This document shows, piece by piece, positions 1 to 64,000 of a DNA stretch of 64,000 nt. The stretch lies in NCBI RefSeq assembly GCF_018342475.1, contig NZ_JAEMUD010000004.1:62001-126000 (forward strand), in the 5' to 3' direction. The notes below the pieces were generated by a model. It ran no database searches and was not told the origin of the DNA. It saw only the letters and a program-made list of their open reading frames with translations. Every line of letters begins with the position of its first letter. The stretch's first letter is position 1. Both the position numbers and the translations under genes were made by a program. This DNA is from Parachlamydia sp. AcF125. Lineage in GTDB: Bacteria; Chlamydiota; Chlamydiia; Chlamydiales; Parachlamydiaceae.

Positions 1-8
1 TTACCTGC

Positions 9-800
9 ATGAATAATACAATGGCTCGTCTATTCGCGACTCTCGGCGATTACTTTCTCCTCATCCTAAAAGTGATTGGGGTCACGCTCAAACGCCCCCC
101 CGCATTTAATTTGATTCGAGATCAAATGTTTGAAATCGGAGTCATGTCTCTTCCTGTTGTGGCAATCACAGGATTTTCAACCGGACTTGTGCTAGCCGCT
201 CAATCGTTTTTTCAGCTAGCAGATAAAGGATTAGCAAGCGCCACCGGCCTAATGGTGACAAAAGCCATGCTGGTTGAACTTGGACCCATCTTGACAGCTT
301 TTATGATCACAGGACGCGTAGGAGCGGCTATGTGTGCGGAGTTAGGGACCATGCGCGTTACCGAACAGATTGACGCTCTGTGCTCTATGTCTGTAAATCC
401 CCTGCGTTATCTCATCGCTCCTCGTTTTATCGCCGGAATTACCATGCTCCCACTTTTAACCATTTTTAGCTGTCTAATGGGCATTTTAGGGGGTTATCTT
501 CTGTCTGTCTATTACTTCAATATGCCCCCCTCCACTTTTTTAGATCCTTTACCTCTCCATATCAAAACCTTCGACATGGTAAGTGGGCTAATTAAAGCCT
601 TTGTTTTTGGGATTATCATTATTACCATTTCATGCTATAGAGGGTTATCTACGCGAGGGGGAGCTGCTGGAGTTGGCCGCGCCACGACAAACAGCGTTGT
701 CATTTGTTATTCCGTTATTTTGATTGGGAATTTTGTCATCACCATTGGCTTGAATGGGTCCTATCCGTATATTGCCGATCTTATCAGTAAGTGGTTTTAA
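9..800 (+). CDS. mlaE: MlaE-family ABC transporter permease
   Basis: This is the inner-membrane permease of an MCE/Mla-type lipid transporter, which moves phospholipid between the inner and outer membranes. The 263-residue product has the family's usual length and several hydrophobic segments. It carries the conserved MlaE block around residues 90-124 (ELGPILTAFMITGR, then GAAMCAELGTMRVTEQIDAL). It is followed without a gap by the ATPase and then the MCE-domain substrate-binding subunit, which gives the canonical E-F-D order. The ATG at 9 is used; an in-frame ATG at 21 is also possible. The ribosome-binding site lies outside the window, so an upstream operon member cannot be excluded. No mlaB or mlaC homologue is seen here. 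Confidence 0.93.
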   Translation: MNNTMARLFATLGDYFLLILKVIGVTLKRPPAFNLIRDQMFEIGVMSLPVVAITGFSTGLVLAAQSFFQLADKGLASATGLMVTKAMLVELGPILTAFMITGRVGAAMCAELGTMRVTEQIDALCSMSVNPLRYLIAPRFIAGITMLPLLTIFSCLMGILGGYLLSVYYFNMPPSTFLDPLPLHIKTFDMVSGLIKAFVFGIIIITISCYRGLSTRGGAAGVGRATTNSVVICYSVILIGNFVITIGLNGSYPYIADLISKWF

Positions 801-1571
801 ATGCGCAAGCAAATTGTTATAAAAGAATTATATAAAAAATACGGGAAACTAGAGGTTCTCAAAGGGCTTGATCTGGAAGTCTATGAAGGAGAAACCCTAG
901 TCATTTTAGGACGCTCGGGAGTTGGTAAAAGCGTTTTATTAAAACACATCATTGGGCTTGAGCAACCCGATCGCGGTTCAATCGAAATTGACGGAGTCTC
1001 TATTGCTTATTTGGAAAAAAGCAATACCTCCTTTAGAATCGGCATGTTATTTCAAGGAGCCGCCCTATTTGACTCCTTGAACATCGGAGAAAATACCGCC
1101 TTTTATTTGAACCAGCACGAAAAAAACTTATCGAAAAAACAAATACAAGAAAGAGTAAGTCATGCTCTAAATCTGGTGGGTCTCAGCGGAACTGAAAATG
1201 CCATGCCTTCTGATCTATCGGGAGGGATGCGCAAACGCGCCGCTTTGGCTCGTTTAATTGTTTACCACCCAAAAATTATTCTCTACGATGAACCTACCAC
1301 AGGCTTAGATCCAATTACTGCCATGCAAATCAATGATCTAATCAATACAGCCAAGAAAGAACTAAAAGCGACAAGCATTGTCGTGACTCATGATATTCGC
1401 TCGGCGTTGGAAGTGGGCGACCGACTAGCCTTTCATCACGAGGGAAAAATCGCGCAAATTGCTCCCAAAGAAGAATTTATGAAAATCGACGATCCCTTGT
1501 TACAGGCATTTTTTGAAAATGCCATATTAACTAACGATTTACTCAGTGGCAAGCAGACTAGGAGACCTTAA
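801..1571 (+). CDS. mlaF: MlaF-family ABC transporter ATPase
   Basis: This is the cytoplasmic ATPase that powers the MlaE permease. The 256-residue protein has every ABC hallmark in order: Walker A GRSGVGKS (residues 37-44), signature LSGGM (139-143), Walker B LYDEP (161-165) and the H-loop VVTHD near residue 197. LSGGM in place of LSGGQ is common in the Mla ATPases. The ATG directly follows the mlaE stop codon, so the two genes are probably translationally coupled. Confidence 0.95.
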   Translation: MRKQIVIKELYKKYGKLEVLKGLDLEVYEGETLVILGRSGVGKSVLLKHIIGLEQPDRGSIEIDGVSIAYLEKSNTSFRIGMLFQGAALFDSLNIGENTAFYLNQHEKNLSKKQIQERVSHALNLVGLSGTENAMPSDLSGGMRKRAALARLIVYHPKIILYDEPTTGLDPITAMQINDLINTAKKELKATSIVVTHDIRSALEVGDRLAFHHEGKIAQIAPKEEFMKIDDPLLQAFFENAILTNDLLSGKQTRRP

Positions 1572-1574
1572 TTC

Positions 1575-2786
1575 ATGGCTGATCAAGCAAAAAATTTACT
1601 CATCGGCATTTTTGTGATTGTCGCCTTTACAATTGTGATATTGATGCTTTTATTTTTACATCCATCCGTAGGCGATGAGGGGAAAAGGCTTCGAGTGAGA
1701 TTTTCCGATATCGATAAGATTTCTATTGGAACCCGGGTCAACTTTGGTGGAAAACCGGTCGGGGAAGTGACAAAGATTCGCGAATTGCAAGACGCGATTG
1801 ACAGAAGAATTGGACGAAACGGATATGTCTATATCTACGAGCTAGAACTATCGGTCGATTCTGCGGTGAATGTGTTCAACACAGACGAAATTTCCTTGCG
1901 CACTTCAGGCCTTTTGGGGGAAAGATCTGTGGCAATTACCCCTCTCCCTCCAAAAGAGGGGCAAAAATTAGAAAATGTGAGCGATCAAGTGATTTATGCA
2001 TTTGAATCGGGTTCTGTGGAAGACGCCATCAAAGAACTAAAAGGGGTGGCCGGAAAATTAGATTTAGCTTTAGACTCGATTAGCCAAGCATTTAAAACGA
2101 TGGATGCAGAAAATGTCTGGAAAAATCTGGGTAACTCCATGCAAAGTTTCAGCAATATGGCAGCTGCCTTAAGTAAACCCGATCTCATTCTAGAAACGTT
2201 AAATAATTTGCACGATGTGTCGGAGAAATTTGGAGAAAGCTGGGAGAAAGTCGATCATTTATTAGACAATCTTGCTTCAGCAGCCTCGAATACGAAATCT
2301 ATGACAAAGGCGGGGAAAGAAATACTTGCCTCTCTTGAAGAAGGAAAAGGGAGCCTTGGGGCCTTGCTTATGAAAGATGATCTCAATTTAAAAATCTCCT
2401 CTCTACTAAGCAAAGGAGAAATCCTCATGAATGATATCAACCATTACGGAGTCCTCTTTCATCTGGATAAACAGTGGCAAAGATTGCGTGCTCGCCGTTT
2501 AAATTTATTGCAAAAACTCTCTTCCCCTGAGGAATTCCGTAACTTCTTCAACGACGAAATGGATAAAATCTCAACTTCTCTTTCAAGAGTCTCTATGATA
2601 TTAGAAGAAACAAGCAACTCCCCACCCCGCTTGATGGAAAATGCTCACTATAAAAAAGTATTTGCCGAATTGCTCAAAAGAATGGAATCTACAGAAGAAG
2701 CTTTAAAAATGTACAATCAGCAAGTAATGGGTTATGATGCTCAAAAACCCGAATTGGCTCCTACGCGTGGCGAAGCGCGTCCCTAA
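1575..2786 (+). CDS. mlaD: MlaD-like MCE-domain protein
   Basis: This is the membrane-anchored substrate-binding subunit of the Mla transporter. It has a single N-terminal transmembrane helix (about residues 8-28, rich in I, V and L). One MCE domain follows (about 38-125, including the stretch [14 protein letters not shown]), and then a long predicted helical C-terminal region. At 403 residues it is longer than the proteobacterial MlaD (about 180) and closer to the long MCE proteins of other phyla. AGGAGA lies 9 nt upstream of the ATG, and the gap from mlaF is 3 nt, so it belongs to the same operon. The helical tail probably forms the periplasmic needle or tunnel known from longer MCE proteins (inference). 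Confidence 0.9.
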
Positions 2787-2821
2787 TTTTTCTTGGAAGA
2801 GCTAAAAAGATAAGGATTGTT

Positions 2822-3391
2822 ATGGAAAATGTCCCCTACTCGCAGATTCAAAAAGGCACATTCTTGATTGCCACTCCGGAAATTGACAGCGGAATTTTCT
2901 TTCGGGGAGTAGTACTTATCTGCGAACATAACCCCAGCGGATCATTTGGCATTATTGTGAACAAAAGCCTAGACCTGGAACTGCCGGAAGAGATTATGAA
3001 CGTAAATAATCTGGCAAATCCTCATGTGGGAATTCGAGCTGGCGGGCCTGTCCAAACCAATCAAATGATGCTCTTACACACTTCGAATCGAATTCCAGGG
3101 CAAACCTTGCAAATCTGCGATAACGTTTATTTAGGGGGAGATCTACAGTTTTTGCAAGAAACCATCTCTGACGATCAGGGTCCCCATATTCACCTTTGCT
3201 TTGGTTATGCAGGCTGGGGAGCAGGGCAGCTTGAAAGGGAATTTTTAGATAGCCACTGGTTTTTACATCCAGCTTCGGCACATTACCTGTTTGACACCCC
3301 TCCCGAAAAGCTTTGGCAGGTGCTATTGCGAGATATGGGCGGCAAATACGCTTCTCTTTCCATGATCCCCGAAGATCTGACTGTCAATTAA
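2822..3391 (+). CDS. yqgE: YqgE/AlgH family protein (UPF0301)
   Basis: The 189-residue product matches the YqgE/AlgH (DUF179) family in length and landmarks: [22 protein letters not shown] near the N terminus, the GIRAGGPV loop, and the [13 protein letters not shown] block followed by WF. The biochemical role of the family is unresolved, although AlgH has been linked to regulation. It lies 35 nt after mlaD with an AAGGA site before the ATG and is probably the last gene of that operon. The reading frame continues open for 40 codons past its TAA (see separate entry). Confidence 0.9.
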
Positions 3392-3514
3392 GGGTGCAAG
3401 GCATGGCTGCTCAGTTTAGAGCAGCGCCACAACGGCGCCTGTTTTGTAAATGTCCCTTTGGATCTCTGGCGCAATCCACTGAGCTATTGTATTGAATGGC
3501 TACTGCAGTCCTAA
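3392..3514 (+). other. In-frame 40-codon open extension after the yqgE stop
   Basis: Immediately after the yqgE TAA the same frame stays open for 40 codons, ending at the TAA at 3512-3514. The predicted peptide is protein-like (it includes NGACFVNVPLDLWRNPLSY) and has no start codon of its own. A perfect 7-bp inverted repeat (GCTGCTC/GAGCAGC, about 3405-3424) lies inside it. It could be a relic of a longer C terminus, a remnant of a lost neighbouring gene, or chance. Confidence 0.25.
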
Positions 3515-3563
3515 GACTTTTTTTATTCATCTCATTCAAAATACGATAGAATGCCAACTTACG

Positions 3564-6500
3564 CTAAACGAGGGGTCTTTTAGACTGAGCTCGATCGATG
3601 GATTCTTGTGAATCCTTAGCAAAACTAAGAGTGCTTAATCGTTCCCTCCACACGCCAATTTCTGAAGGTAGCTTTTCTCTTATTTCCTCATAGCTAAGCT
3701 CGAGGGTGTGTTTAGATAAGCAAGTTGTTCTTCTGTCAGAAATTTGAAATTGCTGGCCTTTCACTGAAAAGCTATATTTATTAAAGAAACAAATTTCAAC
3801 GATCAAAGAAAGGGCTTCTCGGCTCATCTTTAATAAAGCATTTTTATTGATTCCTTTTAAAACGCGGATAGCCAAAGGTTTGGCAGCAGGATCGCCCTTC
3901 TGGAGGACTTGGACAAGAGCGCCCAATACCTCCTCAGGCAACTTATTTTCCTGCTGAGCTAGTGCTTCTAGAACGCCAGCAGCAGAATGTTTGGCATTAA
4001 AATCGCCCTTCTGAAGGACTTGGATAAGAGCGCTTAAAGCTTCCTCAGGCAACTTACTTTCCTGCTGCGCTATTTTTCCTAGAAAATCGGCAGCGCAACA
4101 TTTGGCAGCAGAGTCGCCCTCCTTCTCCTTAAGGATTTGGATAAGAGCATCTAATACTCCCTCAGGAAGCTGACCTGCCTGTTGTGCCAATGCTTCTAGA
4201 ACGCCAGCAGCGTAACATTTGGCAGCAGAGTCGCCCTCCTTGAGGGTTTGGATAAGAGCACCTAATGCCTCCTCAGAAAACTTATTCCCCTCTCGTGCTA
4301 GTGCTTTTAGAATGCTGGCAGCACAACATTTGGCAGCATAGTCGCCCTCCTTGAGGGTTTGGATAAAAGCATCTAATACCTCCTCAGGAAACTTATTCCC
4401 CTGCTTCACTAATGCTTCTAGAACGCCAGCAGCAGAACATTTGGCAGCAGAGTCGCCCTCCTTGAGGATTTGGATAAGAGCATCTAATACCTCCTCAGGA
4501 AACTTATTCCCCTGCTTCACTAATGCTTCTAGAACGCCAGCAGCAGAACATTTGGTATCAGAATCTCCCTCTTGGAGGATTTGGATAAGAGCATCTAATA
4601 CCTCCTCAGGAAACTTATTCCCCTCTCGTGCTAGTGCTCCTAGAATGCTGGCAGCATAAGTTTTGGCAGTAAAATCACCCTCCTGAAGGATTTGGATAAG
4701 AACACCTAATACCTCCTCAGGAAGCTGGCCTGCCTGTTGTACCAGTGCTTCTAGAATGCTGGCAGCATAAGTTTTGGCATTAAAATCGCCCTTCTGAAGG
4801 ACTTGGATAAGAACACCTAATACCTCCTCAGGAAGCTGGCCTGCCTGTTGTACCAGTGCTCCTAAAACGCCAACAGCAGAACATTTGGCAGTAGAATCGC
4901 CCTCCTTGAGGATTTGGATAAGAGCATCTAATACCTCCTCAGGAAACTTATTCCCCTCTCGTGCTAGTGCTTCTAGAAAGCTGGCAGCATAAATTTTGGC
5001 AGTAAAATCACCCTCCTGGAGGATTTGGATAAGAACACCTAATACCTCCTCAGGAAGCTGGCCTGCCTGTTGTACCAGTGCTCCTAAAACGCCAACAGCA
5101 GAACATTTGGCAGTAGAATCGCCCTCCTTGAGGATTTGGATAAGAGCATCTAATACCTCCTCAGGAAACTTATTCCTCTGCTTTGCCAGGGCTCTTAGAA
5201 CGCTAACAGCACAATGTTTGGCTTTAGAATCACCCTCCTTAAGGATTTGGATAAGAGCATTTAATACCTCCTCAGGAAACTTATTCCTCTGCTTTGCCAG
5301 GGCTCTTAGAACGCTAACAGCACAATGTTTGGCTTTAGAATCACCCTCCTTAAGGATTTGGATAAGAGCATCTAATGCTTCTTTAGGTACCATTTTGGGA
5401 AACTTGCCTCCCTGCTGTGCCAGTATTTCTAGAACGCCAGCAGCAGAACATTTGGCAGCAAAATCACCCTCCTTGAGGATTTGGATAAGAGCACCTAATA
5501 CCTCCTCAGAAAGCTTGCTTTCCTCGTGCGCCGGTGCTCTTAGAAAACAGGCAGCACAACATTCGGCATTAAAATCGCCCTCCTTGAGGATTTGGATAAG
5601 AGCATCTAATACTCCCTCAGGAAGCTGACCTGCCTGTTCTGCCAATGCTTCTAGAACGCCAGCAGCACACCATTTGGCATAAGAACCTCCCTTCTTGAGG
5701 ATTTGGATAAGAACATCTAGTATTTCTTCAGGAAACTTACTTCCCTGCTCTGCCAGCGCTCTTAGAAAGCCAGCAGCAGACTCTTTGACCCTATAATCTT
5801 CCTCCTTGAGGATTTGGATAAGAGCATCTATCTCTTTTTTAGGGAGCCCATCTCCTTGCTCTATCACTGCTTCTAAGACAGACCAAGCGTATTCTGAAGT
5901 AGCATCTTTAGCGTTATGAGGATTCTTAAGCACTTCAATAATAACCCGTACAATGCCTGGAGCTAATCTTTGCCCTGCTCTTATGGCTTCTCGTAAATTT
6001 ATTAACGTTCTTGCTCGGGTATGTGGGGCGGATAATAATCGTTCAATAAGAGCTGTTATACTAGAATGAGTGAAGATTTTTTTATTCTTAAGCAGATATG
6101 CAAAGTTTAAATCTAATAAAGAGAGATGCGCTATATAATCTTTCACAAGCTCAATAAAGGCCTCATATTGCTTCACTGTAGTAGGATCTTGGCATTCTTC
6201 AAAACACTCGGCAATTAAATCAATTTCGTTTCCGACAGCTAAGTCGTAAGGTTCAGCAAAGAGATCATCAAAAAAGGCCTGAAGCGGGTTTGGATCTAAA
6301 TAAAACCGATTATTTGAGGTAGAAAGAGAAAGATAACCAGCAATCATGCGTAAAACAAGAGCGTAGCGCGGTTCAAACTTGTAAGTACGTACAAAGTCTT
6401 GGCATGCTTGCCTTTCTCCTGTGAGATATTGATTGGCAACTTTTGAAGCGGTTAAAAACTCTTGGAAGGTTAAGTGGATAAAATACCCTTTTTCTTCAGT

Positions 6501-9236
6501 TACGGCTCCAGGAATGCGCATAAGCCCACAATCTGTAAGCTCATTGGATAAGATTTTGTTACCTTTAAAATTTTCAATTTCTCGCTTGCTTAAATAAAGG
6601 GTATCATTTCTCATAGCAAAACTGGCCATTTTTTCAAAAGCATTAGCTATATTGGCTACTTCTAGATTTTGGCGCAGATTTTTCTCTGCCAAAATTTCCT
6701 CTTTGGTTTGGCGTGATTGTCCTTGGTCAATTCTTCTCAAAAGAAACCACTTATACATCCAGTTAACCATCCGTTCATAAATATAGGTCATCGTAATGGG
6801 CTGTCTAGCATCAAAAACTTCGGGATCTTCATTAAAGAGACAACACAGCAGAGTTAAGTTAATTGGAATTTGTGCCAGGCTTAGCACCTGGGGAGAAGAA
6901 TTTAATAGATGGTAGAGTTTTTCTTTTTTCTCTTCTGCTTCAAGGTGTTTGAAAAACCTCTCGATATAGTCTTCGATCCCTTCATTATCAAAACCTAAAA
7001 GCTCTAGCTCGCAAGAGCGTTTAAAAGAGCAGCTTCCAGGTCTTGAAGTAATCAGAATATGGGGGAATAATTCTTTTAGCTGCTTAAAAGCTGTAGCTAG
7101 ACTTGTGTTTGCTTGGGCTTCTGCTGGGAGCTCATCATACCCGTCTAAAACAAGCAGGGTGTTTTGTAGAAAAGCGGTATCTTGTATACAAGCTTCGATC
7201 ACTTTGGACTCAATTTTTCCGGCGTATTCTTTTGCAATTAGGCCAGCTGGAGTATACTCTTTATCAGCGGGATATTTCCTTAACGTCAAATTTCTTAAAG
7301 GAATCCAAAAAAGGCAGGTAAACATGCCCGCCCAAAGCGTCCCTTTTGCCCAGCGGTATCTGATATAGTGACAGAGGGTGCTTTTACCAATGCCGGCAAC
7401 TCCTTGGATATAAATCCTCTTAGCCTTTTCTTTGTTAAGGCTTTCGTGTTCGAAAAGCTGTTCGATTTCAATCTCTTCTTTGGACTCAAACATGGTTTCG
7501 TAAGCCGGCATGCTAGCACCTTGTAAATACTCAGAGTGCTTGCCTAGGGCTTGGTCGCGTGTTTTTCTTTCCTCATTTTCAATCATACCTAAACGCACAT
7601 AGATTTCTTCTAAAGGAACTTTAAACTCCCAATCTTTTTGCGCTTTGATTCTGAAAATCGAAAGGGTTTCTTGAGAAAGGTAATAGCTCCGAAGAAAGCT
7701 ATCCATGATTTGTGAACTTAAGCTTGCCTGAATTAAAGCCTGGGTAATGGCCTCATTTTTAAAAATAAGGGCTAAGACCGTTTTTTTCTCAGGATTTAAG
7801 GCATTCAGGTTGGCCCCTTTTTTTACTAAGGCTATAACTATTTTGATATAGTCCTCTGCGGCTTGGCTAGAAGATCTCCCCACGCCGATAACAGCCAAGT
7901 GCAAAGGGGTGTTTCCCTTTTTATCTTGCTGATCCAGCTCAATTGGTCCTTCAATTTGATTTAGCAAGTGTTCCATGCTCTTTGCATTTCCGCTAAAGGC
8001 TGCTAGGTGTAAAGGGGTCTGGTCATCGCTATTCTTAGCTTTTATAAAGGTAGGTTCATATTGCATTAAAAGCTTAACAATATCGACGCGATCTTTTTGC
8101 GAGCAACAAGCATGGTGCAAAACATTATTCTGTAAGCTATCGAGTTTTTTTAAATCTGCTCCCTGCTCAAGCAGAAATTGCACAATAGGCATAGATCCTG
8201 CCCTGCTAGCCACATGCAAAGGAGTTTCTTTAACTATCCTTCCTCCTAAGGCATTAAGATGAGATTCTATATTTTGCCTTTCAGCAAAGAGGTAGATAAA
8301 AATGCTTCTATTTTCATGCGCAGCAAAGTAATGCAGTAAGGTTTGTTCATCTCCTAATCCCCGCTCCAGCTTGTCCAGGTATTTATCGAAAGCTTGTCGC
8401 TCAAAACTATATTCTTGTAATTTAAGGCTAACGTATAATTCATAAGCGGTAGCTAGATAAAAGACACCACGCAGGGCAGCTTCCTCTTCGACTTCTTTCA
8501 AAAATTTATGCCCTTGCGCCATTAAATCTTTTATGCAGCCAGGACAATTCAGTTGCAGCAAATCCTTTAGCTTTTCATGAAGCTTTGCTTCAGGCAAACG
8601 AGAGGAATGCGTCTCATGATAGTGAATAACCGAGCTAGCCTGTATATGCAGTTGAGAATTTGCCCCTACTAACTGAGTATTTTTAGCAATAGCCTGGGGA
8701 TGGACCGGTCCAAGCTGGGTTGACAAATGAGGATAAAGAGCCATAAACGACACTGTAAAACGGTGCTCGCAAGTGGCTTGAGAGTATTCTTGCTGAACCG
8801 CCTTGCTTACCTTAGCCTCTTTTCCCCCTATCACCAAGCTTTTTGCATATTTACCTAGTTGGCGACCTTTGTCTTTAGCAAGCCCTTTAGCGACAGGTTT
8901 ATGAGGATTGTAATTTTGAGGGCATGGGGAGGTAAAAGGAGGAACAGGCTGAACAGCGGTAGGCGCGACTTCCTTATGGTTATATTTGCCCTTAGCAAAA
9001 TCATAGATTGCAACAGAAATGTTTCCTATCACCGGAACTAGCAATACAATACAGCGAGAAAAGCTTTTTTGCTTTAAATATGAATAGTAATGATTGTTTG
9101 AAATGTTTGCTTTTTGCTTCGTTGGAAGCATCACATACTTTTGGAATAAATCAATCAAGTTAGTGATTGTACTTAATCCTGGAACATAGTCAGCTATGCG
9201 ATCTGCTTTTAATAGAAAGCTAACATGTATATTCAT
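3564..9236 (-). CDS. Ankyrin-NACHT-HEAT repeat protein
   Basis: This is a 1890-residue modular protein. A chlamydia-type N-terminal module holds one hydrophobic stretch (about residues 60-80, LLVPVIGNISVAIYDF). Next come a linker shared with the paralogue at 59340-63605, about four ankyrin repeats (about 330-490, with TPLHVA and TPLHLA motifs), and a second shared linker. The NACHT NTPase follows, with Walker A GVAGIGKST near 612-620 and Walker B LLVLDGYDEL near 692-702. A helical region, 18 HEAT-like repeats of 37 residues (about 1130-1803) and a C-terminal cap complete it. NACHT proteins act as ATP-driven switches; bacterial ones include antiphage sensors, and chlamydial ones may be secreted effectors. 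Neither role can be decided from sequence. The ATG has GGGA 9 nt upstream and a clear promoter. Antisense frames across the repeats are repeat artefacts. Confidence 0.88.
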   Translation of the reverse strand: MNIHVSFLLKADRIADYVPGLSTITNLIDLFQKYVMLPTKQKANISNNHYYSYLKQKSFSRCIVLLVPVIGNISVAIYDFAKGKYNHKEVAPTAVQPVPPFTSPCPQNYNPHKPVAKGLAKDKGRQLGKYAKSLVIGGKEAKVSKAVQQEYSQATCEHRFTVSFMALYPHLSTQLGPVHPQAIAKNTQLVGANSQLHIQASSVIHYHETHSSRLPEAKLHEKLKDLLQLNCPGCIKDLMAQGHKFLKEVEEEAALRGVFYLATAYELYVSLKLQEYSFERQAFDKYLDKLERGLGDEQTLLHYFAAHENRSIFIYLFAERQNIESHLNALGGRIVKETPLHVASRAGSMPIVQFLLEQGADLKKLDSLQNNVLHHACCSQKDRVDIVKLLMQYEPTFIKAKNSDDQTPLHLAAFSGNAKSMEHLLNQIEGPIELDQQDKKGNTPLHLAVIGVGRSSSQAAEDYIKIVIALVKKGANLNALNPEKKTVLALIFKNEAITQALIQASLSSQIMDSFLRSYYLSQETLSIFRIKAQKDWEFKVPLEEIYVRLGMIENEERKTRDQALGKHSEYLQGASMPAYETMFESKEEIEIEQLFEHESLNKEKAKRIYIQGVAGIGKSTLCHYIRYRWAKGTLWAGMFTCLFWIPLRNLTLRKYPADKEYTPAGLIAKEYAGKIESKVIEACIQDTAFLQNTLLVLDGYDELPAEAQANTSLATAFKQLKELFPHILITSRPGSCSFKRSCELELLGFDNEGIEDYIERFFKHLEAEEKKEKLYHLLNSSPQVLSLAQIPINLTLLCCLFNEDPEVFDARQPITMTYIYERMVNWMYKWFLLRRIDQGQSRQTKEEILAEKNLRQNLEVANIANAFEKMASFAMRNDTLYLSKREIENFKGNKILSNELTDCGLMRIPGAVTEEKGYFIHLTFQEFLTASKVANQYLTGERQACQDFVRTYKFEPRYALVLRMIAGYLSLSTSNNRFYLDPNPLQAFFDDLFAEPYDLAVGNEIDLIAECFEECQDPTTVKQYEAFIELVKDYIAHLSLLDLNFAYLLKNKKIFTHSSITALIERLLSAPHTRARTLINLREAIRAGQRLAPGIVRVIIEVLKNPHNAKDATSEYAWSVLEAVIEQGDGLPKKEIDALIQILKEEDYRVKESAAGFLRALAEQGSKFPEEILDVLIQILKKGGSYAKWCAAGVLEALAEQAGQLPEGVLDALIQILKEGDFNAECCAACFLRAPAHEESKLSEEVLGALIQILKEGDFAAKCSAAGVLEILAQQGGKFPKMVPKEALDALIQILKEGDSKAKHCAVSVLRALAKQRNKFPEEVLNALIQILKEGDSKAKHCAVSVLRALAKQRNKFPEEVLDALIQILKEGDSTAKCSAVGVLGALVQQAGQLPEEVLGVLIQILQEGDFTAKIYAASFLEALAREGNKFPEEVLDALIQILKEGDSTAKCSAVGVLGALVQQAGQLPEEVLGVLIQVLQKGDFNAKTYAASILEALVQQAGQLPEEVLGVLIQILQEGDFTAKTYAASILGALAREGNKFPEEVLDALIQILQEGDSDTKCSAAGVLEALVKQGNKFPEEVLDALIQILKEGDSAAKCSAAGVLEALVKQGNKFPEEVLDAFIQTLKEGDYAAKCCAASILKALAREGNKFSEEALGALIQTLKEGDSAAKCYAAGVLEALAQQAGQLPEGVLDALIQILKEKEGDSAAKCCAADFLGKIAQQESKLPEEALSALIQVLQKGDFNAKHSAAGVLEALAQQENKLPEEVLGALVQVLQKGDPAAKPLAIRVLKGINKNALLKMSREALSLIVEICFFNKYSFSVKGQQFQISDRRTTCLSKHTLELSYEEIREKLPSEIGVWRERLSTLSFAKDSQESIDRAQSKRPLV
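3825..5846 (-). repeat. 18 tandem 111-bp repeats encoding HEAT-like units
   Basis: The repeats encode 37-residue units of the form (F/L)PEEVLDALIQILKEGD followed by a second helix of the type AKCSAAGVLEALAQQ. The fourth and sixteenth units are slightly longer. Several units are nearly identical. The units starting at 5161 and 5272 share 100 consecutive identical bases at exactly 111-bp spacing, and a two-unit module recurs (units 7-8 and 9-10). This points to recent unequal crossing-over or gene conversion. Confidence 0.9.
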
Positions 9237-9267
9237 TGATGTTATCCCAACTCAAATTTTAAAAAAT

Positions 9268-9296
9268 ATTTTACATTAAAAAAGGTTAAACGTCAA
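9268..9296 (-). promoter_or_regulatory. Sigma70/66-like promoter of the ankyrin-NACHT-HEAT gene
   Basis: Read on the minus strand, TTGACG is followed by a 17-nt spacer and TAAAAT. Transcription would start near 9260, about 25 nt before the ATG at 9236. Both boxes are close to consensus and the spacing is ideal. Confidence 0.65.
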
Positions 9297-9412
9297 TCGC
9301 AAAGGAAGATTTATGGGCAGTTTCCCCTATAACGCGCGACTTCCTTATAATGCTCTGCCTTTCCGCACAACCACCTAGCTTGCTCTTTAAAATTAGGAGT
9401 ACAACTAGATTT

Positions 9413-9764
9413 ATGACTCACACCAAACTTATCGCTTCAGTAGAAAAAAGAAGGCTTTGGTCTTTAGAAGAAAAAAATTAATTATTGAGGGAACATCCCA
9501 AACGAGCATTCTATTTCCTAAATTGCCAGAAAGTAGAAGGTTACCCCAAGCCAATGTTTTGCATGGAAAAGGCCCATGGAACAAGAAGCCTTTCAAGGGA
9601 TTAGCAGTTTAGAAGAACTAATCTCTACAACCAGGCAGCTTGAACGCATGTTCGGTAAAAATATTCTTGAAATTGAGGTCTTAAAGGAAGCAATAGAGCG
9701 AGGGCAGGAAAAAGCACATCTTACAACAGTCTGTCTAAGCTTAAATGACTTATCCTCAGGATAA
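9413..9764 (+). pseudogene. Decayed IS3-family-type transposase OrfA
   Basis: Fragments of a transposase OrfA are spread over shifted frames. From the ATG at 9413 the frame reads a basic N terminus containing RRLWSLEEK, typical of the OrfA helix-turn-helix start, and stops after 22 codons beside an A-rich run. A later frame (9576-9764) holds the C-terminal leucine-zipper type segment RQLERMFGKNILEIEVLKEA, which matches the usual LERxLGxKxxExEILKEA pattern. At least two frame breaks separate the parts, so it is not functional. Family assignment rests on motif resemblance only. Confidence 0.6.
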
Positions 9765-10107
9765 TAGTTAACGTATTTTACGCGCCAAAGAAGTGAAAAG
9801 AGTGTTCTGAATAGGTAAGTTTCTTTCCAAAAAAAGAACAAAGGTAATCCTCTAACGCTAAACCTAGCCCTTTAAAGCGGCTTGCAAAGCAGGCTGCTGC
9901 TAATCAAGTAAACGTTGATGACGTGCTTACAAATACTGGGTTTGGAGCAAAGGCCAATCACGTTTAATATTTGCTATCAATCAAAACTCTTATCAAAAAC
10001 AGCCTAGGAAGCAAAGCTTAGCGGTTTAATCAAGGTGACTTTCGCTCTGCCCCTATTTTGAGATTTTTAGCTCCGTTTGCTCAAAGAAACTGATTGATAA
10101 TACTCTT
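9765..10107 (+). other. Gene-free stretch, possible remainder of the decayed IS
   Basis: There is no open frame with a credible start and ribosome-binding site. Short open segments occur but I cannot match them to OrfB. No terminal inverted repeats were identified by eye. Confidence 0.3.
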
Positions 10108-11529
10108 TTAAAAACACTGCTTTAATGCTGCTTGAGCAGCATGGTAACCACACATTCCGTGCACCCCACCTCCTGGAGGAGTTGAGGCGGAGCAAATATA
10201 AAGCCCTTTATGAGGGGTGGAATAGGGCACTAATCGCGCGGCGGGACGAGTAAAAAGCTGAGAGAGATCCTGAACTCCTCCGTTAATGTCTCCGCCCACA
10301 TAATTAGGATTATACTGTTCAAATTGTTGGGCTGATTTAGTGGTTTTGGCAAGAATGCAATCCTTAAAACCTGGTGCAAATCGTTCAATCTGCGCTTCGA
10401 TGACTTCTGTCATATTGATATCGGATCCATTAGGCACATGGCAATATCCCCAAGCTGTATGCTTGCCTTTAGGCGCTCTGGTGGAATCGAATAAGCTTTG
10501 TTGCGCGAGGATAATGTAAGGCTTCTGAGGATGGAGATTTTCCCAAACTTCCCGCTCTGATTGCGCAATTTCCTCAAGCGTTCCCCCTAAATGCACCGCC
10601 CCTGCTCTCAAACACTCTTTAGCTTTCCAAGGAATGGGTTGGCTGAGTGCCCAATCAACTTTGAAAACACCTGGACCATACCGATAGTTCTCCAGTATTC
10701 TCTTATAACGATCGGAAAGCTGATTCGACGCAATTTTTAACAATTGTTTTGGCGATACGTCACACAGGACGACCTGAGAAGAAGGCAACTGTTCAAGACA
10801 TTCAATAGGGCTATTTGTATGAATTTCCCCACCCAGGGAACGGAAAAATGAAGCTAAAGCATTCGCAATGTTTTGCGATCCCCCTTCAGGGATGGGCCAA
10901 CCTGTCGTATGCCCCAATATATTGAGAATAAGTGCAAAAGCAGAGGTTAAATAGCGTTCCAAAGGCAGCATTGAATGCGCTGCTAGTCCAGCAAAGAAAC
11001 CTCGCGCTCGTTCTTCTCGAAAAAGTTGACGCGCAAGTTTAGTGGCCGGCTGTAGGCAAAATCCCGCGAACCAAGCCATTTGAAGAGGATGCTTCGGAAA
11101 ATGCAAGGGGCCTAATAGGTCGTCGATAAGATTATCCCACCTTTTTACGCAGTCTGTTAAAATTCGACGGTAGGCAGCCCCATCTATACCCAAATTCTTG
11201 CTTGTCTTTTCAATCGAAGGCTCAAGTGTGACCGCCGTTCCATCGTCAAAGGGATGTGCCAGAGCTGCCGAAGGAAAAATCCATTTTAAGCCATGCTTTT
11301 CAAGAGGTAGAGAGCGAAAAAAAGGAGACCCAACCCCGAGAGGATGAATGGCCGAGCAGACATCATGGACATACCCTGGTAAGGTCAATTCGGTAGACCG
11401 CATTCCCCCACCTATGGTATCTTTAGCTTCAAACATTCCTACCGATAAGCCCGCTTGGGCCAAAGTGATAGCAGCAGCAAACCCGTTGGGCCCTGTCCCG
11501 ATCACAATCGCATCGTAGTTTTTAGACAT
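10108..11529 (-). CDS. CrtI/phytoene desaturase-like FAD oxidoreductase
   Basis: This is an FAD-dependent oxidoreductase of the phytoene dehydrogenase-like (COG1233) group. The N terminus has the dinucleotide-binding loop VIGTGPNGFAAAITLAQAG followed by FEAKDTIGGG. The C terminus has the typical second FAD contact LYICSASTPPGGGVHGMCG. The length (473 residues) is normal. The substrate is unknown, and no carotenoid genes lie nearby, so a carotenoid role should not be assumed. The ATG at 11529 is preceded by AAGGGGAG; an in-frame ATG four codons upstream (11541) lacks a good site. It lies about 60-70 nt downstream of the giant gene on the same strand. Confidence 0.85.
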   Translation of the reverse strand: MSKNYDAIVIGTGPNGFAAAITLAQAGLSVGMFEAKDTIGGGMRSTELTLPGYVHDVCSAIHPLGVGSPFFRSLPLEKHGLKWIFPSAALAHPFDDGTAVTLEPSIEKTSKNLGIDGAAYRRILTDCVKRWDNLIDDLLGPLHFPKHPLQMAWFAGFCLQPATKLARQLFREERARGFFAGLAAHSMLPLERYLTSAFALILNILGHTTGWPIPEGGSQNIANALASFFRSLGGEIHTNSPIECLEQLPSSQVVLCDVSPKQLLKIASNQLSDRYKRILENYRYGPGVFKVDWALSQPIPWKAKECLRAGAVHLGGTLEEIAQSEREVWENLHPQKPYIILAQQSLFDSTRAPKGKHTAWGYCHVPNGSDINMTEVIEAQIERFAPGFKDCILAKTTKSAQQFEQYNPNYVGGDINGGVQDLSQLFTRPAARLVPYSTPHKGLYICSASTPPGGGVHGMCGYHAAQAALKQCF

Positions 11530-11601
11530 ACTCCCCTTCATTTTATGCTGCTCTATTCATAGCTAAACACAAAAATTGTGTAAAATAAATTCTAAACAAG
11601 C

Positions 11602-14600
11602 TTAGACAATTTCTATAATTTGCGTGATTTCCCCTTTTTCAATTCTCACTTGTACATTCAATTCACTTTGAAGACACTTTATCCCCTCGACTAATCTTTT
11701 TTTATGCATGCATATTTTCAGCCAGCGATGCAGCAAAGCATAACTTTTTTGCCTTTCCTGAAGAGTGTCTCTGCTACTCCAGGTCTTTTGGACAGCTAGG
11801 AAAATCTGGCTCAACAGAAAATTTTCATCTTTAGGAGTAAGGGAATTTTCCGTATTAAGGAACTCATTAGACAGATAATCCTGCAGCTGAGCTAGAGTGT
11901 CATAAAACTCTTCTAAATGGTTTTCAAAGGCTTTTAACTCCAATGCCTTAATAATAAAAGCAAATATTTCAACATAAAAAAGAAGGCGGGTCTTATGATC
12001 AGTAGGCTTTATTTTTATCCCTGCTTTTAACAGCGTGTGGAAAAGTTCTAAATGAATCTTTGCGAAGCATTCTTTTCCTTTTGCCGTCTCTTTCCATACT
12101 TGCGTAAAATCTTCCTTAGCCATTAAGGCTAAAATAAACGATCGAAAGATAGGCCGCTGTTGCAAAGGATCAGCTAATTTCATGCCGTGTCTCTCTAATC
12201 TTTCCCAAAATTGCCGATAGCAATTGAGTAGGAGCTCATACCCATAAGCCTCACGCTCTTCCATCGTCCGTAGACAGATAACCTCTTGGATATATTGTAG
12301 AAAGCCACTTCTTATTTCCCACAATTTTTTTGAAGAATTAGCGGATAAGGAAAGGGAAATGAGGTTTTTTAACAGTTGGCTCTCTACGCGATGGGCAAAT
12401 TTTTCAAAATCAGACGGGTTCTTTTCTTTTTTCAAATTCTGGATACTGCTAGCTATTTTTTTAAATTTGCTCTCGGTTCTTGCTCTTCCTGCTGGTGTAA
12501 GTGCTTTTCCAACTTCTTTCTGCCAGTGATTAATTTCTGCCAATCTCATCACTTGCTCTTCAGCCATCAAGCTAGCTTCTCTCGTTTTACCTAATTCAAG
12601 GAATAGTAAGGGGAAAAATACGGCTTGGTAAGACTCCAACTTTCCGGCTGACATGGCAGCCACCATTGCCTCCCCCAAGAGGCGCATTTTTTGATAAAAC
12701 AATCCAATGTTTCCTGTAAAAATTCTGGCATGAAAAGCTTGAGATAAGAGTTTTGCTCCCCCGGCCAAAAATTGGTCTGGAGAATCTTCTCTAAGAGAGT
12801 TAAAAATTTTCTCAAAAATTTCTAAAGAACGTTCTTTTGCACAACTTGAAAGCTTTTCAAATTGCCCCGCTATTAAAGGCACCTCCTTTCTTTCTCTTAA
12901 TACATGCAAGATAAATCCTAAACGATCCTCATAAGCTTGAGAGCTTTCAAGGAGTAAAAGGTGGCCGTGCTTAATAAATAACGCAACGCCCCTGTGAACA
13001 TCGCCACCCTCTATCAGCAATTCGAATATGTTTTTAAACAACGTGATTTTTTCCTCAGCAGAAACTTTGAAAATAACCGCTTCAGGCCATTCATTATGGC
13101 AATACAAATGTAAAAAGTTAAAGGAATAGGGCGAACATTCTTTAAATCCCTTAAATTCTTTTAGGTGTTCATAATTTTTAACCATTTTTTGATAACACGT
13201 CTCAAATTTCAACCGATCTGCCTTTTCTAATAAGCCTGCAAATTTCCCAAACAATTCGAGGCTCTTTAAGCGAATTCCAGGATAATCGGTTAAAAGGTTG
13301 ATGCTATCCACAATTATTTTTACTTGAGTAGAAGAAGCCAGCGTTGTATATAAAGGGCTCTTCATCAATTTCTCGACAAATTGATTTACCAGGGCTAGGG
13401 ACAAATCCTCTTCAGAAATTTTTTCAAGCAAATATTTAAAATTTGAAAAGAAAAGGAGGGGAAAATTTTGGATACAAAATTCTGCGACACACTCGAAAAG
13501 GTTCACTGCCTTTTGATGACTGCCATAAAGGGGGTGATTGACAAGCAAAGGGATCAGCTCATTGATCGTTTTCATTTTTTCGCGAGTAGTCAGAGAAAAT
13601 CCTGGAGGCCAATCGTGATGACAATAGAAGTAAAGCCTTACAAAGGTGGTCTGAGCTATTTTTGGCAACTCTAATTGGGAAAAGATTTCGTCAAGCTGAG
13701 CCTCTTTTCCTATAAATGGATGCAAATAGACAAAGCGCTCCCCTAACATCTCCAGAGTTTTTTCATATTTTCTTTCCTCAGAAAGGCCACTTTGAGAAGC
13801 TAACACCACCAACGCTCTTATAAAAAATTTTAAAAGCCCGAATGCAAGTGTGTAATTTTTTTTCACATTTTCTTTTTGAAGCATGGAAAGAGCAAATAGG
13901 ATGTCAGCAAAATCAAAAATGCGCTCGAATATGAGAGGGTCGGTCCCTAAGGGAAGAGGTTCTTCCAGGTGGGTTTTCAAGCTGGCTGCATCGGCATGAA
14001 TGATAGACAGGAGCAATTTTTTTTCTTTATCTTGATTGGATAATTGCTCCCATTTGTGCAAATAGTTCTCGGGGCTGGTGGATTGTCGCATCCACAAAAG
14101 AGAAAAGGTGTCTAGATAGCGCCAAAATTGGCCTTCTTGGTTAATGAAAGAATCTACATCCAGAAGCATATTAAAAAAAGCTTTTAAAGCGCCTTCTTTA
14201 AGCGTAGGAAAAGAGCTAAATTTTGGAAAATGATCATAAAATGCTCTTAAAGAATTTTGGCAGGGATTTTTTTCTAGTTGCTTTACAAGCGCTTTTGCAA
14301 ATAATTGATTAATTTGTGAGTGTTCTAAAAATTTTTCCAAAATAGGGGAGTTGAAAAATTCCACTAAACATGGAAGGGAAGGGGCTGATTCGATCCAGTC
14401 TGCCAAAATGGTGGAAGAGTCCTCACCATGCGTAGTGAAAAAATGGCTTTGTAAGCTCGTGAGTTGTGCTTTTATTTTAGGATGGAGATGAGTAGCGCAA
14501 AGCTCCATCACCTCCAGCAGATATTCAATGGCGAGTTTTTGAGTATAAGCCTTCACAAGCTTTACGATCTCATCGATGATTTTAGGATTTTTAAAATCCT

Positions 14601-17600
14601 CTCTCTTTGAGCGTTGCAATAAGGCCATTAGACATTCTTCATCTTCGTAAGTAGGATTTTCCAAAAACCGGTTTAGCAAAGCCTGGCAACCTTGATTGAT
14701 TAAGCCAGGATCGGGGTGATGAATTAAGAGGTTTATAGTATCAGAAGAGGCTTCTTCCAACATACGCCTACCCACCAAAAAAGCCATATTTTCATGCATC
14801 ATTTCCACATAAGCTAAAGGGTCTTTTTTTTGGATCGAATTTAACAAATGGGAATAAAATTGCGCCTTTTCCTCTTGTAGGAGAGGATCCTCAAAAAAAT
14901 GAGCAAGGCAGGGATCTTGCACCCACTTCCCTGCTGAAAACTTTTTTTGTTTTTCAAAGAAAGGCAAGCAAAGCATTAAACATTTAAATTTTTCTTTGGG
15001 AAAACCCCTCAAAATATCTTCTTGGATGATTTTTTCTTTAAATACTCCTAAAAACTGTTCCCGAATTTCCGCAGAACCAAATCGGAACACTTTGTCTGTT
15101 AAATCTTCCCACAAGACAGGATTTGAACCGGCATGGGCGATCAAATGGATGTAAGCTTTTAAAGGGCTCAGTTGAGGTTGAGCAGATTGATAAAGAAATT
15201 TGAGTAGCTTCTCTGCCTCATGCCCCAGCTCTTTCACCACTCCTTCTCCTTTTTGATGAATGAAACGGTAGACAATTTGAGGTTGCGATTGAGAAAGGCA
15301 TTCCTTTACCAAAGATTTCCAGAGGGGCTTTCCTTTTTCATCTACCCACTGCTTCTCATAAAAGGTGTCGAGCAGTTTTTGAAAATGCCCTTCATGAGCC
15401 GGCAGTAGATTGCCACTCAACCGCCACAAAACAGCAATTTGAGAAGGGGTTAGAGGATTGAGCAATAACTGGGTGCTCCAATAAATCGCCAAGAAGGTTT
15501 GGGAGAGGTTTAATAAATGGGAGATCAGACGTTCAGCGATGGCGAGATTGATTTTTTGCTTAGCTCCGTGGGCCACTACCTCTTTCCATAAATGGTGAAA
15601 TCCTAAAACTTCTTCCTTAGGAAGAGAAGGCTTTTCTAAAGATATCAATGTGTATTCTTCGAGCTGCCTCAGCTCTTTTCTTTTTCTTAGTAACTTGAAA
15701 CATTTGATACTCAGCAAAAGTTGCACAAGATTGAAAAATGTCTGCTTTTGTGACAAAGTTAAGCTATAAGTGAGAAGATTTAGATGAAACTCTTGCACAA
15801 CCTCTTTTAAAAATTTAGAGAGCGGCTTATCTTGCAAAATATGCTCTAAACAATCCTCTATTTGTGAAGAAAAGGAGGGTTTCGGTTCTTCCTGCCAAAC
15901 CAGGGAGAAAAAAAGATGCAATAAAGTCGCAAATTGGAACGATTTTTTACTGTGAGACATTTTTTGAATAAAGCTAAAAACCCATTCAATTTTCTGTGTT
16001 TTTTCTATCAACTCACGACCATGCTGGCTCTTTAAAATTTTTAAAGTGATATCCAGTAACTTGATATCTTGAAAAGGGTTAGGATATAGCATTAATCGGG
16101 AAAAATAAAAATGGATGGTGTCCTTTAGCTGGCTTCCCCTTTTCATGCGAGACATAATTGCTAAGAGACTTTCTCCGGCGCGCAGAAACTGGGCCTCCTC
16201 AATTTCATCCATCACGGCATTTAGCTGAATAATCCCCAGTTCTTCTTTAGACAAGTAAGGGACATAAGCTAGAGGCAATTGGCTGACATAAATTTTCCCT
16301 TGCCGATTTGTAAGGATTTTTAACACCAAGTTTCTCACACGCTCGTATAAAGTATCTGAACAGGAAAATTGGCAAAGGTCCTTTAAAGCTTTTGTTTTAA
16401 GACGCAAATCAGTTTCAGTTTCCGGCGTATTTTTAAATAAGTATTCAGCCAAATTTAAAGCATCCTCTTGGCGCCATACTTTAAAATTTTTCCCTACCTT
16501 CCACAAAGAAAGGCTTTCGACCGTTTGTGAATTGTCTAATAATTCCCTTAAAATACTCCGCCAGACAACATTTCCCGAAGTGTTGAAAATCTTTTGCTCG
16601 GTTAAAAACCTTAATAAGGTATAAGCATACGATGCATACCCTGAGTGGAAAAGCTTACTTAAAAGCAGACTAAAGACTTCTTCAACTTGTTCCTTAAAAC
16701 TCAGCAGAAATTCCTGCCCAGTCCCCTTTTCAAAGATAGGTAGAGCTTCTTTCAAAAATTCGTAGACCAATTGGGCTCTAGAATCTTTTATATAGGGAGA
16801 AAATTCTAAAAATAAACGCAAGCAAGTTTCCGCGTTACCCCCTTTTTTCACCCATTTAAAGACTTCCAAAGCAAGCTCAAGATTAGTCGGTAATAAAAGA
16901 TGAGTAAGAGTATGAATGGAATCGATCTTTCCTCTTTTCCCTTCGAAAGATTTCTTCAAAATTTTGACAGCCAATCCCTGTAATCTCGGGTCATTAATCG
17001 CGGCTAAGGCTTCCATCCAGGAAAACGTTTGGTAAAATTTATCAAATACGTTCCCCACCACATTGAACCAGGGTTCAATTCTCGCAAAAACCAGCAAGTT
17101 TTCGAGCTGGCTCGCTAAGAGAATTTTTTTGTTTTGCCCGCTTTTTGCATAAATAAAAGGAAATTGTTGAATGATGTTTTCTAAATCCAAAATAAAAAGA
17201 TTACATGTTTGACAAGCAAATAATAAGTGATAGTTCAAATAGCTGATAAAAGAGCCTTCTACAAAAGGCTGCTTGCGAATTTCCTCTTGCAAGGGTTGCA
17301 ACAAAATTTTTATATAGGGGGAATAAGGAGAAAGCTGGGATCCTTCTGAAGCCAAAAACCCCTTTTGCGGGAAATAGGCATCCATCACAGCTGTTAGATA
17401 GCGAGCTATTTTTTTGTCCTTTTTTAAGAGGGATAAGCATGTCCTATAACCTATGGATGGTTCGAAACGGATAAAAACAGAGTGGATTCCCTCTTGTATC
17501 TTTACCGCGGGATGCCCCTCATGCTTGCTTAAGAAAATTTTTACTTCTTCCGTTTTAAACTTGGGCTTTTTCACTCCCAGAGCTAGCAAAGCTATACATT

Positions 17601-18993
17601 GATGAACCTGCATAACATCTATAAAGGAAAGCCCTAAGCGTACCCCTTGATCGATCAACTCAAAAATGGAAAAAGCCTGATCGTCAGAATCAGCAACAGA
17701 GGGTAATATTTTCTTATAGATTTCATCTACAACCTCTGAAGATACATGCTGACTTATGCATAAACACGCATTATAAGTCATAACCAGGGACATTCTTCGA
17801 TCGTGAGGGTAATGTCTTTGCAGATAAGAGGAGATTTGCAAAGCATTTTGGATAGTCAATGCATCGGAAGCCCCTTTGATAAATCGATCTGTAATTTGCC
17901 AGGGTAAACTTTTGGTACCCTTCTCCCCTGGTTGTGGATAGTAAAATCCATGACCATCATCCCGGCGCCCTAAAGAAATTAAAGCGATGAGCTTAGAAAA
18001 AATGAGACTGTTCATATCATCTAAGCAACGCGCATGCAAGATCTTGGTGTGAAAATCCACAATCCCCTGCAAGCTATCCTCGGCTAGTAACTCTCCTTTG
18101 TGCCTATAAAAGCCACCGTTAGGAATGAGAGGTTTTCCACGGTTGTTGTCTTCTAAAAGAGAATTGAGAGATAGGCTAAGTTTCGATTCAAAAAAGCAAT
18201 CGTTGGGATGAAATAAAAAAGCAATATCACAATTTATGCTCTCCCAAATGTCAGAACCAGGTTTGATAGATTGGTTTGCCCACGAAACCAAGGAAAAAAA
18301 AGGAGCTTTAACAACAAAGTTATTTAAATATTTGTCTCTAACCAGCTGAACATTTTTTTTCACCAAACTTTCTAAAAACTGCACAATATGCCCTGTGCCT
18401 TCGCTAAGCATGTCGGGTTGTGTATGAGGATTTAGGAAAAGAAACTGATAATCATCCTCGCAATCTTTTTGGTTGAGCTCCAGGCGTGTATCCCAATCAA
18501 GCTCCGTTTTTTGACCATTTGTTAATACCCACAAAGTCTTTGTAAAGTAAGATTCTCCTAGCACCTTTTTTTTGAGCCCACTACCTGCATAGGTAAGAAG
18601 AAGATCTTGCATACGGTGCAGAAGGTCTCTGAATAAAGCATACATATTAAAATCACGAGAGTCTAATTCAGTTAGTCGATTCGCTCGCCACAGCCGCCAA
18701 AAAAGAAGATCAAATTGTTTTTGTTCAATTGCCAAATATTTAAAGTCAAATTGCCTGCGGTAATTTTCTGTCACCCATCCGTTCTGATCAATGCGCTTCA
18801 ATCCTTTTAAAAGGGCTATAATTTGTCCAGTTTCCTCTTCCTGAGGATCAAAATTTTTAAAACCAGGTGGGGGTGACAAAACTTCCTCTGAAAGCATTTC
18901 TATACATTCTTCCCTATTTACCAAGGGCTGAATGAGAGAAAGTGGTGTTAGGGCATTAAAAAATGGCTGGCTAATAAGGTTATCTGGATGCAT
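11602..18993 (-). CDS. Giant helical protein of unknown function (2463 aa)
   Basis: A single uninterrupted frame encodes 2463 residues starting with ATG at 18993. I do not recognise any catalytic motif. The sequence is dominated by amphipathic helices rich in Leu, Phe, Lys and Glu with Cys scattered throughout, as in an alpha-solenoid. There is no repeat of fixed length, no obvious signal peptide and no transmembrane segment. The N-terminal 350 residues look more globular, with more aromatic and Asp/Asn residues. The intactness of such a long frame shows it is under selection. A large type III effector or a structural scaffold are possibilities; neither is shown by the sequence. Confidence 0.8.
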   Translation of the reverse strand: MHPDNLISQPFFNALTPLSLIQPLVNREECIEMLSEEVLSPPPGFKNFDPQEEETGQIIALLKGLKRIDQNGWVTENYRRQFDFKYLAIEQKQFDLLFWRLWRANRLTELDSRDFNMYALFRDLLHRMQDLLLTYAGSGLKKKVLGESYFTKTLWVLTNGQKTELDWDTRLELNQKDCEDDYQFLFLNPHTQPDMLSEGTGHIVQFLESLVKKNVQLVRDKYLNNFVVKAPFFSLVSWANQSIKPGSDIWESINCDIAFLFHPNDCFFESKLSLSLNSLLEDNNRGKPLIPNGGFYRHKGELLAEDSLQGIVDFHTKILHARCLDDMNSLIFSKLIALISLGRRDDGHGFYYPQPGEKGTKSLPWQITDRFIKGASDALTIQNALQISSYLQRHYPHDRRMSLVMTYNACLCISQHVSSEVVDEIYKKILPSVADSDDQAFSIFELIDQGVRLGLSFIDVMQVHQCIALLALGVKKPKFKTEEVKIFLSKHEGHPAVKIQEGIHSVFIRFEPSIGYRTCLSLLKKDKKIARYLTAVMDAYFPQKGFLASEGSQLSPYSPYIKILLQPLQEEIRKQPFVEGSFISYLNYHLLFACQTCNLFILDLENIIQQFPFIYAKSGQNKKILLASQLENLLVFARIEPWFNVVGNVFDKFYQTFSWMEALAAINDPRLQGLAVKILKKSFEGKRGKIDSIHTLTHLLLPTNLELALEVFKWVKKGGNAETCLRLFLEFSPYIKDSRAQLVYEFLKEALPIFEKGTGQEFLLSFKEQVEEVFSLLLSKLFHSGYASYAYTLLRFLTEQKIFNTSGNVVWRSILRELLDNSQTVESLSLWKVGKNFKVWRQEDALNLAEYLFKNTPETETDLRLKTKALKDLCQFSCSDTLYERVRNLVLKILTNRQGKIYVSQLPLAYVPYLSKEELGIIQLNAVMDEIEEAQFLRAGESLLAIMSRMKRGSQLKDTIHFYFSRLMLYPNPFQDIKLLDITLKILKSQHGRELIEKTQKIEWVFSFIQKMSHSKKSFQFATLLHLFFSLVWQEEPKPSFSSQIEDCLEHILQDKPLSKFLKEVVQEFHLNLLTYSLTLSQKQTFFNLVQLLLSIKCFKLLRKRKELRQLEEYTLISLEKPSLPKEEVLGFHHLWKEVVAHGAKQKINLAIAERLISHLLNLSQTFLAIYWSTQLLLNPLTPSQIAVLWRLSGNLLPAHEGHFQKLLDTFYEKQWVDEKGKPLWKSLVKECLSQSQPQIVYRFIHQKGEGVVKELGHEAEKLLKFLYQSAQPQLSPLKAYIHLIAHAGSNPVLWEDLTDKVFRFGSAEIREQFLGVFKEKIIQEDILRGFPKEKFKCLMLCLPFFEKQKKFSAGKWVQDPCLAHFFEDPLLQEEKAQFYSHLLNSIQKKDPLAYVEMMHENMAFLVGRRMLEEASSDTINLLIHHPDPGLINQGCQALLNRFLENPTYEDEECLMALLQRSKREDFKNPKIIDEIVKLVKAYTQKLAIEYLLEVMELCATHLHPKIKAQLTSLQSHFFTTHGEDSSTILADWIESAPSLPCLVEFFNSPILEKFLEHSQINQLFAKALVKQLEKNPCQNSLRAFYDHFPKFSSFPTLKEGALKAFFNMLLDVDSFINQEGQFWRYLDTFSLLWMRQSTSPENYLHKWEQLSNQDKEKKLLLSIIHADAASLKTHLEEPLPLGTDPLIFERIFDFADILFALSMLQKENVKKNYTLAFGLLKFFIRALVVLASQSGLSEERKYEKTLEMLGERFVYLHPFIGKEAQLDEIFSQLELPKIAQTTFVRLYFYCHHDWPPGFSLTTREKMKTINELIPLLVNHPLYGSHQKAVNLFECVAEFCIQNFPLLFFSNFKYLLEKISEEDLSLALVNQFVEKLMKSPLYTTLASSTQVKIIVDSINLLTDYPGIRLKSLELFGKFAGLLEKADRLKFETCYQKMVKNYEHLKEFKGFKECSPYSFNFLHLYCHNEWPEAVIFKVSAEEKITLFKNIFELLIEGGDVHRGVALFIKHGHLLLLESSQAYEDRLGFILHVLRERKEVPLIAGQFEKLSSCAKERSLEIFEKIFNSLREDSPDQFLAGGAKLLSQAFHARIFTGNIGLFYQKMRLLGEAMVAAMSAGKLESYQAVFFPLLFLELGKTREASLMAEEQVMRLAEINHWQKEVGKALTPAGRARTESKFKKIASSIQNLKKEKNPSDFEKFAHRVESQLLKNLISLSLSANSSKKLWEIRSGFLQYIQEVICLRTMEEREAYGYELLLNCYRQFWERLERHGMKLADPLQQRPIFRSFILALMAKEDFTQVWKETAKGKECFAKIHLELFHTLLKAGIKIKPTDHKTRLLFYVEIFAFIIKALELKAFENHLEEFYDTLAQLQDYLSNEFLNTENSLTPKDENFLLSQIFLAVQKTWSSRDTLQERQKSYALLHRWLKICMHKKRLVEGIKCLQSELNVQVRIEKGEITQIIEIV

Positions 18994-19622
18994 AAGGTTT
19001 TCTAGCTAGGTAAAATGAGAGTTAAAGAAAGTCTAAATAAATTCAGAAAAGAAGAGGAAATGTTGTTTTCCTATTTGTTCAAAAAAAAATAGCAAGATAT
19101 CCATAAAACATCAATCCTAAGGAGAAATTGTTACGCCTTAAGCGCATTAACAAAAATAAGCTGGAGGGAAATGAATTGAGAAAATGTTTGGCAAAATGGG
19201 GCTCTGAAATGAGCTCTCTTTCTATTTCTTTTTTTATAAAGGAGGCTTCAATCTTATTATTTCTTTAAGGCAAAAAAGAAGAACGCTTTACAATGGTTAA
19301 TGCATAGGTTGCTTTTAGCCCAATTGTTTCCCACCATTATTTTGTCTGAGATTATCCCCATCGCCTGCTCGTATCCGCGCGCAAAGTCTCCCTTTCCTAG
19401 ATTACCTAAGGATTTGGCCGACCTAAACAAATAGTGACAACGGAACTGAAAAAAGGGCATCGCGACCGTTTTCTTGGCTTAAGCACCCTAGGCCATTTTA
19501 AATCCTCTTTACGTGGGAAAAGGAATGGCAGTGCTTTTGTATGCCATAGAGGCTGCAAAAGCCGACCCACCCTTCCCCTTTAACATAGACGTCTGATGGC
19601 TGACCTAACTATCGATCGGTCT
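18994..19622. other. 629-bp region without an intact gene
   Basis: The plus strand shows nothing convincing. The minus strand has short protein-like open segments in different frames between about 19257 and 19560. One includes RSAKSLGNLGKGDFARGYEQ; another includes RKEDLKWPRVLKPRKRSRCP. They look like the debris of one decayed gene, possibly a transposase, but I cannot name it. Confidence 0.35.
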
Positions 19623-22600
19623 TTAAGAACTTCTGTTCATGATGTTCGCTTGCTCTTGCACTTGATGTTGCAAGCGAGCAAACTGGTTTTGTACTTGCGC
19701 AAGTTCGCTTCCTTCGGGGGGAGATTTTTTAGCGATTTTATCTCTCACACTTTCTAGCAGCCCTGGCCACTTTAAGAACCGATCAATAGGATGCTTAATA
19801 AGCGTAAAATGTACCCCCAAACCAGCATCATCAAAAATTTTTGCTTCTGAACCTTGCTGCGCGATAAGGCGAGCAGCTGTGGCATTGACCTGTTCCATCC
19901 CTCTTTGAGCTCCAAGTGTTTCCTGAACAGCTGCTGCTAATTCCTTGAAAGCTTCGGATTCCAGCACCTCAGCCGCTTCTGAGCAAACCTCCGCTGATAC
20001 AGTTTTTTTGTCTATTGCGCGTTTTTCCTCTATTTCGCGGAAACGATCCGCCACCGGCTTTAGCTTAGTTAAATAATGAGCAAATTTTTCTAAGAACTTT
20101 TCCAAAGAGGCGCTTTCTTGTGCAGTTAGAATTTTTTTCAATTCTTCTTTTTGAGATAAAAGCTGATCATAGCCTGCTTGCCCTTGAGCCAATTCCCCCC
20201 CTGCCACATTTATCAATTCTTTATAAGCCGATACAAAATTATTTTGGAGGTCAGCTTGCTGTAAAAAAGTCAGCTTAGAGTTATCAACTTTGACTAAATT
20301 TGCTAACGTTTTTACCTGATGCGAGCTCGATGAAATCTTTGCCGTTTCATCAGAATTAACCTCGAATAAGGTAGCAAAGCGGGGCAAGATTTGCTCAATT
20401 TTCTCTTTAAATGCTTCAGAACGAACCATTTGCTCTTTTACCCCCAGTTGGATCGGACTTGGTAAAACCATAAGAGCTTTAATGACAATATCGCTTGCAC
20501 TCTTAAGGGCTTGCAAATTAGCCTCAAAGTCACCAGTTGGTTGGCTGAGCAAATGCTCAACTTGCTTTGTGATTTCTGCTTCTAATTTCGTCCTAATCAA
20601 TTGAACGGCTGGACTTTCCTGCCCTGCTTGCAAGCTAAAAGCCGCATATATTTCCGTTTCTTTCGTCAATTTATCAATTTGGACGCGCAGTTGGGTGTCG
20701 TCTATAGGTGAGGTCCCCCAAATAGTCCCCAAATCCTCTAAAATATTTTTTAAACGTCTTTCTGATTGATCCCGAAGAATAGCAAGATTTTTTGCCAAGG
20801 CTGGATCTGCCAATACAGCACTCCAAATAGCTTGTGAATTTGGAACTTCTTCAGAGGCTTTTTTAAATTTCATAGCCCGGGTGAAACGCTGTCCCCACGT
20901 TTTCCCCACTTTAACCCCTTTCAGCTTCGTTAATTCTGCGGCTAATTCGGCAGCTTCTGCTGTCCCCTCTCCACGAACTGATAAGGCTCTCTCTGCATTT
21001 TTATTCAGCAAACTTTGCACCGCTTCTTTATCCGAAGCTGTCAGGCTTTTACCTTCTTGAAGCCGTTCACTCACCCCTCTTTCTGCTCGTGTTTTACCTG
21101 TCCTGCTCTCAACATAGCTGCTAAAATTTTCTTCAACGCTCCCCAATTCTTTGGAAATTTGGGCTCCCTGAGAAGTTCCCTTTTCTCTCAATTGCTCCAT
21201 CTGTTTTGTCAAATCTCCTATGAATCCTTTTGTGGCGATTGCGTTCAGTATTTCAGCTCTTTGGGCATAAAAATCTGTTCGGTTTCTTTCAGCATCTGCG
21301 CCTACAAATTTTTCATAAGCTGCTGATAAAGCATGAAAGGAGTCGCTAGCTGATGATAAAACCAAGGGATTGCCTAATGCTACCTGCGCTTTTAAAAGGC
21401 TGATTGCATTGACACTTTCTTCAGAAGTTTTTTGAGAAACTAAGCTATTTAACGTTTCTTTAGCTAAAATATCTCTAATTTCTGCTCCTCCTGCTTTATC
21501 CATTAACCTTTGGAGATCTTTCTGCGAGCTTGCTTCTAGTAAGTGGCCTTTTAATTTCTCTTCGCTCTTGGTTAATTTAGCTAAGGTTTGTACCTCGGGA
21601 GATGTTAATCGGGCGATCGCCGTTTGGCTCATCTGTTGCAGCTGCGGACTGTGCTTTGCCAGTGCCGCGAGCTCGAGTTGGGCATTGAAAGCCTCAAACA
21701 ACGCTTCTCCACTATGACCATTTTTGTTTGCAAGAGCCTTTTGGATAGATTCTTCCAGCCTCTTTTGGATTTCTTTACCTTGTTTATAATCATCGCCAAA
21801 CTGGGATTTTAAAACATCTCGCTTAGCTTCTAAACGTGCAATGACAGCTTCTTGCTTTAAAATCGCTTTTTCCACTTCAGAAGCTAACCGGCTGGGCCCT
21901 TTCTCTCCTAGTTCTGTTTTTAACTTCGCGAGAGCTTCTTTTTCTTGTTGAATCAAGCCATTCAGCGTGTGAATTTGCTTCCCATCAGCATGCTTCCATT
22001 GTTCCGCCGTTTTTCCTGCCACTTCTGAAAGTTGCGCTTCAATCGCTTTTTCGATTTTTAAGTTATTGATTGCTAAAGTATTAAGCCTATTTGCAATTTT
22101 ACCAACTGGTCGGTTAAACAAATAGGTTAGCAATCCTACTTTAAATTGAGCCTCTTTTTTTTCACTGGAAGAAATCTCAGCTTCAGGAACCTTAGCACGA
22201 GGTTGAGATCCTTCTGTTTTAGACACGGTTTGAGGGAGCTGAGCGGTAAACTCGTCCGCTTTTTTTGTCCCTATATCGTAAATAAGAATCCGCATTTCCG
22301 AGAGAGAAATGCCAGAATAAGATTGATTACCTACTTGTCCAAGAGAGGTTTCTTTTAAATCCCTCATTTCTTCAAAATGGCTTAAAAAACTTATATTTGT
22401 GGATAATCCTCTGGTTAATTTTTTAATTTCTGCAAATTTTTCGTGTTTGACAGCCGTGTCAGTCTCTAATGAGAGGACTTGGATCTTTTTCCGGATAATA
22501 GATTCGATGAATTTAGCTTCTTCTTTTGAAACTTTTCCGCTTTCAAATTTTCCCTGTTTTAATTTCTTCTCTATGCTTTTTTCCTCGGAGGACAATTTTA

Positions 22601-23240
22601 AATACTTGCCCGCATATCCTTGTAATTTTTGATTTAACTCTGGAAAAAGCGTTCCACTGGGATCGTTTTTAGCTAATTGAGCTTTTGCTTTTTCAAAGTT
22701 TTGCGCTGCTTGGAGGGGATTTTTCGAGCCTTCGAACAAAAGATGATTGATTTCCCTTCGTATAGTCCCTGCCGCTCTTCTGGCGTCTTGCTTGCTAACC
22801 ATCGCCTCATACTGGCTATTTAAAGCTTCTAATCGAGCTTTTAAGACATGCAGTTTTCCTTCCAATTGTGCCCTTTTATCCCCTGATTTAACATGGGCAA
22901 GCTGCAATTCCACATCTTGGATGCCTTGTTTAGAATGATTGAGAGCTGCTTTCAAGCTCTCCTCGTCCTTCTCACTGATTTTATCTCCACTCGCTATTAA
23001 GGTAGAATGAGAAGTTAGTTGTTGTTGGGCTTGAAAAATATCTTTCGCTAAATTTTGTATGGTATTGGAAATATCTTTGACGTTAGAAGAACCTGATTGG
23101 GCAATAAGAGTCACTTGCTCCCACCCTTGAATATAACCAACATGGGATTCTTCCACCTCTGGGTGTCCACCTGCTGAGTTAAGAGAAGATAATTGACTTG
23201 TCGGTAAAGAAGGGGGGATTTCGGGGCTTGGACTCGACAT
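19623..23240 (-). CDS. Large coiled-coil protein of unknown function (1205 aa)
   Basis: The 1205-residue product starts with a Ser/Pro-rich, low-complexity N terminus of about 30 residues. It is then almost wholly predicted helix and coiled coil, rich in Ala, Glu, Lys, Gln and Leu. There is no transmembrane segment or recognised enzyme motif. The start is well supported: AGGAGG sits about 8 nt upstream of the ATG, and a promoter with a perfect -10 box lies at 23293-23321. A disordered N terminus followed by coiled coil fits many chlamydial secreted proteins, but that is inference. It is separated from the ribosomal operon by that operon's terminator. Confidence 0.85.
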   Translation of the reverse strand: MSSPSPEIPPSLPTSQLSSLNSAGGHPEVEESHVGYIQGWEQVTLIAQSGSSNVKDISNTIQNLAKDIFQAQQQLTSHSTLIASGDKISEKDEESLKAALNHSKQGIQDVELQLAHVKSGDKRAQLEGKLHVLKARLEALNSQYEAMVSKQDARRAAGTIRREINHLLFEGSKNPLQAAQNFEKAKAQLAKNDPSGTLFPELNQKLQGYAGKYLKLSSEEKSIEKKLKQGKFESGKVSKEEAKFIESIIRKKIQVLSLETDTAVKHEKFAEIKKLTRGLSTNISFLSHFEEMRDLKETSLGQVGNQSYSGISLSEMRILIYDIGTKKADEFTAQLPQTVSKTEGSQPRAKVPEAEISSSEKKEAQFKVGLLTYLFNRPVGKIANRLNTLAINNLKIEKAIEAQLSEVAGKTAEQWKHADGKQIHTLNGLIQQEKEALAKLKTELGEKGPSRLASEVEKAILKQEAVIARLEAKRDVLKSQFGDDYKQGKEIQKRLEESIQKALANKNGHSGEALFEAFNAQLELAALAKHSPQLQQMSQTAIARLTSPEVQTLAKLTKSEEKLKGHLLEASSQKDLQRLMDKAGGAEIRDILAKETLNSLVSQKTSEESVNAISLLKAQVALGNPLVLSSASDSFHALSAAYEKFVGADAERNRTDFYAQRAEILNAIATKGFIGDLTKQMEQLREKGTSQGAQISKELGSVEENFSSYVESRTGKTRAERGVSERLQEGKSLTASDKEAVQSLLNKNAERALSVRGEGTAEAAELAAELTKLKGVKVGKTWGQRFTRAMKFKKASEEVPNSQAIWSAVLADPALAKNLAILRDQSERRLKNILEDLGTIWGTSPIDDTQLRVQIDKLTKETEIYAAFSLQAGQESPAVQLIRTKLEAEITKQVEHLLSQPTGDFEANLQALKSASDIVIKALMVLPSPIQLGVKEQMVRSEAFKEKIEQILPRFATLFEVNSDETAKISSSSHQVKTLANLVKVDNSKLTFLQQADLQNNFVSAYKELINVAGGELAQGQAGYDQLLSQKEELKKILTAQESASLEKFLEKFAHYLTKLKPVADRFREIEEKRAIDKKTVSAEVCSEAAEVLESEAFKELAAAVQETLGAQRGMEQVNATAARLIAQQGSEAKIFDDAGLGVHFTLIKHPIDRFLKWPGLLESVRDKIAKKSPPEGSELAQVQNQFARLQHQVQEQANIMNRSS

Positions 23241-23292
23241 TTTAAGCTCCTCCTATTAAAGAGTAGAAAAAACTATTAAGATCCTTACCGTT

Positions 23293-23321
23293 ATTATAAG
23301 AAATTTATTAAACAAAGTGAA
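23293..23321 (-). promoter_or_regulatory. Promoter of the 1205-aa coiled-coil gene
   Basis: Minus strand: TTCACT, 17-nt spacer, TATAAT. The -10 box is perfect and the -35 box matches four of six consensus bases. The predicted transcript start is about 45 nt before the start codon at 23240. Confidence 0.55.
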
Positions 23322-23351
23322 GTTTTTATTTGAAAAAAATAAAAAGGGAAT

Positions 23352-23380
23352 AAAAAAAGCCACTGAAAACCCAGTGGCTT
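23352..23380 (-). terminator. Rho-independent terminator after rplM-rpsI
   Basis: On the minus strand a perfect 9-bp stem (AAGCCACTG/CAGTGGCTT) with a 6-nt loop runs straight into a T tract. It lies about 30 nt after the rpsI stop. Confidence 0.85.
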
Positions 23381-23409
23381 GAAAAGAGAATAAAAGCGCC
23401 CAAACGGAA

Positions 23410-23796
23410 TTAACGTTTAGAAAACTGGAAGCGCTTACGAGCTCCTGCTCGTCCATATTTTTTACGTTCTTTCTTACGTGAATCTCGTGTTAAGAAGCCT
23501 GCCGATTTAAAATCGGGGCGAAGCTCTTCTTGATTTTCGACTAATGCACGCGCAAGGCCTAAACGAATTGCAATAGCTTGCCCTTCAACTCCGCCGCCGT
23601 TCACGCGAATAATCACGTCGTGTTTGTGAACGCCGCCTAATTTTTCAAAAGGAGCTAATACAACTTGCCGCTGAATTTCTAGCGGAAAATACTCATGGAG
23701 AGCTCTTCCATTAATATCAATTTTTCCAGTGCCCGAACGGAGGCGCACTGAGGCGACTGCGGTTTTGCGTCTACCTGTTGTAACTGTTTCTTCCAA
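23410..23796 (-). CDS. rpsI: 30S ribosomal protein S9
   Basis: This is small-subunit protein S9, whose basic C-terminal tail reaches the P-site tRNA. The 128-residue product has the family signature ([19 protein letters not shown]) and the basic C terminus ending in FSKR. The start is TTG: an AAGAGG site sits 6 nt upstream, the frame is closed by a stop shortly before, and no in-frame ATG is available at the right place. It follows rplM by 18 nt, the near-universal bacterial pair, and is followed by a strong terminator. Confidence 0.96.
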
Positions 23797-23814
23797 GTGA
23801 TACCTCTTTAATTA

Positions 23815-24258
23815 CTATATGTTAGCTTTAATGGGTTTTTGAGCTTCCAAGTTATGCTCTTCACCAGCAAAAATGCGCAACCTTGTCAATTGGCCATCAG
23901 TCAAACGATTGGAAGGCATCATTCCTTTAATTGCATGCTCAAGAATATAGCCAGGCTTACGCGCTAGCATTGTGCGATAAGGGATTTTTCTCATACCACC
24001 CATATAACCGGTATAGTAATGGTAGACTTTTTGCCCTTCTTTAGCACCTGTTACCCGAATTTTATCGGCATTAATAATGATTACGCCATCTCCCCCATCT
24101 TCATGCGGAGTAAAAGTCGGCTTATGTTTGCCTCGTAAAATTTTTGCGACTTCAGAAGCAAAGCGCCCAAGCGTTTTCCCTGCTGCATCCAGCAAGAACC
24201 ATTGATGCTTAATATCTTGCTTTTTGAGCACAAATGTTTTTTGTCGTTTTTGCGTCAT
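23815..24258 (-). CDS. rplM: 50S ribosomal protein L13
   Basis: This is large-subunit protein L13, which acts early in 50S assembly. The 147-residue product carries the L13 core: WFLLDAAGKTLGRFASEVAKILRGKHKPTF, then the KIRVTG and YYHYTG-like segments and the GMLP-like motif (here IKGMMPSNRL). The ATG at 24258 is chosen because AAAGG lies 6-7 nt upstream; a longer TTG-initiated frame (from 24276) adds six residues with no support. It is the first gene of the rplM-rpsI operon. Confidence 0.96.
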   Translation of the reverse strand: MTQKRQKTFVLKKQDIKHQWFLLDAAGKTLGRFASEVAKILRGKHKPTFTPHEDGGDGVIIINADKIRVTGAKEGQKVYHYYTGYMGGMRKIPYRTMLARKPGYILEHAIKGMMPSNRLTDGQLTRLRIFAGEEHNLEAQKPIKANI

Positions 24259-24301
24259 AATTGACCTTTTATACAAAGTTTTAGTGATAAATCAAATAGA
24301 A

Positions 24302-24330
24302 AGCATACGCTTTATGTCGTTTTTTGCCAA
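24302..24330 (-). promoter_or_regulatory. Putative promoter of rplM-rpsI
   Basis: Minus strand: TTGGCA, 17-nt spacer, TATGCT, placed about 44 nt before the rplM ATG. The boxes match five of six and four of six consensus positions. Confidence 0.45.
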
Positions 24331-24517
24331 CTTTTTTTGCTTTAATTCTTTCATTTCTTGCCGTTTTTTGCATGAAGCCTTGAAAAAGATCCCTTTATTC
24401 CTTAAAATGGGAGGCAATTAAAACACATATATAGCGCAATGAGAGAATTTAAATCACCAAAAGCGTGAGGCCTGCTCATTGCAAGGCTTTATCATTACAA
24501 TCTAATTGAGAACATTC

Positions 24518-25831
24518 ATGCGAAATCCAAAAACCTTTTATGTGCGCACCTATGGCTGCCAAATGAACGAACTTGACTCCGAAGTAATGGTCGGAATTCT
24601 TGAAAATCGAGGGTTAGTTCGATCTTTGGAAGAAGAATCTGCGGACTTACTCATTTTTAATACCTGTTCTATTCGAGACCTTGCCGAACGAAAAGTGATG
24701 GGAAAATTAGGAAAGCTAGGGCGCAATCGCAATCACGATGTGATTATTGGCATCACAGGCTGCATGGCTAATGCTAAAAAAGAATCCCTTTTCCACAAAG
24801 TGCCCCATATTGATTTTGTTTTAGGAACCAACAATATCCACGATCTTAATCGCGTATTAGACGATGTGATTTCCACCGGCAAACAAACTTCTCTTACAGA
24901 CAACAAATTTGAAACTGAATTAGATTATATGGGTGCCAAACGAGATAATAAGGTGTGCGCTCACGTTTCTATTATCCGCGGTTGCAGTAAGTATTGTACC
25001 TATTGCGTGGTTCCTTACACCCGAGGAGAAGAAGTTTCTCGTCCGCCTGAACATATTGTAGAAGAATGCCGCCATCTCGTTTCTCAAGGGTATAGAGAAG
25101 TGACCCTTTTAGGGCAAAATGTCAACAGCTACGGCAAAGATGCGCCTCAATGGGGATGTTTGTTTCACGATTTGCTAGAAAAATTGGACGCTATTCCGGG
25201 ATTGGAACGGATCCGTTTTATGACAAGCCACCCTGTTGATATTTCTCGCGAACTCATGTATGCCATCCGCGATTTAAAAAGCTTATGCGAATTTGTGCAC
25301 TTTCCTCTTCAAGCCGGCTCTAACCGTATTCTTAAAAAAATGCATCGCATGTACACTGTGGAGGAGTACTTGGAAAAAGTGGCTATGCTCAAAGAGCTTG
25401 TCCCTCATGTGGCTCTAGGAACTGACATTATCGTAGGCTTTCCCACGGAAACAGAGGAAGAATTTCAAGAAACTTATCGCCTTTTAAAAGAAATTGAATA
25501 TGCCGTGGCCTTTATCTTTGCCTATAGTGCTCGTAAAGGCACTCCTGCCATGCGCTGGAAAGATGATATCCCTGAGGAAGTTAAAAACCAAAGATTGCAC
25601 GCTTTAATGCAGCTACAAGAAGATATTTATGCAAAACATCGTCAAAAAATGCTGGATGAAACCGTTGAAGTTTTGGTGGAACGGCCTAGCACAAAAGACC
25701 CTCGTTTGCTCAAGGGGCGCACACGCTGCTGGAAGAATGTGATCTTTGAAGGGGGAAAGGAATTAATTGGAACTCTACAAAATGTCAAAATTCATAGTTA
25801 TACGAATCAAACCTTGCTAGGGACTCTCTAA
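24518..25831 (+). CDS. miaB: tRNA-2-methylthio-N6-dimethylallyladenosine synthase MiaB
   Basis: This radical-SAM methylthiotransferase converts i6A37 of tRNA to ms2i6A37. The N-terminal UPF0004 domain has the three Cys ligands of the auxiliary cluster (YGCQMN, NTCSIR, TGCMAN). The radical-SAM motif CSKYCTYC is near residues 156-163, and a TRAM-like RNA-binding domain closes the 437-residue protein. The ATG at 24518 is preferred over the in-frame TTG at 24506, because homologues begin shortly before the YVRTYGCQMN stretch. It is divergent from rplM and lies upstream of the ribonucleotide reductase gene. Confidence 0.95.
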   Translation: MRNPKTFYVRTYGCQMNELDSEVMVGILENRGLVRSLEEESADLLIFNTCSIRDLAERKVMGKLGKLGRNRNHDVIIGITGCMANAKKESLFHKVPHIDFVLGTNNIHDLNRVLDDVISTGKQTSLTDNKFETELDYMGAKRDNKVCAHVSIIRGCSKYCTYCVVPYTRGEEVSRPPEHIVEECRHLVSQGYREVTLLGQNVNSYGKDAPQWGCLFHDLLEKLDAIPGLERIRFMTSHPVDISRELMYAIRDLKSLCEFVHFPLQAGSNRILKKMHRMYTVEEYLEKVAMLKELVPHVALGTDIIVGFPTETEEEFQETYRLLKEIEYAVAFIFAYSARKGTPAMRWKDDIPEEVKNQRLHALMQLQEDIYAKHRQKMLDETVEVLVERPSTKDPRLLKGRTRCWKNVIFEGGKELIGTLQNVKIHSYTNQTLLGTL

Positions 25832-25841
25832 ATGAATCGCA

Positions 25842-25863
25842 AAGGGGAATTTCAAAACCCCTT
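25842..25863 (+). terminator. Weak hairpin after miaB
   Basis: A 6-bp stem (AAGGGG/CCCCTT) with a 10-nt loop lies just past the miaB stop and is followed by a pyrimidine-rich stretch rather than a clean T tract. It may be a modest terminator or attenuator. Confidence 0.35.
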
Positions 25864-25948
25864 CTCTTAATCTCGCTTTTCCCTTATATAAAATTTAGAT
25901 ACTAAGAAAAGGCCTCTCTTCACAGCAAGCATGCATTTATAGGAGGCT

Positions 25949-26014
25949 ATGCTGTCACGTAATACACTTTTCCAAAAAGAGCCTAAAATGTGCATCAAAA
26001 AGGAACAGTTATGA
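25949..26014 (+). CDS. 21-codon leader ORF overlapping the RNR start
   Basis: A short ORF (21 codons, ending KKEQL) starts at an ATG preceded by a strong AGGAGG site. It ends with a TGA that overlaps the ribonucleotide reductase ATG in the ATGA arrangement. The ribosome-binding site is stronger than that of the downstream gene, so it could couple or control its translation. It has no run of a single regulatory codon. It could also be the remnant of an older N terminus. Confidence 0.4.
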   Translation: MLSRNTLFQKEPKMCIKKEQL

Positions 26015-28023
26015 TCACACCCACAGCACGCGCTATGATGGCATCCCTCAGGACCTACCATCGCCCTCTAGGCGACGAAACAAATTTACTGGAAAGTTGG
26101 GATCAGGTGGTTAGTAGAGTTACCCGGCATCAGCAATGGTTATGGGAAAGGGCTCTAGGCCGGCAGTTAAATTCTCGCGAAATGAAAGAGCTGGAAGAAA
26201 TGCGTTTACTTATCCAGGAAAGGCGCATTGCTCCTGCGGGACGCACCCTGTGGTTAGGAGGAGCTGAACTTAGCCAAACCAGGGAATCATGCATGTTTAA
26301 TTGTGCTTACACGCATGTAGAAACTGTTTATGATATCGTAGACGTTTTATGGCTGCTTTTGCAAGGTTGCGGAGTGGGTTTTAAGCCTATCATCGGCACC
26401 TTAAACGGCTTAAGGAAGCCATTAGAAGAGATTCAAATTATCCCTTCCAAACGGACCAAGAAAGGAGGGCTTGAACATAATGTCGAGCATTATGATTCTC
26501 GCTCCCAAATATGGACTATAAAAATTGGAGATTCTGCCACGGCATGGGCCAAAGCGGTTGGAAAGCTGATGGCGGGTAAATTTCCTGCTAAAACACTCAT
26601 TTTAGATTTTTCAGAAATCAGGCCAGCGGGAGAAAGAGTCAAAGGTTATGGTTGGATCTCTGCAGGGGATGTTCCGATGAGTAAGGCCTTTAAAGCCATT
26701 GCGACTATCTTATCCAATCGTGCCGATCAATTATTGACCCGTATTGATATCTTGGATATTGTTAACTGGCTCGGAACTCTATTATCCACTCGACGGTCAG
26801 CTCAAATTGCCCTTTTTGAGTATGGCCAGCCCGAATGGGAAGAATTTGCCACTTTCAAAAAGGAGTGGTGGCTAAGGGATAATGCACACCGCCAGCAATC
26901 AAACAATAGCTTGCTGTTTAGAAAAAAGCCTTCTAAGGAGGAATTAGAGTACATTTTTAAACTCATGATCGATTCAGGTGGCTCTGAGCCGGGATTAATT
27001 AATGCCGAAGCAGCTGAACGTCGAGCTCCCTGGTTCAAAGGGTGCAATCCGTGCGTAGAAGTTTTGCTAGGAAATAAAAGTTTTTGCAACCTCTCTGAAA
27101 TTAACCTTCTAGCTTTTCAAGGAGATAAAATTGGGCTTGAACGCGCGCTATACATTACGGCGCGCATGAATTACCGCCAGACCATGGTCAACCTGCGCGA
27201 TGAAATTCTTCAAGAGGCCTGGCATTTAAATAACCAGTTTTTACATTTATGTGGGGTAGGACTCACAGGTATTCGGGCATGCCCTTTCTCCCCTTATGAT
27301 TACAAAAGAATGAAAAATATAGCTGTCAGCGCGGCTTACAGTATGGCAAATGAGTTAAATAGCCCCTTGCCTAAAAATGTCACCTGTGTCAAGCCAAGCG
27401 GAACGCTCAGCAAAATCATGGGCACAGAAGAATGGGGAGAAGTTCCCGAAGGTATTCATCTTCCTCTAGGAAAATACATTTTTAATTTCATCACTTTTTC
27501 AAAGCATGATCCCCTTGTGGCTCGCTTGAAAGAAGCAGGCTACCATGTCATGGAAAAACCCTTTGAATCAGAATCTGTTCTCGTAAAATTTCCAATCAGG
27601 TATGAAAAAATTCCCTTTACCCATACATGCATTACTCATAAAAACGGAACCTTAGAAGAAATTGACATCAATACAGATTCTGCAGTTGTCCAGCTAGAAT
27701 GGTATCGCCTTTTGCAAGAATCTTGGTCAGAACAAAATGTCTCGACCACAATTTCTTACGATCCGTCTGAAATCCCTGAGATTATTGATTGGCTTCTCGC
27801 CCATTGGGATGCTTATGTGGGAGTATCTTTTTTACTTCGAAACGATCCCACCAAAAATGCTCAAGATTTAGGTTACGCCTATCTTCCTCAAGAAGTCGTC
27901 TCTAAAACAACTTACGACGGATATGTCAAGACATTAAAGCCCATTTCATACGAGGGGCTTCGCTCGCAACAAGGAAATACATTTGAGGATAGCTGTTTGT
28001 TGGGAACTTGTCCTGCCAATTAA
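26011..28023 (+). CDS. nrdJ: Adenosylcobalamin-dependent ribonucleoside-triphosphate reductase
   Basis: This is a class II, B12-dependent reductase that makes dNTPs from NTPs. The 670-residue length fits the monomeric RTPR type. The expected cysteines are present: the first of the reducing pair (ESCMFNC, about residue 94), the thiyl-radical Cys in NPCVE (about 348) with its Glu partner, the second of the reducing pair in SFCNLSEINL, and the C-terminal shuttle pair CLLGTC near 662-667. ATG 26011 is chosen for its AAGGA site; a GTG at 25990 would add seven residues. Most Chlamydia use class I NrdAB, so this is lineage-restricted and implies a source of cobalamin. No cobalamin riboswitch was recognised upstream. 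Confidence 0.9.
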   Translation: MITPTARAMMASLRTYHRPLGDETNLLESWDQVVSRVTRHQQWLWERALGRQLNSREMKELEEMRLLIQERRIAPAGRTLWLGGAELSQTRESCMFNCAYTHVETVYDIVDVLWLLLQGCGVGFKPIIGTLNGLRKPLEEIQIIPSKRTKKGGLEHNVEHYDSRSQIWTIKIGDSATAWAKAVGKLMAGKFPAKTLILDFSEIRPAGERVKGYGWISAGDVPMSKAFKAIATILSNRADQLLTRIDILDIVNWLGTLLSTRRSAQIALFEYGQPEWEEFATFKKEWWLRDNAHRQQSNNSLLFRKKPSKEELEYIFKLMIDSGGSEPGLINAEAAERRAPWFKGCNPCVEVLLGNKSFCNLSEINLLAFQGDKIGLERALYITARMNYRQTMVNLRDEILQEAWHLNNQFLHLCGVGLTGIRACPFSPYDYKRMKNIAVSAAYSMANELNSPLPKNVTCVKPSGTLSKIMGTEEWGEVPEGIHLPLGKYIFNFITFSKHDPLVARLKEAGYHVMEKPFESESVLVKFPIRYEKIPFTHTCITHKNGTLEEIDINTDSAVVQLEWYRLLQESWSEQNVSTTISYDPSEIPEIIDWLLAHWDAYVGVSFLLRNDPTKNAQDLGYAYLPQEVVSKTTYDGYVKTLKPISYEGLRSQQGNTFEDSCLLGTCPAN

Positions 28024-28041
28024 AAAAGAATACGCGGGCTA

Positions 28042-28071
28042 AAAGAGCCGCTAAAACTTCAGCTGCTCTTT
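28042..28071 (+). terminator. Hairpin downstream of the RNR gene
   Basis: AAAGAGC pairs with GCTCTTT (7 bp), extended after one mismatch by three more pairs, around an 8-nt loop. No T tract follows, so terminator function is uncertain. Confidence 0.3.
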
Positions 28072-28629
28072 CATAGATGCTTAAAAAAAACAGGTAAGAT
28101 GGCTGAGAACGCATGCCATTTCGCTAAGACGCCTATTAAGACCCGTAAATCCTACAGGCGAAGTATATGAAGGAAAGCATCGATCCAAAAGAAAAAAGGA
28201 AGTTCTAACCTATTCATCCCTTTTCAATAATTTACGCCCCCTTAAACCTTGGCGTAAACGGATGTACACCCATCCTGTTCGCCTTCAAAAAATAAACCCA
28301 TATTTCTGGTGAATCATTAAAATTATTCTTAAATAGCAAGTAGCGCTTTTAACTAAATTTTTCTTTCCCCAAACCTGCCCTTAATTTTAATCCTCTTATT
28401 TAATTGCGAAAAATTTTAGAACCCTTTAGAGTGCTTTTCTTTTGTAACCAACAGTCACTCAAGGCTTTAATTTAGGACTTTTTTTTAATTTTAACCGTAA
28501 ACAAAACCTCATTTACACCGCAATCGGATAAAGAAAATCGATTTAAAAGACTAATTAAAATACTCATAAACAAATTTTATCACAAGGTGAAGTATGTAGA
28601 TAAACGAAATCAATCCTACACACATCTAT
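28072..28629. other. AT-rich intergenic region with a start-less open frame
   Basis: No intact gene is visible. A plus-strand frame without a start codon is open from 28085 to the TGA at 28310-28312 (75 codons, very basic). It may be a gene relic. The rest is AT-rich with no convincing promoter or RNA gene. Confidence 0.3.
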
Positions 28630-29331
28630 ATGTGTGACTCTCCAGAGCTAGGCATCCGGCAGAAAGAAATGATTCATTATCATTGTCATTTTTCTAAAGA
28701 GCATCTCGTCCAACATCTTCTCGCACAAGCAAGCGAGCAGCGGCTTAGAAGAGAACTAAAAGTAATACAAACCTGCTTAGAGTTTTTCAGTTCTCAAATC
28801 CGATCGAGTCAAATCTCTTTTTCCCCAAAGCTTCAAACAATTTTAATAGACTCTTTTAAAAACGATTATCAACTATTTGAAGCAGTGTTTGAACAAGCTA
28901 AGCTTCAAAGCCCCTCTTTGAATGCCCTAAGGGAACAGGTCAACAGGCTATTTTTCGAAACAATGCGAGATGTCTCAAATCTATCTACATCTCCTCACGT
29001 TCTATCTGCTAGTCCATTGCCCTCCTCCACACCCACTTCAGCGATTCATTATCACCCCCTTTCTCAATTACCGGAGGTCCTAGGGAAAACTTTAACCTGC
29101 CGCGATTTTTTGTCTGCAACTCTCAAGACATACACAGTGGAGCAAAAAAAATCGGGGGAAAAAGAAAATGAGGTTCTCAAACGCGCAAACTCCCACCAGG
29201 AAAGCAAAGGTTTAGCTTTTAGCAGGGAAGAAGAAAGACAATCCAATGGCGAGCGCGCGGCATTTCCAAATTGGCCAGCAAAGTCAGGCTATAGCCTCCC
29301 ACCATGCTCAGACTCTCCCCCCTCAAGCTAA
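28630..29331 (+). CDS. Unrecognised protein (233 aa)
   Basis: I do not recognise this gene. The ATG-initiated product has a helical N-terminal half (about residues 15-120, with many Gln, Leu and Arg) and a Ser/Pro-rich linker (about 122-145). Its C terminus becomes Glu/Lys-rich and then, in the last 25 residues, oddly Pro/Ser-rich. No ribosome-binding site is obvious. The last 85 bases overlap another frame (29246-29554) whose codon use looks more natural there. The two may therefore be one gene broken by a frameshift between about 29216 and 29331. The composition suits a secreted chlamydial protein, but nothing proves it. Confidence 0.55.
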   Translation: MCDSPELGIRQKEMIHYHCHFSKEHLVQHLLAQASEQRLRRELKVIQTCLEFFSSQIRSSQISFSPKLQTILIDSFKNDYQLFEAVFEQAKLQSPSLNALREQVNRLFFETMRDVSNLSTSPHVLSASPLPSSTPTSAIHYHPLSQLPEVLGKTLTCRDFLSATLKTYTVEQKKSGEKENEVLKRANSHQESKGLAFSREEERQSNGERAAFPNWPAKSGYSLPPCSDSPPSS

Positions 29332-29554
29332 AAGAAGAAGAACCTTCCTTCCTTCTCCATCCTCAAAGCCATTCAAAAGAACTTATGCAAATTCGGAAAA
29401 TTTCCAGTTTATCCGTGTCGATCCCAAATCGTTTGAAAAGCCCCAGAAAGCAACAGCAAGGGGCACGTCTAACAAATCAGACATTAGATATATTTTAAAT
29501 TTTAAAGATAATGAAGATCAAGAAAACCAGAAGCCTCTCCGGCCTAGGACTTAA
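29246..29554 (+). CDS. Unrecognised protein, or C-terminal part of the preceding gene
   Basis: This 102-residue, ATG-initiated frame is basic and rich in Ser, Gln and Lys (it contains PPQAKRRRTF). It overlaps the end of the preceding gene in another frame and has no ribosome-binding site. The frame is open upstream to about 29216, so a single-base indel would fuse it to the 233-residue protein and give a product of about 300 residues. A perfect 9-bp hairpin follows its stop, as expected at the true end of a gene. Confidence 0.4.
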   Translation: MASARHFQIGQQSQAIASHHAQTLPPQAKRRRTFLPSPSSKPFKRTYANSENFQFIRVDPKSFEKPQKATARGTSNKSDIRYILNFKDNEDQENQKPLRPRT

Positions 29555-29561
29555 ACAAAAT

Positions 29562-29590
29562 GTAACGTTCTCATTAGCTGGGAACGTTAC
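29562..29590 (+). terminator. Hairpin between convergent genes
   Basis: A perfect 9-bp stem, GTAACGTTC/GAACGTTAC, with an 11-nt loop lies between the convergent genes and overlaps the last codon of the minus-strand gene. A weak T-rich tail follows on the plus strand (CCAAAATTTTT). Confidence 0.5.
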
Positions 29591-30567
29591 TCCAAAATTT
29601 TTACGAATTGCTGAATAGCTAGATCTTGCGCTGAAATCCGCTCTGTAGGGGACTTTCGATTTCGCGCTTGTAAGACTTTTTTTATCTCTGCTTCTTGCCT
29701 ATCTAAATCTAAATGATGAAAAAAGTCAGCGCTAATTAAAAGCATATCGCGAAAGTCTTCTTCTGTTTGAAGAATAGAAGCCCCTTTTTTGGCCAACTTT
29801 ACAAAAGCTTCTTTCTCTCCATCTTGCACCAAGAAGGTCAAAATTTCAAAAATAAACTCCAAATCTGGCTTTGTCATGATTTTTTTAATGAGCTGCCGCA
29901 CTTGTAAATTGGCAGTATGGCTATCAGTCACGGCTAAAATGCGCGTTGTTAAAAACTCAAACCACTTATCATCTTTAATGTATTTTTGAAACCCTTCTAT
30001 CAACTCAGAGGCATAAGCATAATTGTGATGATCAATTTGCTCAGCGATAAAGTCATATAAGAAACTTTCGATATCATTCGCACAGGTATTCGTCACTAAT
30101 TCGAAAACCTCTAGAGGCTTTCCTCCCCTATCCACGTTTTCATCTAGGATGACTTGCAGATTTGCTAAAACATCTTGCATGCCTTCTTCTTGATCAAGGT
30201 GGCCCTGATCGTAAAGATAAATTTGATGATCTAATTCGTCGCAAAAAGTGGAAAGACAGGGTTTTTCCGGGATAAGTCTACGCCATAACTCAAAAAGCAA
30301 TAAGTAAATTTGATCTTCATCTTCATGAGAAATCTCCGCTTCTCCCAGAAGCTCATCCGTTAAATCTTCCGGAGTGTCGCAATGCTCAGCTAAGGCGATA
30401 AAGCTCACTTTATCTAGCTCCACTTGCTTGGCTTGCAATCGCTTAAAAATTTCAACCATCGGAAGGGCACGGTAATCTTCCACTTGCCAAGCCATAACTT
30501 TTAAATTTGGCTCAAGCAACCAATTCATCCGCAATAAATTATATAAAGCTTTCCGCTCTACTTGCAT
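29587..30567 (-). CDS. Conserved-looking acidic helical protein (326 aa)
   Basis: I do not recognise this protein. It is a 326-residue, ATG-initiated, markedly acidic product that is helical throughout. It has no signal peptide, transmembrane segment or catalytic motif, and its regular helix pairs suggest a TPR- or HEAT-like fold. Codon use and the intact frame support a real gene. It converges with the preceding plus-strand genes and probably has its own promoter in the 260-bp region upstream. Confidence 0.75.
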   Translation of the reverse strand: MQVERKALYNLLRMNWLLEPNLKVMAWQVEDYRALPMVEIFKRLQAKQVELDKVSFIALAEHCDTPEDLTDELLGEAEISHEDEDQIYLLLFELWRRLIPEKPCLSTFCDELDHQIYLYDQGHLDQEEGMQDVLANLQVILDENVDRGGKPLEVFELVTNTCANDIESFLYDFIAEQIDHHNYAYASELIEGFQKYIKDDKWFEFLTTRILAVTDSHTANLQVRQLIKKIMTKPDLEFIFEILTFLVQDGEKEAFVKLAKKGASILQTEEDFRDMLLISADFFHHLDLDRQEAEIKKVLQARNRKSPTERISAQDLAIQQFVKILE

Positions 30568-30686
30568 CTAAACGACTCTACGTAAATATTCATCAACTTG
30601 CTTATAAACTGAGATGTGAAGTTTTCTTCCCCAGCTTCATTTGCTTTTAACTTAACTTTCAGGCTATTTTCTGTAAAAAACCCTTT

Positions 30687-30833
30687 ATGCCTGTCAAAAT
30701 CCCTCTAAGCTACCAGAAGCAAAAACACCAAGCTCAGGTTTATAAGTATAGCCCACTCAATGCATTTGAGCAATATCTTAAATCTCGAAATCAAAAATTT
30801 TTAAATTATTTAAGTTCTTTTATACCTATCTAA
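30687..30833 (+). CDS. Possible 48-aa small protein
   Basis: An ATG-initiated frame of 48 codons begins MPVKIPLSYQKQ and is basic, Tyr- and Gln-rich and protein-like. It overlaps the end of the convergent batE-like gene by 4 nt. No ribosome-binding site precedes it and no homologue is recognised, so it could be chance. Confidence 0.25.
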   Translation: MPVKIPLSYQKQKHQAQVYKYSPLNAFEQYLKSRNQKFLNYLSSFIPI

Positions 30834-31648
30834 CGGTATGGCTCGATAAGTTGCATATCTATAGCCTGGGTATATCCAACTTCTCCCTGGGAAGTGGCGA
30901 TTTTGATCCAACCCTTTTTGCTGAAGTCAAGTACTTCCACTTTTGACCCTGCTATTAAGGGATCTTCCCGCACTTTTGCATATTGCGCTCCCGCCTCTCG
31001 AAAAAGAAAAGTGGGGTGGGTAACAATCGCATCGACCGAAGAGAAAAAACGGGAGTAAAGAGCACTTCCAAGTAAGATTAAAGCCACTGTTGCTAGGCAC
31101 CCACAAAGGGAATGGATCCCAGGATAAGGGTACCATATGAATAAGGAGAGACAACCGGTGATCAAAATAAGAGACAGGGATAACCCCTGTAGCCTAGTAG
31201 GTAAAGGCCATTTATGAAAAAAAACGAGAGATTGAAAAACATTGACTCGGTGCGGGGTGCTTTCAATCTCTAACTTTTGCCGGCTTATTCTTAAATTTTC
31301 TTCCGCTTTAACTGGATCGGAAAGTAAATTTAACGCTTTTTCATAGTATAAGATAGCTAAGGGGTATTCGCTCAGTTGAAAATAGGTATTTCCCAGATTA
31401 TAGTAAAGCTTCCCATTTCCATAAAGGGGATGATAAGTTACTTCTAATTGTAAATACCCTTCCAAAGCTTGGTTAAACGCTTTTTTTCTTTCACTTAAAG
31501 TCGTTGCCCGTTCACCTGCCTGATACGCATTTTCAACTTTACTTAAGTCTTTTTGCAAATTTTCTCGAATCAAAAAAAGCCCATTCGCCAACACTGCGAC
31601 GAGAAGCAAAGCTGCGATTCCTATCCTTTTTAAATTTTTTGGCAACAT
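30830..31648 (-). CDS. batE: BatE-like TPR and SH3-type protein
   Basis: The 272-residue protein has an N-terminal transmembrane helix (about residues 11-27). TPR units follow, including YYNLGNTYFQLSEYPLAILYYEKAL (about 82-106, about 20 positions conserved). Two further hydrophobic helices (about 160-205) come next, and a C-terminal bacterial SH3-like domain ends it (KVREDPLIAGSKVEVLD, then GWIKI). This layout matches BatE proteins of Bacteroidetes and other phyla. It lies 1 nt after batD and is the last gene of the bat operon. The Bat complex has been linked to oxygen or stress tolerance; the molecular role is unsettled. Confidence 0.8.
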   Translation of the reverse strand: MLPKNLKRIGIAALLLVAVLANGLFLIRENLQKDLSKVENAYQAGERATTLSERKKAFNQALEGYLQLEVTYHPLYGNGKLYYNLGNTYFQLSEYPLAILYYEKALNLLSDPVKAEENLRISRQKLEIESTPHRVNVFQSLVFFHKWPLPTRLQGLSLSLILITGCLSLFIWYPYPGIHSLCGCLATVALILLGSALYSRFFSSVDAIVTHPTFLFREAGAQYAKVREDPLIAGSKVEVLDFSKKGWIKIATSQGEVGYTQAIDMQLIEPYR

Positions 31649-31649
31649 T

Positions 31650-33440
31650 TTATTTTATCCTGAGAAATAGGGCTTTCCCTTTCATCAGATTTTCTTCCAC
31701 AGAAACTTTTGGATGATTGGAAAAACGCATTTTTTCAATTTGCATCAAAAACTCTTTTACCTCTCCTATAATACCTTCTTGAGGAAGTGAGCTACAATTC
31801 ATGGCTTCTTTAGAAATTTTTTCCTTTTCTACTAAACGTGTTAACAAGGCGCGGGTTAATAACGAAAAACAAAGGTCGCTCTGACTTCTGCTTCCTAAGG
31901 CCTCTTTCAAAATTTCCTCGCTGGGGTCAAGGGATGGTTGCCGTTCTGATTCCGCTAAATGTTTCTTCAAGTGAAGTTGAAATAACACTAAGCCGATTCC
32001 TACTGGAATTAAAAGAAGTGACCACCAGGTTGCTAAAAATCTGTTATCTAGGTCAGATCTTGATAATCGCTCATTTCCCTGAATTTCAATTTCCATAGGT
32101 TTAGCATTCAACGGGTTCCAAGCCTCTTTTGAGTTGACCAGTTTTTTTTCTTGATCCTCTAGAGGAGCGTCTATGACACTTAAGGGAATAGGGCTAGAAC
32201 GCTTAATCTGATAGGTCTGGGTCGTAGGATTAAACGAAGAAAATTCAATACTGGGAATTTCATGCACAAGCCCAGATAAAGGTCGCATTTCGGCCATAAA
32301 CACAAGCGTGCCTCCTTGGACTTTTCCTGTATCTATTAAATCACTTTGACTAAATAGCCCCTCAAAACCTGGTTGGCAACATAGGTCGGGTAATTTGACA
32401 GTGGATAAATCCCCTTTACCTGCAACTTGGATCGATAATTGAATTTTATCTCCTACTCGAACCTTTGAGGGAGTTAACATTTTTACTGTGTAGGTGAAAT
32501 CGCCAATTGCCCCGTTAAAAGACTTTGGGGCCGTTTCTTGGGGCAATGCATTCACCACTACTGATACAAGAGGGGCCTGAGCTTTTAAAAGCTGTTTTTG
32601 CCGCCCTGCATAGCCTTCGATCAAAGAGGGCCCATACACATATTTTCCCGGTTTGACAGCTTCAACCTCCTGCAAAATTTCCCTAATGCTAAAATTGCCT
32701 TCCGTGTGATCATGAATTTGCTTACTCCCTACCTTGCGCATCCCGCTTGCCTCTAGCATGGGAACAACTTCCTTGGTTAGCTCGATATCTGTATTAAAAA
32801 TATAGCGATAAACTAAATAAGTACGCTCTCCCGGAAACAAAGTCGATTTTCCTTGCACAAAAGCCTCCAACCTTAAAATAGGGGGGCCAGTTTCAGGCTG
32901 TACAGTTCCAGAAGACACGGAAGGGAGAGGTGACGATAAAGGTTTTGAAGCATCCGCGCTATGAACTTCGTAAGAAGAAAGAGTGGATTGATACTTTTTC
33001 CCCCCAATCACCACTTGAATACGAGGAAGAACGTAAAGGCCTTTTTCCTGGGGATCTAAAGTAAAATAATAAACAGAAATCACAAGAGGGCTTTCTTGAG
33101 AAATTTTAACAGTGCGCTGAAATTGAACCTTTAGAGGGATTCTCCCATCTAACATAAAGCTTTCGGTATCTACAGCTGACTGAGAGTTATGGGTGATCAT
33201 CACAGTCCCGGGCAATGACTGTCCTGCAAAAGCTCTATCTCTTTCAATCTCTGCAGACACTTTCACCTCTTCTCCAGGGTTAAGGGAGCAAATTCCTAAA
33301 AAAAAGAGGAAGAGCAATCCCCTTAACCTAGACAGGTGTATTCCGAAACCTCGCCTGCACACTAAAAGGGTGTTGTTTGTCATCTTTAACGCTAGTTGTT
33401 TAAAGGCAAACAATTTTTGAAAGAAGTCCACTCTTACCAT
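31650..33440 (-). CDS. batD: BatD-like protein
   Basis: The 596-residue BatD-type protein has a hydrophobic N-terminal signal segment (about residues 35-55). Repeated beta-sandwich domains with family phrases follow (ERDRAFAGQSLPGTVMI, DFTYTVKMLTPSKVRVGD, KLPDL). One transmembrane helix lies near residue 480-500, and a cytoplasmic helical tail ends the protein. The ATG overlaps the last codons of the upstream TPR gene by 7 nt. In other bacteria BatD works with the VWA proteins BatA and BatB in the membrane. Confidence 0.87.
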   Translation of the reverse strand: MVRVDFFQKLFAFKQLALKMTNNTLLVCRRGFGIHLSRLRGLLFLFFLGICSLNPGEEVKVSAEIERDRAFAGQSLPGTVMITHNSQSAVDTESFMLDGRIPLKVQFQRTVKISQESPLVISVYYFTLDPQEKGLYVLPRIQVVIGGKKYQSTLSSYEVHSADASKPLSSPLPSVSSGTVQPETGPPILRLEAFVQGKSTLFPGERTYLVYRYIFNTDIELTKEVVPMLEASGMRKVGSKQIHDHTEGNFSIREILQEVEAVKPGKYVYGPSLIEGYAGRQKQLLKAQAPLVSVVVNALPQETAPKSFNGAIGDFTYTVKMLTPSKVRVGDKIQLSIQVAGKGDLSTVKLPDLCCQPGFEGLFSQSDLIDTGKVQGGTLVFMAEMRPLSGLVHEIPSIEFSSFNPTTQTYQIKRSSPIPLSVIDAPLEDQEKKLVNSKEAWNPLNAKPMEIEIQGNERLSRSDLDNRFLATWWSLLLIPVGIGLVLFQLHLKKHLAESERQPSLDPSEEILKEALGSRSQSDLCFSLLTRALLTRLVEKEKISKEAMNCSSLPQEGIIGEVKEFLMQIEKMRFSNHPKVSVEENLMKGKALFLRIK

Positions 33441-35158
33441 GGTTTTTCTCCTTGGTTAAGAGGCGTTGGAGTGTAGGCTTGTCTTAAGGCGCGATCGCTT
33501 TTTTCCATTTCTTGGGCCATTTTGAATACCTGTTTAATCTTCTGCTCTGCAGGCTGCATGGAAAAGTTTTTTTCTTGCTTCTGTTTTTGGACCTGCTCCA
33601 AGTTTTTTAGCTTTTCTAATGCGATAAACCAATCTTTTGCAGCCTGTTCCTGTAAAGAGCTGGCTCTTGCAGAAAGAGGGCTCTCCTCTTGTAGAATTTT
33701 TGCTGCCGCAAGAGCTTTTTGATAACCCTTACCCACGAAAGACAGGATATCTTTCCACTCTTTTTCGGAAAATGGATTAGAAGTTTCTTTTTGCTGCATT
33801 TTAGTCACAGCCTCTAAAAAAAGGGAAATGACCGCAACTGTGTCTGCTTGCCTATTGCGTACATTTTTTTGAACGTCTTCTAATGAGCCTTGCATTTTTT
33901 GTTGGAGCTGATTGAGTTTAAGAGCAAAACGCTGTTTTTCAATGGCTTTTTTTAAAATTTCAATCGGATCCTCTACCTGTGGAGGCGAATTCATCCTAAC
34001 AATCAAATCTTTTAATTCCTCTCCTGCTTCTTCAAAGAAAAATCGCCCTAGAAGGGAATGCTTTTCCTTCAGAAAGGACACACTTTTTGCTAAGTCTTCG
34101 GTAGATTTTTGTAAAGCTTCCCCCCTATCTTCTCTCCCCTGCCCTTGCACTTGCTTTTGCTCTTCCAGTAAGCTTGCCGCTTCCCAAGTGGATAAAGGGT
34201 CTTGCCATTCTAAACTTTGGTAGGCATGCTTGAGCCTTTGCAATAGCGCCATAAAGGGCTGCTTCTTCCAAATTTGTTGCCAAAGGTCTTGCAAGCTTTT
34301 TTCGGCAAGGCGCATAGATTCCAGGCTTTTTTTCCACTCCTCTTTTTGCATAAAAGCAAGCCCCTGCATAAAATTCTGATAAGACTGATCGAAGAGAGGG
34401 GAAGAGGCTTTTTCAAAAAATGCCCGCATAGATTCCCATAAGGGCAGCCAAGATTGCGCATTTGCCGAAAACCATGTTTTGTAAGCTTCCCTCTGAGCAG
34501 GTGAAAACGCCTTTTCTTCTAAAAAATAGAGGTCTTGGCTAATAGCTTTTATGCCCACTAATAGAAGGGGCACCCCCTTTTCTACCGAAGAAGAAAAAAG
34601 CTGTCTTTGCTGGTTATTTTCAATTGCCAAAGCGAGATAAATGCGAGCTTCTCGCATAATCAAGCGAAGGTTTTCTGACATCTCGCAAACTGAGCTTCCC
34701 TCTATCCGTTGTAAGTCACAATCTGCTTTTTGAGCGTCTTGAAGACCCATAAGGGCATTCCTTAGAACATAGATTGGAGTAAAAGCTTCTTTTGTCCCAG
34801 CTTCATTTTCTAAAAGCTGCCCCCCCTGAAATAAGCGTGTGACGGCTAGATTGGTTTTCAGGGAACTCGCGAGTAAGGGGAAAGAAGTTTCTGAAGGAAC
34901 AATTTGTTGAAATTGAGATAGGGCCTCATTCCATTTTTTTTGCGCTAATAAAGCATTCCCTTTGTTATATAATGCAATCTCTTTTTGCCAAGGCAAGAGG
35001 GGTAATTGTAAAATCTTTCCATATTCTTGATCGGCCTTTTGATAATCTCCTGCCATAAAAAATTGATTGGCAGTCTCTGTCTTAATTTCTGCCTCTGTTT
35101 TGGCATACAAGAGAGGGCCTCCAAAACAGAGGATCATCCAAATCGCCCATTTTTTCAT
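33434..35158 (-). CDS. TPR protein of the bat operon (BatC-like position)
   Basis: The 574-residue protein has a signal peptide (about residues 1-19, hydrophobic and ending LLYAKT). TPR-like units follow near the N terminus (QFFMAGDYQKADQEYGKIL, NKGNALLAQKKWNEALSQF). The rest is Lys/Gln-rich helix and coiled coil. It occupies the BatC slot between batB and batD but is much longer than usual BatC. It overlaps batB by ATGA (4 nt) and batD by 7 nt, so translation is coupled. A periplasmic adaptor role is inferred. Confidence 0.75.
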   Translation of the reverse strand: MKKWAIWMILCFGGPLLYAKTEAEIKTETANQFFMAGDYQKADQEYGKILQLPLLPWQKEIALYNKGNALLAQKKWNEALSQFQQIVPSETSFPLLASSLKTNLAVTRLFQGGQLLENEAGTKEAFTPIYVLRNALMGLQDAQKADCDLQRIEGSSVCEMSENLRLIMREARIYLALAIENNQQRQLFSSSVEKGVPLLLVGIKAISQDLYFLEEKAFSPAQREAYKTWFSANAQSWLPLWESMRAFFEKASSPLFDQSYQNFMQGLAFMQKEEWKKSLESMRLAEKSLQDLWQQIWKKQPFMALLQRLKHAYQSLEWQDPLSTWEAASLLEEQKQVQGQGREDRGEALQKSTEDLAKSVSFLKEKHSLLGRFFFEEAGEELKDLIVRMNSPPQVEDPIEILKKAIEKQRFALKLNQLQQKMQGSLEDVQKNVRNRQADTVAVISLFLEAVTKMQQKETSNPFSEKEWKDILSFVGKGYQKALAAAKILQEESPLSARASSLQEQAAKDWFIALEKLKNLEQVQKQKQEKNFSMQPAEQKIKQVFKMAQEMEKSDRALRQAYTPTPLNQGEKPW

Positions 35159-36243
35159 TGAGGTCCCCCTTTTCTTTGCTGGCGTACCATAGGAAAGCAG
35201 ATTTCAATTGCGAGAAAAAGAAGGGCAAATGAGAGTGGATATTGAAAATACAAGGTGTAAACTAATGTTTGAGAAGCTTCTTGTATGGTATTTTGGGAGG
35301 GCTTTTTTATCCATTCTTTAAGGTCCTCCTTTTTTATTTTTTTGAGGATTTCTTGCGCTATTGCTATAGAAGATTGCTGTTCTGCTAGGAGAGTTTCTCC
35401 CACAGCCTCTCCAATCTGCTTTAACCACCTATCTTCCCTTTTTGAATGAATTTTATTCCCCTGTATCAACAGGTCTGGAATTTCTCCCCCTTCTTTAGTT
35501 CCTATTCCAATAGTATAAATGCGCAATCTTTCTTTAAATTGAGCTTTTAGTTCCCCTAAAAGGGTTTTAAGATCTTTTGTTTTTTCTTCTTCTCCTCTAT
35601 CTTCTGTGTCTTCACCATCGCTTAACAAAATGGCTATCAGCTTTTGATCTTGAGAAAGCCCCTCCATTTCTTGTTGAATAGCTTTTACGGCATTCAAAAG
35701 ATTCGTTCCTACTGTATTTCCCTCATTCATTTGCATAGCGCGCACCATCAACCGCAAAAATAAGACGTCCATTGTAGCCGGCGATAGCCTTGTTGCTTGC
35801 CCTGCAAAGGCCCACAAAGACCCACTTTTCCCCTCAAGCTCTCGCGCTAATTCATCTATAATTTCTTTTCCATATTCAAAGCGGCTTTGATTGCGCATAT
35901 CTTTTACTTGCATAGAAGCAGAAGAATCTAGAATAAATTGCATTTGGTGAAGGGGAAGACCTTCTGAGGCTGTTGAAAGGGCTGTATGGGGAGCATAATG
36001 GCTATTACCTTTTGGTTGCATGAGAGCTAAAACAGCAGCAACCCACGCTAGGCACACTAAAGTTCCTTTAACCCATACGCTTAAAAGATCTCTTGGCAAC
36101 ATCACTTTTTGGAGGACTTTTGAATACCGTTTCATCACCGATAGGCGGTGACGTTGCAATGCTATTGAAGCTAAGATGAAGATAAAGACGCCAGGAAGTA
36201 AGAAAACAGCCTCAGGAAAATCAAATAAAATATCTTTTATCAT
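35155..36243 (-). CDS. batB: BatB-like von Willebrand factor A protein
   Basis: This VWA-domain membrane protein is flanked by transmembrane helices: two near the N terminus, and one near the C terminus with the stretch PLSFALLFLAIEICF. The metal-binding MIDAS motif DSSAS is intact (D106-S110), as is the second loop with GNTVGTNL and the LLSDGEDTED strand. The start is placed at ATG 36243 (362 residues). It overlaps the batA TGA by ATGA, whereas the longer TTG-initiated frame would run into batA. Confidence 0.88.
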   Translation of the reverse strand: MIKDILFDFPEAVFLLPGVFIFILASIALQRHRLSVMKRYSKVLQKVMLPRDLLSVWVKGTLVCLAWVAAVLALMQPKGNSHYAPHTALSTASEGLPLHQMQFILDSSASMQVKDMRNQSRFEYGKEIIDELARELEGKSGSLWAFAGQATRLSPATMDVLFLRLMVRAMQMNEGNTVGTNLLNAVKAIQQEMEGLSQDQKLIAILLSDGEDTEDRGEEEKTKDLKTLLGELKAQFKERLRIYTIGIGTKEGGEIPDLLIQGNKIHSKREDRWLKQIGEAVGETLLAEQQSSIAIAQEILKKIKKEDLKEWIKKPSQNTIQEASQTLVYTLYFQYPLSFALLFLAIEICFPMVRQQRKGGPQ

Positions 36244-37361
36244 GGGGCAGATCTCAGTAAAGAGGCCTCTAACAGAACGGCGAGAAAGAGACAAGCCAGC
36301 CCCGCGGCAATTAGATGAGGGTAGAGAGAAAACCTTTGGTAGTACATCGGTTGGTCATTTTTGCTCCAACCTGGCAACACGCTTTTTTCTAATTTATCTA
36401 TATCCGCATAAACGTTTTTAAGGTCTTCCATATGATCGAGCAAATAAAACTTGCCTCCCGTCCTCTCTGCCACTTTCTGCATCACCCTTCTTTCAGAACC
36501 ACATTCTTCTGAACCAATTCGAGGCTCTACATTGATGATATAGACTCTGACCCCTTGCTCTTCAGCATACTTTGCGGCATCCTCTAATTCAATGCTGCGA
36601 TACCGGTCTTCTCGATCGAGTGGATGGGGGTCTTGAAATCCATCTGTTACGATTAGCATGATTGCATTTTTAATGGTATAAGGGGAGGCTTCTTTAAGCT
36701 TTTGCGCGAAATGCTTTGTAGAAGCAATTAGATTGGCTGTTTTGAAAATGGCATACCCAATAGAGGTTCCATCTTCATCAGAATGTTTGACAGTCGAGAA
36801 TTGATCGAGTTGGTTGAGGATTGCTTGATGATCCAGGGTTAAAGGAGAAAGAACTTGGGCTGCCCTAGCAAAACCAATCAAGCCTATAAGATCGTGTGAA
36901 AGTCCGGCAAGCCCTTTAGCTGGATTTCCTTTCACAAAATCGCGCGTGATTTCTCTGATAAAATCGATTTTAGAAACTGACATTCTCCCTTTTTCCTCGG
37001 TGTCTATGGTTATTTTCTGAGCCATAGAACCCGACTGATCCAAAACCAGATAAATGGCGATTCCTTCCCGCGGGGTCCGGTCAAGCCGGTGGGCTTTCAG
37101 ATCTGGTTTTAAGGTATAGAAGTGAGGATCAATCCATGCCAAGGTTAAAAAAGCTAATGAGATGGCCTTTAACCAAAAAGGCACCTCTGCATATTTGACT
37201 CGCCACCCAGAAGACAAAGGCTTTATAGCAGCTACTTGGGAAAAAAAGAAACGAGGTTTTTGAGGAAGCTTTCCATTCTTCCATAAACTTAACAAAATGC
37301 CCCATGCCACAATAGCAAGTAAACTAGCTAAATAGCTGAATTCAAAGGAAGTGTCTTCCAT
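36240..37361 (-). CDS. batA: BatA-like von Willebrand factor A protein
   Basis: The 373-residue VWA protein has an N-terminal transmembrane helix (FSYLASLLAIVAWGILLSLW), a MIDAS motif DQSGS near residue 108, the GTSIGYAI threonine loop, the VTDGFQD strand and a C-terminal transmembrane helix. The start is set at ATG 37361, with GGAG about 11 nt upstream; the open frame extends to a GTG inside parB but that part is unsupported. It lies 89 nt after parB on the same strand and heads the bat operon. No MoxR ATPase or DUF58 gene, the usual partners, is present in the window. Confidence 0.88.
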   Translation of the reverse strand: MEDTSFEFSYLASLLAIVAWGILLSLWKNGKLPQKPRFFFSQVAAIKPLSSGWRVKYAEVPFWLKAISLAFLTLAWIDPHFYTLKPDLKAHRLDRTPREGIAIYLVLDQSGSMAQKITIDTEEKGRMSVSKIDFIREITRDFVKGNPAKGLAGLSHDLIGLIGFARAAQVLSPLTLDHQAILNQLDQFSTVKHSDEDGTSIGYAIFKTANLIASTKHFAQKLKEASPYTIKNAIMLIVTDGFQDPHPLDREDRYRSIELEDAAKYAEEQGVRVYIINVEPRIGSEECGSERRVMQKVAERTGGKFYLLDHMEDLKNVYADIDKLEKSVLPGWSKNDQPMYYQRFSLYPHLIAAGLACLFLAVLLEASLLRSAP

Positions 37362-37450
37362 ACCTGGACTCTCCACTTTTTGCCACAGACAAAAATTCAA
37401 ACTATAAAAATTAATTTGAGATGTTTTTGTCCCTCTCTTTCCCCCAAGAT

Positions 37451-38302
37451 TTAGAGACCTGTTTCTCCACATTCAAAAAAACTTAATACTCTATCTAAAT
37501 CATCTAAGCTATAGTAATCAATAGTGATTCTCCCCTTTTTGCCTTTTCCCATAATATGAACCTTAGTCCCTAATTTACGCTGCAGCTTTTCTGATAATTG
37601 TTCGAGAAAAAAATCGCGGTTTGCATACACCAACGCATTTTTTTTAGCTTTTTCTTGGATTCTTAGGCTCGCTTTTTCTGCCTCTCTTACAGTTAATTCG
37701 TCGCGTAAAATCAATTCGTAGAGTAAATTTTGTTTTTCCAAATCGGGTTGAGAAAGAATCGCCTTGGCATGCCCCATCGTGATCACATGATTTGAGACGT
37801 CTTCTTGGATATACGTTGGAAGGGTTAATAAACGTAAATAATTAGAAACCGTTGAACGTTTTTTTCCTATGCGAATCGCTAAATCTTCCTGGCTAAAACC
37901 AAATTCCCCCATTAAACTCTTTAAAGCTTTTGCAACTTCAATCGGGTTTAAATCGACCCTTTGCACGTTTTCAATCAAGGCTGCTTGGGCAGACACTCTT
38001 TCACAACTCTTTCGAACTAGCACTTTTAAAGAAGTTAATCCGGCTATCTGTGCAGCTCGGCAACGCCTTTCCCCCGAAATAATTTCATATTTTTTCTCAT
38101 TATTGACTTCCACTAAACGCACGAGGGGGGGATGTAAAATCCCCACAGCTTTAATCGAGGCTGCTAAATCCTTTAATTCCTCTTGAGAAAAACTGCGGCG
38201 CGGCTGAAAAGGATTTTGTTGGATTTGAGAGAGTGGGACTTCCACTAACTCTTCTTGATAAAATGTTTCTTCCTGGGAATTTTTTCCTACAGCTTGATTC
38301 AT
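37451..38302 (-). CDS. parB: ParB/Spo0J-family chromosome partitioning protein
   Basis: ParB is a DNA clamp loaded at parS, and CTP binding drives its spreading. The 283-residue protein has the CTP-binding NPFQPR segment, the GERRCRAA motif (residues 77-84), and an HTH domain (FSQEDLAIRIGKKRSTVSNY) that reads parS. The ATG has AAGG upstream. No parA gene and no parS-like palindrome were seen in the window. It is followed on the same strand by the bat operon, with which it may be co-transcribed. Confidence 0.93.
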   Translation of the reverse strand: MNQAVGKNSQEETFYQEELVEVPLSQIQQNPFQPRRSFSQEELKDLAASIKAVGILHPPLVRLVEVNNEKKYEIISGERRCRAAQIAGLTSLKVLVRKSCERVSAQAALIENVQRVDLNPIEVAKALKSLMGEFGFSQEDLAIRIGKKRSTVSNYLRLLTLPTYIQEDVSNHVITMGHAKAILSQPDLEKQNLLYELILRDELTVREAEKASLRIQEKAKKNALVYANRDFFLEQLSEKLQRKLGTKVHIMGKGKKGRITIDYYSLDDLDRVLSFFECGETGL

Positions 38303-38473
38303 TATGTGACCTTCAAGATTTTCGCTTTACAATAAAAACTATTTGTTTATGATTAGTGTGTTACGGCAAGAAAAGGGTAAATGATTAAGGAAAATAGACA
38401 TTAATTTTCAAGCTGTTTTATCTTTATTCTTAAAATCTAGAACTTATTTTTGACTGAGTGTGGTTAAACTACA

Positions 38474-39241
38474 ATGAAAAAACAGAATAAACATCCATCT
38501 TCTCCTCTCGAAACTTCTGAGACACCCCCTTCTTCCCTAATTGATTGGGATTCTGTCACTCATTGGTTAGAGTTTTACGGAAAGTATCTGATTGGCATGG
38601 CCGCCATTTTGTTTTTTTTCCTGATTCTTCTCTCCCGATTTATTTTTAACGATGAAAAAAAGGCGGAAGCCGATTATTTTAAAGCCGCTAATGCTTTTCA
38701 TACCTTTGAATTGCCCCCTACCGAAGCGAACACAAAAGGACAAATGGAAGCTTTGGAGACGTTGAAAACTTTGTTAACAAAACGACCCGAATTGCACGCT
38801 GCTTACGATGGCATGATCGCTCAAACTTTAATTAATCGAGGCTTTATTCAAGACGCGCAACCTTTTGCTGAATCCGCTCTTTTGCGCACAAAAAAAACAG
38901 ATTTGTCGCTTTATGCCCAGTTTGCTCAAACGACTCTCTCCCTCTGCAATAAAAAATATGAGCAAGCTTTAAATGAAACTCAAGCTCTTTCCAAACAAAT
39001 GGAAGAACAGGCTGATAAATCGAGATTGGGCGAAACTTTAGTCGCTTTTAATCTTTTGCGGCTTGCTATGTTATATCAGCAAACGGGAGCCTTACAAGAA
39101 GAGCAAAAAGCATGGGAAGCTTGGAAATTATTTAGAAAAAAATCTCCCGCGGTGTACGAAAAGTTAACTCAAGCATTTGAAAACGAAAAAATTCTCTTAG
39201 CCAACTATATTGAAGCCCGGGAAAAGATTTTAAAAAAGTAA
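38474..39241 (+). CDS. Single-pass membrane protein with TPR-like domain
   Basis: The 255-residue protein has a 38-residue polar N-terminal segment, one transmembrane helix (about residues 39-56, IGMAAILFFFLILLSRF), and a helical C-terminal domain with paired helices resembling TPRs. The topology and the KAEADYFKAANAF start of the soluble part recall YfgM-type Sec-translocon accessory proteins, but the match is loose. The ATG at 38474 follows a divergent intergenic region shared with parB. Confidence 0.7.
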   Translation: MKKQNKHPSSPLETSETPPSSLIDWDSVTHWLEFYGKYLIGMAAILFFFLILLSRFIFNDEKKAEADYFKAANAFHTFELPPTEANTKGQMEALETLKTLLTKRPELHAAYDGMIAQTLINRGFIQDAQPFAESALLRTKKTDLSLYAQFAQTTLSLCNKKYEQALNETQALSKQMEEQADKSRLGETLVAFNLLRLAMLYQQTGALQEEQKAWEAWKLFRKKSPAVYEKLTQAFENEKILLANYIEAREKILKK

Positions 39242-39608
39242 GCATCATTAGCTTGCAGGTATTGTTTTTAGATGATAAATCTGAAATAAGCACTCGATGT
39301 TTAAATGGATAAATTAGGGGGTAATCCCTCAATATGCTTGGCAGAAGAGTTTCGTCTTTGTCCCCAGAATTGTGGAAGAATAGAGCACCAAGGAGGTGAC
39401 ACAAGTCTTTATTTGCTCGAAGCCACACCCTTTGGTTTTTTTAAACGAAATAAAAATAAAGCTTACCGTTTTAAAATGTGAAACAGGTAAGATTAGCAAC
39501 AAATCAATTGGAATACGTACAAAATTGAACTGCTTTTTGTCATATAACAAAAACAATAAAAAACGTCTTCCGGAAACTCCCCAGTTTTGGGTAAGTGGAG
39601 AATAATTT
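39242..39608. other. Intergenic region, nothing identified
   Basis: No convincing gene, RNA or repeat. Short frames on both strands lack ribosome-binding sites. The only useful signal is a GGAG site at the right-hand end that serves the small gene starting at 39609. Confidence 0.3.
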
Positions 39609-39797
39609 GTGAGTTCAAATAGCTACTCACTGGCATTTGACGATCTAAAAAAACAAGATCTAGAAGAAGTCGGCTTTGAAACCACGCTTAATCTAATCGT
39701 CAATCCACAATCTCAGAAAAGTTCGAATTCGGTTGAATTGGCAGTGGAAAAAGAAAAAATTGCTAAAATCGAAGGACGACTCACAGTTTCTTTCTAG
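39609..39797 (+). CDS. Small protein of unknown function (62 aa)
   Basis: A GTG-initiated 62-codon frame has GGAG 8 nt upstream and a good terminator about 40 nt downstream. Together they make a real small gene plausible. The product begins SSNSYSLAFDDL and is Ser-, Val- and Glu-rich with alternating hydrophobics; no family is recognised. Confidence 0.5.
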   Translation: MSSNSYSLAFDDLKKQDLEEVGFETTLNLIVNPQSQKSSNSVELAVEKEKIAKIEGRLTVSF

Positions 39798-39837
39798 CAT
39801 AGAAGGAAATAACCTATGTACTTAGATTTTTAGGTAG

Positions 39838-39866
39838 AAGGCGGCCTATAAGCCGCCTTTTCTCTC
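39838..39866 (+). terminator. Rho-independent terminator
   Basis: A perfect 8-bp GC-rich stem (AAGGCGGC/GCCGCCTT) with a 6-nt loop is followed by TTCTCTCT on the plus strand. It lies between the convergent 62-aa gene and the LRR gene and may also act on the latter. Confidence 0.75.
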
Positions 39867-39870
39867 TGGG

Positions 39871-41358
39871 TTACTCCTTCACCTTTAATAAAGGCTTTAG
39901 TTTGCGAATTTCAATAATCGCTTCAGGACTAATAGAGCAATGCGTAAGTACCAATTCTCGAAGAGTTTTGGTTTGACAAACCATTTCTATTACCCCTTTG
40001 TCGGTAATATTTTCACAGCGTGTTAAATCGAGCCTTTGCAAAAAGATACAGCGCGTCCCAATCTCAATGAGTGAGGTATCTCCTATCCCACATCTTGCAA
40101 GGCTCAATCCCACGATTTTGGGAATATTCAGCGCAAGGTTAAAAAAGCCCCTGTCTGTCAACTTTTCGCACTCTTCTAAGCGGAGCTCTGTGAGATTCAA
40201 ACAGGCTTTTAAAATTAACTTTAAATCATCATCTGAAATTTGATGACAGCGTGAAATTCCCAAAAATTCTAAAAATTGTAAGCGATGCAGCTCTGCCCAT
40301 CCCGCCGCCGTGATTTGCCCGTTACTACTTAAATTTAACCGAACCAAGCGAGGACAAATCTCGATGATCTTGCGCAGATTAGCAGGCGTTAGCCAAACAC
40401 ACATGGAGATATCTAACTCTTGAAGATGAGAGGGTATATCATAAAGCCTTTCTGTGAAAATACGGGTGCGACTAATGTCTAAACCGATTAGCTTTGGGCA
40501 TTTTTGCATCGTCTCGCTAAAAGCCATCTCTTCAGTTAACGACAAGCTGAAAGCTAAATGGGTAATCCATTTTTGCAAACGATCGAACACGCCTAGCGAA
40601 TGGGCATTAAATTCTAAAAATTCGAAACCAAGCCCATTCTCTCCCTGTTCAAAAACGGTCATCCCCCCGCCTAGTTCATTAATGACCTTACAGCACGCAT
40701 ATTTCAAAAAATGCCATTTTTGCTCATGCGTCAAAACCAAGTGATCAAAAACGTTCGCGCGATTTAGATAGCGTTTTAAAATTTCTTGCGTTATTTCTAC
40801 CACAGCGGTCATTTCCCAAGTAGAGGCTTGTTTTAAAACACTCCATAAAAATTTCTCCTCTTTTTTCCAAAGGGAAGGAATATCTCCAAATTTCATCCAT
40901 TCCGAAAGGGTGATCAAAATATCCCACTCAATCCCCCGCAAGACAATTTCTAAAGGACGCTTCTTTCCTAGGCATTTTTTTAAAAAAAAGTCATGCAAAA
41001 AATCGCTCGCTGTCCCAAACAACAAGCTATTGAACTCAAGGCGGCTCTCTCCTACCTGGCAACTCAAATCGAGAGGGATATTTAATTCTAAGCTGGAAAA
41101 ATGTTGCCGAATTTTTTCTCCGATGTTTTTTGAGAGCTGAAAAGGGAGACGGTCTGCTGCAAACTGTTCTGTCACCCATTCTAAAGCTAAATGGATAAAC
41201 TCCTCATGTCTAATGATCCATCCCTCGTCTTCAATGGCAGCCATAAAAAAAGCATTAAAAAGGTAAGAATTTTCTTTAACTTTTTGAAAAAGAGGTTCAT
41301 CTTCTTCAAAGGAAGATAAGTACATCAGTTCTGAAGGCAAAAAAGCCGGCATTAACAT
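39871..41358 (-). CDS. BTB-like/leucine-rich repeat protein, candidate effector
   Basis: This 495-residue protein has two recognisable parts. Residues about 95-205 resemble a BTB/POZ fold: VGESRLEFNSLLFGTASDFLHDFF, then a EIVLRG..WDILITLSEWMKFGDIP stretch, then a helix pair. Residues about 285-485 are roughly eight cysteine-containing leucine-rich repeats of the F-box/AMN1 kind (for example LQELDISMC, LTELRLEECEKLTD, LQRLDLTRCENITD). BTB and LRR proteins are greatly expanded in amoeba-associated chlamydiae, where they are thought to recruit host ubiquitin ligases. The LRR call is firm; the BTB call is by pattern only. No signal peptide is seen, as for type III effectors. The start is ATG 41358. 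Confidence 0.82.
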   Translation of the reverse strand: MLMPAFLPSELMYLSSFEEDEPLFQKVKENSYLFNAFFMAAIEDEGWIIRHEEFIHLALEWVTEQFAADRLPFQLSKNIGEKIRQHFSSLELNIPLDLSCQVGESRLEFNSLLFGTASDFLHDFFLKKCLGKKRPLEIVLRGIEWDILITLSEWMKFGDIPSLWKKEEKFLWSVLKQASTWEMTAVVEITQEILKRYLNRANVFDHLVLTHEQKWHFLKYACCKVINELGGGMTVFEQGENGLGFEFLEFNAHSLGVFDRLQKWITHLAFSLSLTEEMAFSETMQKCPKLIGLDISRTRIFTERLYDIPSHLQELDISMCVWLTPANLRKIIEICPRLVRLNLSSNGQITAAGWAELHRLQFLEFLGISRCHQISDDDLKLILKACLNLTELRLEECEKLTDRGFFNLALNIPKIVGLSLARCGIGDTSLIEIGTRCIFLQRLDLTRCENITDKGVIEMVCQTKTLRELVLTHCSISPEAIIEIRKLKPLLKVKE

Positions 41359-41367
41359 AAAAACCTA

Positions 41368-41392
41368 CAAGCTGTCAAAAAAAGCCAGCTTG
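41368..41392 (-). promoter_or_regulatory. Hairpin just upstream of the LRR gene start
   Basis: A perfect 7-bp inverted repeat (CAAGCTG/CAGCTTG) around an 11-nt loop ends about 9 nt before the ATG. In the mRNA it would sit over the ribosome-binding region and could limit translation. Confidence 0.35.
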
Positions 41393-41944
41393 CGACATCT
41401 GAATTTTTTATTCAAATATAGTTTTTAAGAAAAATTCGTTTTTGTCAGAGCTTATAAATAAAACAGCAATCGGTGAAAAGCCCATCTTTCCCAGGATTTT
41501 GCCAAATAAAAAAACTCTATTGTTAGCTGCTAAGGGTTTAAATCCAAATTTGAATATATCGGCAGGGAATGAGCCATAAAGGAGTCTATAAACCTTTTGC
41601 AGTTGGTATCAATCAAAGAAAAGTCTCAAATTTTTGAAAAGCAAGCAGTAAAGCGATTAGGGTAGCTTTTCTAGGAAGCACAACCCTTGAATGCTAGAAT
41701 TGAGGATTAAGTTGCTTAGATCTAAAAAATTAAGTGGCTAACACCCCCAATATACAGGGATGGAAATGGCGAGATTGTACCATAGCCGAAGGCCAGCCGA
41801 ATACTTGCACAATATGCAGAAAAGCCTCTTTGCTCGACGCATCGGATGGCTATTCTGCATGTTGCAGGGAGCAAGCCTATCTTCTACAAAATTTGCACGT
41901 CCTAAAGACCCCCTCCTGATTGCTTCGCAACCTCCTCTATTATC
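41393..41944. other. 552-bp region without a supported gene
   Basis: Two overlapping plus-strand frames of about 60 codons (from 41734 and 41760) lack ribosome-binding sites and resemble no family. One contains CTICRKASLLDASDGYSACC. The region may hold gene debris. Confidence 0.3.
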
Positions 41945-43420
41945 CTAGGAGAATTTAAAGATAGCCCTTTTTTTAAGTGATTTTGGCTTGATATCCTTCT
42001 CACTCTCTTTCTCCTTCCCTTTGGAACACGCAAAGGGTTTCACTGTAGTAGATAAGTGAGTAGAAGTAAGAGAAAAATAACGCCCTTGTATGGAAACTTC
42101 TTCGTCATTAGCGAGTCTAAAAAATTTAAAAATTGCTGGGCTTGCGAAATAGTCGCTATGACCTTTTACACTGGGGGTCGTATCAATCAAGCGAACTCTT
42201 TCAGCAATAGGCCTTTGCTGTATGGCCTGATCAGGAAGCCCAAGTGTGCGAGAAGGATTAAAGAGACTACGCCATGGCAAAACTTTATCGTGGCACGAAT
42301 AAAGTGCATAGATATTTTCGACATTCTCTAATGCTCGCTTCATAGTAGTGCACCCTTGCCCTTCACAGTCAAAAATGCTTGCTTCTTCAACCGCCCCTCC
42401 TAAGAGGAATAATTTATTAATTTTTGGGCTGGATTCTTGATTTAATGCATGCATGGCGGCTATGGTACCCATGCTATGGGCAATAATGTGTACCTCTCGA
42501 GCTACCTTTTGTATGGAGCCCAATATCGCTGGTAAGCGCTCTTTAGCCGCTTGCAACGCATTCCTTTCCGCTGGGAGGTATTCATAAAATTTGGCATAGG
42601 CAGGATAGGAATAGCCAATGACAACGTCATAACTATGCTTAACTTTATCAGCAACTTTGCATAGCATTTTTAACGCGCCCGTATGCTGTACAGTGAAACC
42701 ATGAATGAGAATTAAAACTCTGCGATCAGAAAGTTTTTCAATTTTAAAATTGCTAAACTCCTTGTACTTTTTCATAATGGGCTTAGCTTTCCTAGAAAAA
42801 GCAAAGCAGCCTTGTTTAAAGCCAACAGAGAAAGAAAAGCTAACTCTTGCTATTTGAGTCCCAGCCGAAAAGTGGGTAGGGCTAGTTGACTCCCGACGAT
42901 CATTCAGCATCCAAAGTTGGGGCGCGAAATTTGAATCATCCTCAAGAGTATAATCTAAAGGATAACGAAATTCCTTTTGGCTTGTTGAAGAAAGCTCTTG
43001 TTCGGGATCTGTATCAGTATCGGAAGGAGGCTCTTCAGCACTTGTTGAAGAAAGTTCTCGTTCGGGATCTGTATCGGTATCGGAAAGAGACTCTTCAGCA
43101 CTTGCAGAAGAAAGTTCTCGTTCGGGATCTGTATCAGTATCGGAAGAGGAGTCAGTATCTGAAGGAGGTACTTCAGAATCAGGTGTATCTAGAAGAGAAG
43201 GTTGTGCAAAGCCCATACCTAACTGATTGTGAAGCCTCCAAAAATCCGTACACATTATTTCGTTTTTATGAAAAAGAGCATTTCCCGTATCTGGATCCGA
43301 AGGGCAAAAAGGTACCGCAGAAAACATAGGATTAGTCACTTCTACTTCGTTTTTATGAAAAAGAGGATTTCCCGTATCCGAATATGAAGAAGAATAAGAA
43401 AAAGAAGAAGAACATTCCAT
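41945..43420 (-). CDS. Alpha/beta hydrolase with Ser-Asp repeat region
   Basis: This is a probable serine hydrolase (lipase/esterase type). The N-terminal 200 residues are low complexity, including two GN(P/A)LFHKNE copies and three 20-residue repeats built on SDTDTDPE. The alpha/beta-hydrolase fold follows: strand and oxyanion motif LILIHGF, nucleophile elbow AHSMG, and candidate catalytic Asp (SCHDKVLPW) and His (KGHSDYF). A basic tail (KSLKKRAIFKFS) ends the 491-residue protein. ATG 43420 is preferred to a TTG at 43465. The substrate is unknown, and the disordered N terminus would suit a secreted enzyme. Confidence 0.83.
   Translation of the reverse strand: MECSSSFSYSSSYSDTGNPLFHKNEVEVTNPMFSAVPFCPSDPDTGNALFHKNEIMCTDFWRLHNQLGMGFAQPSLLDTPDSEVPPSDTDSSSDTDTDPERELSSASAEESLSDTDTDPERELSSTSAEEPPSDTDTDPEQELSSTSQKEFRYPLDYTLEDDSNFAPQLWMLNDRRESTSPTHFSAGTQIARVSFSFSVGFKQGCFAFSRKAKPIMKKYKEFSNFKIEKLSDRRVLILIHGFTVQHTGALKMLCKVADKVKHSYDVVIGYSYPAYAKFYEYLPAERNALQAAKERLPAILGSIQKVAREVHIIAHSMGTIAAMHALNQESSPKINKLFLLGGAVEEASIFDCEGQGCTTMKRALENVENIYALYSCHDKVLPWRSLFNPSRTLGLPDQAIQQRPIAERVRLIDTTPSVKGHSDYFASPAIFKFFRLANDEEVSIQGRYFSLTSTHLSTTVKPFACSKGKEKESEKDIKPKSLKKRAIFKFS
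42981..43150 (-). repeat. Three tandem 60-bp repeats in the hydrolase gene
   Basis: Units start at 42981, 43041 and 43101 at exact 60-bp spacing with few differences. They encode 20-residue units of the type SDTDTDPERELSS plus an SAEE tail. Confidence 0.85.
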
Positions 43421-43465
43421 GGAGGCCCCCTGATATGTTGTTATAAGCGCTCTATATCCAATCAA

Positions 43466-43870
43466 CTTGAAGGATGCTAAGTTGATGGGATTAAAATTAT
43501 TATTAATACAAAAATATTATAGTGAAAATTTTAAATAAATTCAACAAATAATTTTAGTTTTATCTTTAAATCCTTTAGCAAATTTAAAAAACGTTGATTC
43601 CCCCGCTACTCAATGCAAGCTCTTTCATAGCCGCTCAGTAGGATTTAAGCTTGAATAGCAGAGCGGTAAACAATTCAACCTAATGGATCTTAAGATCGCC
43701 CATTCTTTACCTATGTCACTTAAATAGTAGCCGAATTGGCCAAAGATAATAACGACTTTGAAGCTTGCAGGCAAGCCGCTTTTAATTTTTTAAAGGAATG
43801 AACCCCGACTGAGGTGAACTTATCAGATTGTAATGGCAATGGAGGCTTTTTTCTATCCCCCATTTCTCTG
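43466..43870. other. Intergenic region without a supported gene
   Basis: The left part is very AT-rich and probably carries the hydrolase promoter, which I could not place exactly. A minus-strand frame of 67 codons (43720-43923) overlaps the exporter gene and has no ribosome-binding site. No RNA gene was recognised. Confidence 0.3.
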
Positions 43871-45628
43871 CTATATTGTCCCGCTATAAGCCTGCATGCT
43901 CCACAGCTTAGCGTAAGGGCCATTTAAGCCTAGTAATTCGGCATGCGTCCCATCCTCTATCACTTTTCCCTCGCTAAATACCAGGATGCGATCCATATGA
44001 AACAACGTAGAAAGGCGATGAGCAATGACCAGGGTCGTCCTCTCTCGCATCAGAAGGGCGAGACTTTCTTGGATGTCATTCTCCGTAATAGAATCTAAGG
44101 AGGAGGTAGCCTCATCTAAGATCAGAATAGGGGCGTTTTTTAGAATGGCTCGAGCAATAGCAATCCTTTGCCTTTGCCCTCCGGATAATTTGATTCCACG
44201 CTCGCCAACTAACGTTTGATATCCATCCTGGAGTTCTTCAATAAATTGATGGCAATGCGCTTTTTTAGCAGCCTCCACGATTTCTTCCATGCTTGCGCCA
44301 AGGCGACCATAGCCGATATTTTCGGCAAGAGAACGATGGAAAAGCAAGGGATCTTGAGGAATCAGGGCAATCTGGCTTCGTAAGGACTCTTGGGTGACAC
44401 TCTTGATATCTTGGCCATCAATCCATATTTTCCCAGAATCTACTTCAAAAAAGCGGAGAATAAGGTTTACAAAAGTGCTCTTTCCACTCCCTGAAAATCC
44501 TACTAAGCCAACTCTTTCTCTTGGATGAATGATGATCGACTTATCCGAAAAAATCCTTTGCCCCTTTCTGTACTGGAAATGCACCTTCTCAAAAACGATT
44601 TGTCCTTTTGAGATTTGGAGAGGCCGCGCGCCAGGCATGTCAACGATTTCATGTTTAGTGGAGATAATGGACAGGGCTTGTTGGCAAGTTCCTACTACCT
44701 CGGAAAACGGGACGAGCTGATTGGCGATAAAAAATACTAGTTCAATCAGAAACATGTTCAGGGTTAAAATTAGGGCAAAGTCACCGACCGTAATGCTATT
44801 TTTGGAGCGTTCGTAAATTAAAATTCCCACCATAGCAGCAGTTAAAAAGGCAATAGAAAGGATATAAAAAAACTTTACTTTCAATAGGTACCATTGTCCC
44901 TGACGATCTATTTTCGCTGTTTTTTCTAAATAGTTATGCAAATACTGATTTTCGTATCCTTCCCGAGCAAACAACTTGACATTCAATATATTTCCTATGC
45001 TATCGACAATTTTTCCCACCACGGTGCTGCGCGCTTCGGATAACATTTTTGAATAGCTTTGGGCTTTTTTGGAGAGGAGGAGGGATACGGAGATAAAGAT
45101 AACGCTCCAGGCAAACATTAAATAGGCAAAATAGGGGTGTATAAGAAACATGGTAATCATCCCGATAATCAATCCTAAAGTGCAAGCCAAGAAATGATCG
45201 ATTAGATGGGTAATCACTTTTCCTGTCCCCTTAGAAATATCATTGATTTTGTTCCCAAGACTTCCAGCGAAATTTTGCTGAAAATAGCTATAAGAGTGTT
45301 TTTCAACGTATCCAAACATTTCTTCAGAAATCCTCATTTCCATTTCTGGAAATGTGCTAAGGACTAGCCAATCATAAAAACGAAAAATCAATCCCATGAG
45401 GAGATTTAAGCCAACATAGAGGAGAGCAGGAAAGATAACAGCCGAAAATAAGGATTCTGGATTCTGGCAATTTGAAACCCGATCAATAATTAATTTCATC
45501 GCATAGGGCTTGAGAGAAAGGCTACTTGCCCAATAGATCGCCACCAGGACAAAACCCGAGAGACAAAGCTTATACCTCCTAGCAAAATACCATAAAAATT
45601 TGGGCAATGTGTTAGGGATCGACGACAT
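43871..45628 (-). CDS. MsbA-type ABC exporter (fused TMD-NBD)
   Basis: This type I ABC exporter half-transporter would act as a homodimer to flip lipids or export small hydrophobic molecules. Six transmembrane helices occupy the first 330 residues. The nucleotide-binding domain follows, with Walker A GFSGSGKST, Q-loop LIPQDPLLF, signature LSGGQRQR, Walker B ILILDEATSSLD and H-loop IAHRLST. The start is put at ATG 45628 (585 residues, usual for the family). A GTG at 45724 would add 32 mostly Lys/Asn residues. Neither start has a clear ribosome-binding site. No partner gene identifies the substrate. Confidence 0.88.
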   Translation of the reverse strand: MSSIPNTLPKFLWYFARRYKLCLSGFVLVAIYWASSLSLKPYAMKLIIDRVSNCQNPESLFSAVIFPALLYVGLNLLMGLIFRFYDWLVLSTFPEMEMRISEEMFGYVEKHSYSYFQQNFAGSLGNKINDISKGTGKVITHLIDHFLACTLGLIIGMITMFLIHPYFAYLMFAWSVIFISVSLLLSKKAQSYSKMLSEARSTVVGKIVDSIGNILNVKLFAREGYENQYLHNYLEKTAKIDRQGQWYLLKVKFFYILSIAFLTAAMVGILIYERSKNSITVGDFALILTLNMFLIELVFFIANQLVPFSEVVGTCQQALSIISTKHEIVDMPGARPLQISKGQIVFEKVHFQYRKGQRIFSDKSIIIHPRERVGLVGFSGSGKSTFVNLILRFFEVDSGKIWIDGQDIKSVTQESLRSQIALIPQDPLLFHRSLAENIGYGRLGASMEEIVEAAKKAHCHQFIEELQDGYQTLVGERGIKLSGGQRQRIAIARAILKNAPILILDEATSSLDSITENDIQESLALLMRERTTLVIAHRLSTLFHMDRILVFSEGKVIEDGTHAELLGLNGPYAKLWSMQAYSGTI

Positions 45629-45724
45629 TTTTTTTCTTTGTGGTTTCTTTTTTTTGTTATTTTCTGAATTTTTGAGAGGTTTAGGCGCGAATTTAGCTTC
45701 CAGTTTGTGGGCGGTAGTAAGCAC

Positions 45725-46140
45725 GTTGATTTATCGCGCTAACCACTTGCAAAAAGCGATTGGTTTAATATTTTCAGGATTTTTTCATTAACTTCAAGGG
45801 AGAAGTTTAAAGGCAATATCCATACAAGCTATTCAAACCTTTAGAAAAATTTTAAGAGGCTCACCATTCCTTCTGGCAGCAAAACGCCCCTATTCCTTTA
45901 AAATCTAAGGGGACCGCCTTTGGACAGTTTGCTTCTGAAGCATTGGGACAGCAACGATGCTAGAATTAAGCGAGGTGGCTCAGGCCTCGCAGCAAAGCAG
46001 CTTTGTAAAAAAGGTTAGGAGAGAGCGAGATTAAAGGGCAATGCCTGATAAGTTCCATTAGAGCTGTATAGGTTTGCCTTCCTTTTTCTATAAACTACGG
46101 AACGAGTTGATTAATAGGAAGAATCCTTGTTCTACTGCCT
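45725..46140. other. Intergenic region with a GC-rich hairpin
   Basis: No gene is supported. A perfect 6-bp stem GCGAGG/CCTCGC with a 9-nt loop lies at 45970-45990, directly followed by AGCAAAGCAGCTTTGT, which can also fold. Neither has a T tract. Function unknown. Confidence 0.35.
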
Positions 46141-47292
46141 TTAATACACATCAAATTCCAATAGCCGGGACTCTACCCCTCCACTATGCAGGACGTGGCG
46201 CCGTTTCGGCGCCAGGCCCACCTCTTTAGTTAATTCTAAATTTCCGGTGAAAACAAAACCTCTAGCAGGTTTAGCCATTTTTTGTTTCATAAAATCACCA
46301 ATCGAACGGTAGAGCGGGCGCAGCACTTCTGCAGAATCAAGCCTTTTTCCGTGAGGGGGATTGGTAATAAGCAAATTGGGTAGAATAGGAGGTGTCCATT
46401 CTCTAAAATCTCCTTGAGAAATGTCGATTTCACTTAAAAAGCCTGCTGCACGCATATTTGTTTTGCAAACACGTAAGGCATTTTTATTGATTTCCCTCCC
46501 CCAAAAATGCCCCTTTGCTAAAGGCTGCCGTTTTTGATCGGCCTCCATTTTAACTTTAAGCCAGTCTGAAGCAGAAAATTCAGGAAATCGCATGAAACCC
46601 CACTCTTTACGCAAAAAGCCAGGGGGGATTTGCGAGGCAATGAGAGCAGCCTCAATAAGCAAAGTTCCGGATCCGCAGCAAGGATCGCATAAAATGTCCT
46701 CTTTCCGATATTTGGCTAATCGCAAGATAGCCGCTGCTAAATTTTCCTGCATAGGCGCTTCTACGCTATCTAAACGGTAACCTCTTTTGTGAAGAGGCAC
46801 TCCAGAAGTATCTAAGCTTAAAGTGGCCACATTGCCTTGAATAAATAAATTGAGCTGAATGTCGGGATTTTTGACATCCACATTTGGCCGCTCACCCAAT
46901 TTTTCTCGCAGCTGATCACAAATTGCATCTTTAACAACCTGCGCGGCAAATAAACTATTTCTAATCAACCGATGATTCACATTAGAATCAATGGCAAAAG
47001 TTTTTCCTCTCCTAAAAAAAGAAGTCCAATCAAACTGCGAGGCTCCTCGATAAAGAGCTTTTTGGTCATAACATTTAAAGATGGCAATGGGAAATAATAC
47101 TCGGCTAGCTATGCGCGAATTGTAATTAATCCGGTAAACATCACTTAAGGCGCTGATTTTAACAAAAACTCCTCGAAAACCAGGATGGGTGTGTTCATAG
47201 CCAAGCTCTTGCAATTCTTCCATTAAAAGGGCTTCAAGGCCTTGTGCACATGTGACAAACAATTCTGTGGGGTCAAGGTTTTGATAACCCAT
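46141..47292 (-). CDS. THUMP-type class I SAM-dependent RNA methyltransferase
   Basis: This is probably an rRNA m2G methyltransferase of the UPF0020 (YpsC / RlmL N-terminal) type. An N-terminal THUMP region (about residues 45-155) binds RNA. The SAM-binding loop DPCCGSGTLLIEAA lies near 203-216, and the catalytic motif is near 310. That motif reads NPPH, whereas most of these enzymes have NPPY or NPPF, which is noteworthy. The length of 383 residues fits the single-domain form. The ATG lies 18 nt after ychF on the same strand, so the two are probably one transcript. Confidence 0.88.
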   Translation of the reverse strand: MGYQNLDPTELFVTCAQGLEALLMEELQELGYEHTHPGFRGVFVKISALSDVYRINYNSRIASRVLFPIAIFKCYDQKALYRGASQFDWTSFFRRGKTFAIDSNVNHRLIRNSLFAAQVVKDAICDQLREKLGERPNVDVKNPDIQLNLFIQGNVATLSLDTSGVPLHKRGYRLDSVEAPMQENLAAAILRLAKYRKEDILCDPCCGSGTLLIEAALIASQIPPGFLRKEWGFMRFPEFSASDWLKVKMEADQKRQPLAKGHFWGREINKNALRVCKTNMRAAGFLSEIDISQGDFREWTPPILPNLLITNPPHGKRLDSAEVLRPLYRSIGDFMKQKMAKPARGFVFTGNLELTKEVGLAPKRRHVLHSGGVESRLLEFDVY

Positions 47293-47310
47293 CGCTGCTC
47301 ATTCTCCTCA

Positions 47311-48405
47311 TTAATTATGCATGAAGATGACAACATCCCCATCCGCTATTATATAATCTTTTCCTTCTGCCCGAACCTTGCCCGCTTCGCGAGCTCCTGC
47401 CCGCCCTTGGTAATGGGTCATGTCGCCATAGGTAACAACTTCCGTCCGTATAAATCCTTTTTGCAAATCGGTGTGAATTTTACCGGCTGCTTCAGGCGCT
47501 AAAGTCCCTTTCACAATTGGCCACGCGCGCGTCTCCATCTCCCCTGTCGTTAAGAAGGTAATCAGCCCCAACATGCTAAAAGACTCTTTTACAAGGCGCT
47601 GCAATCCCGATTGCTTTAAACCCAAGCTTTCAAGGAATTCCGCTTGTTCTGAAGGAGGAAGCTGGGCAATTTCTTCTTCTAAATTCGCGCAGATGGTAAT
47701 GACCCGATTTCCTTCCGCTTCTGCGTATTTTTTAACGCTTTCTACAAACGCATTGCTCATCGTTTCTAAATCAGATTCGGCAATATTTGCTGCATAAAGA
47801 ACTTTTTTTGCCGTTAAAAAAGGATAGGGTTTCAACCATTCAACTTCTTCTTGGGTTAAATCCAACGTTCTGACAGACTTCCCTTGATCTAAGTGCTCTT
47901 TCACACGATTCAGGCAAGCCAAAACAGGCACAAAATCTTTATTGCTTTTAGCCTGTTTTTCAACTTTTCCTATCACATTTTCAACCATTTGCAAATCGGC
48001 TAGGCTTAATTCTACATTAATCACTTCAATATCTCGAATGGGATCTACGCTTCCTGAAACATGCACAATGTCGGTCGATTCAAAACAACGCACAACATGC
48101 ACAATCGCATCAGTTTCCCGAATGTTTGCTAAAAACTTATTGCCCAGACCTTCCCCTTTAGAAGCGCCTGCCACTAAACCTGCAATGTCCACAAATTGCA
48201 TGCTTGCTGGAACGATCTTTTTACTATGGGAGAGCTCAGCCAATACTTTTAGACGAGGATCATGAACCTCCACAATTCCAATGTTTGGATCAATGGTGCA
48301 AAAGGGATAATTAGAGGCTGCAGCTTTATTTGCAGTTAACGCGTTAAAAAGGGTGGATTTCCCTACATTGGGTAAACCGACAATTCCACAGGAAAGATTA
48401 GCCAT
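47311..48405 (-). CDS. ychF: YchF/OLA1-family ribosome-associated ATPase
   Basis: YchF is a translation-associated P-loop protein of the OBG superfamily that prefers ATP to GTP. The 364-residue product has G1 GLPNVGKS (residues 10-17), G3 DIAGLVAGASKGEGLGN, a degenerate G4 (NRVKE in place of NKxD, as usual in YchF), a coiled-coil insert, and a C-terminal TGS domain. It is divergent from the T3SS operon, which matches the gene order in Chlamydia. Its promoter is at 48504-48532. Confidence 0.96.
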   Translation of the reverse strand: MANLSCGIVGLPNVGKSTLFNALTANKAAASNYPFCTIDPNIGIVEVHDPRLKVLAELSHSKKIVPASMQFVDIAGLVAGASKGEGLGNKFLANIRETDAIVHVVRCFESTDIVHVSGSVDPIRDIEVINVELSLADLQMVENVIGKVEKQAKSNKDFVPVLACLNRVKEHLDQGKSVRTLDLTQEEVEWLKPYPFLTAKKVLYAANIAESDLETMSNAFVESVKKYAEAEGNRVITICANLEEEIAQLPPSEQAEFLESLGLKQSGLQRLVKESFSMLGLITFLTTGEMETRAWPIVKGTLAPEAAGKIHTDLQKGFIRTEVVTYGDMTHYQGRAGAREAGKVRAEGKDYIIADGDVVIFMHN

Positions 48406-48503
48406 AAGTCGCTCAAGTTAAAGGAGTTTATTTAACAGCTAGCCGGATTCAGACAGAGGCGCAAGAAGCACTTTTTCCTTCTTCCGTTGTTAATAGTTTG
48501 CTA

Positions 48504-48532
48504 ATAATACTCAAAGAATTATAATAATTCAA
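48504..48532 (-). promoter_or_regulatory. Promoter of ychF
   Basis: Minus strand: TTGAAT, 17-nt spacer, TATTAT. The expected transcript start is about 90 nt upstream of the ychF ATG. Confidence 0.6.
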
Positions 48533-48559
48533 TCTAATAGTAATCCCTATAATTTTTCC

Positions 48560-48588
48560 TTGACGCCCCTCTGAAAGTAAACTATATT
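48560..48588 (+). promoter_or_regulatory. Promoter of the sctU-sctV-copN-scc1 operon
   Basis: TTGACG, 17-nt spacer, TATATT. Both boxes match five of six consensus bases with ideal spacing, typical of the major chlamydial sigma66. The predicted leader before the sctU ATG is about 85 nt. It lies back to back with the ychF promoter. Confidence 0.75.
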
Positions 48589-48680
48589 AGAGTTTAATCC
48601 TGCTTATGAATGGATAGTTTTGCATACATTTGCAAAAAAAATATATAATCCTTAATTTTTTTGAGAATGGGAGCCATACT

Positions 48681-49751
48681 ATGGGCGAAAAAACCGAAAA
48701 GGCGACGCCTAAAAAGTTACGCGATGCGCGCAATAAAGGGCAAGTGGCAAAGTCGCAGGATTTGCCTTCAGCTTTTACTTTTATTGTATCCATTTGGGTC
48801 ACTTTAGCTGCCGGTAAATTTCTATTTGATCATTTAGGCAGCTTTACAGTTATGGCGTTTCAGCAAATTGCAAAAGGCAGCTTAGATACAGCAATTCCCG
48901 ATCTCTATTTCCAAGGCTTAACAGAAATTTTTATCACTTCTATTCCCGTGCTCGGGATAGTCAGTGTGATCGGTGTTTTAATCAATTTTTTGATAATTGG
49001 CCCGATGTTTGCATTAGAAGTTTTTAAATTTGACATTAAGAAATTTGACCCTATTTCCAACTTAAAGGCGAAATTTAAACTCAAAACCCTGATTGAACTT
49101 CTCAAGTCTATCATCAAGATCTCAATCGCATGCTACATTGTGTACGATGTGATGTGGAAAAGTTTGCCTGTTTTGATAAGAGCCGTGTCATTGCCTATTG
49201 ACGCCTCTTTAATGGTGTTTTACACCTTTTTGATGGAAGTGGTCATTAAAGTGGGGTTATTTTTCATTATCATTGCCGTCGCTGACTTCATCTACCAAAG
49301 GAAAAGTTTCGCCAACGAAATGAAAATGGAAAAATTTGAGGTTAAACAAGAGTATAAAAACTCTGAAGGTGATCCTCACATTAAAAGTAAGCGAAGGCAA
49401 ATTGCACAAGAAATTGCCTATCAAGAAGGGCCTGGGGGAGCCGTAAAGCGTGCCCAAGCTGTTGTCACTAATCCGACACACTTAGCTATCGCAATTGGTT
49501 ATAAAAAAGAGTTCGATGCTGCGCCTTTTGTGATGGCTAAAGGGGAAGATATAATGGCAGAGCGAATTGTCAAATATGCAAAGGAATTTAATGTGCCTGT
49601 AGTTCGCAATATTAAACTTGCCCGTACTTTGTGGGAAGAGGCAGATGTTAATGAGTTTGTCCCGGAAGAAACCTATGAATTGATAGCTGAAATTTTACGC
49701 TGGGTTGCGGCTCTTAATACAGATACTCAGTACGAATATACAGAAAAGTAG
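48681..49751 (+). CDS. sctU: T3SS export apparatus switch protein SctU (CdsU)
   Basis: SctU is the inner-membrane export-gate component whose self-cleaved cytoplasmic domain switches substrate class. The 356-residue protein has the basic N terminus (EKTEKATPKKLRDAR), four transmembrane helices and the autocleavage site NPTH (residues 264-267) followed by the usual LAIAI strand. ATG 48681 is chosen because GGGAG lies 7-8 nt upstream; the longer TTG-initiated frame adds 17 unsupported residues. It is the first gene of the sctU-sctV-copN-scc1 unit. Confidence 0.96.
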   Translation: MGEKTEKATPKKLRDARNKGQVAKSQDLPSAFTFIVSIWVTLAAGKFLFDHLGSFTVMAFQQIAKGSLDTAIPDLYFQGLTEIFITSIPVLGIVSVIGVLINFLIIGPMFALEVFKFDIKKFDPISNLKAKFKLKTLIELLKSIIKISIACYIVYDVMWKSLPVLIRAVSLPIDASLMVFYTFLMEVVIKVGLFFIIIAVADFIYQRKSFANEMKMEKFEVKQEYKNSEGDPHIKSKRRQIAQEIAYQEGPGGAVKRAQAVVTNPTHLAIAIGYKKEFDAAPFVMAKGEDIMAERIVKYAKEFNVPVVRNIKLARTLWEEADVNEFVPEETYELIAEILRWVAALNTDTQYEYTEK

Positions 49752-49774
49752 CCATACTGGAGATACAAAAAAAA

Positions 49775-51943
49775 ATGGATTTAATACGTAGAATTCTCGA
49801 CGGTATAACGAGCAGATTGGGAGGCGAAAGATCGCTAGACACCATTTCCCGCTCGAGTGACATTGCTTTAGCTCTTTTGATCATTTCTATTATGGCAATG
49901 ATCATCATTCCCGTTAATCCGCATATTATTGACTTCTTAATCGCTTTAAACTTAACTGCTTCAGTTGCTCTTTTGATGGTGGCGTTGTACATTCCCAGCG
50001 CCGTCCACCTCTCTATTTTCCCCTCTTTGCTGCTGATTACAACGTTGTACCGCTTGGGGGTAAATATTGCCTCCACTCGTCAGATCTTGCTGCATGCAAA
50101 CGCGGGGGATATTATTTTCCAGTTCGGCCAGTTCGTCGTGGGCGGTAATTTTGTGGTCGGTGGAGTGATCTTTCTTATTATTACCCTTGTGCAATTTATC
50201 GTGATCACCAAGGGTGCCGAGCGAGTGGCCGAAGTAGCTGCGCGCTTTACCTTGGATGCGATGCCTGGTAAACAAATGAGTATCGATGCCGATATGCGCG
50301 CAGGTATCTTAGATTCAAATCAAGCCCGCGAAAAACGTTTAGCCATCCAGAAAGAAAGCCAATTGTATGGTGCGATGGACGGCGCCATGAAGTTCGTTAA
50401 AGGAGATGCGATTGCGGGTATCGTGATCACACTCATTAACATTATCGGCGGTATGATCATTGGGATGACCCTGAATGGGATGCCCGCTATGGACGCTGTT
50501 ACCACTTATTCACTCCTTTCGATTGGGGATGGTCTCGTTTCTCAAATTCCCGCCTTATTAATCTCCATTACAGCGGGTATTGTCACCACGCGCGTATCCA
50601 GTGATAAAACTGAAAGCAATCTGGGTAGTGAAATCACTGGGCAGATCTTAAAACAGCCCAAAGCCCTCCTCATCTCAGCTGCCTTCTTGATGGGTATGGC
50701 TGCTATTCCTGGATTTCCCAAGCCCCCCTTTATGTTTTTTGCGGCAGCCTTAGGGCTTTTAGGTTATTCCTTGTGGGTTTCGGAGAAGCAAAAAATCGAA
50801 TCGGGCGGAGGAGCCGGTGGAGCTACGATCTCTTCTGCAGCAAACACTTCGACGGTCGATGTGGGAGTGCAAGGACATAAAGTCATTTCCGGAGGAGGCA
50901 TAGATAGCTATGCTTTAACTTTACCCGTCGTATTAGAATGCGGAGCTGGCCTAAGTCTGGAAATCCAAAAAGCCCAAAAAGGGCAAAGCTTTATCGATCG
51001 AATGATCCCGAAAATGCGCCAAGCTTTGTACGCTGATCTAGGGGTTAGATTTCCCGGGGTGCACGTCAGAACAGATTCCCCTATTTTAGAAAAAGATGAG
51101 TACTCTATCCATTTAAATGAAGTCCCGATCGTTAAAGGAAAAGTTTTAGAAGGTTTTGTCTTAACCAACGAAAGCGAAGAGAACCTCAAACGCTACAATC
51201 TTCCTTACACAGCCTACAAAAGTGCATTAGGTCTTCCCTCCCTATGGGTAGAAAATAAGCATATGGAATTGTTGAATAAGGCGGGTGTTAAATACTGGAA
51301 TTCCTTAGAAGTGATGATCCTGCATATTTCTTATTTTTTCCGCAATTACGCCAATGAATTTGTAGGAATTCAGGAAGTCAAGTCGATGTTAGAGTTTGTG
51401 GAAAAATCGTTCCCCGATCTTGTTAAAGAAGTTACGCGTTTAATCCCTTTGCAAAAAATGACCGATATTTTCAAACGTCTCATTCAGGAACAGGTCTCCA
51501 TCAAAGACTTAAGAACGATCCTCGAATCCTTAAGTGAATGGGCCCAAACAGAAAAGGATACAGTGCTTTTAACTGAATATGTGCGCTCCTCATTGAAGCG
51601 GTATATTAGCTATAAATATTCCCAGGGGCAGTCTGTACTTTCGGTTTATATTTTAGATCCAGAAATTGAAGATATGGTGCGGGGGGCAATTAAACAAACT
51701 TCCGCGGGGTCTTACCTTGCTCTAGATCCAGACTCCGTTCAGCTGATTTTGCAAGGTGTGCGCACCACAGTTGCTCCTCCTCCTCCAGGAGGACAACCCC
51801 CTGTTTTATTAACAGCGATTGACGTTAGACGCTTTGTTAGAAAATTGATAGAAATGGAATTTACCGATATTTCTGTAGTTTCCTATCAAGAAATTGTACC
51901 CGAAATCCGTATTCAACCCCTAGGACGCATCCAACTGACATAA
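49775..51943 (+). CDS. sctV: T3SS major export apparatus protein SctV (CdsV)
   Basis: SctV forms the nonameric export gate (FHIPEP family). The 722-residue protein has about eight transmembrane helices in its first 330 residues, the conserved cytoplasmic loop (LDAMPGKQMSIDADMRAG) and the large C-terminal cytoplasmic domain (from about 370) that docks chaperone-substrate complexes. It starts with ATG 24 nt after sctU, with GGAG upstream, and is in the same operon as copN and scc1. Confidence 0.97.
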   Translation: MDLIRRILDGITSRLGGERSLDTISRSSDIALALLIISIMAMIIIPVNPHIIDFLIALNLTASVALLMVALYIPSAVHLSIFPSLLLITTLYRLGVNIASTRQILLHANAGDIIFQFGQFVVGGNFVVGGVIFLIITLVQFIVITKGAERVAEVAARFTLDAMPGKQMSIDADMRAGILDSNQAREKRLAIQKESQLYGAMDGAMKFVKGDAIAGIVITLINIIGGMIIGMTLNGMPAMDAVTTYSLLSIGDGLVSQIPALLISITAGIVTTRVSSDKTESNLGSEITGQILKQPKALLISAAFLMGMAAIPGFPKPPFMFFAAALGLLGYSLWVSEKQKIESGGGAGGATISSAANTSTVDVGVQGHKVISGGGIDSYALTLPVVLECGAGLSLEIQKAQKGQSFIDRMIPKMRQALYADLGVRFPGVHVRTDSPILEKDEYSIHLNEVPIVKGKVLEGFVLTNESEENLKRYNLPYTAYKSALGLPSLWVENKHMELLNKAGVKYWNSLEVMILHISYFFRNYANEFVGIQEVKSMLEFVEKSFPDLVKEVTRLIPLQKMTDIFKRLIQEQVSIKDLRTILESLSEWAQTEKDTVLLTEYVRSSLKRYISYKYSQGQSVLSVYILDPEIEDMVRGAIKQTSAGSYLALDPDSVQLILQGVRTTVAPPPPGGQPPVLLTAIDVRRFVRKLIEMEFTDISVVSYQEIVPEIRIQPLGRIQLT

Positions 51944-51986
51944 AGAGACAGCTTTAAGCCCTTATTTTTGAACCTTGGAGATTCGC

Positions 51987-53171
51987 ATGGCCGATTGGAA
52001 TATTCAGCAAGGACTCTCTGAAAGCCGGATCAATGTGACGCTAAAGGCAATGGAAAATGTCAAGCAAGAAACGCAACAAGAGCTTGCTGCAGAGCGGGCA
52101 GATAGTAACCTAGCGTTTCAGGAAGCACAAAAGGAAATTACCAATCCTTTCGCCGCCCGCCTATCTAAAAAAGAGAAACCTCTTGCCGCTCAACGCGGCC
52201 GTATACAAAAGTCGGGAAAAATGGGGGAAAAAGCAGAGAAGTTGCTTCCCCTTCAAGCGATCAAAGACACCGCCGGGCAATTCCAGGGAAGAAATCCAGA
52301 GCTTAAAGCTCAGATCCTCGTTCTCTTAAGAGAACAAATTAAACCGGATGATTCTAAAGAAGATATTTTACGCAAGATTTTGGAATTTTATCCCGACGTT
52401 TCCTTGGCAGACGAAGCGCTTGAATTCCTCCTTGAAACAACCGACGGAGAGCTCTACCAAAAAATCAAAGAGCTTAAAGAACAGTTTAATAAGGATAATG
52501 AGCGTGAAATTGCTGCTGGACGAAATATTAGCGCACAAGCGCGTCAAGCTGCAGACGCAGGCTTAGGAACCCCTACAACCTTAAGAGATATGTACCGAGA
52601 TATTACGGGTACGCCTCGAGACTCTACTACCCTATTTCAAGAACTCTCCCAACGTTATCCTTTCAACGAACTTAAAAAGGTGGTTTCTTTTTTATTACAC
52701 TCCCTGGGAAGTGATTTAAAATCTAAAGGCCCCTCAATTGCTCGTGGGCAATTGCATCGACTTATCACGGAAACCCGCTCTCTTCAAGCCATTTTAGGCG
52801 TTTATCGCTTCTTCAAAGGCCGCATGCATCTTATGCATAGTTTATTTAGCAAAGAGGGATTAGACTTCCCCGAACAGTTGACTTTCGAGATGATGGCCAA
52901 ACAATTCATGTCGCTAGCTGCTGAACGTTACCCCTCAGCGGATAAAGTTTTACAAAGGGCCGTTAAATTGGGGATTGAAGATTGGATTTTAGCAAAAATT
53001 ATTGCTTTCAGCCAATTTCGGGATGCAGTTCGGGAAGTTGCCATGCACCAAATTTATAAATCGCTTCAACACCGCGATGAACTCCTCTTAGCTATTATTG
53101 AGGCTTTAGAAGACTTAGAAGACGAGTTAGAAGAGGAAGAAGAAAAAGAAGAAGAAGAGGATAAGCAATAA
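51987..53171 (+). CDS. copN: T3SS gatekeeper CopN (SctW, YopN/TyeA family)
   Basis: CopN is the plug and gatekeeper that holds back effector release, and in Chlamydia it is itself secreted into the host. The 394-residue protein has the HrpJ/YopN-like helical N-terminal half and a TyeA-like C-terminal half (about 270-375). It ends in a very acidic Glu run. The ATG at 51987 has GGAG 7 nt upstream; a TTG 12 nt earlier is less likely. Its position between sctV and an scc1-like chaperone matches Chlamydia exactly and supports the assignment more than sequence identity alone. Confidence 0.92.
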   Translation: MADWNIQQGLSESRINVTLKAMENVKQETQQELAAERADSNLAFQEAQKEITNPFAARLSKKEKPLAAQRGRIQKSGKMGEKAEKLLPLQAIKDTAGQFQGRNPELKAQILVLLREQIKPDDSKEDILRKILEFYPDVSLADEALEFLLETTDGELYQKIKELKEQFNKDNEREIAAGRNISAQARQAADAGLGTPTTLRDMYRDITGTPRDSTTLFQELSQRYPFNELKKVVSFLLHSLGSDLKSKGPSIARGQLHRLITETRSLQAILGVYRFFKGRMHLMHSLFSKEGLDFPEQLTFEMMAKQFMSLAAERYPSADKVLQRAVKLGIEDWILAKIIAFSQFRDAVREVAMHQIYKSLQHRDELLLAIIEALEDLEDELEEEEEKEEEEDKQ

Positions 53172-53199
53172 AAAACTCCAACGGTTATTGAGGTGTGTT

Positions 53200-53670
53200 A
53201 TGGTATCCGATCTTTTTGATGCTTTACTTGCCGAAGTGGGGAAAGAACTGCACATAGGCGATCTATACGCCGATCGCAACCACTCTTGCCTGATTAAATT
53301 TAAAGAAGGTGTCTCTATCCAAATTGAAAGAGATGCACCTGGAGAGCGGTTAATAGTGGGAACCTCCATCGGGTCAATCCCTCCCAGTAAATTTCGGGAA
53401 AATGTCTTCCGAGAAGCCCTTAAATCCAATGGGTTGCCAGAACCTCGCATAGGAACTTTTGCTTATAGCAAGCAATCAGATCAACTCATCCTTTTTGGTA
53501 CACTCCCTATGCAAGATCTCACCGGAGAAAAAATCATCGCTTTCCTTATGCCTTTTAAAGAAAAAGCCATTCTTTGGAAAAACGCTGTCGAAAGAGGGGA
53601 TATTCCTTCCATTTTAGGAGCATCTAGCTTTTCCAGTGGAGGGGGCGGCATGTTTGGTCTTAGGCCGTAG
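53200..53670 (+). CDS. scc1: CesT-family T3SS chaperone (Scc1-like)
   Basis: This is a small type III chaperone that, by position, should bind CopN. The 156-residue product has the CesT/SycE alpha-beta layout: N-terminal helix DLFDALLAEVGKEL, strand SCLIKFKEGVSIQIER, and a central strand block ending LILFGTLPM. It ends with a Gly-rich tail GGGGMFGLRP that is longer than usual. ATG 53200 is used because GAGGTG precedes it. It is the last gene of the T3SS unit; Scc1 in Chlamydia works with Scc4, which is not seen here. Confidence 0.85.
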   Translation: MVSDLFDALLAEVGKELHIGDLYADRNHSCLIKFKEGVSIQIERDAPGERLIVGTSIGSIPPSKFRENVFREALKSNGLPEPRIGTFAYSKQSDQLILFGTLPMQDLTGEKIIAFLMPFKEKAILWKNAVERGDIPSILGASSFSSGGGGMFGLRP

Positions 53671-53848
53671 CGGCACCGTCTAGTCGACAGCCTAAACTTT
53701 GAGTTTTATGCAAAAAGATGCACAGAAATGGGGGGACCTCAACCATAGGATTTGTTGCATAAAAAAGGTAACTGTTGCTTTTCTTCAAAATAGCTTAACC
53801 AGCCAGCTAAAAGGGTCTGAAAATCAACAAGAAAAAACCAAGCCCGGG

Positions 53849-53877
53849 TTGACAGCAAAAATTCCTAAAATTATAGT
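53849..53877 (+). promoter_or_regulatory. Promoter of the ACP-ligase-SDR-AAC(3)-peptidase unit
   Basis: A perfect TTGACA, 17-nt spacer and TATAGT lie between scc1 and the carrier-protein gene. The transcript start falls near 53884, about 28 nt before the ATG at 53912. This makes the five following genes a separate transcription unit and rules out the long upstream extension of the carrier-protein frame. Confidence 0.75.
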
Positions 53878-53911
53878 GCCATATACTCAGTTAATGTCAG
53901 AGGGAGCTGCA

Positions 53912-54154
53912 ATGCCGTCGTCACAAACAATCGAATTGGTCATCCAAACTTTATTAGAGGTTATGCAAGAGCAACAAAAGTCCCCTTCTTCTTTAAAGCC
54001 AGATACCCGAATCTTAGCAGATACTTCCCTCGATTCTCTCGATCTGGCAATTGCCGTAGTAAAATTGGAAGAAAAATTTGGCAAGGATCCATTTAAAAAT
54101 GGGTTTATCCCTTTTTCTACCGTTGAGGAATTAGCAAAGCTTTATGACCTCTGA
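53912..54154 (+). CDS. Stand-alone acyl carrier protein
   Basis: This is an 80-residue carrier protein. It has the phosphopantetheine attachment site in TSLDSLDLAIAVVKLEEKF (Ser of DSL), four expected helices and an acidic character. It is an extra carrier, distinct in context from the fatty-acid AcpP. The ATG at 53912 is selected because AGGGAG lies 5 nt upstream and a promoter sits just before it. It overlaps the ligase gene by 11 nt, which implies coupled synthesis and that the two proteins work together. Confidence 0.88.
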   Translation: MPSSQTIELVIQTLLEVMQEQQKSPSSLKPDTRILADTSLDSLDLAIAVVKLEEKFGKDPFKNGFIPFSTVEELAKLYDL

Positions 54155-55406
54155 TTTTCTCTTTTTACCTGACCAAACCGTTTCATTAAAGACGTTTGAA
54201 GAAAATGTTCTCAAGCATAAGGCTCTTTTCAGCCATCATTCTACCATTTTAGTTAGAACTTCAAATATTTTATCCCTTTTCGCTTCTATCATTGCCGCAA
54301 GAGAGCTTCAAATTTCTCTCTATTTATCTCCTTTAGTTATTCGCGAGACGCAGATCGAAAGGTTATTACACGAATGGCCGGTTTCCCTTTATTTAAGCGA
54401 GGATAATTCCATTGAATTTTCTCGCCCAGAAACAGAAACTCCTGCACCGCATTTAGGGATTTTTACTTCCGGTACACTTGGCGAGCCCAAAATTGCCTTA
54501 CATAGATGGGATGCTATCCAAGCTCCTTCACACCTTGTTCCATCCTATCTCTACCAAAAAACCTGGTTATTGAGCTATGCCCCCTGGTCTTATGCCGGGC
54601 TACAAGTCTTTTTTTCGGCGTTAAATAGCCAGGGGAGTTTGTATTATGACGATCATCATTTTGAGAAGATCGCAAAAGGGATGTTAGAGCATCAAGTCTC
54701 CATTATTTCCGCAACTCCCACATTTTGGAGGATGCTAATAGCCGCGTGGCCGCCCCTTATTAAGCCACCTAAGCTCTTACAAGCCACCCTGGGAGGAGAA
54801 ATTGTCGATCAACAAACGATCGACCTCATTGGGGCCTTCTTTCATCCCCAACGTCTAACCCATATCTATGCCTCTACAGAAGCGGGAAGCGCCATTGTAG
54901 TGTCAGATCGAGATGCGGGCTTTCCACTTTCATTTTTAAATCAAAATGAAAAAAAAGGAGCTCTCTTACGCATTACTGAGGAAAATGAATTAGAAGTATT
55001 AGCTCCTCAGGGAATGGACGGCTATCTAAATACCTCAAGCGTGCATGATCAATGGATCCCCACAGGAGATTTAGTGGAGATCGAACGAGATCGCGTTTAT
55101 TTTGTCGGGCGAAAAGATGGTCGCATCAATAGCGGAGGGCGAAAAATTTCACCAGAAGAAGTAGAGCAAGCCATCAATAGTCTTAAAGATGTAGAAGATA
55201 GCCTAGTGTATGCGAGAAAAAGCCCGATCGTCGGCTCTTTAATCGTGGCAGATGTGAAAATGCGGTCATCTAAAAAATTTGACTCCCCAGCAATCAAACA
55301 AGAACTAAGAAAAATTTTAGAGGAATATAAAATTCCCCATCTCATTCGGAGGGTAGACCATTTTGCCATCTCTAGTAACGGAAAAAAAATCAGAGGTTTC
55401 CTCTAA
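54144..55406 (+). CDS. Compact ANL-superfamily adenylating ligase
   Basis: This is an AMP-forming acid ligase, expected to activate a carboxylic (or amino) acid and load it on the adjacent carrier. The core motifs are present: P-loop TSGTLGEPK (about residue 111), YASTEAG, PTGDL, the hinge FVGRKDGRINSGGRKISPEE and the C-terminal Lys in NGKKIRGFL. At 420 residues it is shorter than most family members (about 500-550), mainly in the N-terminal subdomain. MenE-like acyl ligases are the closest in general form. The substrate cannot be read from the sequence. Confidence 0.87.
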   Translation: MTSDFLFLPDQTVSLKTFEENVLKHKALFSHHSTILVRTSNILSLFASIIAARELQISLYLSPLVIRETQIERLLHEWPVSLYLSEDNSIEFSRPETETPAPHLGIFTSGTLGEPKIALHRWDAIQAPSHLVPSYLYQKTWLLSYAPWSYAGLQVFFSALNSQGSLYYDDHHFEKIAKGMLEHQVSIISATPTFWRMLIAAWPPLIKPPKLLQATLGGEIVDQQTIDLIGAFFHPQRLTHIYASTEAGSAIVVSDRDAGFPLSFLNQNEKKGALLRITEENELEVLAPQGMDGYLNTSSVHDQWIPTGDLVEIERDRVYFVGRKDGRINSGGRKISPEEVEQAINSLKDVEDSLVYARKSPIVGSLIVADVKMRSSKKFDSPAIKQELRKILEEYKIPHLIRRVDHFAISSNGKKIRGFL

Positions 55407-56127
55407 ACATCTGATCCTCTCAGGAGGTTCCAAAGGTTTAGGGCTCGCTTTATCCCAATATTTGCTAAATCGAGGCTATAAAGTCAGTGCCTTTAGTCGC
55501 CATTTAACCCCTGAGGTCGAGCATTTACAAAATTTTTACCCCAATCACTACCATTTTGCCACTGTCGATAACACCTCCCCTGAGCAGCTTCAACAATTTT
55601 GTGAACGGGCGATTTCTCGCCAAGGAAGGATTTATGGAGTGATCAATAACGCTGCCGTGGCTATTGACGGCGTCTTTGCCACTCTGCCTGAAATTGAAAT
55701 CGAAAAGATGGTAGCTGTTAACTTAACAGGAGCCTTGCTATTAACACGCTTATGCCTGCGCCACATGCTTGTCTGCCAAGTTCCGGGTAGAATTCTTTCC
55801 ATCAGCTCTGTCGTAGGAACTCGAGGAGCAAAAGGATTGGCGGTTTACTCCTCCACAAAATCGGCCTTAGAAGGGATGGCACGCAGTTTAGCCAGAGAGG
55901 TCGGTTCTAAACAGATCACCGTCAACGTCATTGCCCCTGGATATATGCTCACAGACCTTTCCTCCTCTCTTTCGCCTGAGCAGCAACAAACCATTGTGCG
56001 AAGAACTCCACTGGGAAGGCTAGCTGAGTTTGAAGATATCGCTCCTCTTGTCGAATTTTTGCTATCTGAAAAAGGAAGCTTTATTACCGGCCAAACAATC
56101 GCAGTGGATGGCGGACTTTCAGTTTAA
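55363..56127 (+). CDS. Short-chain dehydrogenase/reductase (FabG-like)
   Basis: This is an NAD(P)-dependent oxidoreductase of the classical SDR family, 254 residues. It has the cofactor loop GGSKGLG (21-27), the NNAA motif, the catalytic Ser in SISSVVG, and YSSTK (Tyr162, Lys166). The C-terminal VDGG ending is typical of FabG. The start appears to be TTG at 55363 with GGAGGG 9 nt upstream, which overlaps the ligase gene by 44 nt. A reduction of a carrier-bound intermediate is inferred from its neighbours. Confidence 0.88.
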   Translation: MPSLVTEKKSEVSSKHLILSGGSKGLGLALSQYLLNRGYKVSAFSRHLTPEVEHLQNFYPNHYHFATVDNTSPEQLQQFCERAISRQGRIYGVINNAAVAIDGVFATLPEIEIEKMVAVNLTGALLLTRLCLRHMLVCQVPGRILSISSVVGTRGAKGLAVYSSTKSALEGMARSLAREVGSKQITVNVIAPGYMLTDLSSSLSPEQQQTIVRRTPLGRLAEFEDIAPLVEFLLSEKGSFITGQTIAVDGGLSV

Positions 56128-56138
56128 AGGAAAATTTT

Positions 56139-56960
56139 ATGACACAGCTGAACAATGAAACAATGCAAAAGGGATTAAAACAGCTTGGCATAAAAGAAGG
56201 CGATGTGGTTCTTGTCCACAGTGATTTGCTACGTTTAGGAATTCCTGAGCAAGCCAGAAACCGTGAATCCATCTTAAATTTTTATCTTCGCGCTTTTCAA
56301 AACGTGCTAGGTGAAAAAGGAACGATCGCTGTTCCCGCCTATTTTTATGAGTATGCCCGCTATGGCATCCCCTTTGATACTGAGCTTTCCCCCGTCTCCA
56401 AATCTTTAGGGGCGTTCAGCGCCCACATTTGCACTTTACCGGGAAAAGTACGCAGCACTAATCCCTTGCAAAGCATTGCGGCCTTAGGGCCTCACGCCGA
56501 GTTCATCGCAGGCAGCAATTCTCTTAGCGGCTATGGCGTCAATTCTCCTTGGCATCGTTTAAGAATGTTGAACGCCAAACTGGTTTTTATAGGGATTGGA
56601 ATGGAAACAATGACCTATGTCCACCATCTTGAACAAGAAGTGGGCGTACCCCACCTCTACTTTAAGGTATATCCTTACCCCATTACGCGAGGAGGTAATC
56701 CAATCCCGGGGAATCCTGTAAGCGCTGTGCGCTATTTGAATTATGGCATTGAGTATGACTTAAAACCTTTTGAAAGCCATCTTTTACGTACAGGGTTAGC
56801 CCGCTCAGTAGCTGTAGGAAAAGGAAATATCTTATCTGTCTCGGCTGAAGATGCCTACCAAGCAGGGATTAAATATTTAGGAAATAACATTTACGCATTT
56901 CTGAAAGCCCCTCCCCAATTTATTGCAGGGCAGATCCCCTGTGATGGGATCCCCAAATAA
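56139..56960 (+). CDS. AAC(3)-family N-acetyltransferase-like protein
   Basis: This 273-residue protein belongs to the aminoglycoside 3-N-acetyltransferase (Antibiotic_NAT) family. It has VVLVHSDLLRLG near the N terminus, the TIAVPAYFYEY segment, and the GYGVNSPWHRL motif with the later MTYVHHLEQEVGVPH His cluster. In biosynthetic settings such proteins acylate amino groups of sugars or peptides and need not give drug resistance. AAAGGA precedes the ATG; gaps to both neighbours are 11 nt. With its carrier, ligase and SDR neighbours, an acyl-transfer step is more likely than resistance (inference). Confidence 0.86.
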   Translation: MTQLNNETMQKGLKQLGIKEGDVVLVHSDLLRLGIPEQARNRESILNFYLRAFQNVLGEKGTIAVPAYFYEYARYGIPFDTELSPVSKSLGAFSAHICTLPGKVRSTNPLQSIAALGPHAEFIAGSNSLSGYGVNSPWHRLRMLNAKLVFIGIGMETMTYVHHLEQEVGVPHLYFKVYPYPITRGGNPIPGNPVSAVRYLNYGIEYDLKPFESHLLRTGLARSVAVGKGNILSVSAEDAYQAGIKYLGNNIYAFLKAPPQFIAGQIPCDGIPK

Positions 56961-56971
56961 CGGAAACAACC

Positions 56972-58255
56972 ATGCCCCACTCACTAGCCTACCAACTGAT
57001 TTGCGAACTTTGGCAAAAAAATCGCAATTTTTGTTCAACCGATTATGACTATTGTCTCGATTATATTCATTCTTTTATCCCTTTAAAAATTTACACTTAC
57101 ACCCCCCATGAAATTTTCAATGGCTGGGTCATTCCCCCCAAATGGGATTTGGTAAAGGGAGAAATTTGGAAAGAGGGACAATGCCTTTTTCAATCGAAAA
57201 CCCCTCTAAATGTCATCGGATTATCCTCTAGCTTTTGTGGAACCATTTCTTTGGAGGAGTTGAAAAAACATTTACATTTTGATGCTAGATTCCCACAAGC
57301 CGTTCCCTACCACTTCAGGCAAAATTATCGCCCCTGGAATAGGGATTGGGGATTTTGTGTCACGCAAGATTTCTATCACTCATTAACCGAAGGGCTGTAT
57401 GAAGTTAAGCTCTTCACCCAAGAGTCAGAAGGGTATTTAAAAGTTGCCGAACATACCCATGTGGGAGAAAATCCTGAAACCTTTGTGTTTGTGGCCCACC
57501 TCGACCATGGAGGCATGGCTAACGACGATCTAGCAGGAGTCGCAGTAGGAGTGGAGCTATTTCATCGCCTTCTTCCTAAAAAAACAAAATTCTCCTATAA
57601 GCTCGTGCTCGTTCAAGAGATTGTGGGATCAGCCTATTATCTAGGAAAAACACCTGAGACGAAAAATCATGTGCTCGAATCCATCTTTTTAGAGATGCTA
57701 GGATCAAACACGCCCCTGGCTCTGCAACACTCCCATGAGGGAAAAAGTCAGTTAGAGAACACTTTAGCAAAGCTCCTTAAAAATAAAGCCGGCTTTCGGG
57801 AAGGTCCTTTTCGCAGTGTGATTTGCAATGATGAGATGATTTGGGAAAGCTATGGAATTCCTATGTCGAGTATTTCTCGCTTTCCTTATCCTGAATACCA
57901 TTCCGATTTAGATAATCTTTCTATCATTAATCAAGAAGCTTTAGATGAATCGGTTTCTGTTCTCCTAGAAACAATCGAAACGCTTGATCGGCAAACTTTT
58001 ATGCGCAAAAAATTTTCTGGCGTTATCGCTACTGCCCATCCCGATTACAATCTTTATGTGGAGCCTGGCCAACGCGCCTTTGGGATAGCTATAGAGGAAG
58101 ATCAGAAAAAACTCCGCCTTTTAATGGATTTGCTTCCCATTATGCCTCAAGAATGCTTTATCGAACAAATTGCCGCAAAAATTCAAGCCCGTGTAGACCT
58201 CGTGTTCCAATATTTACAGCAGTGGGAAGAAAAGGGATTAATTGAGCTTATTTAA
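56972..58255 (+). CDS. DUF4910-type zinc aminopeptidase-like protein
   Basis: The 427-residue product resembles the DUF4910 proteins, which have an M28-like aminopeptidase domain and a C-terminal winged helix. Candidate metal ligands are seen in AHLDHGGMANDDLAG (near residue 177-190), VQEIVGS and EYHSDLDNL. The C-terminal 70 residues (MPQECFIEQIAAKIQ..) look like the winged helix. Family members often sit in polysaccharide or natural-product clusters next to AAC(3)-like genes. It is the last gene of the five-gene unit. Whether it cleaves peptides or acts on a conjugate is unknown. Confidence 0.82.
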   Translation: MPHSLAYQLICELWQKNRNFCSTDYDYCLDYIHSFIPLKIYTYTPHEIFNGWVIPPKWDLVKGEIWKEGQCLFQSKTPLNVIGLSSSFCGTISLEELKKHLHFDARFPQAVPYHFRQNYRPWNRDWGFCVTQDFYHSLTEGLYEVKLFTQESEGYLKVAEHTHVGENPETFVFVAHLDHGGMANDDLAGVAVGVELFHRLLPKKTKFSYKLVLVQEIVGSAYYLGKTPETKNHVLESIFLEMLGSNTPLALQHSHEGKSQLENTLAKLLKNKAGFREGPFRSVICNDEMIWESYGIPMSSISRFPYPEYHSDLDNLSIINQEALDESVSVLLETIETLDRQTFMRKKFSGVIATAHPDYNLYVEPGQRAFGIAIEEDQKKLRLLMDLLPIMPQECFIEQIAAKIQARVDLVFQYLQQWEEKGLIELI

Positions 58256-59339
58256 AAGAAGCTCGGTCACCTGCCTGCGAACAGAACCCGCCGGCCCCAA
58301 TTAAGGCAGCAGGCAATTATGATTGAAAGCCGTCAATGCTTTTTGAAATAGCTATCAGATAGAACACCATCAATACAGAAATCAGTAGGATTTCTCGGCA
58401 GCTGGATGGCAGCTTTAGACTAGCCTACGGCTGCTTAAAGCCCCTAAATCTAAACTGCTTTTTTCAAATAAAGAAAATCATGCGTTTTTGAATAATTTTT
58501 ATACAATTAGACATATGAGGGCGCGCATAGGCTTCTATCCTTTCGGTATTTAGGCGGGCTTTCCTCCAAGAAGAAATAGCTAAATTTTCTAGTTCTTTAT
58601 AACCTTCATGCTCTTTTTTCCTTTTTAGGTTAAATAGCTTTAGCGACCATGCAGGCTTTGTCGATTTGTTTGGAAGCTTTAGGCCGCCTTCCTTCTGCCT
58701 ATGCCTTACTAAAGGTTTTTTGTTGGCCTAATCTGATTTCATCTTCAAGCTACATCTCGATTTCTTGAGAGAAGGATGTAGCTAAATGGGATATGATTTC
58801 GGGATTTTTTAAAGGTTGCTTGCCTATAGTGACAGGCTTTATAGTACTGAGGGCAAGAGGCTAAGGGCTTATTCCCTAAGCAACGTAAAAACTCTCAAGC
58901 CTCCGCTCATATCAACTTTTCCCGATTCTTTTTTCAAAACAGATTGAAGGCCGTACAAACGAAAGGCGCCTTAGTTGCTCTTCTCTTCGAGGCCCTTTTT
59001 CTAACCCTTTTATAAAAGCTATTTCTTCCTCAGAAGTGGGAGCCTTTTTCTTCCTATGATTTTAAGTCTTCCACCTAATGTTGATTATAAGGACGCTCCC
59101 TCTTCTGAATGGTGCTTTTGCAATATCTCAGTACCTTTCCAATCCGATCTTTAATTATCCTCCTTAGTTGGGTTTACCAAAACATGTCCTTATCGCTTAC
59201 TTCCTAAAACAGCTTTTGCAGAGCGTATTATAAGTAGGAAGCATCCGCGAGCAGTTAATCGCCTCTAAAGTACTAAGAAATTATGACACCAGCCTATTTT
59301 GGCATCAAACTTAAACCAAAGTTCCCTGTTAGCTTCTGG
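58256..59339. other. 1.1-kb region of decayed sequence
   Basis: No intact gene is visible on either strand. The minus strand shows short protein-like pieces in changing frames, for instance SEEEIAFIKGLEKGPRREEQ near 59000 and AEGRRPKASKQIDKAC near 58670. Stops interrupt every frame, which suggests an old inactivated gene or mobile element. I saw no tRNA, no terminal repeats and no clear terminator. Confidence 0.4.
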
Positions 59340-62300
59340 CTAGCTAAGCTTGTCTACTTTTTCACGCCACTCTCTAAGCCTGCTAGGTAGCTTTTTTCTT
59401 ATTTCATCGTAGCTAAGCTCTAGGTTGCACCCAGATGAATAAGCTGCTCTTTTGTCAGAAATTTGAATTTGTTGGTTTTGAACATACATGCTATCAGCAG
59501 TAAAGAAACAAAGCTCGGCAACTAGAACAAATGCCTTGCTATCAATTTTTAGAAAAGCATTTCTATCAGCCTTTTTTAAAGCTTGGGCCACAAATTTTTT
59601 GGTCCAAACATCCCCTTCCTCAACAATTTGGATAAGAGCGGTTAACAATTCTTTAGCGAGCTCTCCTCCTTGTTTTGCTACAGCTCCTAGCGCAGAAGCA
59701 GCAGAATTTTTAGCCCTATTATCACCCTTTTTGAGGGCTTGAATGAAAGCAAAGAGTTCTTCTTTAGAAAGCTTCATTCCGTGTATTATCACAGTTCCCA
59801 CTTTGGAAGCAGCAGGATCTCTAGTCCAACTCTCATCTTTTTCAAGGGCTTGAATAATAGAAGCTAGCAATTCTTTAGGAAGTTTCTTTCCTTGCTTTAC
59901 CACAGCTGCTAAAGCCGAAACAGCGGAACCTTGAGCCCCATCCTTACCTTCTCTAGCCAAGCGGATAAGAGCAGATAGTGCTTCTTGAGGAAGTTCTATT
60001 CCTTGCTTTGCCACTGTTCCTAGAGCAGAAGCAGCAAATTCTTGAGCCCAAGCCAAACCTTCCCGCTCTTTAAGAACATGAATAAGAACGTTTAGCGCTT
60101 TTTCAGGAAGAACTCCGCCTTGTTGTACCCCAGCCTCTAGGGCAAAAGCAGCCCCACCTTTAGCCCAATTTTCACCTTCTTTAAGGACATGAATAAGAGC
60201 ATCTAGCGCTTTTTCAGAAAGCATCCCGCCTTCTTTTACGATAGCTCCTAAAGCAAAAGCAATAGAATCGGTGGTCGTCGTACCACTTTCTTTAAGAATA
60301 TTAATGAGAGCATCTAAAGCCTCTTCAGGAAGCTTTCTTCTTTGTTTTGCTACTAATCCTAAAGCATGAGCAGCATAATCTTTACCCCTACCATTACCTT
60401 TTTTGAGAATATCAATGAGAGCAATTAAAGCCTCTTCAGGAAGCTCTTTTCCTTTTTTTATCATATTTCCCAAAGACGAAGCAGCAAAGGGTTTAGCCCA
60501 ATCCTCTCCTTTTTTAAGAACATCGATGAGAACAACTAGTACTTCTTCAGGAAGCTCCTCCCCTTGTTGTACCGCTGCCCCTAGAGCCGAAGCAGCACAA
60601 CCTTTAGCCCAATCCTTGCCTTCTTTGAGAACATGGATGAGAATAGCTAAAGCTTGTTGAGAAAGCTCTTCTTCGCGTTTTGCCATCGTCCCTAGCATAG
60701 AAGCAATAAAAGGTTTAGCCCAATCCTTACCTTCTTTAAGGACATGGATGAAAGCAACTAACAATTCTGGAAGAAGCGTTTCTCCTTGTTTTGCTACCAC
60801 TTCTAGGGCCGAAGCGACCGAAACTCTATCACTCTCTTTACCTTCTTTAAGAACGTCAATGAGAGCAGCTAGCGCTTGTTGTGAAAGCATCCCTCTTTGT
60901 TTTGCTACAACTCCTAACGCCAAAGCAACCGAAGCTTTATCACAACCTTCACCTTTTTTGAGAGCAGCGATGAGAGCAGCTAGCACCTCTTGTGAAAGTA
61001 TCCCTCCTTGTTGTACCACTGCTCCTAGAGACGAAGCAATAAAAGGTTTAGCCCTAATATCGCCTTCTTTAAGAACATCAATAAGGACGGTTAGCGCTTT
61101 TTGAGAAAACGTCCCTCCTTCTTTTCCTATTGCTTCTAGAGCCAAAACAGCCGACACTTTATCCCACTCTTCCCCTTCTTTAAGAACCTTAACGAGAGCA
61201 GCTAGCGCTTCTTGTGAAAGCATCCCTCCTTGTTTTACCAAAGCTCCCAGGGCAAAAGTAGCACAACGCTTAGGCCACTTCTCTCCTTCTTTGAGAACAT
61301 CGATGAGAGCGGTTAGCGCTTCTTGAGGGATCGTCCCCCCTTCTTTTGCCGCAGCGTCTAGGACAGAAGCGGCGTAACCTTTAGCCCAAACATTACCTTC
61401 TTCTAGAACATGAATAAGAGCAGCTATCGCTTTTTTAGGAAGCTCTCCTTGTTCTGCCGCTGCCGTTAGAGCAGAGGCACTCCAATCTTTATCTTTATTC
61501 TCCCCTTCTCTAAAAGTATGGATGAGAGAGACTAGTACTTCTTGAGAAAGCCCGCCCTTTTGCTCCGCTGCTTTTCTTAAAACATTCCTAGCAAGATTTT
61601 CAGCAACACGGCTGTTGTTAGGACCCCTAAGCACCTGTATCACCCATTCTATTATGTTTGGAGTTAGCTTGTGACCTCTACTTACAAGTCTTTCAAGGTT
61701 TCCTAGCATATTTTCAGTTATCTCGGGCTCGGCGAGCAATTCTTCAACAGAATGCACTACTGCGGAATAGCTAAGAAAATCTTTATTACTCAATAATTGG
61801 TCAAATTCTAAACCCAGCCTACAGAGATATTTAATATAATCTTTTAAAAGCTTCACAAAGCCTTTATACTGGCTCACTACACTAGGATTTTGGCATTCTT
61901 CAAAGCACTGTGCAATTAAAGTGAGCTCGTTTCTGACAGCTAAATCATAAGGCCCTGCAAACAAGTCATCAAAGAACTGCTGCAAGGGGTTGGAGTCTAA
62001 ATAAAGCCGATTATTGGAAACAGCAAGGGAAAGGTAGCCGGCGATCATGCGCAAAACTAAGTTATAGCGGGGCTCAAACTTGTACTTTCGCACAAATTGT
62101 TGGCAGGCTTGCCTCTCTTTTTTATTAAGAGTAAGATATTGATTAGCCACTTTTGAAGCAGTTAGAAATTCTTGAAAAGTTAAATGAATAAAATACCCTC
62201 TTTCTTCGGGAATGCGCATAAGCCCGCAATCTGCGAGCTCATTGGATGAGAGCTTGTTACCTCTAAAGCTTTCGATTTCTTGCTTGCTTAGATAAAGGGT

Positions 62301-63605
62301 ATCATTTTTCATAGCAAAATCGGCCATTTCTTCAAAAGCAGTGGCGAATTCAGCCACTTTTGGATTTAGGCGTAGGTTTTTCTCTGCCAGAATTTGCTCC
62401 TTGTTTTGTTCAGGGCTGCCTTGGTCGATTCTTCTCAATATAAACCATTTATACATCCAGCTAATCATCCGTTCATAAATAGCAGTCATTGTAATGGATT
62501 GCTTGGCATCAAACAATTCTGGGTCTTCGTTAAAGAGGCAACACAACAGAGTTAAGTGAAGGGGAATTTGCGCAAGATTTGCAACGTAGGGAGAGTTTTT
62601 TAATAGTTGGCAAAACTTTTCTTTTTTCTCTTCGGCTTTAACTTGTGTAAAGAATCTATCGATATAGCGGCCGATCCCTTTTTTATCAAAGCCTAGAAGT
62701 TCTATCTCGCAAGAGCGGTCAAAAAAGCAGCTTCCAGGTCTTGAGGTAATTAGAATATGGGGAAATAATTCTTTTAGCTCCTTAAAGACTTTAGCGAGGC
62801 TGGAGTTTCCTTGGGCCTCTGAGGAGAGTTCATCATAACCATCCAAAATAAATAGAGTTTTTTTTCGAAAAGCAGCATTATTTATGCAAGCCTCAATCAC
62901 CCTAGGATCAATTTTTCCAGCATATTCCCTAGCTATCAGGCCAGCTGGAGTATAATCCTTATCAGGAGGATATTTCCCTAAAGTGAGGTTTCTCAAAGGA
63001 ATCCAAAAAAGACAAGAAAAAAGGCCTTGCCAAAGCTCCCCTTTTGCCCAGCTATAAGCTATGTAGTGGCATAAGGTACTTTTGCCGCTTCCTGCTGCGC
63101 CTTGGAGGTAAATCCTTTTACGATCTTTTTCTTCAAAGTTTTTGTGTTCGAAGAGCTTTTCAAGCTCAATATTCTGTTTAGGCTCATAGATGGTTTCATA
63201 CGTTGGGATGCGATCATCTTGAATGCGATCAGAATGTTTATCAAGCGCTTGGTCGCGTATTTTTCTTTCTTGATTTTCAATGATCGCTAAACGCACATAA
63301 ATCTCTTCTAAAGGAACTTTAAGTTCCCACTCTTGCTCTGCTTTAATTTTGAAAATAGAAAGGGTTTCCTGAGAAAGGTAATAGTTTTGAAGAGACCTAA
63401 CTAGAAATTGCGGGCTTAGTTTTGCCTGTAACCGTTTTCTAAGCTCTGTCCCTGGCAATCTAGGAACAGGAGCTCCCTGTGGATAAACAACGGTGATAGC
63501 TTGCACATTCAGCTGAGGATTTTGCCCACTTAGCTGGGGATTTTTAACGATAACCTGGGGACTGACAAGCCCATGCTTAGTGAGCAAGTTTGGAGAAAGA
63601 GCCAT
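59340..63605 (-). CDS. NACHT-HEAT repeat protein (5' part frameshifted)
   Basis: This paralogue of the 3564-9236 protein lacks the ankyrin repeats. The 1421 residues from ATG 63605 hold the shared linker (YYLSQETLSIF, LEEIYVRL), a NACHT NTPase with Walker A GAAGSGKST (about 167-175) and Walker B LFILDGYDEL (about 248-257), a helical region, 18 HEAT-like repeats of about 37 residues and the shared C-terminal cap (QISDKRAAYS, LELSYDEIRKKLPS). The frame stays open upstream of this ATG to 63693, and homology to the paralogue continues there (CEHSFEEPFMAL against CEHRFTVSFMAL). The true gene therefore starts further upstream, beyond a break at an A9 run. No ribosome-binding site precedes ATG 63605. 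Confidence 0.85.
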   Translation of the reverse strand: MALSPNLLTKHGLVSPQVIVKNPQLSGQNPQLNVQAITVVYPQGAPVPRLPGTELRKRLQAKLSPQFLVRSLQNYYLSQETLSIFKIKAEQEWELKVPLEEIYVRLAIIENQERKIRDQALDKHSDRIQDDRIPTYETIYEPKQNIELEKLFEHKNFEEKDRKRIYLQGAAGSGKSTLCHYIAYSWAKGELWQGLFSCLFWIPLRNLTLGKYPPDKDYTPAGLIAREYAGKIDPRVIEACINNAAFRKKTLFILDGYDELSSEAQGNSSLAKVFKELKELFPHILITSRPGSCFFDRSCEIELLGFDKKGIGRYIDRFFTQVKAEEKKEKFCQLLKNSPYVANLAQIPLHLTLLCCLFNEDPELFDAKQSITMTAIYERMISWMYKWFILRRIDQGSPEQNKEQILAEKNLRLNPKVAEFATAFEEMADFAMKNDTLYLSKQEIESFRGNKLSSNELADCGLMRIPEERGYFIHLTFQEFLTASKVANQYLTLNKKERQACQQFVRKYKFEPRYNLVLRMIAGYLSLAVSNNRLYLDSNPLQQFFDDLFAGPYDLAVRNELTLIAQCFEECQNPSVVSQYKGFVKLLKDYIKYLCRLGLEFDQLLSNKDFLSYSAVVHSVEELLAEPEITENMLGNLERLVSRGHKLTPNIIEWVIQVLRGPNNSRVAENLARNVLRKAAEQKGGLSQEVLVSLIHTFREGENKDKDWSASALTAAAEQGELPKKAIAALIHVLEEGNVWAKGYAASVLDAAAKEGGTIPQEALTALIDVLKEGEKWPKRCATFALGALVKQGGMLSQEALAALVKVLKEGEEWDKVSAVLALEAIGKEGGTFSQKALTVLIDVLKEGDIRAKPFIASSLGAVVQQGGILSQEVLAALIAALKKGEGCDKASVALALGVVAKQRGMLSQQALAALIDVLKEGKESDRVSVASALEVVAKQGETLLPELLVAFIHVLKEGKDWAKPFIASMLGTMAKREEELSQQALAILIHVLKEGKDWAKGCAASALGAAVQQGEELPEEVLVVLIDVLKKGEDWAKPFAASSLGNMIKKGKELPEEALIALIDILKKGNGRGKDYAAHALGLVAKQRRKLPEEALDALINILKESGTTTTDSIAFALGAIVKEGGMLSEKALDALIHVLKEGENWAKGGAAFALEAGVQQGGVLPEKALNVLIHVLKEREGLAWAQEFAASALGTVAKQGIELPQEALSALIRLAREGKDGAQGSAVSALAAVVKQGKKLPKELLASIIQALEKDESWTRDPAASKVGTVIIHGMKLSKEELFAFIQALKKGDNRAKNSAASALGAVAKQGGELAKELLTALIQIVEEGDVWTKKFVAQALKKADRNAFLKIDSKAFVLVAELCFFTADSMYVQNQQIQISDKRAAYSSGCNLELSYDEIRKKLPSRLREWREKVDKLS
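59545..61550 (-). repeat. 18 tandem repeats of about 111 bp encoding HEAT-like units
   Basis: Each unit encodes about 37 residues of the form LSQEALAALIDVLKEGE plus a second helix with an AASALGAVAKQGG-type end. One unit is two residues longer. The units are more divergent from each other than those at 3825-5846, although the number (18) is the same. Confidence 0.85.
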
Positions 63606-63673
63606 AAAAGGCTCTTCAAAGCTATGTTCACAGCGATTAAACCTATCAGGGGAACGTTGGCCAGATAGATTAC

Positions 63674-64000
63674 TTATTTCGCCGTTTTTTTTTCAGACGG
63701 CGATGGTAAAAATGGTAGGGCTATTTCTCCAGTATAACCTGCGGCAATTAGGGCATAAGAATTACCTTTCATTTCCGCATTTTTTGATACTACTCTTTTC
63801 ACACCTAACACCACTCTTGTTGAATCTTCATCTTGCTTACTGTCTATATCTACAGTTTCTTCTTCTTGATCTGTAATAACCTCTTCGCTAGTAGATTTTG
63901 GAACCTTGGGGGTTTGTAAAGACTTTGAATTAGAAAGGGGGATGGAAGATTCTGCTTCTTTTTTTTCTTCAACTTTATTTAGCAAAGGAATGCTTGGATT
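63674..64000 (-). CDS. N-terminal part of the NACHT-HEAT gene, incomplete at window edge
   Basis: A minus-strand frame is open from the right edge of the window to a TAA at 63674-63676. The visible part is Ser/Glu/Asp-rich and probably disordered (it includes DQEEETVDIDSKQDED) and ends PFLPSPSEKKTAK. The nearest possible start inside the window is a TTG at 63985, but the frame stays open to base 64000, so the real start probably lies outside. A one-base shift at the A9 run joins it in frame to the NACHT-HEAT protein, and homology of the joined segment to the paralogue supports that. Confidence 0.55.
   Translation of the reverse strand, partial: NPSIPLLNKVEEKKEAESSIPLSNSKSLQTPKVPKSTSEEVITDQEEETVDIDSKQDEDSTRVVLGVKRVVSKNAEMKGNSYALIAAGYTGEIALPFLPSPSEKKTAK
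63685..63693 (-). other. A9 homopolymer at the frame break of the NACHT-HEAT gene
   Basis: Nine consecutive A on the coding (minus) strand lie exactly where the upstream frame and the NACHT frame overlap. A -1 shift here, or a tenth A, fuses the two frames. The NACHT frame meets a TGA immediately before the run, so the overlap window is short and centred on it. Confidence 0.7.

Follow-up and report, generated by a model that had tools for sequence, protein, structure and literature searches.

Five genes read in one direction occupy positions 53912-58255 of the window, the 64,000-nucleotide stretch of Parachlamydia sp. AcF125 DNA analysed here, as established by a check of the open reading frames (ORFs). 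They encode an acyl carrier protein (ACP), an adenylating ligase, an SDR (these first three are called the trio below), an AAC(3)-fold protein, and a DUF4910 protein. The features are as follows:

51975..53670, + strand: type III secretion system (T3SS) CopN and CesT-type chaperone, outside the pathway (profile matches; adjoining the unit only in the congener)
53849..53877, + strand: sigma-70-like promoter, TTGACA-17-TATAGT (11 of 12 positions match; conserved in the congener G099)
53912..54154, + strand: stand-alone ACP, 80 aa, DSLD with modifiable Ser42 (PF00550)
54144..55406, + strand: compact adenylate-forming ligase, 420 aa (PF00501 and PF13193; motifs)
55363..56127, + strand: SDR reductase of the MupS/TmlS lineage, 254 aa, with GGSKGLG21, NNAA95, and YSSTK162 (PF13561/PF00106; tree)
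56139..56960, + strand: AAC(3)-fold N-acyltransferase, 273 aa, with a METMTYVHHLEQ motif near residue 158 (PF02522)
56972..58255, + strand: DUF4910/DUF2172 metallopeptidase-fold protein, 427 aa (PF16254, PF09940, and PF04389)

The tight unit described in the initial annotation matched exactly when the ORFs were rechecked: the ACP and ligase ORFs share 11 nt (54144-54154), the ligase and SDR ORFs share 44 nt (55363-55406), and 11-nt gaps separate the SDR from the AAC gene and the AAC gene from the DUF4910 gene. The ACP most likely starts at the ATG at 53912, with GAGGGAG upstream, rather than at the longest-ORF start. The SDR start codon is TTG, preceded by GGAGG at a distance of 10 nt. In two relatives an ATG lies five codons downstream, where the window has ACG. 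The claim of a near-perfect promoter of its own also stood: one site on the + strand matched at 11 or more of the 12 positions against 0.02 expected from shuffles, and the congener version reads TTGACA-17-TATATT. Comparison with the congener shows purifying selection on each of the five genes (dN 0.09-0.13, dS 1.1-3.3). The GC content of the unit (0.432) is close to that of the window (0.412), which gives no sign of recent transfer, and a foreign composition was rejected.

Neither the ACP nor the SDR scored as a housekeeping protein. The ACP fell below the AcpP equivalog cut-off (24.2 versus 70.45) and the SDR below that for FabG (189.8 versus 297.75). Phylogenetic analysis split the trio SDRs and MupS from chlamydial FabG-like SDRs (support 100/100), and separate ACP and FabG-like genes of this genome sit together on C5. 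Duplicates of the fatty acid synthesis genes (FAS II; AcpP/FabG) were rejected on these scores, the SDR tree, and the separate genes on C5. The nearest solved structure to the SDR is MupS (4YXF, E 6e-53), the sole match below 1e-45.

The ligase carries the motifs FTSGT107, YASTEAG242, TGD307, GRKDGR322, and GKK413. In a tree with limited sampling of other families, it groups with the trio ligases of Azospirillum and Rhodobacterales (100/99), and a wider clade (99/97) that takes in the TmlQ, Bradyrhizobium, and Burkholderia trio ligases stands apart from 18 further AMP ligases. The TmlQ side of this clade includes one chlamydial ligase, from G063, whose gene is part of a trio too. TmlQ from pTML1 served as the stand-in for MupQ in this comparison, and its identity to the ligase is only 22-26%. 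A genome-wide scan of GTDB with the ligase as single query found only two distant ligases, in Cytobacillus and Bacteroidetes, so that spread beyond Chlamydiota is known here from plasmid records alone.

Since the SDR groups with MupS and the ligase with TmlQ, the trio resembles the MupQ/MupS/MacpD cassette, which converts malonyl-CoA to 3-hydroxypropionyl-ACP in mupirocin synthesis (PMC10098928). The defining product of this type is 3-hydroxypropionyl-ACP (or 4-hydroxybutyryl-ACP). Like MupQ-MupS-MacpD and the TmlQ-TmlS-TacpD of pTML1, the unit has the three protein types, including a stand-alone ACP with its attachment serine, beside one another, a ligase in the supported clade, and an SDR that is 40-41% identical to the mupirocin and thiomarinol SDRs and lies in one clade with them (MupS tested). 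The DSL of the ACP is kept in three chlamydial relatives (G099, G075, and G037) and in Azospirillum. The gene order differs, with ligase, SDR, ACP, and polyketide synthase in a row on pTML1 (thiomarinol). In the mupirocin, thiomarinol, and Azospirillum systems a ketosynthase (MmpF/TmpF in the first two) follows the trio, whereas here the AAC(3)-like and DUF4910 genes take its place.

Relatives of the AAC-like protein include 5HT0, 6MB4, and FrbF. For AAC(3)-fold enzymes with known function, acetyl-CoA is mostly the donor. In the DUF4910 protein, His179, Asp185, and His310 correspond to the metal site of CA_C2195 (His189/Asp195/His324), and its AlphaFold model (pLDDT 89.7) found 3K9T as the best Foldseek match (E 1.5e-36), followed by M28 aminopeptidases. 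A 2014 study, in the part drawn on here, places DUF4910, an aminosugar acyltransferase, and an ACP together in carbohydrate loci (PMC4000134). These CA_C2195 loci (PDB 3K9T) resemble the unit in their DUF4910/DUF2172 protein, with the three metal residues kept, and its aminosugar N-acetyltransferase and ACP neighbours. They differ in having their own nucleotidyltransferase, epimerase, and glycosyltransferase genes and, in that part of the study, no described MupS-type trio. In Tritonibacter, a DUF4910 and AAC(3) pair lies within a pseB-pseC-FlmD-pseI-pseF cluster. The connection of these two families with glycan loci, drawn initially, is borne out by Tritonibacter and by PMC4000134. The sugar-nucleotide and glycosyltransferase genes expected in a DUF4910-family operon are absent here, and the window holds no glycosyltransferase or sugar gene within the unit or directly adjacent to it. 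Amino-sugar routes are encoded away from the unit in the AcF125 genome (a PseC-like aminotransferase, a NeuB-type operon, and a WecB/DegT cluster).

A search for the five-gene synteny across Chlamydiae, proposed initially as a check, showed the order to be conserved. All five genes are syntenic in G099 (80-84% identity) and G075 (59-69%), and G037 has DUF4910-ACP-ligase-SDR, running to the contig end. G087, G091, and G062 have orthologues of AAC and DUF4910 but no trio, while G044 and G055 have a DUF4910 orthologue with neither a close AAC orthologue nor the trio. Three trio-less genomes have LuxE/LuxC next to or near the AAC/DUF4910 genes, contiguous as LuxE-LuxC-AAC-DUF4910 in G087 and arranged as ligase-LuxE-LuxC-AAC in G091. 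Of 234 chlamydial genomes, 3 contain LuxE, and all three are AAC/DUF4910 carriers (P 1.7e-5); the AcF125 genome has no LuxE. The statement that no chlamydial counterpart had been described needs dividing: other chlamydiae do have counterparts (two complete units, a partial one, and AAC plus DUF4910 with LuxE/LuxC), but none was found described. Literature searches returned nothing direct on 3-hydroxypropanoyl amino sugars or on such clusters in chlamydiae.

Other bacteria are known to use the enzyme types of this unit in pathways for sugar coats and antibiotics. Our preferred reading, to which we give about an even chance, is that the unit is an N-acylation module in which a short hydroxyacyl group is made on the ACP and moved to an amine, most likely an amino sugar of a surface glycan. 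As for which acyl group is used, what accepts it, and what the DUF4910 protein does, we infer the following. A phosphopantetheinyl transferase, whose gene is present in the genome, would turn the ACP holo at Ser42. The ligase would adenylate a small carboxylate and load the ACP; analogy with MupQ/TmlQ suggests a short acid, for example malonyl-CoA or a half-thioester related to it. Given the kinship of the SDR with MupS/TmlS and of the ligase with TmlQ, the reduction probably takes place on the acyl unit, as it does when 3-hydroxypropionyl-ACP is made for mupirocin, and would yield a short hydroxyacyl-ACP, e.g., 3-hydroxypropionyl-ACP. The AAC(3)-fold enzyme, assuming that it takes ACP as donor, would transfer the hydroxyacyl group to a free amino group, most likely one on an amino sugar bound for a surface glycan, and the DUF4910 protein may trim, proofread, or transacylate the resulting or a competing amide. 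At the level of sequence, this agrees with the logic of activation, loading, reduction, and transfer first proposed for the locus.

Alternatively, the product of the same five enzymes could be no surface sugar but a small, soluble compound, namely a hydroxyacyl amide or fatty amide that is released in the inclusion. Among relatives of the trio with studied biochemistry, the closest (mupirocin, thiomarinol) serve antibiotics, the Bradyrhizobium and Burkholderia trios adjoin large multidomain synthase genes, and the lack of an adjoining sugar gene in the window fits as well. We nevertheless consider this unlikely, as the unit contains no PKS/NRPS, exporter, or resistance gene, glycan clusters repeatedly contain its DUF4910 and AAC(3) partners, and the nearest trios by ligase sequence adjoin pseI/flagellin (Azospirillum) or lie in polysaccharide-type loci (Rhodobacterales). 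A comparably low probability attaches to two independent neighbours, a trio supplying acyl-ACP for lipid or fatty acid use and an AAC-DUF4910 pair modifying or recycling an unrelated amine. The initial annotation held that scattering of the genes in relatives would undo the pathway, and the trio-less genomes above do carry AAC and DUF4910 apart from it, just as other trios are found without AAC/DUF4910; but three of those genomes keep LuxE/LuxC, another acyl-activating and reducing pair, as partners, and the gene order survives in units at different places in their genomes, down to about 60% protein identity.

The initial emphasis on the T3SS did not hold outside the genus. Upstream of the unit in AcF125 and its congener lie SctV (called by position and conservation), CopN, and the CesT-type chaperone, and the unit might on that account serve the T3SS, for instance by acylating a secreted protein. 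The G075 and G037 stretches have no recognised T3SS gene, and a promoter-like site of its own precedes the unit; the adjacency looks incidental, since it is common only within the genus, and we rejected a partnership beyond the genus and regard such service as very improbable. That the AAC gene is an AAC(3) conferring aminoglycoside resistance, with the other genes as passengers, is barely credible: it matches PF02522 and is 27-29% identical to AAC(3)-IVa genes, in a tblastn search of plasmids whose output was dominated by AAC(3)-IV genes, yet it scores far under every curated AAC(3) cut-off (95.9 versus 270 bits for AAC_3, lower still for the remaining models) and is conserved alongside acyl-ACP genes. 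Resistance was rejected on these scores and this context.

Returning to N-acylation of an amino sugar, several systems offer partial likenesses. The Azospirillum flagellin/pseudaminate loci (L077 and L080) share the ACP-ligase-SDR order and a glycan context (ligase 34-35%, SDR 46% identical), but have KASIII and an alpha/beta hydrolase in place of the AAC(3)-like and DUF4910 genes and an adjoining flagellin gene. Flagellar glycosylation islands of Aeromonas and Enterobacteriaceae (PMC7874193, PMC4875605) hold ACP, FabG, AMP-synthetase, LuxE, and LuxC; likened by enzyme class rather than by sequence, they share classes with the unit, which lacks LuxE, and their LuxE/LuxC parallels the chlamydial relatives. 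The Pseudomonas syringae viosamine island (vioS, vioR, acp, vioB) likewise combines ACP, reductase, and N-acyltransferase toward an N-hydroxyacyl amino sugar, and the need for the reductase rests on a mutant and mass spectrometry, N-hydroxyacyl viosamine being lost on vioR deletion (PMC3927599). Unlike the unit, it has no ligase among its seven genes, its acyl chain is credited to the KASIII VioS, and VioB (213 aa) is annotated as a dTDP-viosamine acetyltransferase (PMC3927599).

A broader version of our reading, still doubtful, is that the chlamydial acyl module is exchangeable: a mupirocin-type cassette that turns malonyl-CoA into 3-hydroxypropionyl-ACP in one lineage and LuxE/LuxC in others would both feed the same AAC(3)-fold N-acyltransferase and a DUF4910 protein in a new catalytic role to give a surface N-(hydroxyacyl) amino sugar. 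If so, chlamydiae would possess an exchangeable pathway dedicated to unusual N-acyl sugars, making surface variation of these intracellular bacteria testable. DUF4910, a family without a known reaction, would gain a substrate context (acyl-ACP, AAC(3)-fold transferase, and amino sugar), and the mupirocin starter cassette would be a general hydroxyacyl donor beyond polyketide priming.

In Vibrio cholerae O1, tetronate is carried on the perosamine amine and wbeL acts in tetronate synthesis (PMC3441752); these genes are a parallel likened by description rather than by sequence, and serve as a lead only.

The ACP, adenylating ligase, short-chain dehydrogenase-like (SDR), AAC(3)-fold N-acyltransferase (AAC), and DUF4910 genes constitute a real, conserved, and maintained unit:

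53849-53877, promoter TTGACA-17-TATAGT, 11/12 match
53912-54154, + strand, ACP
54144-55406, + strand, adenylating ligase
55363-56127, + strand, SDR
56139-56960, + strand, AAC(3)-fold protein
56972-58255, + strand, DUF4910 protein

The initial annotation placed these five genes on the + strand, and their coordinates were confirmed; its 11-nt and 44-nt overlaps and two 11-nt gaps are exact, and its domain assignments are consistent with a domain search. The near-perfect promoter that it assigned to the unit also holds; dinucleotide shuffles of the region give only 0.02 sites of such match on average, and the promoter of the congener (G099) differs by a single base. Between the window and the congener, dN is 0.09-0.13 and dS is 1.1-3.3 for each of the five genes, and this low dN relative to dS indicates that all are maintained as proteins. 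The ACP probably starts at 53912, preceded by GAGGGAG; the mechanically listed ORF of 151 aa extends upstream into DNA absent from the congener. SDR codon 55378-55380 is ACG in the window versus ATG in the congener and in G037, a chlamydia of a different family, so the window SDR start is either TTG or unusual: translation may begin at the TTG (55363), which has GGAGG 10 nt ahead of it within the ligase gene, or at the ACG instead. The stretch of ~160 bp between the CesT-type chaperone gene and the promoter (53671-53835) is missing from the congener and is possibly a mobile-element remnant; 56 bp of it recur at G000:C5:175095 in the host genome (81%). Downstream of the unit, 59340-63605 (- strand) encodes a protein of 1421 aa that combines a P-loop region (GAAGSGKST) with numerous degenerate helical repeats.

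A phylum-wide search found close ligase relatives in only 4 of 234 Chlamydiota genomes: the host, its congener (80%), G075 from a different genus of the host's family (about 60%), and G037 (about 45%). The congener has the contiguous order SctV-CopN-CesT-ACP-ligase-SDR-AAC-DUF4910, G075 has the identical five-gene order, and G037 has DUF4910-ACP-ligase-SDR running to a contig end, its DUF4910 being distant (27-29%). The reported placement beside T3SS genes therefore extends to the congener but not to G075, where the site is unrelated, so the unit moves as a block without its T3SS neighbours.

In a search of all PDB sequences, the SDR matched best to the mupirocin-biosynthesis protein MupS (E 6e-53), with no other match under 1e-45. 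The host FabG-like gene adjoining the housekeeping ACP is just 29% identical to the window SDR. In a maximum-likelihood tree, trio SDRs and MupS separate from 17 chlamydial SDRs at 100/100. The best plasmid relatives by tblastn come from Azospirillum, Burkholderia, Bradyrhizobium, Haematobacter, and the thiomarinol plasmid pTML1, and at all 7 of the 7 loci inspected the SDR relative adjoins a ligase and a small gene, mostly annotated as ACP; on pTML1 the order is ligase-SDR-ACP-polyketide synthase. The window ligase, with motifs intact, groups with the plasmid trio ligases in one clade (99/97) apart from other AMP ligases, a clade that also includes the ligase of an ACP-SDR-ligase trio in the chlamydia G063, and forms a subclade with Azospirillum and Rhodobacterales ligases (100/99). 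MupQ, MupS, and MacpD, the first described as an adenylation domain and the second as a reductase, convert malonyl-CoA to 3-hydroxypropionyl-ACP, while the thiomarinol primer is 4-hydroxybutanoyl (PMC10098928). Because of this chemistry and the kinship of its SDR and ligase with the mupirocin and thiomarinol trios, the window trio most likely makes some short hydroxyacyl-ACP, the exact one being beyond sequence.

The G063 trio (L135, G063:C76, 7133-9487, - strand) is a second, independent one, with a ligase 35-42% identical to the TmlQ/Burkholderia lineage and an apparent asparagine-synthase-like gene further along. ORFs of 1212, 2242, and 3132 aa in the congener (G099:C5, about 206600-231900) match the C-terminal part of the ligase and are possibly an NRPS cluster. 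A 970-aa host protein (L091, G000:C3, 1769-4681) has a PP-binding domain.

The fold relatives of the AAC-like protein are AAC(3) enzymes and FrbF; aminoglycoside resistance was rejected as its role, with scores far under all AAC(3) resistance cut-offs. The DUF4910 protein model (pLDDT 89.7) is closest to 3K9T, the structure of CA_C2195, with M28 aminopeptidases next. His179, Asp185, and His310 correspond to His189, Asp195, and His324 of CA_C2195, its most conserved residues according to Das et al. (PMC4000134). The chlamydial group has an acid, Glu237 in FLEMLG, where 3K9T-like copies have none, and a second metal or hydrolase activity is therefore a possible lead.

AAC and DUF4910 also occur without the trio. 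DUF4910 orthologues (53-58%) are found in G091, G087, G062, G044, and G055, and AAC orthologues (49-56%) in G091, G087, and G062, with a copy in pieces in G068. By neighbour annotation, AAC and DUF4910 of G087 come after a LuxE-LuxC fusion and before an MFS transporter; the order in G091 is AMP-ligase-LuxE-LuxC-AAC, with DUF4910 on a separate contig; and in G062 a GNAT-like gene, LuxC, and DUF4910 face LuxE, FeADH, AMP-ligase, and AAC. LuxE is present in only 3 of 234 chlamydial genomes, these same three (hypergeometric P 1.7e-5). LuxE and LuxC activate and reduce acyl groups. The ligase, ACP, and SDR would likewise activate and reduce an acyl group, and the simplest reading is that AAC and DUF4910 form a constant transfer end with two alternative acyl-making ends. 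This inference links AAC and DUF4910 to acyl chemistry.

The unit is best read as a carrier-protein acyl module with an N-acyltransferase, acting in amino-sugar N-acylation. Among the trios with ligases nearest outside the chlamydiae, those of Azospirillum lie between pseI/glycosyltransferases and flagellin genes, and those of Rhodobacterales adjoin glycosyltransferase or DegT genes. Plasmid DUF4910 genes neighbour NeuB, DegT, and glycosyltransferase genes, and Tritonibacter has a DUF4910-AAC(3) pair between pseC and FlmD/pseI. Das et al. (2014) noted an aminosugar N-acetyltransferase and ACP as DUF4910 neighbours and proposed a role in modified surface-carbohydrate synthesis, by transacylation or deacylation (PMC4000134). 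Flagellar islands of Aeromonas and enterobacteria contain ACP, FabG, AMP-synthetase, LuxE, and LuxC (PMC7874193, PMC4875605), and a P. syringae mutant lacking the reductase gene vioR no longer has the N-(3-hydroxy-1-oxobutyl) viosamine (PMC3927599). All component classes and most pairwise associations are already known; we found no description of the complete five-gene combination, its chlamydial host, or the LuxE/LuxC alternative.

Judged by its gene content, the host genome is equipped for amino sugar synthesis, and none of the amino-sugar genes found in it adjoins the unit. An operon at L107 (G000:C2, 7401-10355) comprises a cytidylyltransferase-like gene, a NeuB/PseI-type synthase extended by 180 aa at its N-terminus, and a HAD phosphatase. 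A cluster at L089 (G000:C1, 5687-10912), resembling a diamino-uronate pathway, comprises WecB, a Gfo-Idh-type protein, DegT, and a UDP-sugar dehydrogenase. The host PseC-like aminotransferase scores 422.9 bits versus a cut-off of 423.5. NeuB-family matches above cut-off occur in 86 of 234 chlamydial genomes.
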